Positions 1 through 64,000 of a stretch of 64,000 nucleotides of DNA are shown here, one piece after another. Origin of the DNA: Protonemura montana. Its lineage: Eukaryota; Arthropoda; Insecta; Plecoptera; Nemouridae. The notes beneath the pieces are model-generated. The model had not been told where the DNA came from. It saw only the letters and a program-made list of their open reading frames with translations, and did no database searches. Position 1 is the first letter of the stretch; each line of letters begins with the position of its first letter. Both the position numbers and the translations under genes were made by a program. The stretch spans positions 6,762,418-6,826,417 of the forward strand of contig OX387605.1 of NCBI GenBank assembly GCA_947568835.1, in the 5' to 3' direction.

Positions 1-102
1 CTTCGACTCGGCGAGTCCTTCCGAAATGTGCTTGACCCCAGTGCCCACCCTGATCCTAGCCGCGTTGACCGGACGTCGCTGCAGAGAGTCGTTGTCACAC
101 TA
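1..102 (+). other. Sequence upstream of the neurexin start, probably 5' UTR
   Basis: The neurexin frame stays open to the left edge of the window, but the first in-frame ATG is at 103. A frame opening at 28 would start on GTG, which is not a credible start for an animal nuclear gene. An AG after a weak pyrimidine stretch at about 83-84 could be a splice acceptor for an upstream non-coding exon. Neurexin genes often have such 5' UTR exons. No TATA box or initiator can be identified in so short a stretch. Confidence 0.45.
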
Positions 103-711
103 ATGGGCGGACTGCGAACCAGGACTATGTGGACATCGGCCGCGATCCTTGCATTAGCAGTCTGCGCGGCGACCGCGTTTGTCCTCGAAGGCTCGCAAAC
201 TTCGTACGCACAGTTTAGGAAATGGAACGCAGGGCTAAACGGCTCGTTAGAACTAGAATTAAAAACAAATCAGCCCAATGGACTGCTGTTGTACACTGAC
301 GACGGCGGGACGTACGACTTTTTCGAACTGAAATTAGTAGAGGGTGCGCTCAGGCTTCGCTACAATCTCGGCGGAGGCGCCCAGATTTTAACCGTTGGTC
401 GTGACTTGAATGACGGACACTGGCACAAAGTGCAGGTGCAGAGAGACGGCGAGAAGACCTCGTTGACGGTTGATGGCGAGACGCAGACGAGGGCGTCTCG
501 AGGGAAAGAGTTCCTGTTCGGGCGGCTGGCGTCCAACTCTGACGTGTACGTGGGCGGCATGCCGGCGTGGTACAACACCAAGTTGACGCTCCTCGCATTG
601 CCAAGCGTAATCTTTGAGCCGCGCTTCGGCGGCGCCGTGCGGAATCTCGTCTACGCCGACGAAGAAGGTGGCATGCCGCGCAGACAGGAGATGAAGATGA
701 AAGACTTTAAG
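103..711 (+). CDS. Nrx-1: Neurexin exon 1: signal peptide and LNS1 domain
   Basis: This is the N-terminus of alpha-neurexin, a single-pass presynaptic adhesion receptor. The ATG at 103 (MGGLRTRTMW) is chosen as the first in-frame ATG. The ATG at 127 has an A at -3 and is a good alternative. Both lead into a hydrophobic core (AAILALAVCAATA), a clear signal peptide with likely cleavage just after it. The rest is one laminin-G/LNS fold of about 180 residues with family landmarks: FRKWNAG, NQPNGLLLYTDDGG, LNDGHWHKVQVQRDG, DVYVGGMP and VRNLVYADE. A sequon (NGS) lies near the mature N-terminus. The mature LNS1 part has no cysteine. The exon ends AAG|GTAATA after MKDFK in phase 0, matching the phase-0 start of the EGF exon 20 kb away. 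Identification as neurexin is strong; the choice between the two ATGs is open. Confidence 0.93.
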
Positions 712-863
712 GTAATATGGGAGATCGCTTTGATGCTGTTATTTGGTATCTGACGTTTAATATAAAGCTTCTATGAAAGCCTTGCAAACCGGATATGAAG
801 ACCACATCAATCGAGTTATTGGTCTGTTGGAATTCAATACCTACAGACAGAGGGCTTTCGGAT

Positions 864-898
864 GGAGGATGCGGGATGCGGGATGGAGGATGAGGACG
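864..898 (+). repeat. Short degenerate tandem repeat, GGATG-based
   Basis: A run of GGATGNGGGAT-like units lies about 150 bases inside intron 1. It has about four units of 7 to 10 bases and is too short to be a minisatellite locus of note. Confidence 0.6.
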
Positions 899-3309
899 CA
901 CGTGAGATTAGCTCGATGCTTTCAGGTTTTAGATCAGTCTCACGCTGAGCTGCTTTTCCGAGAATCCACCAATCGGAAGTGCCTAATGGGAGTGTTGTTT
1001 GCCCTTGCATTACGTGTAATACCGCTGGCAGCGTAGCAGATTTAAATTATGTCTGATATTCACAGCTCATGGAATTCCTTGCACAAGAAGGTTCATTATA
1101 CTTTTGGTCTTCTGGAAGAATGATTTGCAAAGGAATCTTAATTTCGCTATTGATATCAAGACGACTAGTTACAAAATAGTGCTTCCGCCATGGAAGCATT
1201 GTCCCGGTTCAAGTAGCGAGGGGTCCTGTAAAATCCTCTGGGAAGCGCGTCACTAAATACCAAAAAGAACCCGCCCACAGAGGTGAAAGCCCTGCAAAGA
1301 GCCACCTCTGATTTTCCTAATTAACGTCGATGAGGGGCATCTTCTTATTTCCATTAATTGACTATCAATCACTGCCTCTATAAGCGATTGGCTGGCTGCA
1401 ACATCGCACAACCCGTGTAGCTATTTCAAGCTGTTGAGTGGGAAGACAATTCGCGGTAAAGGCACCGCAAGCTATAAATCATCCACGTATAGCTATACGC
1501 GAATAACGATGTCCGTAGATTTTCTAAGATGCAAATCAAAGCACCTCCAATCTATGCCTGTGGTATATTCCATAGCCGTTCAAGTGCCCGCCCACTTTGA
1601 CCTCTGACTGCAGCCGGAGGAAGCAAGGGAGTCATAAACAAGCACCCACGATGATGTAGGGTCTGGCGGGTTAGTGCCGCGCGGACCAACCTCGTAACCC
1701 GCAAGAACGAGATTTGGTTTGCGACCCGAAACTGTTTGCATAAGGAACTTGATGTAGGTAAAACGCTGTGCATATACGTGCGAGCAAGCTGTACACTTTT
1801 CATAATTAAATAACATTCGTCTGGTTCTTAAAAGGAAGACGCGTTCTGGTTTTGCCGTTGTGCCTGGCGGAAATAAGCAAGGAAATAAGTTTTCCCCAGA
1901 AACTGATTGACTGGCACGAAGTATCCTGTGTGCGACACGAGGGGGTTAGTGCGAACGTCAATCACAAAATCTCACAAATTTCCTGGGAAATGCATCTACC
2001 TTGAACGGCCGCCCTTTTTGTCTTAATTTGGGTATTAATCAAGAGAGAGCATACGATTTTGTCTACACTCGTTCGAACGGAAAGTAAGGTAAAGGATTGT
2101 TACAGAGCGGGAAGTGATTTTCGCCCTTGGTTCTTGTTATGATCGCAGTAATTGTTTTGCAGGGTAATTTAGATTGACAAGGTACACCGCTCTAATGGTC
2201 TCAGACACCAACAAACACTTAGTGGTCGTCGAGTACCCTAAACAAATATGATCACTGTTTCTAATGGGAAACAAGGTCTCGTATCAGTCAGTATGAGTGG
2301 CCTCCCATTTTGCAAGTCATTGGAATTGACGCCATAAATTTGTCTGGGAAATTAAAACTAATTGTAATCAAATGTGTACAATTGTGAGATTGTGATTTAG
2401 ATTAACCCCAAAGCACATTTTACTTTTATTTTGATAAAAGTTATTTTTAATAATAATAAATAATAAAAAATAATAGGAAATTTCAGAAATAACTGTTGCA
2501 AAAGAACATACTGGGTTTCTCAAAATATGGGTATATGTATACCTACACTGTACCAAAGCATTTTGACTCTAGTCAAACGAGAGTTTGTAACTCGCATTGT
2601 TATTTTCCATTAAGACATAGGAGATAATGAGTCCACATTGCTAATATCTAAGATGGAAATTGTGTTGGCTCGGCTGTCGTTGTGGTGGCAGCTTGTTCCG
2701 AGTGTCAATTAGGGGCGTCTGATACGGCGCAGCGCAGCACGGCGCAGCGCTGCGCCCTTTGCTGGGCAACAGCTGCGAGTTGTCGACTAAGCCAGCGTCT
2801 TACCAATTAATACGACGACCGTGTCTGCTGCAAACTGTTCACACCACCGTGAACGAGTACACACGGCCGAGTGTGCATTGCAGATTGGAAAAGCGGTCCC
2901 AAGGATCGAATGTTAGGGCTTTGTCATCGATGGAGGTGCCTGGCTTAGAAGCCTGGCTTAGAAGCCTGAAAGTGACCACCAGCTGTGACTTAGCAAATGA
3001 AAGCGAGGCTCTATTTGTAAACATTATCTTCCGTTGTATGGTACCTTCTACAATATGTGGATGTTACCTGAGAGGGCGATGAAAGTGTTTCAACAAATTT
3101 GTTGACATATCTTTAAGGACCTACCTAGGGATAGCTTAATCCTGTATACTTGGGAAGCAATACTGTTTAATTTTTTGTGGCAGACTTGTTTATGATTCCT
3201 GAGCCATTTGCAAAATCCTGTGCCAAGGACCGAGCGCCGATGCAGTGTGGAAACTATTTCGTCAAAGCAAAGGCGGAAAACTTACTGGCAGCAATAACTC
3301 ATCGGATTG

Positions 3310-3333
3310 ATATATATATATATATATATATAC
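3310..3333. repeat. (TA)n microsatellite
   Basis: About 12 uninterrupted TA units. A simple repeat in intron 1 with no sign of function. Confidence 0.95.
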
Positions 3334-4646
3334 AATTCTTCTCAAAGAGCTGACTCAATTTCTCTTCCACTTCACTAATTGATTTGTCTTCACTTTCACT
3401 TCTGTTCTGCTCACACATAAAAGAGAAAAAAAAAAAACACTGACTGAAAATTTCATTCGCACGTTAGACACGATTCTGATTCCTTGATACGTCCCAGACC
3501 CAGTCAACCAAATCTAAAAACTTTAGCTGCAACTTTGCACGAGATTTTATTTCAGGAATGCTGATTGAGCAAACACTTTTTTACATCTCCATCTCGCATC
3601 CAAGCATATAACTTCTCTTGATATAATTTCAAAATTTTCTCAGATGGCACGATTAAACTAAATTACCCAACTAGTTTGCTGCCAGTTTGATTTCGAAGCC
3701 GGCGTATTGACGAGCTTGTTTCTGTGTTGCAGTGCGGTGGATTCCATTGTTCAGGGGCGACTAGCCTGGTTCGCGGCAAGACTACACGGGTAAGTTTACT
3801 GTCAGGTGTTGCAAGACGTTTCCAGGTTTAGTCTAGAGTCCCAGTGCTGATGTCAAACGTTCTGCTGAGAAAACGAGCCGGCAACACGTGGCAATGGTAA
3901 GTGCTACCCCATGGCGCTGGAGGTATTATCAATGTTGATTACTCGTGCGAAATCCAACCTCAAACGCTAGTGATCTACAAGATGTAACGGGATTCAATTG
4001 AATAACTCTCAAAGCGACGGTACCTCATTTATTAACTTTTTCATTTCGTCGGAATTATTTTCTAAGACGGTGCCTCCATCTTTTCCCTGTTACATTTTTC
4101 TTCGGTTTCGTAGCTGATAGTTCGGTATCATTTGCAAAGAAAGTTTTAAATTAGCTCTGGGGCTCTGACTAAACCTGTAAGCCCAATGGAGCAAGGTGAC
4201 AAGGCCACGTTACCAAACGGCCTATTCCCAGTCGAGTTTCCGATTTCTTTAGCAGCCCAAATGCAAGAGCATTTGATCGTCGCTCGGAGTGGCGATCGGA
4301 GAGAGAAATTGGGCAACTATTTTGTAGTTGTGTGCATTGATCTCGATTTAAAATATACGATAGTAATTATGGAAAATTTCATGTTGCGCAAAGAAATATT
4401 TTGAAGGGGTTTTACTCTGTATTTTAAACTTTTCTTCTGTGTTGCTTTAAATCTACTCACACAGAACAGAGTACGTTTTAAATTGTTGCAATCACAAGAA
4501 ATTATTGTTGACCAGAGAAGATTTAAAAATCTCATGAACTAGACGCTAGTTAGCTGGCAGTTGAAAACGAGAAGATAAGTGTGACAGTGGAGGATGTAGG
4601 TGGTTAAAAAAATGAAAGAGATCTGGGGAGACGTGGAGGAGCCGTA

Positions 4647-4672
4647 TTTGCTCTGCGGGCTGCGTCTAGGAG
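4647..4672 (+). repeat. 26-bp direct repeat, copy 1
   Basis: A 26-base word starting TTTGCTCTGCGGGCTGCG and ending TCTAGGAG is repeated exactly at 4823-4848, 176 bases downstream. Flanking sequence does not match beyond the word. It is GC-rich against an AT-rich background. It could be the ends of a small insertion or a fragment of an unrecognised repeat. Confidence 0.8.
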
Positions 4673-4822
4673 TTATATTTACTCTCAGTCTTCTGAATTG
4701 TCCCTAGCACTTACTGTTACTATAATACCTATGTTGTATTGTGTACAGAGATGTGGAGGTTATTATGCTATCTATTTCACTAAGTTTGTTGGCGGGCGTA
4801 ATTAAGGTAGAGAAGGTGTCAC

Positions 4823-4848
4823 TTTGCTCTGCGGGCTGCGTCTAGGAG
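4823..4848 (+). repeat. 26-bp direct repeat, copy 2
   Basis: Exact second copy of the word at 4647-4672. A LINE-like scrap begins about 80 bases downstream, so this copy may mark the body of a degraded element. Confidence 0.8.
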
Positions 4849-4930
4849 CGAAAATCACAATCTTGCTAAATTTAGAAAATTACGATGTTGTGTGTTCTAT
4901 GCAAAGGATGAAACTGTTTGGAAAAATTAG

Positions 4931-4999
4931 AGAAGAAGAAGAGGAACACCAAAAGAAAGATGGATAGAAAAATTACAAGAAGAAAATGACTTGGCATAA
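4931..4999 (+). mobile_element. Possible degraded LINE C-terminal scrap
   Basis: A short frame reads RRRRGTPKERWIEKLQEEND and then stops. It resembles the basic R-R-R-G-x-P-x-x-R-W segment near the end of many non-LTR reverse transcriptases. It is only 22 codons long and Arg/Lys/Glu-rich, so chance in purine-rich sequence is a real alternative. No target-site duplication or clear poly(A) end is visible. Confidence 0.35.
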
Positions 5000-7900
5000 T
5001 CAAGTCTCGTGTCCGAAATGAAGTATTTTCTACCCGTTTTATTAATGGATGAAAAATAAACAGATATAAAAATATTTGTGCAACGTTAAGTCAAAAAAAA
5101 TATTAAAAATAATCTTTGTGTATTTTGCGTTTCTGTGGTGTGTTTGCACGATAACAACTAAATTTAAGTAAACAGACAAATATTTTTAGATCGTAGATTG
5201 TATTATAGTCTTTCAAATTAATGCGCTGTAAGCCATACATCAATATAATAAATTCAAGTCTGTCTACGATCAATCGAATCGATGTTGCTAGTTGAAGTAT
5301 GGGAAGATTTCAAATGGGTAAAGAGGTCAAGCGGCATCGGGCAGAGTAACGCATATGCGTTTATAAAGGAGAATGACATGAAATTCTAACTTGTGAAATG
5401 CTAAAACTATCACATGTCTGACTTTCCTCGTCACGCTGCAAACACGACGAACGAAATGGGGCTGCGGTTCACGCTGCAACATGTCTGACTGCACCTTGCG
5501 AAAGTCATGAATAACTAGGAACGATTTCTACAAAGCCAGAGAGCAGCAATCACATTCATAACAAGTTCCTAGAACATTGTCGCAAAGAGAATTTACAAAG
5601 GAAAAGTTTTTATTAAATCGCTAGACTTTGATCTGAGCTGTACATAATTAATGGGAACATGATACTGAAACTAGAAAGAGGTTCAATGCTGGGCATGGTA
5701 TTGATATTCTGCCATGCAAATACTGAGAAATGTAATATGCTTAAAATGTGGGAGTATTTTTAGTCTACGACCAGAGTAATTTGTAAAAGGTACGGTGTTT
5801 AGACGGAAAGTTGAATTCCACATACGTTCTACTTCACATAGCAGCGTTTAGAGAGTTATGTGGGTGTATTATCTTTGATTTGACCTTCTCTTTGAATCAA
5901 CGTACTTGATATGCGGCTTTATATCTTACTCTACGAGTTACGTGTGAGTTTAATTTGAAAAGGAAAAAGCATGCTACGGGTAAAAAAATATACTTTTAAA
6001 ACAACTCTGGCATCGTAATGAAAATAAACACTTTTCATGGAATCGGAAAATCGTTAAATAATAGTGAATACGCGTAGATATATACTGGCTTAAAAAACAG
6101 CAGCTAAAATTATTTTGTGAGAGATATTTGTCAGTCACGAAAAAATTTTCCTGGGACTCGATAATGCACCGCGTTTCCATACATGTGGGTTTTGCCACGA
6201 AAAAAAAACATTTTCAGAATGGATTGTGAAATGGTGACATATGAAGGCATGTAATTTAACCTACATGCCTCATTGCATGTACCTTCGAATTAATTTACTA
6301 ACATACTCGTTCTTTTAGCAGAAACTAATTTAATTTTGTTATTTCATACTAACAAGCTCTGGGATTATATGAATTTATCGCAAATACCTGACTTGTCGTC
6401 TGGCATTATAATTATAAGTTTGCAAACATAGTTTGGCGGATATTTGGTGTGAGGACTTCATCTCGGTGCAGCAAATGGAGTAAGTGGAGCCTTACAGTGA
6501 ATGAAATGCAACTGAACAGCTTTTTGCAACTAAATGGAACGTAGGTTCGTGATTATCAAACTTATGTTCTCATTAAAATGGTCAGCGCTGAGCGGCAGGC
6601 AGTTTAACGAGGTCAACTAGACACGTACGAGCTCGAACACTCGTCTCTGTCTACAACCCCAGCCCGCCAGAATATTTGACATGGAACAATTAGGACAGAG
6701 TCCTAGACTTATGCTTTCATTAAACGGGAATTTATATCACCGCCTTTTGACATATTCCATTAGTTTGTTAAGTGTCCCACTCGAAATAATTACAACTAAA
6801 ACAATGCATTTAGAGCAGAAATACCAGAGCACACTTGGCTCAATTGAATGGTGGATTAAGACAACAAACCGTTTTAAACGCGGTCATTTATCATTCAACT
6901 TTGTTCTTTTCTCTGTGTAGCATTTATATTACGAAAGCATGTGAATGATAGTATTTTATGTAGGAGTGCTTTCGAAACATCAAGCTGAACTCGGTCTAAA
7001 TCATGCATAGAACAACAGTCTAGACAGTGCACACCGAAGCAACATCAGAAATAAAATATTCCGAAAGACAGATGTACTTTAAACATGTGATAACAAAAAT
7101 TATCTCAACAACATTGCGGGTTTTATATAAAATGTAAACGGTAGGTATTCGTAGTAGAAGCAGTTGACGCAAGCATTTTACTAGGAAGTGGGCACCGCCA
7201 CCCTAGACATGTCCAAGTTCATATTACAATCACTATTTTTATTCCATGGTAAATAAGCAGTTACTGTATTCTAGGAAATTGTATTCGTTAACCACACTTT
7301 TACGTCGTGGAAACATTTCGAGAAAATTTCCAGTAGATGCAACACGTATTCAGGTAGTGCATGCATACGAATAGTCTGACAATGGAGATACCATGATATT
7401 TGCAAGTTCAGAACAAAAACCTAATGCCAAAAGGCCAAACACTAACAGACCAAAAAAGCCTTCAAAATATCTTCAAATCTTTGTATAACAATCATAGAAG
7501 CCCTCATCTTAAACAATTACTTTATTCAAAACGTTCAAGCCCTAGGGTTGTATTACTCGGGACTGAATTGTTGGATCTAAAATACTCCAACGATCCCAAA
7601 CTTCATTATCAACTCTATGTACATGCCGCTAACTCGTGCGTTCCCCTAACACCATGCAGTCACATGGCATCACCTAGATATCCAGAATAGGTTAATTATC
7701 CCCTAAAGCCCTCCACCTTTCGACCTCTGGCACCCCTATTTCGATACCGCCCACCGTCGCCGCCACCACCGCCACCAAAACGTGCACACACTAACACACC
7801 TCCCGTGCCCAGGTTGCAACGTGTACCCTGAATTCGTGATGCGCCGATCTATGCGCAATTCCTCGGGCCTGTACAGGGACCTAGGGCCACTACACTTGGC

Positions 7901-10900
7901 GTCGCGCGTCGGGATCGAGCACTACATTTGGTAGCATACGGGTGGGATCGCACGCGACGACTGGGGGGCGAACGAGCCATGAATTATTCCACCCCATAAC
8001 AATGGAAGGACGCCGCCTCGACAGCAATATAACAACCACTAGTTACCCGGTACCGCAAATAGCTTCACACCCATTCATACGGACATTATTGTACGATGGA
8101 GGGTGGTGGTGGGGGTCAACGACGAGCTAGTAAGAGTCATTCTGACGACACAACACTGTTAGTTTACGTTCTGGGTGACGGGATCAAAGGCATAGATTTT
8201 AGATGATCCTATTATTATTGGAATGTAGGTATATTTATATATCTATATATAATCTAAATGCAAATAGATTTTATTTTAGTTTGTAATTGCAAATTTGTCT
8301 CGCAAGTTTGTGTGAATACTATGAAAAGAGTTATTTGCGTGGCTTAGCAAACTTTTTTGAGGCGTTTATTTACGTACTATTTAGGCTTAAGGTACTTTTG
8401 GGGACTTAATTCGAAATAATTTCGATGAAATCTGAAACATGAAATTAGTTCTCACTGGTGATTTTTTTAGTTAAAAACCTAAAACGCAAATAAAGTCATC
8501 TGTTTTTTACAAAAATTTCGATTTGACTATCTAGAATGTGATATCACCCTCGAGAAATACAAGTACACGTATGCGTCTACTTGGGAAACACAGGAAATAT
8601 GATATATTTTAACCCGCATGTAAAGTACCTACCTACATTAAAACTATAGACGCATTACATTTTATAAACTCAGAATAAACTTCATGCTTGGGAAATTAAA
8701 TGTGCTGACAGCGTTTTAATTTGAATATTTGAGCTCTGTTACTGACCTACATTAATCTCGCTAGCAAAATTCTCTTCTTTAATTGGCTGGTTTGAATTTA
8801 TCACACAATGCAGTTTCTAAAAGTCGAACTATTATAGACTTTTAGTGCATAATAGCACCACAAATTTCTGCTTCATCTGTGAGTAAAATGAAAACTTGCA
8901 CTGGGTATATTTCATGCATGATTTAATTCTTCGAACGATGTTAGCTTTTCGCTAGTTCACAGAATTGAGAGGCTAAATTTGAAAAAGAAACAAAATAAGC
9001 CTGCTTGTAGAAGCAGCAACTTACAATGAGTGCATCTGGAAATGTGTTTGCACTTGCTTCGTGCGAGTTTGGCACCAGCAATGTGCACAAGAAACTGTGT
9101 TGTGAACTTGGATTCCATTCAACGATTAAAACCACAAGGCAACTACGTTCCATTAATTGCAACACATACTGATTGCGATCACAATGAATGAGTAGAAACC
9201 AAGGGTAATTTTAGAGATGCCAAGAAACGACGAGTTAATATACATGTTGTCTAATGAATTGTGATACGTTGCAATCAATGATGAGTCATCCACCAAAATG
9301 CATCCCAAGATGGCATTACTCAGAGTAGAATAAAACACGAGCTTCCTGCAGATGAAAAGAGTAAAAAAATAATCGAAACCAATTATTCTGTTCAGCTAGT
9401 ATTGATTAATTTTTCATGACATTGGTAACTTTAAGAAAGCACACATGCTAAAATCGCATTTCTAATTTATTCATTCCCAAGAATGAAGGGCAGTAGACTC
9501 CAAGCTCTGCAAGCTCATATTTGCATTTTTAATAATTAATTACACACAACTACTTTTGCATTCTTATCATGCATGCACTCGTTATTTAATAAATAATTGC
9601 TCTTAGCATTATGAAACACCGATATTTACTTAGTTACTTTCTAACAGCATACATTGAAAATCAATTTCGATTAGGCCCCGCTATGAAACGAGACTAGACC
9701 TAATTGTATTTGCTCGATGGCGATACACAGTAGGTAATTTCATTAAAATTTCGGTTGACAAATCAGCTGGCGCGAATTCACGAAATTATTGATACCGATG
9801 GTGATAAGTAGTGGCCAAACAAGGAAAATAACAGGTGACAATAATGCAAAGAGATGACAACAATAAACAGTGAGGTAATTTATGTTTTTTTCTTGTTATC
9901 GCGCATTGAAAAAAGAAGGGTGTTTACTAAACGTCAAAAACATGAAGAAAAATCATGTTAATTTTATCGTGGTGCGCCAAAAGTTAACACTTATGGTAAC
10001 ACTAACCGCAGACATATGTTACAATTTTACCAAGAGACTTCAAGCATCGCTGTTTGAAATAAGAAAATCGACACTGGCAACTAACCTACGGCTTCAGTAA
10101 TCTTTCCAAAATCTTTTGATTAAATCCGATGTGTTCTAATATTATTATTTAGTTATTAGGTCACTGGTTTTTGGCGTACTCAAGAAATCCTAATTTAATA
10201 GAGTATGAGGTAGAAAGCGTGTGCATGCATTACTTCGCATGCACTTTTATTTGCACGCATTCACCGAATCCTAATCAGGTAACTGACCCTGGCACTAGAC
10301 AAAATTTTCTAGATAGCACGAATCAAAATATTATAATTTTTCCACTCACGTTATACATTTTCTCTCTCCGTGCGATATTGAACTACATTTAAAAGGTAGG
10401 TATCGTGCGTCCTCTATCCATGCCTTTGCATGAGTAACATTTGTTATTATCCCCTAAACCCAGCCTATAGGCTGTGCGGGCTGCATACGTAACGGCCATG
10501 CTTTTTGCGGGATTCGATAGCGTGATAAGAAGTGGGTTAAACTTGATAATCGTGGGCCGCGCGTATATTTGCGTGGCTGGCTCATCCATAAGTGAACGAA
10601 CCGCTACCCACCGGCAATAATTTCAGTACAGGTGGGTTGTGTTTCGCCCTACATACAGCGATTATGTTAACTGTTTACTACAGAGATTTCACTCGTTGTC
10701 AATACTAACGGTGATGTACAGCCAATGTTATCGATAACGAGTGATGATTCCGCTGGTAACCGAAAATGATCGCTACCAACGACCGCTCAATGTAGTTATG
10801 CAGGAAAACCCTGAGGAGATAAAAAGAGGAAAACTCTTGGCATAAATACGGGACAACGAGTGATCAGAAAAAGTGTCTCTCAGCAACCCAGCGGCTTTTT

Positions 10901-11263
10901 CAAAGCGGACATAACCAAAAATAAAAATATTTTTTTTCTAAAAGCACTCAAATTTAAGTCATAAACGTTGCATATACGGACACGATTAGTCTTGCATTTA
11001 ACTTCAACCCAACAGTCCTCGTAGTCTATTTGACGAGTGTATTCCCGGTGTATCCGATAGTAAAACGGTAAAACCCTCCGAGCCGGCGATAGCTTTCGGC
11101 AGTCGACGACCGAGGCGCGACGTTGAAGACACTGCGCTCGACGTCCGCTCATTGCGGGTCAAGGGTGTACCTACCTACCACGGTTACAACGTGCCAAGTG
11201 CATGAGGGACCGCACGCTGGCCGCCACCGCAATCGATCTTTTTTATGTTCCCGCTCTCTCCCA

Positions 11264-11283
11264 ACACACACACACACACACAC
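11264..11283. repeat. (CA)n microsatellite
   Basis: About ten AC units in intron 1. A simple repeat. Confidence 0.95.
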
Positions 11284-12739
11284 TCACGCGCGAAAGCGTG
11301 CATGTTTGCTGGATTAGGCTTTTGATGACCCTGTTCATGATTAGAGGGTAGATAATATTAATATAATTATCGTTCTGTTTGGTGAGGGGCGTTTTTTTTT
11401 CTTATTTGGGTGAAACATAAAAATAATATCAATTATTAGCTACGTTTGGGAGTGTATAGTATTCGTGCAGGCTATAAAATTGATAATGTTAGTGACTTTT
11501 CCTTATTAAAGATTAATTTTTTCTACAAATTCTGTCTTTAGTATCAAGGCTAGCAAACACAACACAAAAAACACTATTTTCAAGAAAAATCTCGTATTCC
11601 AATCTAGATAAGTTGCTAACCCTAGGTTTACAACTCTTTATAAATACGAAGCCAGCACATCTTGTGTTTCCTTCTTTTGAGCGCTCGATCTGGATTAGTA
11701 GAAACCCTTCATGCTGGTGACCACTTTGTTTGCATTCCATAAATATCACATTCGATTCGACAATCAACGTGAAAGCGATCACGTGATTGGTTCAAACTTA
11801 CACGTCCTTTGCCTTGTTCGGTGCGAGTACAGCTTAACAAAGCTCAACTCGGCACCTCCATCGGCGTGCATTGTTGCCGCTACAACAGTCGTAGAACGTT
11901 ACCGTTTTTTGTTCTTTAAAATGCACCTGTGTAAACCTATGGTGTTGTATTATCAGTTCAATTGAGAAAAAAGCGACACCCTCTCCAACTAATCCTATGC
12001 GCCGTTGCCAATTTGCCTACAAAAATAAGATGGCTTACGCAAAAGCAGAGAAAGAAAATAGATAGGCTTCATGTGTGCAAGTATTTCAGTAACAGCGACA
12101 GCCTATTTACAACTCTCGGTTCGGCACCTCCACACACAGACGCCACGCGCTGTTGCCAAACAGACAGAACGCAAAACTCATTAATACCATTGTACCCTTT
12201 TCTCACGAGAAGAAAAAGTTCAAAAAGTATCTCAAAGTAATTCCGATAAGGAATGCTTGTATTAATTATGCCATAAGATCCCGCCAGCATTCCTTCCTCG
12301 AGGTATTGGCATGCATAATTTAAAAGAAACTGCATGATATGTTTGTCTCCATTCGACAGAGGAGTGGCATGGGGAGAGACAGGGGAGGTAGATAGGAAGC
12401 GGATAAGTAAAGAAAGGGTCTGCAAAACTTTTACTTCTCTCTTCGGAAGAAAGGAAAGGATGGAAGAAAGATGCGAGAGAAGCTAGACACGAAAGAAGAG
12501 AGAAGGAGAGGGAAAAGGAGGCAAGCAAGTGATTCCTCTTTCTATTTCCCATCCTCCGTTGCTTGTCACGGTCTCCCCGCTACCCCCGTGCCTGTGCTGG
12601 CTCTTGCGCTTGCTTCGTACCGTGCATCCATGGCCATATTGATCCGGCCGCCGGTCGCGTATCCTAGTGGCCGTATAGCGTACAAGCCCACAGCCCAGAC
12701 CCGGCTAGGGGTACCGACAGCGTTGTCACGTCTCGCCTC

Positions 12740-12841
12740 CACACACACACGCACACACGCACGCACACATATACGCACACTAAGGCTGGCAGGAGCACAG
12801 AGACGTTTTACGAAAGGGGGGGAGGGGGGGGGGGGGGGGGG
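12740..12841 (+). repeat. CA-rich tract followed by poly-G tract
   Basis: An imperfect CA/CGCA tract at about 12740-12780 is followed at 12816-12841 by a G run broken only by one A. The G run could form a quadruplex and is also a likely place for sequencing or assembly error. Confidence 0.85.
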
Positions 12842-14056
12842 AGTTAAATTCGGCACGACTCGATAACGAGAGACTTATGTAATAAAAGAGAATAAAGGCG
12901 TTGGTGAGGGTAATTTTATTTCGACTTGGTTCATTAAGAATCTCCAGAATAATAAAGCAGTACCGTTTTTTTTTTCAGTGAATTTGTAATTACTGCAACA
13001 CGAGCGAACATGAGTTTGCTTGCACAAGATGTGGATAATACGATGTGAATTATTATTGTGTTTATTGCGCTTAGCGATCAAGAAAATGCACTGTTTTTCG
13101 CGGTGATCAGCGTTGCATTCCATTGTACTTGGCGTGTTGTTAATGCGGGTGAGATAGTTAACACCTTAATTAACGGACAGTTTACAAGATTGACATAAAA
13201 CAAGATACGTCAAGGTTTTAAAACAAAATGTGACGTGCAAGTCTTCAGGCTACAAGTTTTCTTTCTTGAAATTTTTACTTGGTCTCACAACAACAAAAAA
13301 ACACATTAAATATGCTTTATTAACAGTATGGCCTTCATGACTGGCTCAAAAAGCTTTAAAAGAAATTATAAATCGAGGAAATTTTTCTAAGTTTGCCTTC
13401 GCCAAATCTCTGATAGCAATAACGCAAAGCCCCTGGATACCACCAGCAGAGCCGAGAATCACACGGCACCGACAGCTTAACAAACACCAACTCTTTGAAA
13501 AGAACCTCTGCGAGTGCTCGACTAACAGCGGATGCCGGAAGTGTGATCTGCAGTCGCATCTCTCAAAAGATGCATTTTCCAGGACAATGCACTTGCCGTT
13601 TTGAACGGTCTACATGGCGGAAAGCGCGTCGTGTTTGCTAAAATAACTCTCGGAAGCTCTATTTTCTTGTTACCTTGTCCACATTGCTTGTCAACATTGT
13701 TTGCTGAATAGTGACGAGCAGTCGGGTATTAAATTGAGACACATACATAAGACAGCTAGCTGTTTTCTGAGACGTTCTAAGTTTCTTGTTCCATATTTTT
13801 CTGCTGCTCTAGTTGTGGTTATCATTATTACGGAAAGTCGAGAAAAACATGTTCATATTTCTCGCCTTGCATTCTCATCTTCTTTACACAAAAATAATTT
13901 TCTTCCAACACACATCCAATTTAGTAAATGTATTTTTACATTTCACGCTAGAGCTTAGAAAAACATCTTGCTAGTAATCGTTTCTTCTATCAATTTTCTC
14001 TTCGATATCATTCTTATTCAAACAATCTCATCATGCCATCGAGTAGCTAGATATTT

Positions 14057-14470
14057 ACCGGTTCTTGTGAGTTCACCGAAGTGAAGCAACACTGCGCTGA
14101 GTCAGCTTTTAAATGGGTGACCATCATACACATGATCCTCTCATATCATGAGAGGTTGGAAGGATGAAATTTAGTACAGCAACTGCACTCGGCTTGCTTA
14201 TCAACCTATTGACAGCATGGATTTGTGGAGGAATCCTGCTGTTCGAGTTGTACCGTCCTTCGGAAGGGACGTTAAGCCAGTGGTCCCCTTGGTTCTCTTC
14301 GACAGGAGTAGGTTACGTGCCGGAACCGGGTTTCCCCTCCTCCCTTTTAGGCTAACTTAGGTTCATCATCATCCTCATCTTCAACCTCTCATTCACCGAC
14401 GCCATAAGACCAGTGCCACGGGGCCTGTTGTCAAATCAGAGCGTCGTTAAACCCCACGAATGAATCAAAT
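14057..14470 (+). mobile_element. 5S rRNA-headed SINE, copy A
   Basis: The head contains TTCACCGAAGTGAAGCAAC and AAATGGGTGACC. These track the insect 5S rRNA internal control region (roughly ATCACCGAAGTTAAGCA and TTGGATGGGTGACC). The body contains TACCGTCCTTCGGAAGG, GACGTTAAGCC and TGGTCCCCTTGG, and the tail ends CGTCGTTAAACCCC. The same order recurs at 14612-15030 (+) and 32181-32593 (-), which defines a family of about 415 bp. Copy A lacks the first part of the head seen in the other two. A 63-codon open frame inside it (14164-14355) is also present in copy C, but it is part of the repeat and is not a gene. SINEs with 5S heads are known as the SINE3 class. No target-site duplication was found. 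Confidence 0.82.
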
Positions 14471-14611
14471 AACAAGAACCCACTACATCACAACTCTATT
14501 TTCAGACAGAATGCAATTCCAAATTGAATGCTTTTCTCTGCACAGGAAAGACAAGACAAATTGGATTGGATTTGTTGGATAAATTTGATCACAAAGGAAA
14601 ATGAAAAATTT

Positions 14612-15030
14612 ACCGAACGGTTTGTCGTGTTGGAAACACCAGTTCTCGTGAGATCACCGAAGTGAAGCAACACTGCGTTGAGTCAGGTATTGGATAGGTG
14701 ACCGTCATACACATGACCAGTTCTGTTCGGGAGAGATGTTGGAGGGATAAAAGTGAGTACAAAAACTTCATTCGCCTTGCTTATCAATCTCTCGGCAGCA
14801 TGGATTTGTAAAGGAATCATGCTGTTCGAGTTGTACCGTCCTTCGGGAGAGACGTTATGCCGGTGGTCCCCTTGGTGGTATTCGACAAAAGAAGCTACGT
14901 GCTGGCACCGGGATTCCTCATCTCTCTTCTAAGCGAGGTTGGATTTATCTTCATTCACTCATTCACCGAGGCCATTAGACCAGTGCCATATGGCCAGATG
15001 TCAAAACAGTTCGTCGTTGAACACAATAAT
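14612..15030 (+). mobile_element. 5S rRNA-headed SINE, copy B
   Basis: This copy is in the same orientation as copy A and 141 bases downstream. It starts ACCGAACGGTTTGTCGTG and continues GGAAACACCAGTTCTCGTGA. That gives it the longer 5S-like head shared with copy C. The 5S-like C-box region reads TTGGATAGGTGACCG. The body and tail follow the same order and end CGTCGTTGAACAC. The reading frame seen in copies A and C is not kept here, which supports a non-coding repeat. A long frame that starts in this copy and runs to 15285 is a chance frame. Confidence 0.82.
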
Positions 15031-15262
15031 CGATCAGTGTATCTAATTCTTACAGTGATTAAATCAGAATATATTCCACGCTTGGCTTGCGCTAAGTACG
15101 AACGAAGGGCATCACTTGTGGCTTCCACCGTCTATGGCTGTTTGTTCCTAAGAAGATGCAGAAGACGTCACTTTTGCTACACTTTATCTGCCAGAATAGT
15201 TTTCATGCATTTTCAACGTTCTAGGCTACCTCGTCGCGAAGTTCACGGATTACATCACCCTT

Positions 15263-15282
15263 CGACTCGACTCGACTCGACT
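15263..15282 (+). repeat. CGACT pentamer repeat
   Basis: About four CGACT units (CGACTCGACTCGACTCGACT). A minor simple repeat about 230 bases after SINE copy B. Confidence 0.85.
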
Positions 15283-18200
15283 TGACACACATAACACTGT
15301 TCTACGGTTTTATAAGTTTAACTCATGCAAAAGAGCCAAACAAACTTTTGTGATTTTAAATCTCTCAAAAACCACATAAGTCGTAAGTTTTTGCGTGCGG
15401 AAATCTTGATGCTGTTAAATGAAGCCATCTCGTCGTCTACCGGGACTCTTTTAAGAATCTAGAAATTGGTTTTCATGGATGCTTTGAGGCAAAATGCTTG
15501 GACAGTGGATGCTTAAAAATAAATGCTTGTCTCGTGTCACTGACAATGTTAAAAAAAAGGTTTTATCTACACAGTTGTTTACAGTTATCCAAAAAATAGA
15601 ATAGTACTTATTTTTAAATATTTTTTGTTACTTATAATAAAAATTAAGAACATCATATTAATTAAAATACTAGCAAAAAAATTGTTGATATGTGTTTACG
15701 GAGAACAAAGGAGAGTACACAAATAAAAGTTTTAAACTGGGTTTCGGAAATCAGCCACAATGCTTATAAAATCAGTGCTTTTAAAAATCAGCCATTGAAA
15801 AAGTTAATATTTAAATGGGGAAAATGGCTTACTTAACTTAGCATTTAAATACAACTAGCTTAAAGTAGACAAAGTGGATATGAGTTTAAAAAACACAGTG
15901 GGAAATGTCTATTAATAGACTCATATTCATTAGTTTCCTCCAAGGTTAGTCAAATTATTGGCACAAGACGAATCACGTGCGACTTTTCGTTGTTAAATTC
16001 AATGAAACGAGAGATTTAAAAAAACCTGAAGAAACTCGGTGGAAAAAGTTTTCTAAACTCCCCGTGGTTTTTATTTACTGCCTTTGTACACAAAATAAGG
16101 CTTCGCAAGGGAAAGAGCGCAAAAAAACTTTTTCAATATCCCTTGTCGGAAAGTCGGAAGAGCATTCGGGTAATGAGAAATTATAATTAAATTTCGTTTT
16201 TATTAAGAAACTGTGATATTAGAATGCCAGGTGCAAATTTTAGCCTCTGCACACTTAAATCATATGATAAGCACAGACTATTTCCAATGCATTATTATGA
16301 TTCATATTAGCTTTTCAGAGTTAACTAGATAAAATGTTGTTAATTTTCTTCGCTTTGAACGAACAAAGCTGAAAGAAATCTAAACCTTCAAAGAAAATTC
16401 AACATTTCGGTCGTACAGAAAATGAAACTTGATTTTCGCAATGACATTTCTTTAGTTCAAAACATATCTGTGTAGTCCACTGGGTTGTTTTATATGAAAT
16501 GACTTTTATTTAGCCCTTGGTGTGTGGTAAATGTACTATCCCCAACCGCTGGGTGGATCACGTTCAACCGTTGATCAATCTGACAGTCGTGCCGTGCATT
16601 CTGGACAAACATTCGCTGGCTCTAAGTAAACAGGCAACAGTATAGTTACCCTGCATATCGTATCTAGAGAAATAATAATCATTAAACAAAAATTTGGTGC
16701 ACGCAACCTTATGGAAGGTATTATAAATTGACACGCAGTGTCAGGAATCGCTGATTAATCTTTCTATCAGTCAACCAAAATGAAGGAATGTGGACGTTAG
16801 TAAAAAAATCCGGGCAAAAAACTGTGCGGAAATTCGAGACGATGTCGAAAAGATGTGTGAGTATTGAATGTAAAATATTTCAATCAGAAAATACCGATAT
16901 GGTGCGTGATTTTTTCAGAAAGAGACTCAATAATCCATATTTAAAATACAATCCGCCTACGGCCAGGCCCTTATCGCTATACAATTTGATTTCACTAAAT
17001 ATAATACTCCCTTTTTTCTACACCATATTTTTGCTAAGCAAGTCGCTGAATCTTTAACGGTTCTTTGCAAACCAAACAAAGTATAAGCTCTAAGCAGGAA
17101 CTTGGAAATTCTATGAGCTAATGCCATATATCTGCTGACCCAGTTCCTGCCATTTCATTGTCATGGTGGATATCATTATGATACCACAATGCGCTATTGA
17201 ATCATAAATTAGTTGATACCGTGACGTCACTGCAATATTCGGTAAATTATGTAAATTGGAAGCGACATAGAGTGAAGATTCCCATACTGTAGACTAAACA
17301 ATAATATTAGGACAAAACTCAGCTGGGTACGGGTTAAAAAATAGCCTATCGGCAAACAAACAAAACTTTTGGCGATATAATGGTTTCGACTGGGACATTG
17401 AAAATCATATCTAGGCAAAATCATAGCCAGATGAAAAGCGCAAAATTAAACCTAACTACATGGAATGTTCTTACAACAATTTATTATCGTGACGCATCAT
17501 AAATAAAAGTATTCACAAAACAAGAACACAAAACGAGCCATCATTGCGTACATGACTAGTTACAATGTACTTGCTAAAAGCCGTGTTTTCATCCCAATCT
17601 CAAAGTAGTAATGCATTGCAGCAACGCCTATCTTGTAAGGTCCCTTTATAATAAATCACCTCACGTAATGCGTATCACACGGATTATAATTAATAGCCTT
17701 CAACAATAAATGATCGATTCAGCGCGAGCGCGTCGACTAACTTTGCCTTCGCTACGTTTCGTGGCCGCCTGAAGGTGGTAAGACTATGGACAGGCGGTGA
17801 CTTTCCCAGCTGTTAGTGTTCGTGTAGAAATAGCCCCACGACAACAAAGTAATTAGTTAATTTTCAATCGCACTTGCCAAACGCTGGCGCCATTGTTTTA
17901 TAAGTGTTTCAAAGATAAGATCATTACATAAATAGATAGACGTCAAAACTGGAAATATATCTGTAGTTTGTCACATAGAATCAATTATATTTTCCAACCT
18001 ATATTTTATATCGGAAACAGCATTCATTTTTTTACTTGGAACCACTAATAATTCCAAGTAGATCCCATTTTTTGAATGCATATCAATTTACCTTATATGA
18101 GCACAACCAGCCTATACAACTTTAATTCTACTTCACACTTGACTTGACTATTCAAGCTCAAAGCTAGTAATGGAGTGAAACTTGAAAGGAAACAGATATG

Positions 18201-19899
18201 AAAAGTTTCTTGTGATCCTCGTTTACGGTTATGCTGCTTTACCCACTGGGCTCCTAACCCTTAGACATCACGCTACCAGGCGAGAGAAAGGAAAATCAGC
18301 AACACTCACACACACACACACAGTGCGAGAAGCAAATACGGAAAACGCGCTCCTCCATTTCCCAGAGGAAACATCAATAGTGCGTGAAAGAGGCGTGCGA
18401 CGCAACGCGCCGCGCTGCTCGCTTTGCGGCGGTGCAGCCCTCGTTTATGAAATCATCTTGAACGGCGTCGGCGTCGGCAAGAATCCGTTCATTAGACGCA
18501 CTAATCAAAGCGGCAGCCCTTACTAAGTTCAACTCGGGAAACCCGTTATCGGAAAATTGGTGGAAATGGGGGGAAAGTGGCTTTGCGTGGAGATTTGGCA
18601 TGGTGGAATTTCTTTGCGAGGGAATGCGAGAATACCTATGGTTTTGGGGCGCTAAATTTTTATTGTCTCGTGGTTAGGTTTAATCGTTGATTAGCTGACA
18701 GTTTAACAGATGTTTGAATTATGTTCCCTAGTTTAGTGTTAGTATGAAACACACCATATAAAAGTATAACCTTCTTTAGTGCTTCAATTCAGCTTCAGTG
18801 GAGAATCTATAAGTTTTGAAAATATTTCGACTTTTAAACTGTTCTTCAAATAATATGATACAGTAGTATTAGGCATTAATGTCAAGTTGGATGTCAAAAG
18901 GAGCTTTTGGCAGAGTTTCTCATTTCATAACGTCTTTCAATTGTAAATAAATGTCGGCTGAATGCACTTCTGTGAACCAATTATGATTGAAACGTGATCC
19001 GCTCCAGATCTGGCGCGCGAACAACTCCTTGCAATACAAGAAAACCAGCGAAAGCAAAAAGCTTGTCGGTTCTTTCTTCAGCAACTTCTGACAAAAGCTT
19101 TATTTCATTTGCCTTGCTCCTCCTAACTCGTCTTCTCTAAGATAGACCAAGAGCGGGGACGTCGTCTGCAAAGTTGTGTATTGTTTAATGCTGGAGAGAG
19201 CGTAAAAGTCTAGCGAGTAAAAACTTTCCAGTTTATGATAGGCCATTATTACACGGCCATGCAGAGTGTTCATGAAATTGATTTACAGTTTGAGTCTTCA
19301 TCATTTGCATGTCTTTCAAGTGCAAAAAATTGTCATCGTATGTTTTCATTTTTGTTTTTACCGATATCGGGTGCGGGCATCAAGGGAAAAGTGGGTCGTT
19401 GGTTTTCTTTTTCGGGACGTTCTCCGATTTCCGCGCGGCGGCGAGGTGATCTTTCCGGGTAGCTTACGCTCGCGAATCGGAGCCCCGCAGCCGCATCGTC
19501 GAGAATGATGTTCAAGCTGCGGATATCTATCAGAATCGGAAACGCAAACGGCCATTTCCTCTTTCGACTCGCTAAAACTCATACAAGAAAAATGGTGTCG
19601 AAAAAAATATCTAACACTCATTCTTAGAAATGTTGTTGTATACATTTACGGAAATCATACCAGCGTGTTTGAGCCACATTGGAGGTTTCAAAGACGCAAA
19701 ATACTCAATTATAACAAACCGCTCATGCGAGACATTAAACCACAAAATAATCTCAGATTGAGTTGACGTAACGTCGTCAGAAACGGAGCTGTGCAATAAC
19801 AGGCCTGTTTTGAGAATCTAATATCGTCGTCCTAGACTCAGTCAACACGAGGTTGCTTTTGACAAAACTCGTTATAGTACCTATACTTTATTACAAAGT

Positions 19900-19985
19900 T
19901 GCAAGTCGAAGCGCCGGAGGGTTGCTGGCAAACGGGGCCGGGTTCGATCTCGGCAGTCCAGGTCAAAGGTTTATTGGGTTGCCTC
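19900..19985 (+). other. tRNA-like B-box sequence, possible SINE head
   Basis: GGCCGGGTTCGATCTCGGC carries a near-consensus RNA polymerase III B box (GGTTCGANNCC). The upstream GAGGGTTGCTGGCAAACGG is only a loose A-box candidate. I could not fold a full cloverleaf, so a true tRNA gene is unlikely. A scrap of a tRNA-derived SINE is the better guess. Confidence 0.25.
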
Positions 19986-20760
19986 AATCAACATTGAAGG
20001 CCTATTATAGTTTGCAAGCTATATATGCAATCGATGTCCGGCCAGATGGCTTGCCCGCTCCGTACTTGTTTTATATACCTTGTCTTTATGTCAATATTTG
20101 ATGAAGCTCGTTAATGCGATGAAGTGATCATTTTGTGCAGCGAAACTGCTTTGTCAGGCACCCTTTACAGTCATAAAAATCATTATTCGAGGCTCATGTG
20201 TGAAGAGTCAAAAGCCAAAATGTAGGTCTGGCTTTGATACGATTTTGACTGTGCTATTTAATAATATATTCACTCGCGAATCGTACCTAACACAATAACT
20301 TTATTTCCTGTTTGCTATCAAGGAAAGCGCTTAAGTTCAGTATGAAAATGTAAACTGAAGCGATTGTTGTATGCAATTTTGTATTATACGTAAGCGAAAA
20401 GTAATTTTATTCACAAAAACTACTCTCTAACCTAGTTTTCACTGATCTTTCAGACTCTTCAATATGAATTTTCTCTGTGGAGGATTCCTTCTTGCAAGGA
20501 TCTGGAGAAAGCTCTTGCAGAAGAAAAATAAAAATACCATTCGCAGTAATTTGCTGCATCAATAATGTATCGGATGTTGTGTCGTCAGCAGATTAAAAAA
20601 AAAACTAAGTACATCAATAATGAGTGAAAACGTGTAAGAGCTCACATTACATCACAGTGCATCAACATCAACTGCATGTTCAATCATGATGCAACAGCAT
20701 GTGTCTTTGAGCTCCTCGATGTTATGTCTTCACTTACCACAACGACGTGGCTCTTTGCAG

Positions 20761-20896
20761 GGCATCCGAGGCAACGCTAGTGACGCCTGCGAGGACCATG
20801 ATCCGTGCCAACACGGCGGCATCTGCATATCCACTGACTCGGGGCCCATCTGCGAATGCCGTAATCTCGACTATGAGGGCATCTTCTGCGAAAAAG
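20761..20896 (+). CDS. Nrx-1: Neurexin exon 2: first EGF-like repeat
   Basis: The exon encodes 45 codons plus one base. It starts GIRGNASDACEDHDPC and ends IFCEK, followed by the G of a split codon. Six cysteines at exon residues 10, 16, 22, 31, 33 and 43 give the complete C1 to C6 EGF pattern, including the usual HGGIC turn and CEC pair. NAS is a sequon at the LNS1-EGF junction. The acceptor is CTCTTTGCAG and the donor AAG|GTAGGC. It enters in phase 0 and leaves in phase 1. In alpha-neurexins this EGF joins LNS1 to the LNS2 module, and vertebrates place splice site 1 just after it, at the position of this exon end. Reading through the donor gives a hydrophobic tail and a stop at 21051, listed separately as an observation. 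Confidence 0.95.
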
Positions 20897-21052
20897 GTAG
20901 GCCACCAGACCAACATGTATTACAAGCCGCAAAACTCTGCGCTTCAACTATAGAATTTGTAATTGTAATTTTGGTAATTTTGTTAATTAATCTAATTTTG
21001 AGAGGTGAACATAAAATGTTAACGGCCTCGCATTTAAACCTGACTGGGTAAA

Positions 21053-21055
<3 letters not shown>

Positions 21056-21083
<28 letters not shown>
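21056..21083 (+). repeat. Poly(A) run, 28 bases
   Basis: An uninterrupted A run 160 bases after the EGF exon. No LINE body could be recognised upstream of it, so whether it is a retroposon tail or a simple repeat is open. Confidence 0.95.
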
Positions 21084-23939
21084 CATTTTTCTTCACGGTC
21101 ACTTATTACTTAGTTCTTTAAATGGGCAAAGTTCGAATGTTTCAGTAGTTCGTTAAAAACCTAACAGTCTCTTAATTTTTTATTTGCTGCACAACAGTCT
21201 CAGAATATATTGATTGTTTCTTAACGGTATGTTAATTACTAAAAGTGCCACTGGAAAAGCGGCTGATTCGAGAGAGATATACCCATTTATTAGTGTTACA
21301 TGCCTTTTAGTTTTGTTTGCCAAGATATCCCTGCAATGTCTCGAGCATTGATGCGTCGCAATAAAATACCCATCGCTTAACAGGAATTTAGTGACTCAAT
21401 TTTAGTAGCTAATCTTCGTTGACAAAGGATTAGGCGTGGCACAGTGTATGGCAGCTTAGCTGGCTTTGTATCTAATGCTAATGGTGTGCACGTAACGTGG
21501 AGAGTGTAGATTGGGGTTTCGCAACTATTACGAGCTGCGCCGGGATGAACCGATTGTCTCCACTCATTCGAAAAAGCTCAGCGGTTTGTTTTTATTATTT
21601 CTGTATTTGATAGCGAATGGTGGTAACCAATACACAATCCTAATCGCGCTGCCGGGGTCGGGATAATCCCACACACTCATTCCAGGCGGAATCCCTCGGG
21701 AGACTTGCAAAGATAAACGACTTGCATCTGTTAAGATATCGGAATGACCAAAAACGCAGCTCTGTTGTGTCCCGTGCGCGCACGCACACGAGATAAGAGA
21801 AGCGAGTTTTATGGAAAAAAGAGAAGATTCGTTGTAACGCATTTAGAAACATTTGCCAAAGCAGACGTGCGGATAAGAATGAGAATCAGGAAAAGACGCA
21901 AGAAAGCTGAGAGGGGCTGATAAATGTTGGTGCGAATTCGGCGAGAAACAAGCGAGTTTGCGACAGAGTAGGAAAAAACCGTAAGCGGCAGAAGGAAGTC
22001 AGCCCTGGGAGAGAATTGTAAATTCGAATGCCTGTTTCTTTTTCTGAAAGGAAAGAAGACGTGGCTGAGAGTAAGACAGCAGCTTTAGCGCTGTGCAGAT
22101 TCTTAAGAAAGCATGAGTACCTTTTTTTCGTTTTTCTTTGTTTCAATCCTAGCGAAAAGTAGCCAGTGTTCGACGAAAATATCTGACCGTTAGTCTTATT
22201 TTAGAATAAGTAGGTACATCTTTGAGACAAAAAGTAAGTGGGGGTTTTCAATGGATTTTCAAATCTGATCTTTATTGATTCACATTAAAAAAAAAAATCA
22301 CCCAAAGAATTTCCTCCAATTCTTGACATTTTCCCTATCATAAATTAGTGGCTGCAAGAACCAGCATACCTTTACATCACGCAGATAATGAAATACCTTT
22401 CTAAAAATCGTAACGTAACAAAAAGAAAACTTTCTGATTGGAATGAAGTGGAATGGAATGGAACTACCCGAAAGTAGTTGCCAAGTAGATCCTGGTAGCT
22501 TTGACGCAACCTAAAAGTTTTATGTCGCTGGAGGGCATATTACTTCCTTTAGTACGAGCTCAGGTGTACGTGGGCATCAGAGATACGTTACTATTTACTA
22601 CAGGTATCTATACGCGTGGCCCTTTAATGTAAAAGTTTGTAGCTTGCTTGTAAATACTTTCCGAAAGTAGCAGCTCGCAAGTGATCGATATTTCTAATTT
22701 CGTGGAGACTTTTAACCTTGCCTCTGAACTCGGGAAGAATTCACCTCCATTAAATTCCTTTCCACCTCTTAATTCCTTTCGAATGTTGTCCCAAATGGCT
22801 ACATTTCATCGCTCGCTGCCGGTCTGCCGGTTCGACTCTTGCAGCTAGTTCTCCTTCTACATCTACCTTTCAGAACAGATCGCTCTGAAAGCAAAAATAA
22901 AAGAATTATCGGAATCCCATTTAAATATTTACAACTTTGCTTGCTCGTACACAAATATTCGAACTCTGAATACCTTGTATCGAAAGGATAAAGGACTACT
23001 TTGAAACGATTTTATTTGCTTATTTCTGTCGGAAAATTGAAGTGAATTTTATTTCTGACCTAGTAAAAATGTTCACGTTCTATCCGAGTGCAACTCAGCT
23101 TAGCAGGAATGCATTTAAATTACCTACAAGTTTATCTTGTATATGCTGCAATCTTCTGAATTATGAAAATACACGACAATGCTAGTCAAAATATAGCCTC
23201 GCACCAACTGGCAAAACGGTAGATAGCAGCATCGCTAGCTGCAATCTCTTCTAAATAGCAAGGCGCTTCAAATAGGCGAATCGAGAGTTGAAACAAAGCC
23301 TTCATCCTGAAACAATACTGCATGCTTTGAATTCCGTGACAATGCATTCTCGGGAAGCATAATAAAAAACCAAACGCATCAAGATCGTTTCAAAGTATTG
23401 TAATATTTTGCTTTAAAATCTACCTGCGTATCTAAATTAGTTTCACTGACTACCTGCAAATGACAGACATTCCATCCTCATGATGGACTCTTTCCCAATC
23501 TTCCATATAATACATAATACTGAAATGATCACTCAGAGGTCATGGCAAGGTCATGTAGTTGAATCACTACCAATTGCAATCCAGGCACATGTCTTCTCCA
23601 ATTACGTTCTTGTTAGAACTCGCAATCGAGGGAATAACTTTCGGGTCTGGCTCAAGGTCATTCCATGTTGACCAGCTTGGAAAATCTTCATTTGTAACAA
23701 CCAATTAAAAATGTTACATTGAAATCTAAAAACTTCGAACATTTCTGACGATGAGCAAGCAAGTTATCACAGAGTGGTTTGTATTGGTTACCACAAAGGC
23801 GGTTTTCCCTTTAAACCTAATTAGGAATTTTCCTCAAAGCAACGATAAAAAAGTTCTATGATTAAGAATGAAAATAAACAATGGATCTCATTCTAAAAGC
23901 TTGCGCCTATTTCTCAGTACCAACAAACCGGAGTCACAC

Positions 23940-24256
23940 TTCTTTTTAATATTCTGCTATCAAAGTAAATCATACTTTACCGACGACCCTGAAAGAAACA
24001 AGAACGGACCGAAACATTTTTAAGAGCAGGGTCAAAACTTTTTTAATAGAGCATTGCTTTTATACCATCGACGAGTACACTAAACGACAGAATTGCAATT
24101 GTTCTACTTGTAAATAAATTTTATTATATTGACGTATTTCAATGCTCCTAAGTGTATCTATGTATTATTTTATACTTTTATTGGAGCGTGTGTGTAATTT
24201 AAAAAAAAAACTTATGTACAACGAAATAAAGAACCTTTGAAATTGAAATTGAAATT
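23940..24256 (+). mobile_element. 5'-truncated LINE, 3' end
   Basis: A 41-residue frame at 23992-24117 reads NIFKSRVKTFLIEHCFYTID and ends in TAA. It has the F-K-x-x-V/L-K-x-x-L-I pattern found at the C-terminus of many non-LTR retrotransposon ORF2 proteins. Upstream, CTTTTTAATATTCTG resembles the preceding L-F-N-x-L-P motif but is in another frame, so the copy is frameshifted. The 3' UTR is about 135 bases with AATAAA at 24225 and a (TTGAAA)n-like tail to 24256, typical of a LINE 3' end. The clade is not determined. Confidence 0.65.
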
Positions 24257-25923
24257 CGATGACAGCCCTTAAAACAATTAAATGATACTAAGAGTGTCAA
24301 TTGAGAAAGTGTGTATTAAATATCACTCACCTAACTCTAACGACCACGATTATTAGTCAGCATGACAACGAAACTGGAAATAGTTGAAGAGGAAAGCTAT
24401 GTTCCTAAATTCCAGGCCAATGTCTCAATTACACCAACCGCTGATTGATTGAGCTATTCCGTGAGAACACCTAGCCAAAATGGGCATACCTAAATTGTTC
24501 GAATTCGTCTAGTGAGCTAAGATTGTATTCACAAAAAAAAAATCCTACATTGTATGCATGATTTGTCCACATCCACAGACTCGATTAAAAACGGAATACA
24601 CATCGGGTAAAAATTTAGCAGTCAACATTTATCCAGGGGGAAACTAGGGAGAAAACAGTGCCAACCAAGGAAATCAGTATGGAATTGAACAAATCTGAGA
24701 AATTCCTCTCTAGTGACCTATTGTTGTTAATTTAAATCTGTGGTTTCTCTTGACTCTAATTAAATTAGTCGTTGCATGCGTTTTAGGATATGCAAACTAT
24801 TTCATTTTTAATTAATCGTCACAAAGCATTCCAGTCTAGTCAGCATGAAACTCTGCATTAGATAATATAACCTGGCAAGGGAATTGATAACTTGTTAGCA
24901 ATACATACGGCGAGTAATTTCAAACGCGAGCTGAGAAGATAATTGCTAATTTTGAACGCACAATAGCATGGTATTAAATTCTCCCGCCCACATACATAGG
25001 CCACACACGCAGTGCATGATTGTGATTAAAAGAGGTAGAGAGAGATAGGCGAGCTTTGGGTGGATGAAACCTAGCAAATATCCCTCTGTGCACATACGTT
25101 AGCCCTTCCCGTAGGTGAACGTGGTCCGCTGGTGTGGGCGCCGAGGTAGGTGGTTATAGTGATCACTTACACTGGGCAGACCACGGCCATGCAATCTGTC
25201 AGGTATTAATTTGGGCTTTCTTAAATTAGCTTCTTTGAAATTCGTAGTTCTTTGAACAAACTTGAGCTTAATAATTTTGTAAAGAACGGATCTTGATGAA
25301 GATGAAAGACACGAAATATGCTACTCAATATTAATTAAATTTAACACAAATCAACAACAGTAATTAATTTAATTTCTTAAGACGTTTTAATTGAATGTGA
25401 CAAACTTTGAAAAAAGTTTCCTCGCCACGGAGGTTGATGCTTATTAATTTAGCGGGACGAAGTCCGATGTTTTTGCGAATTGTCAGACATCCGCGCTGCC
25501 GAGTCGGAAAAAGACAAGTGCTTTTGGTCTGCTCTGCGGTTCTTCGCTCTCCACGATATGCCCCCAGGAAACGCTTTCCCGTTTGAGTGGCTAGGGTGGA
25601 AATTGTGAAAATCGCATTAACCGTGGCTAAAGAAGAGCTGAAATGCTGACTAATTGGACTATTATAATTAATAATTACGCTCACTGGGAAAGTACACAGG
25701 AGGGTGGAATTAGGAATTTAAGAATTACATTCTATAAGGCATACTTAAAAAAGGAAACTAGGCTCTGGGGTGGGTTTATCTCCGGTGTAATTGGAAAACG
25801 TGGATGATATGTCTACGTAGGTAGAAACTCAATGTAAGGGATCCACTCAAAGACATGCAATTAAGAATAGCATGTTCACTGTACAGTCAATGCATGAAAA
25901 TCAAGCTGAATACTGTTTAAAAA

Positions 25924-26294
25924 GATACGCGTCACATTCAGATCCCACTGCTTTTTAACAAACTTTCATCAGAAATTCGTGAGCTAGAAACCTTTAGTCA
26001 AATTAAATACCGTGTTAAATACTGGCTTTTACAAACTTAAAAATCCTGTACTACTCTTTATGTATTTCATTCATTTGTGTATTTCACTTCATTTTTTTTT
26101 CTTTTTCAATTATTGTTATTATTATTATTTTTTTTTTTGTTAGATTGGCTGTTATTATTAGTTGTTGTACAATTTTATTTCTATATATTTTTGCTCCACA
26201 GATGAGCCCAATGGGCTTTGTGGAAAACTATGTGAAGAAATTATGTATTTGTTTGTTGTTAACCAAATAAACATGTTCAATCAATCAAAAAAAA
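25924..26294 (+). mobile_element. 5'-truncated LINE, 3' end
   Basis: A 38-residue frame at 25924-26040 contains IPLLFNKLSSEIRELETFSQ and continues IKYRVKYWLLQT before TAA. This is the characteristic L-F-N-x-L-P/S-x-E-I-R ending of many non-LTR reverse-transcriptase ORFs. The 3' UTR of about 225 bases has AATAAA at 26266 and a TCAA-rich then A8 tail ending at 26294. A stop lies a few codons upstream in the same frame, so the copy is truncated and decayed. It differs in sequence from the fragment at 23940 and is probably another family. Confidence 0.75.
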
Positions 26295-29200
26295 TTACTT
26301 GTACGCGCAATTGAGCACGCGTTGGTGGAGGTGCCAAGTCCACTAGCTTGAAGGAAAAATTGATTGCCAGTCTGAGAGAGAAAAGAAAACGTGGAGCATT
26401 ATAATTTTGCTTTTCCATCACATTATCGGTCACGTTTCCTCGGCGTTTGTTTAGTAAAATGAGTTATTATGTGTGTACTGGTAGAGTGTCCATGCACGCT
26501 AGATTTGCGCTGGCAGTCGTAGCTCAGGGCAACAATGTCGCCGCCAGACCATGCGATTGACGTCAATGTATGGAAATGTGACGACTGTCAAGAAAGTCGG
26601 TGCTTTTTTCTATGAAAATTTCATAATGCGCTTGTCAAGGAAATCATGGCGTGACTAGTGGTCTTCGCAAAGCATTTTCTGGGGGGCAGTATTTGATGAG
26701 CCAGAGCTCAATCTTAAATGTAAACTATTTTTTTTTTCGTAAATTAATATTGAAAATAAGAATCTGTTAAAAGTTCGTGTTGTTCACGAAAATTCTTTGC
26801 AAAATGATAACACGAATCTTGAAACGTGGGCGTTATTCAAATATATGTATAGATCTAGCTTTCATTCCACCCACCTTTGCATGAAAATGATGTATATATT
26901 ATATAAACGGGGCGCATCCGGAGATAGACATCTATTGAAAAATCCCTTTTTAATAAAAAGGTATTTTCATCTTTGAATTGAAATCCTAATACAGTCAGAG
27001 TAAATAAATAATTCAAGGCGAATCTCTCATGCTATTTCTCAAACATGCCGTATTTTCACACATTCTGTACCTGCCTATAAATCTTATGGTGACTGTACAG
27101 GTCGAGATAGCACAGTACCTATCTCTGGTATACCTGCCTATATAAGCCATGCATATTTAGCTCCTTTTTCAGAGGAAGAATTATATGCTTCAAGGCTTAT
27201 TCAGATCGAAACGATGATATAGCAGAGGGTATACATTGACATTCCACCCCGTCGATTCTATGCGAAGCTGCGAGAGGTGAATTTCGGAGGGAATTTTCTT
27301 TCAGTCATTTCACCAATTTGTTGCAAACAGACCTCCTACAGGTACCTAGAGGTACAGGTATGCATGAGCGCAATTAAGAGTCTTAATGGTCGTTGGCGTT
27401 GGTCGTAAATTGTACCCCAGATTTATGTATAGATTCTGATGTCAGAGCCTGTGTTATCCTTATGAATAAATAACTTACAGGAACCTATTATATTGTTTTT
27501 AAAAAGCACGATATTTGGAATGTTCCTCCAAGCTCACGTGACTTAATGCCGTATTATTTTTATGGCGAATATTGTATGCTCGTGGGAGTTGCATAAAAAG
27601 TGTTATTACAATATGCAGCATGTATTTATGTAAGCCTTTTAGCCCTACCCTTTTCATAATTCATATCATACATACTGGCACATTATACTCAAGGAAAATG
27701 CAGCATGCCACGATACCGACCGTACCTGTCCGACGTATGCCTTTAAGCTACACATTTTGTACGTCATAAATATATTGCAAGCTCCTCGTGGTTTTCGGCG
27801 TCTTTTATGTGTCATTTTTACACATGGCATTTTTCCGTATGTGTGAGCTATTTATTACAAAAGTAGGTCAGTTTTTTCTGATACGATAGCTTATTTATAC
27901 CGATACGATTAATAGTATATGTTCTTGTTACTTCCAACTTGAAAAAGATGCAAGGCGGATTCCAAAAAGAATGCAGAGAGAAATTGTTTCAGCTAATTCC
28001 ATGAAGTACCGACACTTGAATATCTTATAAGAAAGCGCAGAAAACACCAGCTATAATCATGATTTATTTTACCTATTTTATTCAGGTAACCAATAAAGAT
28101 AGTACCTACTACTTTCCATGCGCAAATCTCACAAACAAAAGACCATAAAAATAAAACAAGATCGGTTTACACGGCAGACAATCGGTTTACCAATAACTAG
28201 GTCTGCAAATGGCACGCTAGCAAACACAATGCAGTAAGCTACAGACTCTAGACGAAAAGACTGCCCCATGCGGAGCGGATAAAAAAGGAAACCATTAACC
28301 AACACACCTATCTTCTCTACCAACACCACAAACATGCATATAATCAGATACCTCCACTACCACAACGCTCCACTACGTCTTCACCAGCGCAACTCGTAGA
28401 ACCTAGAAATCAAAAGCCGTGTCAGAACCCTGGCAAAAATCCTTTCCGTGTTTCTTTCAAATGACTAATTTCCTTGGAATATCCTATGATGCATCGCGCG
28501 TATTGTTTTATTCATGACGCCACTTCGTCTAGGTCTGCACCTCACGTATTGTGCACAACGTTTCATCGTGGAAAGTGCGGCTGAGTGAGCGCACATCTCG
28601 CCCAGTCGCCACCCTCGTATTACGTTCGCAAAACAGAGTGATTCTTCGTCGGTGGTTGATCCAATAACTCGCATTTAGACGCACATGAAACGCTCTCTCG
28701 CTCTCCGTTCTGCCATCGTCTCATTTCCCTCGCTGAATTATTTGATGGTGCTGCACGTTCCGCGGTCTCGTCGCCCAGCGAAACCGCCATCCACTTTTCG
28801 CCCAATTTACTTCCGTGCTGCTCTTGCAGACAAGCCGCGAGGAGCGCGTCCAAGAGATTCATAGCCTCTGCAGCGTGCGTGAAGCCGGAATTTAATACTT
28901 TCATTGAGGTGCGAGCAAATGTAAAACGTTGTCTTTTCGGCTGTACCGCTGAGAAATTTGTTACATTTGCACATTTAGGGTACACATTTTTGGCAATTTA
29001 TATTCAAAGTGAAAATGCGTATGTTGGCCAATGACAGCGTGCAAGGACTCGTCTATCTCTGACGAAAGAACGGCGGATCTGAGACTTAGAAGATATACAC
29101 TCACTAAAGACAGGGTTGAAGAGACGAAAATACATAACGCTTGGCAACATATCGAGTCTTTCCCGTATGGTGGATAAACATTCAACGGAGCATTTTAATC

Positions 29201-30464
29201 TATCCTACCTTATGTTTCCGTTTTAAGACTCATGTTTGTTTTAAGGAAGCGAAGCACGATACCATGTTTAATAAAATATCTATGATATTTTATATAAAGA
29301 AAACCTGTCTCTATATTACACCGAAGCAATAAGAGAAAAGTTATGGACGAGTTCCGATGACAAAGCTTTCTTGAGAACACGATTTTCATCTTTTCCGAGC
29401 CGGTATACTATTAAGGTTGCATAGTTTGTTCGTTTCACAGCTGACTTCTTTATATGCCCCGGTGGTATTCATCTCTTGCTCCGACTATAGATCGCTCACT
29501 TGCCCGTCGCCCGCCATTGCTCCAGTTGTCAGCCGCCATCCCATTCCGAAACCCCGGTAGTCAAAACGCAAAACCACCCGCGACCAACCCCGAAAAGCAA
29601 ACACAGGATATTCCCATTTCACATGAGGGCTTAGGACTACAGGCCGACTGCCTGGAAATGGATGCCATACCAAATACCATCCAGCATGGCACCAACACAA
29701 TTTCGCTACAAGACTTTTTGGCGTATTGACAAATTGATGAATATCGTTGTCCAGAAAAGTTGATGGAACAGTTTTCGTTGGGTGTAAAGATGAGAAAACA
29801 CACAAGGAGCTAGGAATCTGTACTTTAAATGGGAGATTAATAAATGGGGTGAGCAATCAATTAGGTGAAAGAGGGTATTATTGGAAATGTTCCAGAGAGT
29901 AGGACTAATTACTATGATTTCCGGTGAAAGCGGGGAGCTTGTTTTGTGTAATGTGAATGATGAAGAGGATCTTAGAAATGCCTTATTCTTCCCTTAAACT
30001 TGAGCGCAGGGCAATTTACCCTGAGTAGAAGTGTGCATAATAGACCCAAAAAGTGAAAACATCGTCGTAGTATTGTTTGAATTGGCAAGCCAAGTGCAAA
30101 GAGGTGATGAACAGGAAGCCCTATACGATGACAGGATCTTCACACTTCGTTTCACGTGAGGTAATCGTCTTCCGCTCATCAAAGAACACTGAATTACACA
30201 GCCATCCTCTTTGACTAGTGAAGCTAACGCGGACACGCAGATACTTTGCTTCAGTACACCTCAACTTATTTTAAATACCACTCTAGTTTTCTAGCGTCCA
30301 ACAAAACATTCACGGCCATTTAAAAAGAAACGTACTTCTTGAGGACGAGTACTATCCAAAGCTTATTTAAAATCCACAAAGCCTGTCTGTCACTAGATCT
30401 ACGAGCGACGAATTCTGTTCGATATACATTTGGATAGCATCTCTTTCGAATCACCGAGTCTTTG

Positions 30465-30660
30465 ACGGTGAGGGTACGTCGTCGTCGTGGTCGTGGTCGT
30501 CGCAGGGCAAATCCCATCACACGGCCGAATGGACGCTCTCGAATGTCGCGACGCCCGACGCGGGCGTCGACGTCCGGGCGTCGAAGCCCCGACGCGGAAA
30601 CAAGAGATTTCCGACCTTCGAAGCGAACAGCGCCGCGGGTCCAGCGAACCGGATGTGGGA
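30465..30660. other. CpG-dense block with a perfect palindrome
   Basis: About 195 bases are strikingly rich in CG dinucleotides and GC content against an AT-rich intron. Inside, CGACGCCCG (30549-30557) and CGGGCGTCG (30561-30569) form a perfect 9-bp hairpin with a 3-base loop, followed by further CGTCGACG-type words. Open frames over it on both strands (Arg-rich) reflect composition. It could be an intronic promoter or enhancer island, or a GC-rich repeat fragment. Confidence 0.5.
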
Positions 30661-32180
30661 AATCCCAGACATAATATTCAAACAGTTGGCTCCGTGGTAG
30701 CCGAAGTGAAACATGATAGGGATGGTTTGGTGCATCTGCGCGAGGGTCCAACGAATGTGGACTCGGCTTCGAGAGGGTCATGTATTTGCACAAAAGTTCG
30801 AAACGGTAAAACTCGCCATCTTGAGATGGTAGTACCCAGAATGTTTAAGACAATTACTGCTGAACTAACATTTGTTTTTGATATTACATTTTCGTTACAT
30901 ATTTAAAATCTATCAATATAATATCAAAGCTAGTCAAAGCTTTAATTCAAGCTGAAAAACCAGTAGCTTTTTCAAAAAAAAATATCTGTCTCATGCCTAA
31001 GCCTTCCCACCTAGTCACGAAAAACAGAAGACGACCAACCTTGCATTATTTTCCCACTTGGACGAAGGTTGGTCAAATTATTAAAATGTCAAATTCAAGC
31101 GACTACGAGAGTGTTGCACGGGTAGTAGGTATAATAAAGAAGGTGTGGAGTAAAAGGTGTGCGATGGATTAGAATTGCCAGGCGACCCACGACCCGAGAA
31201 GATTAATTACACACATAATTTCCCCCGAGAAAGTTTCCTTTTAATTCTTGTCGCCAAGCTTTATTATCCTTATCTGGAAATTTCGGGGATGAATTTATAG
31301 ACCAAGTGACTCTATCTGAGATCCTAGTCACGCTTCTCAATTAAAATTTACTGAAACAAACTCTTGGTGCCTGGTCTTAATTCTTTCATTGGTTGACATG
31401 AATAAATTAGCTTTAAGTTAATGCAATAAAAGTCAGACGTTCCTAGATTTAACTTTAGAGTGCACATGGTTTTATTTTTCATTAAGTCCACAACATAGTT
31501 TTTAAATTTCTCGTCAAATGTTAACATAAAAGTTTCAAGCATTTGACGCCTTGAGCTTCCCGCTTACGCTTTAAACTCGTCACCTTTACCTTACAACATG
31601 AAAACCTGGCACTCCCACGGTAATATAGAGTCCGGCGTCTCCACCTTACGCTTTAATAGCCTGGCACCTCCACGAGCTCTAAGCTGCCCCCCGCCCACCC
31701 CTTTCCACTTAATTAAACACATGAGATCCTGTAGGTAGATTCAAAATTATTAGTTTTCGCTTTAAGAACAAAATAATTTAGCAAACAAATGATGTGATTC
31801 AGTGTCAAAGAGCTAGTTCAAGCCTATTTTTCGTTAAAACCTATTTTTTCTCAGTTTCATATGAGTGATTAGATGTGAGCTTTGTAACACGGCAACTTGC
31901 AATTACAGACCGAGAAATTAGAGATTTGATTGCTACCAGAAGTTTAATTCGATCAGTCATTCTCGTCCATCAAATCTTCAGTGACCAACTGACGAAACTA
32001 ATCCGGAACAATCAGTGTGAACGGCCGTATTTGATCAGACATCCTACACAAGCAACTGAACAGCGATATAAACCCTTATCTGGTACCGGCAGGCATATTT
32101 CGGCGAGAGAGAATTGTAAGATTCACGTGGCAGCTAGCTCAAGATCCAAAAACACGCTTGGTTGATTAATTTGTGGTGAT

Positions 32181-32593
32181 CACTGTTTTGACATCTGGCC
32201 ATGCGGCACTGGTCTAATAGCCTCGGTGAATTAGTGGATGATGATGAGGACGATGATGGACCTAACCTAGCCTAAAAGGGAGGAGGGTACACCTGGTGCT
32301 AGCACGTAGCCTACTCCTGTCGAAGAGCACCAAGGGGACCACCGACTTAACGTCCCTTCCGAAGGACGGTACAACTCGAACAGCATGATTCCTTCACAAA
32401 TCCCTGCTGCCGAGAGGTTGATAAGCAAGGCGAATGAAGTTGTTGTACTAACTTTCATCCCTCCAACCTCTCTCCCGAACAGAACTGGCCATGTGTATGA
32501 TGGTCACCCATCCAACACCTGACTCAGCGCAGTGTTGCTTTACTTCTGTGATCTCATGAGAACCGGTGTTTCCAACACGCCAAACCGTTCGGT
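32181..32593 (-). mobile_element. 5S rRNA-headed SINE, copy C
   Basis: Read on the minus strand this copy starts ACCGAACGGTTTGGCGTG, then GGAAACACCGGTTCTCATGA, ATCACAGAAGTAAAGCAAC and TTGGATGGGTGACC. That is the same 5S-like head as copy B. The body and tail follow in the family order and stop near TCAAAACAGTG, slightly short of the tail of copies A and B. The C-box-like TTGGATGGGTGACC is the best preserved of the three against 5S rRNA. An open frame at 32267-32458 on the minus strand is the counterpart of the one in copy A and is not a gene. Confidence 0.82.
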
Positions 32594-33550
32594 TCACGCT
32601 TGGTTAAACTGTTGGTACATTCAACTGCACTCTGCAAGCCATAGTATAGATTTGTTGAATGGTCATCGTTTGACTTCACTTAGTGCGGTGAAAAATAAAA
32701 TCGATGTATCACCAGCACGACACGAGCTTGTATTATAATTTTTTGCCCTAAAAGGTATTTTCTGTAATCATAACTAAAACTTGTCAACAGCAGTTCCATT
32801 TTCGTTCTAAACCGTGACTTTCCGAGACTTTTTTACGCCAGCTTGTAGCCTATCAATACCCCCTTCTCGAAGAATGTGTTGTACCTCCCTTACGCTGATG
32901 TCTTCCATTTCGTATCAACACCGGCTACTCGCCAATGAGAAGACAATCCCCCTCCCCCCCTTCGGTAATGAAGCTGATGTCTAACACTAGATCCCACCAT
33001 GCGACCTCTCAGCCTCTGCCCTCTCAGCAAAACGAGCGACTCAAGAGGCAGCGCTAGGAAAATCTAGTTAAGCCCGAGTTTCCACTATACGCACGCAGTT
33101 TCCACGCTAATCTCTCACGTGGGTTACCGGGTTGCCCCAACGACTGGAACTAGGTAGAACTAGTGACGGTGGTCCCGTTATCCACACGAACATATCAACA
33201 CGTCTTTCGGCAGCATACATATCCACTCTACACCTAGAACACTCAGCGAAAGAGGAACGTGACTGGATTAAAGGGCAGTGTGTTTTTTTTATCAAATAAA
33301 TCCACCAGCTGTAGTTAACAGAAAAATCACGTTCGGAATGGGAGATTTTTTCCCCTGATCTCTGGCAGAGTCTGTATCGGTGTAATTTGTGCTAAGCCAT
33401 GCGATTACCTTGTCGCCTCTGATAGAATTTGCCTTAGCATAATAATGTACAGCGCTAGATTTGATCAAGAATTGACATCATGGCTAGCAAATGTGAAACA
33501 CTGAGAGAATTTGATCATGAATATTCACACAATCGCTTGAATACTTTCTC

Positions 33551-33592
33551 TGGCTCTCTCTATATATATATCTATATATCTCTATATATCTC
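33551..33592. repeat. TATATCTC-type simple repeat
   Basis: Imperfect TATA/TATATCTC units, a low-complexity tract in intron 2. Confidence 0.85.
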
Positions 33593-33740
33593 GACTTATT
33601 CCTTAGTGACCTCTGAAAACCGCGATCACTCTTCTGTAAACGTAACTCGGAGTAAAATTCACTGCTTCGAAACATATTTTGAACGTTTCCAAAGTCTCCG
33701 TGAAGGAAATATATTTGTAGTGCGTTTGAGAAACAATACT

Positions 33741-33835
33741 ATTGAGGATGCTCGTCAGGGCGCGAACCCCAGGGCACTCGCGCCGGACGCGTGTAGCACC
33801 AACCCTTCCGCGTCCAAGATTAATGCCACCCACCA
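33741..33835 (-). other. tRNA-like B-box sequence, possible SINE head
   Basis: On the minus strand CTGGGGTTCGCGCCCTGAC resembles a polymerase III B box. The upstream TTGGTGCTACACGCG is a weak A-box candidate at about the right spacing. Arms GGACGCG and CGCGTCC flank the A-box candidate. A full cloverleaf was not convincing. A fragment of a tRNA-derived SINE is more likely than a tRNA gene. Confidence 0.3.
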
Positions 33836-35637
33836 ACCTAAAAAAAACTTGCCGGATAAATTACGATCCTTTCAATAAACATCTGCTTCGAATGGAACAA
33901 CTGGTGCCAGCATATACCGTGGCGCTGACTCCCGGCACAACTTTCTTATAGTTGAAAGAACTGGGTGCCTTGCCTAGGGGGCCCCTACAGAAACTTGCAG
34001 AATTCTCGTGTTTACTAAAATGGATGCATGTGGCAATCGAACTTTATTATGTCTTGCTGTGATTAGTTTCGGAACGCAAATTAAATATTCTTAAGAACAT
34101 CGAGGTAACAATTCCATTATCTCTACACCCAAAAATTAAAAATACAACTTGTGCGAATCTGAGTATGTCTCATTATAATCTGTTCACATATAGGTCTTGT
34201 GAACTAATTTCTTAGCGGAATAATATATTTGACAGCTGTACAGTATAGAATAGGCATTGTGTATCAGAATTCTCTCACTTTGGGTTATAAATGAGCGATA
34301 CAGCAGCTGAGATAGAGATGATAGATGATCGTGCCTATCGAATAAGAAACTATAGGTATCGTTAGACGCGCCAGGGATATTCGAAATGGAGCTGTGCGCC
34401 AGAGCTAGATAGAACCTAGCGCTCAAAGCGAGCGCCGAGCACAGAGCGTAGAGGAAAACGGAGAAGGAAAGCTTTTTGAGTACTGGATATGGAGAAGAAA
34501 GATAAAGGGAGTCCCGCGTGAGGAAGCCGGTGTATTATCCCGATCCGGGAGGCGCAAGAACGCTAGTAGATATAAAGATAAAGAAACGTGAGAACTGAAA
34601 GGAGCAGAACAGGAAACGATAGAGAACTGAGACGAATGTTTCCGAGTGCGGAACAGAGATGGCGGAAGAGAAAATTGACAGAAATTGAGATAGAAATTGA
34701 AGATGTCGGTAGCTGCAGCGAAATTGGTGAAGCGATCGCGGTTGATGGGGAAAAAACGCAAATGTAGCTTTAAATGGACGATGTTTTCCAATGAGCTTCC
34801 ATTTGAAGAGACTCGAAGGAAATGTATAAAGCGTTTTTTATGTTACTTTTGTTATATAAAAATGTCACTTGAAACATGAAAGTCTAAAAAGCTTGTTTTG
34901 GTTCGAGTTATGGTAAACCGAAACTGAACGGGCAATGGCCAGTGGTTCTCAAGAGCAGGTAGTTAACAGGCGCACGGTTTTATAGGGTACAGGACACATT
35001 AATGCGAATAAAGTGATGTAACCAAAGAGATCAAAGCAAAATTTTAGGAATGTATGCAATGACCATGCACTTAAAGGCTATCGTGGCCATTGATGACTTG
35101 TTTGATTTGCATGCTGCCTAGGAATAATATATATTATTTATTATTTAACCGGTTTCGTGGTGTTTCTATTTCTATATTAAAGTGAGTATTAAAAAACATT
35201 TTTGATAGAATGTCGTGCATCTGAATCAAGATATGCGTATACGAGTGTACGTTCCATTCAAAACAGTTAGGAAATATTCTATAAAGCACAAATATTGTGG
35301 CTTGGAAAGTAAACAGCGAGATAAATTGAGCTCGTGGGAAATTATCGAGGCAGTTCTCTGCTTCGGAGGCGCGTGGTCGATCAAGCCAGAGTGGTCGCGA
35401 CAGAAGGACTTTACATAATACAAGCTTCCGATTTCGGTATCCTTTTTCGAGTAACGTCCAAAGGAACCTAGCAGAGACCTCCGACTTTTGCCGAAACGTT
35501 CAATAATCGATGTTGGCCACAAAAGATTGTTATTCTGATCGAAAAACCGTCACACATTCAGCTGAACTTGAGAAAAAACCAACAATCCAAGTTAAGCTGT
35601 TTAAACGTAACTAACTTTATGCAATCCATAATAAATG

Positions 35638-35660
35638 AAAATAATAATAATAATAATAAA
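35638..35660. repeat. (AAT)n microsatellite
   Basis: About seven AAT units in intron 2. Confidence 0.95.
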
Positions 35661-36727
35661 TTTCTTTGATGTCAACAACAGCAAAAATACCCGCAGACAT
35701 ACAATAAAAATAAAAATTCTTTTCCTTCCATCGCTTACATGGACTTTTAGCAATAATCCGTTTATCAGCATCAAAAATCAAAAGCGATAAACCTCTAGCG
35801 GCAATTTTCGAAATTACATTGTCCCCATAATACTGTCCTTCTGAATAGATGTAGGTAATTGAGTACCTACCTACGTATAATCATCGAAAATTATAAAATG
35901 ATGAAACCTACTCAGTGAAGTCGATACTGTGAAAGCTCTTTGTCACACAATTAAGCTGTCCCATCAGGCTATCGCCTGTATGGAGACGGTTAACCATGGA
36001 ATCTCCTAGCTCAGCTGACCCTGAAAATTAAGTGCGGTTCGTACTCTGGTTGCTTAGTTTGACGAGCCATGGAAGGGGCTGGGAGGCTAGGGGGCAAGCG
36101 GATAGCAAATTACCGTCCCTCCCCATGCTCTAATGAGATCGGCATTAGACGGGTCAAGACTCGAGACATCTCAAACAAACTATTGCGGCGACGCCGGCGT
36201 CGCGATGCCAAACTAAAACATGGGGTGAAGATGTTACGTACGTGCAGTGCTGGAGAATACTATAGGGTTCAGCTACGGTGTTGCCTCTTGCCGCAAACAG
36301 GGTAGTTTTTTTTCTGTTTTATTGCATTCCGTTCAGGAAAACACGACATGTGTATTAAAGGTAAAACTAGTGGAAGGACAAGCGATGGATGAGGGTGATG
36401 AGAGTGAAGCGAGGGCAGCAGTTATTTGCCTCGTGGACATTTTCAGAAAAAGTATTTTTAATTAAGGAAAGCCTGAAGGTGCCGTTCTGAAACTACATAC
36501 GTTCGGTGCCTAGACTTTTTTTTAAAGATTTGAGCTTAAATACTGTTCTAAAAATATATTTTATTCACGTCTTACTTTTAGTAATATAAGTTCTTGTCTC
36601 TGTTGGCTTATAATGTATCATATTAATCACGAGTCTTCCAAGAAGCAACAAAAAAACTGCATTTTCCTTACGTTGTGCTCCGAATATGACTAGTTTTCAT
36701 AATTAAAATTAATTAAAACACATCGGA

Positions 36728-36765
36728 TGAGAGGGTGGGGGTGAGAGAGTGCGGGTGAGAGGGTG
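36728..36765 (+). repeat. GAGAGGGTG-type tandem repeat
   Basis: About two imperfect units of some 18 bases, GAGAGGGTG followed by a GGGTGAGA variant. Confidence 0.6.
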
Positions 36766-39700
36766 CTCGGCCAATATTGGTTGCGCATTGGATTTAATGC
36801 CCAATTCTCACATCTAAAAACGCGACCTACCGTCTTAAAAAGATTTTTGGTACTACGTTTGAAGTTTCAAGCAATTTTCGAATTAATTATAAATCGTAGT
36901 TGCAGCGATTTCCTGGAAAAAAAATAGCTTGATTAAAGCGTGAGCTGTTCAGAAACTATGTTTCAATTCCATCCACGCTTTAAGTAATTCTAGAACGTTC
37001 CTGTTTCCGGCTTGAACACCTTATTAAGCAATTTAATTCTAAGACGTCAAACAATCATTGCCAGTCAAGAAAGCTGTCTGTTTACGTGGAAAACGTTGTT
37101 AGCCTTCTTTTCTTTCTGTGGCACCTTCCTATATTTTCACCTCTAGCTACGTCAGCCAGACGCGACTCAAGTAAAACTTCGCCCAGCAATAAGAAAAGTG
37201 AATCGCTTGCTTCCCTTGATGTGACGTCGTAAATTTGGTGCCAACTCTCCCCCTTAGGGATTCTCATTTAAATTTAGGGCCGTTAAGCAAATTTTTTTTT
37301 TATGTCGTAAACCCACACTGGAAAATTAATTCTTATATATTATGTAATGGAGTCGAGGCTAATAATTCAGATAATAATGTTTTCTTTCATCGGAAAGCTG
37401 AAATTGAATGATGCTCTCGAGTGAAATCATCGAAATTTCATTTAGAAACTTGAAGGAACATAAATTAGATTGGATGTTTAAACGAGATGAATTTGAATCG
37501 CGGTAAGCACATGAGAAAATCTAGTTTTCAACAATGTTTTCGTTTCTCGCCAAGATAGGGCTCTGACTTCCATGTCTGGCATAGACATGCAAGCGAAGCC
37601 TATATTTTGTAGTTTGTTTGTCCCAGTTTCTACTTTCTACATAATACTTTCCTCAAAAGCAATCTTCTCGAAAGGCAACTTTCAGAATATCCCCACTATT
37701 TTAGGATCGCAAACTTTCAACGATACATCATCGGTCATCCTCTAGCCAGCGAAAAATGTAATGCATCTGTCTCGGTTCCAGCACAGAGACTCTTGAAAAC
37801 ACCGACTTCTTTTTCCAACCCAACCAGTTTCAATAACGCCCTGTTTATAAATTACAAACATTAGCCGGCAAAGCATATTTCTTTTTTCACATTATTTGAT
37901 TTGACCCTACATAAACATCTCACATTTATAAAGTAATTAATTTCAGCATCAAGACAGCCAAATTAGATTTTCCCATCGCGGGCATTTATACAGAAGACTG
38001 CAAAGTTATAATTATTTTACTATGTCGTAAATTTCATTCCATTTCTCAGCTCGCAGCACCGGACTGACTTTTCCGCAATGGGAAAAGAATGCCTCTCTAC
38101 GGCTTCACGGTCTCACGAGAGAGAAATCGAAAGAGAGCAAGAGAGCAGAGAGCAATAGAGAGAACACTCGGCCACGATTGGTCGCACAATTTCTCATTTG
38201 ATCTCAGTGTGTAAGCTGTGATCTTCGTCGCAGCGTCGCCCATTACTCGGCTGCCAGCTTTAATTGGGTCATGTGACACTAAACCACCCAAAGGCTCCCC
38301 GCTAGCTGCGCCCAGCTGCGAGCGCAGCAGCCGTCCGAAGCAGTCCACTACATGGCAATAAAGACGACGCCAATCTCTTGGTGCCCACACCCACACACGC
38401 ACACACACTCCCGAGAAATGACCCTCCCATAGTGTGTCTGCTGCTGACCATCGGACCGATTTTTCCATGGGATTAGATAATTAACCGTGTCCGTTAACAA
38501 GGTTGGTCTATTTGCTATTTTAGGAAAGCAAAGTGTCTCTACTTCATCTCAATTGGGAATTTAGTCGAAGGTAGCCTGAGTAACTGAAATGTAAAATAAA
38601 ATATGTAGCACAACACTTGGCTTTTGTCTGATTGCATCCGATGTAACTTTCCTGTAGCATAACTTTTTCTTCAGTGACAAGGATACGTTGTGTTTTCATA
38701 TCATGCGCTCTCCGTGTTGAAAATAGGCGATCGCATGAAGGTGGAACTTGGATAGAATAAATCGGCCTTAATGAATAGTTTCTAAACGACACCGCCATAA
38801 ATTGAGGACGAACCAGTTTGAATATACATCCCGGCGAAGAAAAACAGTCAGAACAAAAACTATAAAAATCTAATCAACCCTTCGCTTCAAATTTAACTGT
38901 ATTCGCTTAAAAATATAACCAAAGTAATAATGTTAACGGCAGCACACACACAGAGCAAATGTTTTAAGCTTATATATTGTAAAGTTTGATCATAAAATGC
39001 AAATTGAATGTTATATTTAGAATGATAAACCAGAACGAGATAAAAACGCGCGCTGTACTGCGAATGGTAAAACGCACGTACCGTACGGCTGGTTCGGGTT
39101 CGTGAAATTGGGTAGTTTTTATTTCCCTTTTGGCCCAGGCCCCGTAGTGGAGACGAGAAGTCGCCGTCTAAGAAACGGACCGGGACTGGGAGCTAGCTGT
39201 GGCTGTCTCGTGAAGGTAATCCGATTAAAGCTTCGTGCAGCAGCCGCTCGGGAAACGGACTGTGGAGAGCCAGCAGTTTCAGTCCTGATGGTCACACGCA
39301 ATTCCGTCACGGGAATTCTTGGTCGGCACGTTGTCCAACGTAGTCCGGCCGGCGAGCCATGCTCTCTGTCCGCTTGATTAACTTCATCGCCAGGCGGATT
39401 CGAGCCGGAGATAAAACCAGCGACTTTTTATTGGCACATTTAGATTAAGGAAATTAGTCTCAGAGGGAATGCAATTAAATATGGGAGTTTGGTTTGTTTG
39501 GTCTGACTTTGACATATAAGTTAATACTCGGCACCTCCATCACTAGCGCGTTTTCTTTCTTTTCGTCGTAGTTTTCGGTTTCATTCCTGGAGTAGGTACT
39601 ACCTAGCCAGTGGTTTAATTATTCATTGATACAGGCACTCTATGAATTTTTCACTCACCATCATAGCTGAAACGGAGCAATATTGCAAAATAATTCTCTA

Positions 39701-40074
39701 CTTAAGAAGATTAAACTTTTTATCCAAGGCGGCTACCAGTAGTTGATGTAATTTTCGGCTCCTGTGTTTTTCTTTGTCTGCGTATGCATGCAGCCGCAAT
39801 AACGAGTTAGCTCTGGAGAGAGCACGGTTTCGCTAACTCAATTTATTCTCAAGTAATTTCGGAAAAACGAGAAAATAGTTCGTCACATAGTTGGGCGAGC
39901 TTTCTAGCTTGTTACTCGCCTGATATAACCATGTGTTAGGAGGAGATAATTGAGTTTTCTACCGCAATTATTGTCCACTGTAACCATTTATCGAGTTCCT
40001 CGCATTTCCGTGTCCTGTTGGGGCGTTATATTCTAGCTCCGAGATTTATCCACTGAAATAACTCGGTCGCCGGA

Positions 40075-40104
40075 ACGGGACGCGACGGTACGGGACGCGA
40101 CGGG
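40075..40104 (+). repeat. 15-bp tandem duplication
   Basis: Two adjacent near-identical 15-base units of the form ACGGGACGCGACGG, GC- and CpG-rich. Confidence 0.8.
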
Positions 40105-42586
40105 GCATGGCGTGGTTGCGATTGTTTGATGTGCACTCGAAGAGCTTGTTAAACCCATGCGTTCGCACCTGCTTCTCCGTCACGGCTTGTAATTACCCGA
40201 ATGTGTAATTGTAGCAAATTGATGAGTACGTTTTCGCAAAGGAACGGTGCGAAAGGATGTGAGATAGGGCGATGATTTGTGGAAAATCGTTTCAACACCG
40301 TGGAAATGAGTTTGAAAATGTAGATGTGAATTGCTTGAAAAAAACAAAATGCATGCTCGAAACTGATCTAGGTGATATTGTGCACTTCTTGGCAACAAAA
40401 TTAATCACGACACGTGGATATATTTTGTATCACTGTGAGAAAAAACTAATGAGATACCTGAGTTGCAGCTCTATCCTATTTAATATCAAGTATAAAAGCT
40501 CTCCTCTGAGCATCAAATTCAAATTTAATTACGATCAATGCCGTTAGCTTTCATGTAATTTGGCATTTTTGTTTTTATTTTATTACTCTGGCTTACGTAA
40601 CGACGTTTGTGGCAGCCTCTGGCAGGCTATCAGGACTTCAACGCTAGCGCAGGACGCTGAGAATCGATTGTCTGCCTGACGTTCGCTCATTCATGATTGG
40701 CAGGCAGTCAGGTGCAACTTTTCAATAGCGGACACCTTCCTGTTTCCCATGTCGTAATATAGAACCACGTCGGTCCCAATCTACGTCATTCATGCCCTCC
40801 ACGTCCCCCCGCCCTCCTTTGTGTAAAAAATGTTCTAATATTTCACTGTAAATTATGCTCGCCTAGTTGTTATAGAACCAACAAACACCAAATTTGATCT
40901 ATATTTGGATTTTTTTACTCTAGGTAAACAATGACGAAATTCTGTCTGAGTTTTCTTTCAGCGAATAAAAATGTGCGATGTTTTTCAATTTTTCAGCGAG
41001 TCGTGTTCTTTCGACAAAACATAATAAAAATCGAAAAAATCGAAGGTGAAGCGTTGGTATTAATCGCATGATTAAATTGACTTCATTCTAAAAGCACCAG
41101 CCTCTAAATATGTTCTGGCTCGGCATATAAAGAACATACATTCCACCTGGACGAATAGTTTCGAAACATGAAAGACCCATTGCTCTCATCTTTAATTACG
41201 CACTTCAAGCAACCGGTTTTTCTCCAACCACTTCCACATCGATTTCATTTTCTTCAAGATCCAATCCGTTCCGCCATTGTCATTTCACGTTCAAACAAAT
41301 CATTCCGTTTTTTTTTTCTCTCTGTTCCGTCTTCCACCCTTCGCCCGCGAAGCATGTTCCAGCTATTTCAACTATAAGATACCAATCGATGTAAAGTAAT
41401 TTCTTTCTTGACGCCTCCGAGATAATCTTGCGTCTGATAATGATGTCCGCTTCAGGTCACGCTACCTTCCCCTGACCTTTCATCGAAATGTTAACAAAGT
41501 CGAGGCTACATAATGTCACACGCCATCGTAGTAGAGATATATATGTACTCGGGGTTGGAGGAACGGTAGTAGGCCACTACATACATGAGTAGGAAGTGCC
41601 ACAAGTCGGCGCAAGCCTAATTTACAATCATTCGTGCTAGTGTGTAGTAAAATTTTATTGGCTATTAAAGTGAAAACAACGTGGCAAATTCAAGAATTGA
41701 AATTCCACGTACCTCGTTGGTCGCTCGATAATCTATTTAAAACTGCAGTAACATCTTGTTGAAGCGAAGTAACATTACAAATGAGCGGGCGAATTTTTTA
41801 TTCAATTTGGCTTTTAGCACTTTTATCTTAAATGTCAGCGAGCTTAAAGACAATTCTAGCCTACACTTGAATGCTAAACAGACGTCTGTTCGATTGATGT
41901 CTTCAATTCCCGCGTATATTTATATACTTTTCTTCAATTTCAAGGACATGCACGATACTATTTCGAAGCCTGTATCTTTGATGTGGGAATCAGATTCTTG
42001 AATTGATTGAAAAGCCATGTGAATAAGGTTGGCCCTGAATAAAGTGGAAGCTTAAATAACAGTCATTTGAGAAGGTCTGCTCTGTTGTAGGAAAAGAAGA
42101 AACCAGGCAGCTGACAAATCTCTTTGGGAATCCAATTGAAAGCTCAGCCAGATATAAATTTGATAGGACTATCCGTAATGAAGGACAATTTCGACGTTAC
42201 TTTGGTGCAGAGATTGAGGACGAAAACGACCAAAAACACAGGTTGCGGACGGAGAAAGTCTTTCTCTCTGTGTCCTTTTGCGAATGGGTGGAGATAGGAA
42301 TATAGATTACAGACGAATGAGCGAGGAATGGAATTGACGGAGTTGGCTTGACCTTTGTCTCGTGGTAATCGATTGGGACTTGGGATCTGGGAGCGAAATA
42401 GGAAAATGGATTTAATTTGTAGATAAGTATGGTGGAAATTGTAAGTACATGAAGAGTAAAGGACCAAAAATATTGTGATACATGGTTTATTTACATCGTC
42501 TATGAGTTCTAATTTTAAAATAAGAGTTCGAATAATGATTGTTTTTATAGACTCATGTCTGCTTGATGTAATCTTAGCACATAAAC

Positions 42587-42839
42587 TACTTGAAATGGGT
42601 TTTGAATGCTACGTAAAGAACAACTAAATTTCCCAACGTTTCGTAGCTTGTACCTGTAACATTTTCAATTTTCCGATACCAAAAGAACCACATAAAATTA
42701 TAACAATTACCTAGTTTAAGCATCCTTAACGCATCTAAATAAAAATCAGAGTCAATAACTAAAAAACTAACGTATTTTGTATTTTCTGAAATAAAATCCC
42801 GAAGAAATTGGTGTTTTTTACTAACTAACCAATTATGTG
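42587..42839 (-). repeat. Penelope-like element, left pseudo-LTR arm (inverted)
   Basis: This arm is the reverse complement of 43359-43621. Long shared words include AAATTTCCCAACG, ATTTTGTATTTTCTG and CCAATTATGTG. Together the two arms flank the endonuclease remnant at 42840-43296. Penelope-like elements are known for pseudo-LTRs that may be direct or inverted, and this arrangement fits the inverted form. The arms have diverged at many positions, so the insertion is not recent. Confidence 0.75.
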
Positions 42840-43296
42840 TTCAAATGTAAAGGCGTCTATGAAGTAAGTTGTGAGTGTGGAAAAGTAAACATAGGAGAAA
42901 CAGGTAGGAAAATTAGCACAAGAGTCAAGAACACGAAAGACACATAGGATTAGCAAAACAATCTAGCAGTGTTGGGGAAAAAAAAAGACACTTAAATCAA
43001 TCAGCTGGTCCAGAACACGGGAATGAGTTTCAACACCACATTCAAATAGACAGGGTAAGGATTTTATGTCGAGATGATAAGAAATGCACTAGAAAAGTCA
43101 GAGAAGCAATAGAAATTAAAAAAAAAAACCTAATAACTTCAATAGAGATGATAGTTTTCAACTAGATAGAACATGGAGAACAATTTTACAACAGAAAAAT
43201 GGAATCGAGAATATCAGTGAGGGGGTAGAAGTTAGCACAAAGGATCCAGAAGAAAATATGTGGATAGGTAGATTAAGAACTAAACGTAATGAATAA
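42840..43296 (+). mobile_element. Penelope-like element remnant, GIY-YIG endonuclease part
   Basis: The remnant shows GVYEVSCECGKVNIGETGRK, the GIY-YIG endonuclease signature in its Penelope form with the linked C-x-C-G-K and G-E-T-G-R. Further on are RKVREAIEIKK and KPNNFNRDDS, both characteristic of the end of this domain in endonuclease-bearing Penelope-like elements. No reverse transcriptase core was recognised in the window, so only the 3' coding end remains. It is a fossil with several breaks. It sits inside intron 2, in the gene's orientation, between inverted pseudo-LTR arms. Confidence 0.82.
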
Positions 43297-43358
43297 GGAC
43301 ATTTTGATTATTTGACATAACGTCAGGACAACCTCGAAAAATTGGCGTTTTTTCCATG

Positions 43359-43621
43359 CACATAATTGGTTGATTAATAAAAAAATCCAATTTGTTCGGG
43401 ATTTTATTTCAGAAAATACAAAATACGTTAGTCTCTTAGTTATTGACCCTGATTATTTTATCTAGATGCATTTAGGATGCTTGAACTAGGTAATTTTTAT
43501 AATTTTGTGTGGTGCTTTTGTTATCGGAAAATTGCCAGGACTGCTCTTACACTTGAAGAAGTAACAGGTACAAGTTACGAGACGTTGGGAAATTTAGTTG
43601 TCCTTTACCCAGTTCAAATAG
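43359..43621 (+). repeat. Penelope-like element, right pseudo-LTR arm
   Basis: This is the 3' flank of the endonuclease remnant and the partner of the inverted arm at 42587-42839. It includes TTTATTTCAGAAAATAC, TTAGTTATTGACCC and GACGTTGGGAAATTTAG. About 60 bases of non-repeated sequence separate the endonuclease end from the arm. A hammerhead-like segment lies near its 3' end. Confidence 0.75.
43552..43590 (+). ncRNA. Hammerhead-ribozyme-like motif in the pseudo-LTR
   Basis: A 7-base core-like segment is followed by GTAAC, the loop AGGTACAA and GTTAC, which form a 5-bp stem. A second core-like segment then leads into CGTTGGG. The order core, stem II, core matches the small hammerhead ribozymes reported in pseudo-LTRs of Penelope-like elements. 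The inverted arm carries the corresponding segment on the minus strand at about 42631-42672. Both are decayed relative to the consensus and are unlikely to be active. The assignment is by layout and by eye. Confidence 0.45.
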
Positions 43622-44818
43622 TTTTTGTCAGAGTTCAAATATGGCAAATCAGGACTTTTTTGTAGCCTCGATGTATGAATAAGACTCTATTGGGTGTCAT
43701 GAGTTAGTAACTGGTTCCTTTCTTGGGTCTGTGGTTAAAATTTAACCCCAGGTTACAATTGATTCTCTGCTCACACATTTCTAACTTTAAACTACAGGTT
43801 GTTACAGTCACAGTACTCTTAGGTTACAGCGAACTGTTGCAAATAGTAAAAATAGATTAAGTGTCCCTTCAAAAGTTACCATCGATTGCCACATTGGAAA
43901 CCAGCGGCGTTATAACTCGAATGTTTGAATAAATGAAATTTTTGAATACTCCTGGTGTTCAGATAAAACTTTTGACGTCTCGCCGTCTAAAATTTGTACA
44001 GAATGATAGATGCTGCTCGAATGAAAATAGATCCCGTTGCAGAAAATTGAGCAGTAACGTGAGCTTACTGTTCAGTAATTTTACGTTCAGTACATCATAA
44101 ATTCTACCATTCCAGTCTGCATATATCCGATGTGGGCGCCTATAGAAAGGTCTATTCTTTTGGTGGAAAAAAATTCATCGAATACCTGTTTTATGGTATA
44201 TATTTTGAAACCGTTTTCGACGGCATATGCCTGTAACTGTTGGTTTGGTACTGACCGCACGTTTTGGCGGCCCGCAGATATGAATTTTTTCTATTTTGGT
44301 CACTCGTCCCCCTCGCACACCCCGAGCGACGAACAACTTTATCGCCCTCCCATTCGCTTCGTCGCATCCCGCCTAGACCAAGATAATCTCGCGCATTAAT
44401 CACTCATCACATGATACGTATTTATTCCCGAACGACAGAACATTTAATCCTGCAGGACATCGCGCCTCGGCGCGGGTTTTTTATTCGTCCTGCGCTTAGC
44501 CCAGTTACCAAAGCTGACGCTCTGTTATTAATAGCCGATAGGTACCCCGGCATAAAGGGCGCTGGCAGGATCGCTACCATTTAATCTGCTGGTAATTCCC
44601 CGTTTACAACAATGTCCCTAACTGTCGCAGGGGGAGGAACGCTCCGGTGCAGACCATAACAGTGTTGACAACAGCAGCGATGAAAGTTTTTTGTATTTAC
44701 AATACATTTTTCACAATCACCACGCTTTGAAGTTTGCGCACAACCGAATCTACATCATTTTTAACGTATGTCTATCGGCATTTTATTGAAATTTTTCTCA
44801 AAATCCTTGTATTTCGCT

Positions 44819-44842
44819 ATATATATATATATATATATATAT
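44819..44842. repeat. (TA)n microsatellite
   Basis: About 12 TA units in intron 2. Confidence 0.95.
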
Positions 44843-47044
44843 ACATGAATGTATATAAAGCAGACAGAGTTCTGATTTTTGGCCTTTCATAAAAAAAACT
44901 ATAACTATAACACGTGTAGCAATTTTCCGATATTCAAAGTATGTTGCTGAGACATACTGTTGAAACAAAACTCTCCTTCTGAATCCCTGAGAAAAATGTG
45001 TCCCGTCACTTCTTCTCCACTGAGAATCTAGGTTTGAACCCTGTCTTCCGCCAACGAGCTGATGTTTGTCGGGAAAGAGACAGAAAAGTCGTCGAGGTCG
45101 CGGCAGATTGTCAAACAACAACGGCAACAACCGAGACACAGAGTGTATGATGCTTGAGATTAATCCCATATATCACCTCGACTTGCCTCGCCTGGATATC
45201 CCCATCTTGCTCCGGCAATGGGGATAGGAAGGAGACGGGAAGACGCGTCGCGAGTTCAGGATATCAGCACCAGCCATTGTCTTAATGTACCTTTGTGTTG
45301 TCATATCTTGAGACGGAAGCTTCATTCCTTGTATTAACAAGTTGGCTGGCTGCTGCAGTGCTCAGCGTTCCCTCGGCTGGCTCTTAGCGTGCTAACTTAA
45401 CGGCATAGACATGAGTTGAATTCGGGAATTAGAATTAGGATGAAATATTATCAGCTATTTGCAACTACGCTCTCTGCGCAGCCAGCCCACTGTGGAATTA
45501 AATCCCTTCTTCGCACTTTATGCTTTCGGCTCAGTTGTTTTGCCGAGTTTGTCTAATTGCGATTCGCACCAAAATCTGAATCTTAAATTACTTAGACCAT
45601 AAAATGTTATGTATTTTACACAAGTATTTTAATCAATTTGCGGTTTGCGATGTTATTTGGTATGATTTTGTTTCACATGTTTCAACGATATATGTGCAGA
45701 ATTTTTTTGAATTTTAAACATTTCCTCGATATCATCAGTTTTCCTCAGAAAAACAAAAACAAATCAGCTGACCGATCCTGAACCCCCATGTCCTATACTT
45801 CATGGTCGGTAACAAAACGTAGAGGAGCCAGGTCTAAGCATTTTCTATTGGAAAAGTCAGCAGCCGTGTTGCTAGTCCGAGTTCAATTCCAGACTCTGAT
45901 CAGAATCACAAATGTCCGATTCGGTAAGCTCCAAGGAAGAATGCGAATGTGTTCATCCACCCACGCTACGGCAGCCGTTTGAAAATCCTCCCCCTACTCA
46001 CCCGGAAAAAAAAGTCCGCATGAGCATCTGCAGTACGTATTTCGTACACCATTCATGGCACTCGATATCTGCGTATATTTCATAGTTCACATCGAAGTTT
46101 GCACTTTATTGCCGCTCTGCTCGCTGTTTTCCCTGGGCAAATTAACTTGCAGATTCGCCCACCCCCCAGTGCCCACCTCCTCCCACCAATTGTAAATCAA
46201 GAAATTGAGGGTCAATAGTTGGCAAGTCAAAAGTCATTACCGTGGCGTGCACGGGAAATGCTTGGCACTGCTGAACATTGCCCCCCGCCTTCACGGGCCG
46301 TCTTGCATTGACTCACTCTCCTGGTTTTACTGGAGAGGTAAAACTTTGGACTATCGTTCCCTCGCTTCGGTTCCCTCCCCCAACTCCTTCCCCAAACGAA
46401 GTGCACGGGGCAAGTTTGCCCAAAACTCTGGCTGTACGCAGTCCTTAACTTTGTCCAACAAAATCCATCAATCTTTAGACCAACTGAGGTCGCTTCTTAG
46501 CGGATAAATGGCCAGCCCGAATAGAACAATGAAATAGTGTGACCGTTTTGTTCACCCTTAAGTCTATAAACCCTTTTTCCAACTCCCAACCCCTTTAGCA
46601 TCGAATGAAGGAAACACAAAAGAAGATTACTGTTGATCATGCAAAACGAAGAGAGGGCAGGTTGCAGAAACGGACGGCATGAACTAGAAAACTATAAAAT
46701 CCCATTGTTTTGGAAAGTGGGAGGGTAATTATTATATTATTAAACATAATGCAGAGGTGAAGCTGTCTTGATATTTGAGACGGCGTCACGCACTGTGACA
46801 CGCACTTTTTCGCGCACGCAGCTAGCGAGCCACTGCTCGAAGTTTCCATGTCGCCTTGGGGGCCTGGCATCTGATTATCGATGTTGAAAATGCCGTGTAT
46901 AGCTGCGACATAATTCAATCACTCGTGAGACTATGAAATTATAAATAAATGTATGCGATGTCGTGAACAGTGTATTTTTTATTGTTGACGATAAGCCACC
47001 TTCGGAAATGACTGTCAAGGGCACGGAATATTTTTTTTGTACAT

Positions 47045-47074
47045 AAAAATGTCTAGTGATATCTAGACATTTTT
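47045..47074. other. Perfect 12-bp inverted repeat (hairpin)
   Basis: AAAAATGTCTAG and CTAGACATTTTT are perfect reverse complements separated by TGATAT. The site lies about 750 bases upstream of exon 3. It is too short for a microRNA precursor. It could be the fused ends of a tiny foldback element or chance. Confidence 0.8.
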
Positions 47075-47829
47075 TAATCGACATTCACGCCGATGATAAA
47101 ACTCGCACTTTAAATTTTTTTTAAACGTGTGCAAGTTCTCGAGGCAAATCTAGCCTGCGTGTTTAGTAAAAGTTAAAATTGAAATCAAAGTGCTCATTCA
47201 TGACGCGCATAAATCTTCTCTTCCAATTGTTTGCTTACCTTGTACTTTCACACTCTGTATTCTTCAAAGTCAGTACTTAGAAATGATCAATTCATTAAAG
47301 GTTTGCCTGCCAAGATGTAGCTTTCCTTTCATCGTGATGTTAATAAGTGTGGGTAATAATTTAAACTTTAAATACACATATTTTTAATCTTACGATCAAA
47401 GAACTAAAAATTTGGGGGAATCTTTCAACAAATTTCGACATTAATTCTTGATAGGTATGTTGTTGACATAAGAAATAAATGTTGATTCAATGTAGACTAT
47501 TTTTTTAAGAAATTTTGTTCACTCTTGTCTCAAACGCTCATACGTTGTTCAGCAAGACAGTTTTGGTAAACATTAAAAAAAAAAAAAAAACTTTTGACCC
47601 AAATCAAATGTTATTTCTGTATAAATTACTAGATTGTTATAATTCTTACTTCAACGGTTGATCTTGGCTTGGCTGGAAAACATAAATTAATCTGTATGAC
47701 CTTAACAAGTTAACCTGTCCCAAACTCATCCATATCGCTGCTAAAAAACGGCAATCATTACTGTCAAAAAAATCCCAGTACACCCCAAAAATACAGCGTT
47801 TTAATCACCATCTTGTTGCGTGCTTGCAG

Positions 47830-47979
47830 ATAAAGCGCCATCGGAAGCGACATTCAGAGGTGCCGAGTATTTATCGTACGACTTGAGTCGCACCGGGGGC
47901 GAACCGATTGTAAGCAGCCAAGACGCCATCTCGCTCTACTTCAAGACGCGCCAACCGAACGGACTTCTCTTCTACACAG
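47830..47979 (+). CDS. Nrx-1: Neurexin exon 3: start of LNS2
   Basis: The first two bases complete a GAT (Asp) codon with the last G of exon 2. The frame then reads [40 protein letters not shown] and QPNGLLFYT. These are the opening strands of an LNS domain, with the neurexin pattern FxGxEYLSYDL and the family turn [10 protein letters not shown]. The acceptor is GCTTGCAG|AT and the donor ACAG|GTGAGT. The exon enters and leaves in phase 1. In vertebrate alpha-neurexins LNS2 binds neurexophilin and dystroglycan. Whether insect LNS2 has equivalent ligands cannot be told from sequence. Confidence 0.95.
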
Positions 47980-50900
47980 GTGAGTGTAAACACTCGGCCA
48001 GCTTTACTTACTGACCGCCTCCTCCACGTCATGTCTATCAATCACGTGCACCAACGTGCCGACGACGGACATGCTCTGGAGTGTGTGCGTTCGCTCGTTG
48101 ACGAGTTCTCGTCTACAAAGAATAAACATTTCCAATCTTTAGATTGTGTAGACATACTGTTATGCCATTTTGTAAAAGCATCCATTTTGTTTACGCTAGC
48201 AGTTTTTAAAACGGTCGGACGTGTTTCTCCCTTTGCCTTCATGAACGAGTTCCACGCGGCTGTTTGATTCAACAATGCCGATATTGATGAATGTACGAAC
48301 ACACTCTAACCAGAGTGCCTTAATAAACTTTCATCAAAAAAGCAAATTTACTATCAAAACATACACGAGCTAGTATTCTCCGTTCTTTACTTTTTTCCAG
48401 TAAAACATTTTTGAAATGTACAATAAAAATATACACCCTCGCATATTATTTCCATAATACACCCGGATGCCTATTCTCTGAACGTGGCATGAGCGCTTTC
48501 AACTCGGCAATTCCAGCAGCTCGATTTTTGTTAATTAATTATAATTACAGCACTCGCAGCTCGTTAGTAATGGCTCGATCAGAATTTGGCTAATTGAGTT
48601 TTCGTCGTCAGACAGGGTGAACATTGTGTGTCACACTCGCGCTAAGGATCTCGTCAGACAGACTTAGCTCCAGTCTCAATTAATAACCAATTACCGTGCA
48701 GCCTGCCTGCCGAAATGTAAGAAACACGCTGTCTCCGTCATCGACGACAATGCCATGATAAAGAAAGCCTTTCTCCGCTAAACGCATGCAAGTTTTCATG
48801 GCTTGGATTACCTAGATGGGAGTTATAATTAAATGGTGAGAATTAGTTGTGTTTGTATGTGTGCTTCACTAATTACACAACTAATGGTGTGTTTTTTCAG
48901 AGAAAAGAAATTCCGTTGTTTTTCCTTGTGTTAGTACGAGATGGCAAAAGTAATTATTTTTCCCAATTAGGAGCAAAGTTTCAGGTTGGAACGAATACGA
49001 GCGCAAAATAGTCTGTACTATGACCATCTCTGCATGTGTATCTTCAGCGGATCCTCCTTTTCTAGATCGAAGTCATTACCTTCATTAAGAGCAACCCCTC
49101 AGAATCTCGTGCGCGTAGCTTCTACACCGAGTTTTCGCTTAAACAAACAGCGAGTTCCAGTTTAAACTTCTTGCTGAACTCTATTAGTCCAAACTGAAAC
49201 GAATGGTACTGACGAGTACAACGGCGCAGAGTCATATTTACCATGATCTCCAGCCGGATTCTTAATCTAGCTCTTGCGCAGCATGAAAAGAAGCAGTCGA
49301 CGCCGACTGGGGTCGAGAGATTGTCCAATATGTAAGTGGATTATTCATTAGTGGAAATGCAATGGGCGACAAGAGTGGCGCTTGAATATGTTAATGACCA
49401 CATAACGCAATTAACAAAGTTTAATAGGATGTCAGGCAGAGGAAAGTGGTTGCGCGAATGTGGTCAAAATTATTTCAAGTTTTGCAAGGGAAAACTTGGT
49501 GGGTACTGGTTAAGCCAAGCACTATTTTCTGTTCAAATAACCCTTTGAAGCGTACCTTGGTGTAACTAAAAACTGAAATTAAACCTATGCACTAAGATTA
49601 AAACCTCTTTTTATTCTTAGATTAATTTTGCGAATGATTTAAGTATAAACGATATCTCGGCTGAGCCTGTCAGTGAGTTAGGGACCGTTTCAATTCGCCG
49701 GTCATAAGAAAAATCGCCATTACCACAGGCGAAATTGTAAATACCCATGACCACACTACGAAATTTCTCTGTATTTCAACTCCTCATTCAAACTTCATAA
49801 CAACGCAACCGTCGCCATACGTTATTTTGACTTTCCTCGCCAAGTTTTTATTGCTTTGTTTAAACAGTGCAAAACATCCCGCCACTAAATATCGTAGTAA
49901 CTAGTTTTAATCCAAACCGAAGCACAATCTCAGTACGATGTAGCTCGATTGCGATAATGCCCAGCTGTTACTTCATCAGACTAAACTGTAGGTAGAGACC
50001 GTAAAGGCGTTAGCTGCCCACGGATTTAATGAACATAGATTGTGGTCCACCACTTTTCTGCCGTGGCATATCCTCCACCATGCATAATTTGCCGAAAGGT
50101 GGGCGAAATGGGGTAATAACCTACGCATGGTTTGCGTGGGCGGCTCTCAAATGGGCAGGCCACGCGACAAAATCATACCGTGGCTGCCCACGCCATTTAA
50201 ATCGAGAATCGTTTTAATTATTCTGTTTAACGTTTCCGTTTACAGAGGAATGCGTAATTTTACGATTTGAACACATCCGATGACGCCGGTATGCGTGAAG
50301 CACAGTATTTTTCTTTCCGAGTTATATCAAATTGGAGTCCAATTAAGTTGGCACGACTGTTTGCATAACGTTGGGTATAACTGTTCATTTTATTTGAATT
50401 ATTCGAAATTGAACGAAAGAAAACAGAGAAGTAGAACTTTATTTTATGGGCTTCCATAAAGAACGCGGCACCTCCACTTTTTTCATAAACCACATTCACT
50501 TCATTAGGATTGCTGCGCCACATTGGTTCATGGTTAAAGCCGTGGTATTTTTTTACTTACAGCAATAGCATGTACAGAACCGATTTAATTTCTTTAGACA
50601 AGGAAAGAATAATATCTTATATATTTCAAAACGTTTCACATATATTAAAGATGAAATCGCGTCTCCAAGTGGCTCGTTTCGTCGAGGAAATTTACAATTT
50701 TCCTTTTCTCTGCGTCTGAAATTTAATTATTGCTATTTTAACCCTATCGAGAGCAATGGAAAATAATATAAAATCTGAAAACATCAGCGCATTCAGCTTT
50801 AATAAACATCGATAATTACAGCGCATATAATAAACGTTAAGTTGCCTGTAAGTGCAATTGGCGGCCTACAACAATATAACAATATTGCTTTAGCTGTAGT

Positions 50901-52131
50901 AATACCGAATTACAATTAGCGGTAGGAGTTCGCTCCTCTTCCGAGCACACAAAACGTAATCTGTCAAAATGGCGTTTCCATGCACTTAGCTGTGTACGCT
51001 CGTTTTCCCAGCAAAGCAGTTGCTCACTTTCAAACACCAGTTTCCTCTTGGCATGGTTGGTGAGGGCGGGGCAGGGGCGAAGGGGGGGCACCACGGGGGT
51101 CAAAACACTGCGCCGCCGGCGGCTGCTTTGGATTATGCACCGCCGCAAGCGTTGTCTTTGGGACACTCGTAAAATATTAATGAGGAAACAAAAAAAAATC
51201 ATGGGCGCACATTGCGCGGCGCACACGAGGGTTTTGTGGAACATGCAAATATGTGCGTTTGGAGATAAACCTATGCGCCAAAAGTTGTTTTGTCAGCAAA
51301 CAGCATGGACTTTGAACAAGAAGCAACGGTGATTGGCTTATGTTGACCAAGGGACAATCAGTTTTAACATTCAAACAATTATCGCATGTTTATCTCGGAA
51401 AGCTGATGTGTTTATTAAAGCTGGTACAGCTTGGAGTAATTGATGTTCTAATAATAATCTTTTTAAAGTCTTAGAAAAGTCGAAAACACTTTTCCACGTG
51501 GAAATAGATTACTAATGTGCCCAGCTAAATTTTTTATTGAAAAAATGGGTGAGCAGACTTTTAGCATTGAGTGTATAGGTTTTTGAGTGTATTTGAGTGT
51601 TAAGCTTTCTGCTGAGCAAAGGAGCAGGTAACATGTGGTGACGGTCATTTGTAACAAACGTCTACAAGTAAATAATTATGACTCAAAATATCGATACGTA
51701 TCTAACAAACGTTAAGTCTCAAAACCCAAGTAATATGCGAGAAATAACGAAATAAAATTTCTTAAATCTCGAAAAGCCTTGTGGCATCATCCATTTTTGT
51801 CGGTAAAGTAGTAATTCGCAGGCCAATTTCCGCAAAGACAGTTTAACATGTGGTTTAATAGTGCGCTTCTAGTCTGGATAATCATCTCCCTTAGGCGGTG
51901 AAAATAGCAAACGTCCAACATTATTTTCCTCCTTCTTAGCTATCGACATCAAAAAAAGAAAATGCAAAAATTGTGGTAATACACCATGAAATAAACAATT
52001 AATATTTTCTTACAAAGGAAACGTAGCATCCCTGGTCAGTACAAGGCGAAGAACACCCTGCTTATGTGCTAAATAGCCCTTGAAATTTATTGAACTAATT
52101 GGTGGCTCGGTTTTGCCTTTGTCTGCTCCAG
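47980..52131 (+). other. Neurexin intron 3 (about 4.2 kb)
   Basis: Phase-1 intron from GTGAGT to TCTGCTCCAG. One exact GGCACCTCCA motif lies at 50467. A GC-rich patch at about 51050-51130 carries open frames on both strands that look compositional. No other gene or element was recognised. Confidence 0.88.
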
Positions 52132-52292
52132 GTCACGCATCCGACTACTTGAACCTCGCGCTGAAAGACGGCGGGGTGGTGCTGTCGATGAACCTCGGCA
52201 ACGGCAAGTCCGATGTGCAGATCAAGCCAAACAGAGTGCGATTCGACGACAACCAATGGCACAAAATCACCGTGCACAGACGGATACAAGAA
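52132..52292 (+). CDS. Nrx-1: Neurexin exon 4: middle of LNS2
   Basis: The first two bases complete a Gly codon. The frame then reads HASDYLNLALKDGGVVLSMN, LGNGKSDVQIKPNRVRFDDN and QWHKITVHRRIQE. The FDDNQWHKITVHR segment is the strongly conserved laminin-G signature, and DYLNLALKDG is the neurexin LNS2 strand. The acceptor is CTGCTCCAG|GT and the donor GAA|GTAAGT. It leaves in phase 0 after RIQE, which is the vertebrate SS2 position (human LNS2 reads RNLRQ there, from memory). The next exon is a 27-base microexon 3.2 kb downstream. Confidence 0.95.
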
Positions 52293-55200
52293 GTAAGTAG
52301 CCTACCTACTTCGACATGCTCTGTGCGGGTGCCAAGATGGTTGCTTCTCAATGTTATATCTTCATCACCAAATTATCAATAGTTGAAATCGATTTTCCTC
52401 CTCTTAAAAAATGTGCCTATACTTTATTCAAACACACAAGTCCATTAAAATCTGGGAATAATTGAAAGAAAGACGATGCTACAGAGAGTTGCCAATTGTT
52501 CAAAATCTATTAATCAATTTGGGCTTGTTTTCGACAGGTATCAGCTAATTTATTTTCACTTTTTATCAGCATGAAAATTGAAACGTATTGTCTGTCTCAT
52601 GCAAAATGTGTGCAAATATGAAAATGTAATGCAACCATTACTAAGAAGCCTTGACTGGCTGATGGAAATTTATTTTCGCGCCTAAAGAAAATTTTAGATA
52701 TGCCTCTCGCCTTCTTCAAGTCAAGGTAGCCTACATAACAGCATCCTTAACCTTAAAAGACACCTCATTTCGAACTCATTTTACTCCTGTTGATATAGGA
52801 CCACCGTTTACACATATGCGAGGAAGAATCTCTCCCTAACTTTCGATATTTTCAAGAGCTAGATTTATTTTAGAGCCCGCGGTGGATTTTCTGTCGCACA
52901 CTGGTGTATGGAATAAATCCGGCGAATGGCCAGGGTGAAACATAATAAACACTCGGTTTATTACTGTCCACTGTCTCCCAAGGGCGTAAGCACCCACGTA
53001 ATGGTTGGCAAGGGACGCCGAATGACCGCTAGCATCTAGCGCCCAGTTATACATATAGCGACGGCTTCAAAACTAACCTCTCCCTTAGGACTCATAATTA
53101 CTGAATAAGTTTTCAGTTTTACTGTAATGTATGCATGTAGTGAAAGCCGTGCCAATTTTGGATCCCTCTATAAACGTGGAGAAAATCTCTTATATACCTA
53201 CTTGGTCCTATAGTGTATCTTTTAGCAATTAGTCTTTCTCATATAATAGTGTCCATAGTCCAATTTAAAAAGTATATCAGTTATTATAAGAAGATTGGCA
53301 GAAAACTTTATTAACAAGCCTGTGGCAGGAAGCAGAAATACTGTAGCAGAAAATTAGAACAGACCTGTGGATTTAGCTGGCGCTCTTCTCTTTCTGGGTG
53401 TATCAATTCATGCATACACAACGATTACCCCACATTCTTCCAGTAAACTTTGTCTTGGTGAAATATATCAAAGTAATTAAACCATGTTTTCCATCTAGTC
53501 TTAATTTAAATACATTTCTGTATAGTTTCGTAGTTACGCGAAGGAGACTAGAAAAAAAAGGGTAATTTTATTTTTATAAATTAGCAGAAACTTTTTCTAT
53601 GGGACCGCCACGCGAAACGGCACAAATAGTGATTAATGGTGTTCGTAAATCGTCAAGGTGTGGGTGTTTCCACCCACCTATCCACGGCCACGCCGGCAAC
53701 GTGAGTGGCGGCAAAGCGTTGACATTGACAAATACTCAAATTGCCACTCATGCCTCACAAATAAATAGCATGCACACTCTTTTCGAGTTGTGCTTTTCAC
53801 GTGACCATCTGACACTAGATTCTTAGCGGAAATGATCAACGATTGCGTGTGTCCTAGAATTATCGGGCAGCAAACATGAAATGATTTTTTTTTCTGCTTG
53901 CTCTTGTGGTTCTGCTGACAAACGGATTGATTCTTTTGTTCGTGTTCTGGCCACTCGGTCGTTAATGAAAACAAATCTCTTGGCATGCTTTCTTGAGTGT
54001 CCGTGAACGTCCTCTTACATCAAGTGGAGAGAGCTCTGCGAGTTGACAAATCCCACATAGTTCACCAATTGTACACTAACTTTTCACTCGCTTGATATTA
54101 TTCGCCGCTGTCACAGAAATTGTGAGATCTCATCGCAATTTTGCAATGGTGTCATTGCTCGTGAAATTGTCTTAAGCTAAGACAAAACCACTCAGATCTT
54201 GTAAAATTCCACGTCTGGCACCAATTGTATGGTAGGCTTCGTGAAAAAGCGTGACAAAATAAGCCATTGTATTACAATAAAAAATACTCAGATTATAAGC
54301 TCAGTGATTCTGTTTAAATGGATTACTTTAGTGGAACTCACCGTGAGTTTTAGAGCTGGGTTACATTTTTATGCGGCTATTGTACTTTGCGATAGCTGCA
54401 TTTTGATGTGCATTTTCATTGGTCGAGTACGCAACAAAGAGTAAAAACAAGAAGATAAATAAGAAAAATACATTTTCCTCTTCAGTGGTACCCTCTTAAA
54501 CTTTAGATTAAAACCTAGGAGTTTCATTCTTTCGTGGCATACATATTCAAGAAATAAATTTTCTGTACAGTTCACTGCATTTTCGCCATGTGCAAGTCGA
54601 ATGAAATTGAGTTTTCAATTGATATTAATGAATTTCGAATTGAACAACTTCCCAAGAAGCTGGCAATCTCTTTTTTTTTCTAGCACAAGTTCGAATTGAA
54701 TTCCCGGATAGAATGCGGTAATACAGTTGGCCTCGAAACCAGGGAGGTAGCCGACGAGTTAAGACGGCGCACGACGACGATGGGTGGGAAAGGGGTTGCA
54801 CCTGATTAATGCCACGGGTTTGTTAGTTAGTTAATTAAACGTGGAAGTGAAATACTATAAACAACCGCAGTCCAGTGATCAATTGCTGCGATCGCGCTGT
54901 GAAACAAAATCAGGAAGCTTCGTGGCTTCTCCGATCCAATTGCCCTAGGGGTAACTTTCCCGAACAATTCAGTAGTGGGCAGTAAGAGTTACTCCGCCCA
55001 GAGGCGCTTCAATCATTGGATTTGTTCACAATCGCATGGGCGAACTAAGTACGTTGTATTGTCGTGTAAAGTATACAAATACAAATAGCTGTTTTGGGAA
55101 TCGGATTGAGACGAATCTGCACTGGAAGGCCTTTCAAACATTTTGAAGGTCACTTTTCTAGCTGGACGTTGTGAAACATTGGGATGGGTGATGGAAAGGG

Positions 55201-55472
55201 GTCAGAGGCTAATTCACGCAGACATAAGTAGCGGATAAAGTCACAGCAGCAAGCATGTTCACCGACTACTGAAAGGAGAAACGTCAAAGCTATTGCGTCA
55301 GAAGCGACGCTACAGCTATCACCTCGCTCTCATTTAATCAATGCGTTGAGGCTTCTTCTCTTCTTGAGGCACTTGATCTTTTGGTGCTAACTGTGTTCCA
55401 GCTGTACTTGAATTGAGTATTAGCTGCACTTTTAAAATCGTAACTCATATATGTTTTTTATGTTTCCTACAG
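52293..55472 (+). other. Neurexin intron 4 (about 3.2 kb)
   Basis: Phase-0 intron from GTAAGT to TTTCCTACAG, upstream of the microexon. Nothing else recognised. Intronic control elements for the microexon would be expected near 55350-55472, where the sequence is T-rich (ATGTTTTTTATGTTTCCTAC). Confidence 0.85.
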
Positions 55473-55499
55473 ATATCCGCGGTGACAAGCTTTTGTAGG
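55473..55499 (+). CDS. Nrx-1: Neurexin exon 5: 27-base microexon at SS2
   Basis: The exon is ATATCCGCGGTGACAAGC followed by TTTTGTAGG, reading ISAVTSFCR. It is preceded by TATGTTTCCTACAG and followed by the near-perfect donor GTAAGTG. Both ends are phase 0, so inclusion or skipping leaves the frame intact and adds or removes nine residues between RIQE and LSAVVDG. I recall Drosophila Nrx-1 with a closely similar peptide (ISSITSFCR) at this point. The position equals vertebrate splice site 2 in LNS2, where inserts are 8 to 15 residues and one form also brings a cysteine. SS2 is reported to tune dystroglycan binding in vertebrates. Whether it is alternative here needs RNA data. The short length hides it from ordinary gene finders. 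Confidence 0.88.
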
Positions 55500-56691
55500 G
55501 TAAGTGTCTTCAGATTTTCAGTAGCATGAATTTACAGATAAAAACGCAGCCGATTTCTCTGCAATGAACATGCTCGGGCACATTTTTGAACCACATTATT
55601 GAAGCAGTAGCGGAAGCGTTCAGCGGGTTTTTTGCGAGAAATCTCAAGAGAATTTTTTTTTCGGATAATCTGGAGTTTTATTGGAACATTGTATTTTTGT
55701 GATACGTTAATCCTAGGATTAAAATCTTTTCCTCGTATCATTTTTCTGTTGGATTTCATGCTATTTCTCTTTCTGTAACTGTATAGGCTGGATGCCATGA
55801 GTTCGTAACAGCGATATTAATGTAATCGTATCTACTGAAAATACTATAATTGAGTACATACATAATCTCATTACCCTCAATTTATATCAATTTCTGACCG
55901 AATTCTCTTTCAAATACCAGCCATAGGAAGCCAAACATGGCCAACATATATTGAAAATGCTCGTGTAAATCCTAGAATGAACATGTCGGCATGATCCGTC
56001 GCTTAGATTCGGTCCATCAGGGTGTTCATATGTGAGCAATTTCGAGTCGGCGCCTCCAGTCCACGGAAAGCCGTTCATAACCAAAATTCGCGTTGAGATA
56101 TTACAGCGTTCCCTTTCACCATAAACATATTCTTCCGCCTCCCTTTCACTCCCTTCAGCGTCCAGAAACTCGAAGTTGAACCCCGCGGAAGATATTACCT
56201 TCGGCACGTGATTGATATGCCGTTTAAAAATCTTGTATACTGGCTGAATACATCTTGGTTTTATGTAGATATTTTGATTGATGGGTAAGCAATCACCCTC
56301 CTCTTTTTCTTCATAATGGATCCTTGTTTTTTTATAATTTTATGGGTTGGAGTATCGTTACCGATTTGCGGACGTGGAAGCTAAAGAGCTTAAAAAAGGA
56401 GGAAAAACTTTAGGGAAAACCATAGACATGGCTTACAATGTGAAACCATGATAACATTTTAATTGGAGCTATGGGTAAAAATTAGATTAAAGTTGTGTGC
56501 CCTGCGGATATGGTTTTAGCGTTCAGGTACACACTTGGCTGGAAATGAGCTACCATTATCAAAGTTATTTCAGAAAAACCACTCTGATTTATTGCATGAC
56601 GACCGCGAGCTTGCATGGTGCTATCTACGGTGCTATCAACGAGGGGTTTTGCATGAGTGATAAATGCAATTCGATTTCTTCCTTGAATCAG
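55500..56691 (+). other. Neurexin intron 5 (about 1.2 kb)
   Basis: Phase-0 intron from GTAAGTG to TTCCTTGAATCAG. A minus-strand frame of 106 codons at 55887-56207 shows no recognisable domain and is taken as chance. One GGCGCCTCCA near-match to the dispersed 10-mer lies at 56049. Confidence 0.87.
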
Positions 56692-56850
56692 CTGTCTGCC
56701 GTGGTGGACGGAGTGTACACGGACCACTCGAACACGGCCGGTACCTTCACCATGCTGTCATCAAGCCGGATGTTTGTTGGGGGCAGCCAGAATACATTCA
56801 CCTTGCCGGGCTCGAAGATCAAGAACAATTTCGTAGGGTGCCTCAGAAAG
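56692..56850 (+). CDS. Nrx-1: Neurexin exon 6: C-terminal half of LNS2
   Basis: The exon has 53 codons in phase 0 at both ends: LSAVVDGVYTDHSNTAGTFT, MLSSSRMFVGGSQNTFTLPG and SKIKNNFVGCLRK. VDGVYTDHS and SSRMFVGG are LNS strands. NNFVGCLRK holds the first cysteine of the C-terminal laminin-G disulfide, whose partner lies in the next exon (DFMC). The acceptor is CTTGAATCAG, rather weak, and the donor is AAAG|GTGAGT. The weak acceptor directly after the SS2 microexon is worth noting because it could allow regulated splicing. Frames running upstream of 56692 are intronic. Confidence 0.95.
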
Positions 56851-57008
56851 GTGAGTACGAGTACTACTTGTTTTATCTTGTGCTCCTGTACTACTGAGAT
56901 CGGAGAGTTGGATTTCGAATAGGTATAGCCTTCAAGGCGAGGCTTTCGTCGTACTTCCTCATCTTGATGGTCACGCATCGTGGGTCCGTGTGAGAATTTT
57001 ACTTATAA

Positions 57009-57062
57009 TATCTATCTGTCTTTCTATCTATCTATATATCTATCTACATCTCTGTATGTCTG
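57009..57062 (+). repeat. CTAT/CTGT-type simple repeat
   Basis: Imperfect tetranucleotide units (CTATCTATCTATATATC then CTGTCTAT). Confidence 0.85.
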
Positions 57063-57080
57063 TCTATCAGTCTGTCCTTA

Positions 57081-57100
57081 ATATGCCCCTGGGGGCATAT
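57081..57100. other. Perfect 9-bp hairpin
   Basis: ATATGCCCC and GGGGCATAT are exact reverse complements separated by two bases. It lies at the end of the CTAT-type tract in intron 6. Confidence 0.85.
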
Positions 57101-57297
57101 TTGGGCCCTTTTCGGGGGTGTAGTTTGGTCAGTTTTTTACTTTTTGGCCCAATTTCTTTCTTTGTATGGACGCCTTATATTTATACTTACGGACTCTAAA
57201 AATTGATTAATTTGTTATTTGTGGCGATGATTGAGGGGGTGGGGGGTAACCAAAAAACTGAAATATTGTTTTCTTTTCTCAATTCTGTACTTCAGTT

Positions 57298-57320
57298 TTG
57301 TTGTTGTTGTTGTTGTTGTT
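57298..57320 (+). repeat. (TTG)n microsatellite
   Basis: About seven TTG units in intron 6. Confidence 0.95.
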
Positions 57321-60201
57321 ATATCTTTGAAATATGAGAAGCTTGCTGAAAATGACGTTTTTCAGAGAGTGGTTAGTGTTCCCATACCCGGGGGACAGTT
57401 TTGGGCAAAATTTAACAGTGCATTGTGATTTGTTTCTACAGTTTTTATGATTTTCTTTTGAACCTTTTTGCCATGGGCTGGAATTGACGGCTTACAGTGA
57501 GTTAATGAGGCCTGGAAAACCGCGGCGCAATTTTGGGCACTTTTTGAGGTACGTTTGAGACTCATTTAGTGCAAAACACTTTTCGTGCGCTACACTTCAC
57601 ATGGTGTGTGCCATCCCCCTGTGACAGGGAGCCTCACCCCTTGTCATTACTTCCGCATCGCCCCCGTAGGGCGCCTAGGGCGAAGCCCTATACAGGAAAT
57701 TAAGGCCTCAGTTAAAATGATTTTCACGCAGGGTGCTAAAGGCTGTCAAATTCAGCAATTTCAGGTAAGCTGTAGAGCTTGAAAGCAACTGTCATCGGGG
57801 GCAACAACACACATACACATGACAAAGACCAACCGTGTTTGCACTAAACAAAGTTCACGTCCTCCCCAAAGAATCGTGTCGTGGCCTAACCTCCCAGCAT
57901 AACATCCAAGTACCCCCTCGGGCCAATCCGATCCCAGTTACTGCGATATCCATTGGCAAAGATAGTTTCCAGCAGACATAACTCCGACTATCCTGGAAGA
58001 AGGAGAAGCTAGATAAACTTTGCGGATTACTATTTTCCTTTATCAAGATGCATTACCAAAGGTGCTCCCCAGCGAGATGAACCCATACCTACCCATCTAC
58101 TCTTCGCTAGCGCACACTTAACAATTGTGACCCAATTTTCGCGTTAACCTAGATTTGGTGCTCGAACTACGATTCGTTGCTCATGTCTCACAGATTTCGA
58201 AAAGCTACTTTTGTTACACGGCACGGATGATAACGCTGCTAGATTTTCATTTATTAACGCGGCCCCAAACTGTGCATTATGAATAATTAACCAATGAAAC
58301 TATCCATTTTGTACGTGACTTTAATGATAAAACTATGTGCTATGGTAATTTTCCAATAATAGGATTTATCCCGTGCAGTTCCTTATCATCAGGTGCGACT
58401 TAGAATAAAGCGACGACAAAGTTTAACCCGAACTTTATTCGACTAGAAATATATTTCTCTGTTTTATCACGAATTTTCCTGGAGAAGAATTTATCGTCTC
58501 TTATTTGTTCGACACGTCACTTGCATCACTTCGCAACTATATTCTAAAAGTGTATTCTACTTTGCTAACTTCGTTCGTGAAGAAGCAAGTTGAAATATTA
58601 CGAACTACTCTCAGCCATCCAATCTAATCTTGCTTTATTATCCGCAAGTTCAAAAGGAGAACAATCTTATTTAAGAAAGTCGTAAGATTGTACATAAGCA
58701 ACGTTGTCCCGAGAGTGAGAAGGGTTTGCCTGGGACATTCGGAATCTCGCATGATCGTTCTGTGGGGATGCTGTTCTTCTGTTGCTTTCGCGAAGAAATA
58801 AAAGAGGTCACCCGGTCAGATGGCTACTCAAACATTTATGGAGGTAATTTTAATGAAACATGCTCAAGGGAAGTAATCGAATCATTTCTGCAACATGAAA
58901 TGGGCTTGCCGGTTGGGAAAGGAAGCACTTGAGACACGAAGATGTTATGTCTCAGTCCCATAATACTTGTGTTTTTAAATATATGGTATGTCTCATGTTA
59001 TTTCAAAATATACGGTTAATTAAACAATAATCTTTACGATCTAACAAAAAAGGGGAAAATTGCAACGATTTCCAAAATGTTGGCTTAACTGGGTCAAACT
59101 CTAATAAAATTGTGTGCAATCGAGGACTTGCTAACTTTGTTTCATTTTCAACCTAGCACGTTGTCTGTACTCTTGCAGAGAAGCACGCTAAAATGGGCCC
59201 AATATTTGTAGGCGTGTGCCAAAGCTTCTAAAATTGCAAACAATGTCCATTTGTTATAATATATTGTCATCTCATCCTCATAAGAGTAGGCTTTCAAAGA
59301 GCATGCGACACCCCTAATTTTCTCTCGGGGAAAATAAGTGTATTTTTCACGAACGCCGTCCAAATATCCCGCCAGTGTCTACTTGCAAGATTGCGTCAGG
59401 AAAATCCGAGAACGCACGCTTTTCTTACCGCCCATCGGCGACCTTAACATCCCTACGACTCGGTCGTATGTTGAACAAACCTGCCAAGCACTCAAACAAC
59501 ACAGGGAGAGTAACTCGTTTAAAAATTACACGCTTCCCCAGCCCAATGGGCTTGTGTGATCATTACATTCCCGCCAATTGGTCCCAAAGTCATCGAATCC
59601 TGCAGCCGAACGCAGAAGTCCACTCCCAATTTCCCAGAGCCATTCTCACCACCCCTAGGTATGGCAAAAGACCCACGACCAGTAAAGTTGGTAAAACATA
59701 CCCACTGTCCACTTGCCAAGCCGAAGCTAAGCGTTCAATTCCGAAGCGTTCCATGATTGGTACCTATACTTTTTAGGTCAGTATTTGGCATCAGGCATGC
59801 GACAGTCCATTTTCAGTGTATACCACCAAGTCTTTCTCAAGTTCTTAGAAATGGGGATAAATCTGCCCTTGCCATACCAAGCGCTCTTGCAGACTTGGAG
59901 CGATTTCAGGCACTTTTCAGACCTTCAGACTCAAATTTGCTTCAAACGTGTAGGTACACGTTGCCCCAAAAGAAAACTTTTGTTTTATTCACTTTACTTC
60001 ATTTTTTTCTTTTCTATTTCTTCATACTTGTACACGTGCAAGGTCTGGTAAGTATCCATACCACTTTAGTAGGCACACATAACAAATAAATCGCCGTTAC
60101 CTGGTCTACGCCTTGGCATTATTACAAATCCGCACTCCATACCATCCCCGTGCCCAACAAATTATTTGATTCCGAAACGAGCTATGATTGGTACTTTGCA
60201 G

Positions 60202-60357
60202 GTGGAATTCAGCGCGGACACTCTCCGACTGAATGTGATCGAGCTCGGCCGAGGGGCCGAAAGCAAACTGATTACCGTCGTGGGCCACGTAGACTTCATG
60301 TGTCAAGAGGTCGAAGCAGCGGACCCTGTCACATTCACCACCCGGGACTCGAACCTG
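60202..60357 (+). CDS. Nrx-1: Neurexin exon 7: end of LNS2 and linker to LNS3
   Basis: The exon has 52 codons in phase 0 at both ends: VEFSADTLRLNVIELGRGAE, SKLITVVGHVDFMC, then QEVEAADPVTFTTRDSNL. The cysteine in DFMC pairs with that of NNFVGC in exon 6 in the LNS fold. DPVTFTTRDSNL is the standard opening of neurexin LNS3 (human: DPITFETPESFISL, from memory). The acceptor is GGTACTTTGCAG and the donor CTG|GTGAGT. The frame after the donor reaches a stop within about 10 codons, so an exon end here is well supported. The next exon is expected to start with residues like VLPPW; none was found before 64000. Confidence 0.95.
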
Positions 60358-62311
60358 GTGAGTCCTGACTCGACTCCAGAGTCCTGACCATGTCCTGGTG
60401 ACCGAGCGGAACAAATTCACATTCTCCGCTTTGCCTATCGCTATCTTACTCTAGCTGCCATAATGTGTGTCTCTCTTTCGCACTCTAGACTCTCTATCCC
60501 TATCTCTCTTCGCTAGAAGGGCACCGGGGTCTCACTGCAGGAATGTGGTCACATATTGGAAGGGGGGCACGTTTTTGGTTTTGTCACCCAGGGTAAATTA
60601 TTAACCCGTTTCCGAGATTACGTGCGATAAACGGTTTCTGCTCGAACGTCGACGGGGATTTGTGAGTTTTGACATGTTGAAGGTAGAATCTTGATCAGAA
60701 GTCATGGTTTGAATTGTGCCATGAATCAAATAAAGCGTTGATATCAAAAATATATTTTTTTTGTTTCGTTGAATGGAATTGAGAAGCATGCGAATGTTTT
60801 GTCATGGAATATTTTATATGCGCGAAGGTGTGGTGGTAATTTCTCAGTTTTCCTATTCTTGTATTCGAAATTATCGATTTAAAAGTAAATTATATCCTGT
60901 TGTCTAAAAAAAATTTAAATGAAGATCTTGATTAGAAGATAGCAAATCAAAGGAGAAAAATAGAAAATAAAGCACCCATGTCGAGTGCTGTGACGTTGTA
61001 ACATAGAGGACTTTTCACTAGAGGTCAGTGCTGTAGGTCCTGTACGTTCAACCAAAAAGCTAGAAGAAAGAAACTCTCTATAACCTCCGTGCCGAAATGC
61101 TACTTAATATTTACGCTCATAAATTTCATGATTTATTATTTAATTACGATATCCAAGGCGTGCAAAAGGTCACACTGTTGACTTAGATGACATTTTCGGT
61201 ATCCTCTTCTACGGACACCAATATCACTAGTATCCTATAGCGAGGTGACTATTAAAACAGCGCAGATTTCAATGAAGAACAGATAAGTTACGATGTGATT
61301 CCATGGACCAAGTTCGTTTGTTGCATGCTATTATAAAAGCGCGGTGGAAGCATACAGATTTATAACACCAAAATCGATAAAGGGGTATATTCAAAATTCT
61401 CTGCAAACGACCAAGTGAATAATGGGCTTATATCAGTATACCCGTGTAGCCAAAGGTACTTTACCCTAGATTTATTATAATGAAAATAAAAACTCGTTTT
61501 ATCTTACTAAGAGATACACAAAGTAGAATTTTGCTGTGAGCGCTCCTGCTACTTTGGACACAGCTATCACAAAATACACGAAACGGCAGAATGGAGCTGG
61601 GAGTGGTTAAAATACACGAAACAAGTGTCTGGCAGAACGAAGCTGGTAGCGGCAACGTGTTGGTGTGAACAGCCTCTAGGGGATTTCTAAATTTCGCGCG
61701 AAACTATTATTTGATATGGTTTGATTGCTTGATACGTAACGCCCCTCCTTTGACGTTGTGTCTCGAGCACTCGTCATGCTGTGTGTGCCTGTATAAGCCG
61801 AAGACACAGGCAACTATTCGAGTTGATTGTCAATGATGACACGGGACGAGGCCAGGACAGATACTGACGCTCTGGGAGCGAAGGTGAAGTAAATGCTTTT
61901 CTCCATCCATTTGTTACAACGCCCACACATCGCCCACACATCGCCCAGCTCCTCTGTCGCCTTCAGCGTTGGCGTCGGCGTCCCTATAACCAGACGCTCG
62001 GGAGGTCGGTTTCCCTGCGGGGGAACAGGGGCATGAAAAGGGTTGCCGGCGCGGATCTCAGTTTCACTTTACATATCAGATGGTACCTTATAATCCAAGG
62101 AAGCCTCAATCCACGCGGCTCTAAAACAAAAAACTTTAAGTTCCGTGGTGCGTTTTTTTTTTTTTAGTTGGCTAAACAAATTTCAAACTAACTCAAATTA
62201 CATTTTTCGCGTTTTATGCGCAAAATATGTAAATTTACCGAAATGTTTTCTGGGGCACTAAAAGGCCGTGGCTGGTTGCGTGGGCGGGCTGGCGTTTGGC
62301 GAGCACGGCGA

Positions 62312-62337
62312 CGCCGCCGCCGCCGCCGCCGCCGCCG
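62312..62337. repeat. (CCG)n trinucleotide repeat
   Basis: About eight to nine CGC/CCG units at the end of a GC-rich patch in intron 7. Frames across it code for poly-Arg and are compositional. Confidence 0.95.
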
Positions 62338-62881
62338 GTGTGTTTTAGAATTAAGTCCACGTTTTCATTTTACACACCATATTTTTGCCATAAACTAATT
62401 TCAAAGTGCAATGGTTGGTGCGCCTGGCCATCAGCGAAATACGTGGTCTGATTTACAAAAGAACAATGTGTTAGAGTCAACGCGAAAGAGCAGCCCACAC
62501 CAGCCAACGTAATTCATGTAATCGCGGCCAAAGTTACTTGGATAAATAATGCAGAAACAAAATTACTTCCGCCGCTTGATCGTGGCGGATTGTTTATGCC
62601 CGTTTTGGCGTGAATTTATTCTTGTAATTTGCGCCAATTACAAGATGGTTAATATACCTGTGCGCAATTTTTTTCATTTAAAAGCGGGGAGGCAGTTTTA
62701 CGCCCGACCTCAGTAGTCAGCAGTGATGTATACTGATGTTCTCTGGTTCCTGCCGGAATTTCCAAAAAGCAGAAGAATTAAAGGCTCTCGTACCTATTTT
62801 GTCGCTAACGCTGTATTCAGTATTATTCGTCCACCTTGCTAGTTTACAGTCATTTCGGCAATTAGGAAAACAGATTATGTA

Positions 62882-62935
62882 AGCATACAGCATACAGCAT
62901 ACAGCATACAGCATACAGCATACAGCATACAGCAT
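62882..62935 (+). repeat. Heptamer tandem repeat AGCATAC
   Basis: Seven perfect AGCATAC units plus a partial eighth. There are no spacers, so it is not CRISPR-like. The perfect units suggest recent expansion and likely length polymorphism. Confidence 0.95.
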
Positions 62936-64000
62936 CCAAGTTCAAATCTAGTATGGTAATAACAGAAAGCCTAGAACTTTGATGTCAGTAGGGAAAAGTA
63001 AAACCTACGGGTAAATAAAATAATAGGACAATGTGTCAATATCATCAAGAAGAAACAGCGAAGGGCAAATTTTTTAGAGGAAAATGTACCTATGAATGTC
63101 TGATTATGAAACCAGCTGTAGTGCTAATTTCCACAGTAATGTCCCCCAGTAAAACGCATTTTCCACATGATATCTTTAGACCTAATCAATCAACCCGCAA
63201 AATGTCTGTACACTCAAGCAGTATCACCAAACAGCAACATATGTGCCGGCACTACTTTGTGCTGGCTCGAGGGGCACGTGATTTCTAGACCCAATTAGAG
63301 AGATTGCCTGTGCGAGTCATGATTCGCTCGGCTATAGCCACACACTGGCACTGGTATTGACCAGCGGACGCAACAACGCGACGTGCCCGTCTCTACTATC
63401 TGCATCCACCCGAATCAATTAATATCCGTCAACCTGCTCACGTGCCAATAAATGAGCGGAACCGCAAATTGTGTGCAGACTAGAGACGTATACGCAAATG
63501 ATATACTACACAATTATAGGCTGCCTTTGGGTAGAACATTTCAGTAGCGAATGTAATAGATAGTGGAAAGAGCGACTTGGAATGGCTGACTATCTATTAT
63601 CGTTAGATCTGAAGGGATGTTTTGTAAAACATGGTGCTTGTCACTCGCGCTAGGCTATCGATTAGTGGTATAGGTACGATCATGTCGTCGCTCGTCACAA
63701 TAATCTCGTCTCTGCGACAAACTTCCGGAGATTAGTTCGCTTTCAGATGCATGCAAGTGCGCTAATTGATTCGAGCATCTATTGCCGCAACAGCTTTACG
63801 TTGAAGATCTTGTCATGTGTATATCGCACTCAAGTATTTTCTATGGGAAATTTTACACGATAAACTGGTACTGAATTATGTCACGGGTTACCGCACAGAG
63901 GGAAACGTGAAAGTATTAGTTTATTTATACATACTAAAATCTATATGTATTGGACAAAAATGAATCAAAAGTTCTGGAATTCTAGAGTTCTGGAACATGA

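Follow-up and report, generated by a model that had tools for sequence, protein, structure and literature searches.

The alpha-neurexin gene of Protonemura montana probably carries a genuine in-frame microexon at the SS2 point of vertebrate neurexins, which would be included by default and would alter ligand binding by the second LNS domain (LNS2), most likely the binding of dystroglycan. Judged from the letters of the DNA, a small exon at this point is very probably real. It lies in the window, that is, the whole stretch of 64,000 nucleotides that was analyzed.

A candidate 27-base exon in an alpha-neurexin gene

Bases 55473-55499 of the forward strand, ATATCCGCGGTGACAAGCTTTTGTAGG, form a 27-base exon that is read in frame 0 as ISAVTSFCR (nine residues), and each non-zero frame contains a stop. 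The exon is preceded by tttatgtttcctacag and directly followed by the donor gtaagt, and the stretch from the AG at -51 to the acceptor AG at -2 is free of AG. The computed phase is 0/0, and the exon thus encodes a separate, frame-preserving peptide at the SS2 point. Because both flanking junctions (at 52292 and 56692) are phase 0, the frame remains intact whether the 27 bases are included or skipped. When the five LNS2 exons were joined, the open frame was 217 residues long with these bases and 208 residues long without them. The letters, the frame and the splice scores confirmed what the sequence-only reading had described, namely a phase-0 exon of 27 bases between RIQE and LSAVVDG whose acceptor is strong and whose donor reads GTAAGT.

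Within the window, LNS1 is followed by an EGF exon, then by LNS2 and by the beginning of LNS3 (Table 1), and the remaining LNS and EGF exons lie in downstream loci. The neurexin chain, put together by eye from the genomic exons in the window and in loci L003-L005, comprised six LNS domains, three EGF motifs, a stalk, a hydrophobic segment and the C terminus ...KEWYV, as in an alpha-neurexin, which combines LNS-EGF-LNS repeats with a transmembrane segment and a C terminus that binds PDZ domains. When the genome was searched with a 115-residue LNS2 query, ten candidates were scored and two matches were obtained, both of them the neurexin gene's own exons. Further, no relatives were confirmed in the prokaryote and viral collections (phage, plasmid and E. 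coli sets aside), as expected for an animal gene.

Table 1. Features of the neurexin gene in the window, with the basis of each assignment.
Feature	Position	Strand	Basis or remark
LNS1 exon with start codon and likely signal peptide (by eye)	127..711	+	Laminin_G_2 at 259-660; exon end placed at the best-scoring donor (711), uncertain
First EGF exon of the same neurexin	20761..20896	+	Splice scores, translation
First LNS2 exon (...LLFYTG)	47830..47979	+	Splice scores, translation
Preceding LNS2 exon, ending ...HKITVHRRIQE, phase 0, donor gtaagt	52132..52292	+	Matches neurexin-1-alpha LNS2 chains
Acceptor region of the microexon: TAAC branch-like site at -32, T-rich tract, tttcctacag	55439..55472	+	Branch site is a motif match only
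Candidate microexon, ISAVTSFCR, SS2-position insert of LNS2	55473..55499	+	Letters, translation, splice scores, phmmer position
Donor of the microexon, gtaagt	55500..55505	+	Log-odds 10.6
Following LNS2 exon, starting LSAVVDG, phase 0, acceptor ttgaatcag	56692..56850	+	Acceptor 3.5, donor 12.0
End of LNS2 and start of the next domain, VEFSADTLRLNVIELGR...	60202..60357	+	Boundaries by best splice score

Other parts of the gene and genome were noted. In locus L004, an intron at 6530-7209 interrupts the last LNS domain (...NHPS, a split G, HQLTVFNSQ; phase 1) at what we take to be the vertebrate SS4 point, and no SS4-like cassette was found in frame in its 680 bases (acceptor 3, donor 4, 6-240 bases). 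The intron after the last LNS exon (L004, 8092-9069) contains long open frames, one with the zinc-knuckle-like CFSCRQSGHVARNC, which are perhaps the remnant of a mobile element. The cuticle family Chitin_bind_4 gave 130 matches in the genome. Further, TTAGG gave 7938 forward and 7633 reverse overlapping matches genome-wide (1 and 0, respectively, for the reversed control), and arrays of it were present at many internal places of contig C1 on both strands. This cuticle family and abundant TTAGG repeats are marks of arthropods, and by them the genome has an arthropod character.

Position of the insert in LNS2

When LNS2 with the insert was used as the phmmer query, 6PNQ scored highest among the single-LNS2 chains (88.4 bits), followed by 2H0B (80.4) and 6PNP (80.2). 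When the insert was removed, the order was 2H0B (92.4), 6PNP (92.3) and 6PNQ (81.1). Note that 6PNQ is neurexin-1 with the SS2A insert, and its aligned row holds HSGIGHAM where ISAVTSFCR falls; 2H0B and 6PNP are insert-free chains. The multi-domain chains 3QCW, 3R05 and 3POY topped both lists, because several of their LNS domains add up; on the LNS2 stretch alone, they scored 74.8 to 75.2 against the query with the insert, versus 87.9 for 6PNQ. Laminin_G_2 (cut-off 22.9) recognized the domain both with the insert (98.4 bits) and, at a higher score, without it (105.6 bits). Thus, relative to 6PNQ, 6PNP and 2H0B, the insert falls at the fixed SS2 point of LNS2, and the earlier claim that a separately encoded peptide sits at the vertebrate SS2 point is borne out by phmmer with and without the insert and by the phase-0 exon.

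Vertebrate LNS2 has been described with and without SS2A, the HAM of the insert being numbered 384-386, and the legend of Figure EV2 in the same report refers to aligned LNS2 of ant, fly and sea slug (PMC6856630). The resemblance of the peptide itself to the vertebrate SS2A insert was no greater than that of shuffled peptides: ISAVTSFCR against HSGIGHAM gave a global score of -4, which was reached by 2365 of 20000 shuffles, nine residues being too few for a decision on homology. The suggestion in the sequence-only reading that a peptide or splice choice here is ancient gains no support from this comparison.

Splice sites, inclusion and regulation

Splice sites were scored as log-odds using hand-entered, primate-type tables. 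The acceptor of the microexon scored 9.0 and its donor 10.6, ranking sixth and fourth, respectively, among 16 placed exons of the gene; this ranking leaves aside exon 1, the exon at 47830-47979, two exons whose acceptors are unclear (near 73818 and near 75975) and the last exon. The acceptor at 56692 (3.5) was the lowest of the 16 (the next scored 3.7), and the donor at 56850 (12.0) was the highest. The unranked exon at 47830-47979 had an acceptor of 7.2 and a donor of 12.2. The weak acceptor at 56692 is not unique, since the candidate acceptors of the unranked exon near 73818 scored 3.1 and 3.0. A further acceptor, at 56527 (5.9), is in frame with 56692, and its use would insert 55 more residues into LNS2.

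Because the acceptor at 55473 is stronger than that at 56692 and competes with it for the donor at 52292, inclusion should be favored. We infer from the strength of both of its own splice sites and the weakness of the next acceptor that the microexon is included by default, and inclusion by default with an effect on ligand binding is the most likely behavior of this exon. The sequence-only reading had proposed that the weak acceptor of the next exon would suit regulation. The weakness was found, but the argument for regulation falls away because both isoforms need the acceptor at 56692.

No regulatory code was found around the microexon among GCATG and UGC motifs. The enhancer-type motif GCATG occurs at +25; however, 11 copies are present in the 4372 intron bases, which is the chance level. 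The 40 bases preceding the microexon are free of UGC, and the nearest upstream TGC is at -48. With this spacing and an acceptor of 9.0, the exon does not look like the eMIC-dependent type, which combines a weak 3' splice site with a nearby UGC. A search for the eMIC domain gave no match, with the controls equally silent.

One alternative is that the exon is a regulated cassette, subject to SS2-like neuronal alternative splicing that goes back to the bilaterian ancestor or arose in parallel. Its 27-base, symmetric phase-0 form is consistent with this, as is the finding that each product scores best against the matching single-domain structure. Further, SS2 coincides with an exon junction in the honeybee, and the site equivalent to SS1 is alternatively spliced in the bee gene (PMC2570956). 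Against this, the bee study describes the second variable site of AmNrxI-A2, located in its second LNS domain, as unique to the bee, and SS2 is not reported as alternative in the sections considered (PMC2570956). The strong splice sites and the motif results given above also argue against regulation, and we regard this possibility as falling just short of probable. Should some neurons skip the exon, the same residue would be the site of a ligand-switching splice choice in arthropod as well as vertebrate neurexins, and the view that splicing of neurexins arose in vertebrates would become testable.

Another alternative, which is a serious possibility, is that the exon is small but constitutive, with nine residues fixed in arthropod LNS2 and the match to SS2 reflecting an insertion-tolerant loop rather than a splice switch. 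The fly neurexin protein presumably carries a closely similar stretch at the insert position. The splice sites are strong for this gene, unlike the 3' sites of fly eMIC-dependent microexons (PMC8797185), and a 2025 review indicates that extensive alternative splicing of neurexins is apparently limited to vertebrates (PMC12665717). However, a symmetric exon of 27 bases is the form expected of a cassette, and the bee gene yields many alternative neurexin transcripts (PMC2570956). If the exon is always included, arthropod LNS2 may act as permanently SS2-plus, which would affect which ligand binds.

No other acceptor-donor pair 3-60 bases apart reached the scores of the microexon on either strand of the window, whatever the frame. 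With the thresholds relaxed to 7 (acceptor) and 8 (donor), there were four pairs on the forward strand, including the microexon, and one on the reverse strand. Two of the other forward pairs, 3733-3789 and 57732-57764, are likewise phase 0 and open, and the uniqueness of the microexon pair therefore rests on the strict threshold. Within its intron, the microexon was the sole open in-frame candidate of up to 240 bases with an acceptor and a donor both of at least 5, and no second, SS2b-like exon was found there at these scores (6-240 bases, in frame). That 55473-55499 is a fortuitous pair in a 4.4-kb intron and not an exon is very improbable: the window does hold other, weaker pairs that are phase 0 and open, but 1000 first-order Markov copies of the intron contained 0 open multiple-of-three candidates of up to 30 bases and 1 of up to 60 bases, and the pair falls on a known insertion point of LNS2.

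The two relaxed-score pairs were noted in their own right. The 57-base phase-0 open stretch at 3733-3789 of the forward strand (CGGFHCSGATSLVRGKTTR; acceptor 7.9, donor 10.8) is located in the intron that separates the LNS1 exon from the first EGF exon, the intron position in which vertebrate SS1 presumably lies, and it could be an SS1-like exon or a product of chance. The 33-base phase-0 open stretch at 57732-57764 of the same strand (acceptor 7.3, donor 11.4), in the intron after 56850, is probably a chance pair.

Ligand binding and comparison with known systems

For a microexon included by default, we propose the following mechanism. Nine residues would enter LNS2 at the vertebrate SS2 point via the in-frame exon; if certain neurons or stages skip the exon, the product would be an LNS2 lacking the insert, comparable to the vertebrate SS2-minus form. 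Judging from the mouse SS2A structure, the insert would extend a strand (beta 9) and reshape the LNS2 edge that adjoins the calcium and ligand site, and ligand binding near the calcium face would change.

Dystroglycan is most likely the ligand affected. The genome encodes it (DAG1; four exon matches, best E 4.0e-26); neurexophilins, which are likewise sensitive to SS2, are reported to be absent in invertebrates (PMC6856630). The control of dystroglycan binding is carried over from the mouse. There, no ligand other than dystroglycan is known to bind specifically to LNS2 that lacks an SS2 insert, and neurexophilins bind preferentially when the insert is present (PMC10063607). Mouse SS2 inserts oppose dystroglycan binding and favor neurexophilin (PMC10063607; PMC6856630). 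A review states the contrary, that neurexophilins require SS2-minus (PMC9812575); this is at odds with the binding data reported in PMC6856630. A neurexophilin search of the present genome gave no match, and its controls were silent too.

The insert supplies the third cysteine of LNS2. Because the other two appear to match the disulfide pair C444-C480, that of the insert likely has no partner. A cysteine is present in the vertebrate "b" insert as well. We take D329, L346 and M414 of the mouse protein to be calcium ligands. Counted along the phmmer alignment with the numbering of PMC6856630, the residues at these three positions are identical here. Counted in the same way, valine occupies the position of mouse I401, a key neurexophilin contact (PMC6856630).

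It seems unlikely that SS2 is a bilaterian-old switch, in which an ancestral phase-0 LNS2 microexon toggled dystroglycan binding and was later recruited by vertebrates for neurexophilins. No description of an arthropod SS2 microexon was found in the running text of the literature searched, and literature text containing the peptide fragment TSFCR yielded nothing relevant by title.

Like neural microexons that depend on eMIC (SRRM4/Srrm234), the present exon is 27 bases long, in frame and located in a synaptic gene. However, in eMIC-dependent fly exons the 3' site is extremely weak and UGC lies close to the acceptor (PMC8797185), in contrast to the strong acceptor and the UGC-free 40 bases found here; "Nrx" occurs 0 times in the main text of that report (PMC8797185).

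As in vertebrate alpha-neurexins, a small in-frame insert enters LNS2, which is recognized with or without it, and the insertion point lies after RRIQE and before LSAVVDG, corresponding to RNLRQ and VTISVDG in the solved chains. Vertebrate inserts had been described in the sequence-only reading as longer. This is incorrect for the common mouse SS2a, which has 8 residues, one fewer than the single 9-residue insert here; only the rare SS2ab, which adds 7 for a total of 15 and amounts to <10% in every neurexin and brain region tested, is longer (PMC10063607). The arthropod gene differs further in that a "b"-like second exon was not found at the thresholds used and in that its peptide is similar only to the level of shuffles.

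The closest arthropod parallel in these comparisons is honeybee neurexin I (AmNrxI), encoded by a gene of about 400 kb with 28 exons, which likewise has an exon junction at the vertebrate SS2 point (PMC2570956). Human neurexin sites 2 and 4 coincide with intron/exon junctions in the honeybee gene, and a boundary at SS2 in an arthropod is already known from the bee (PMC2570956).
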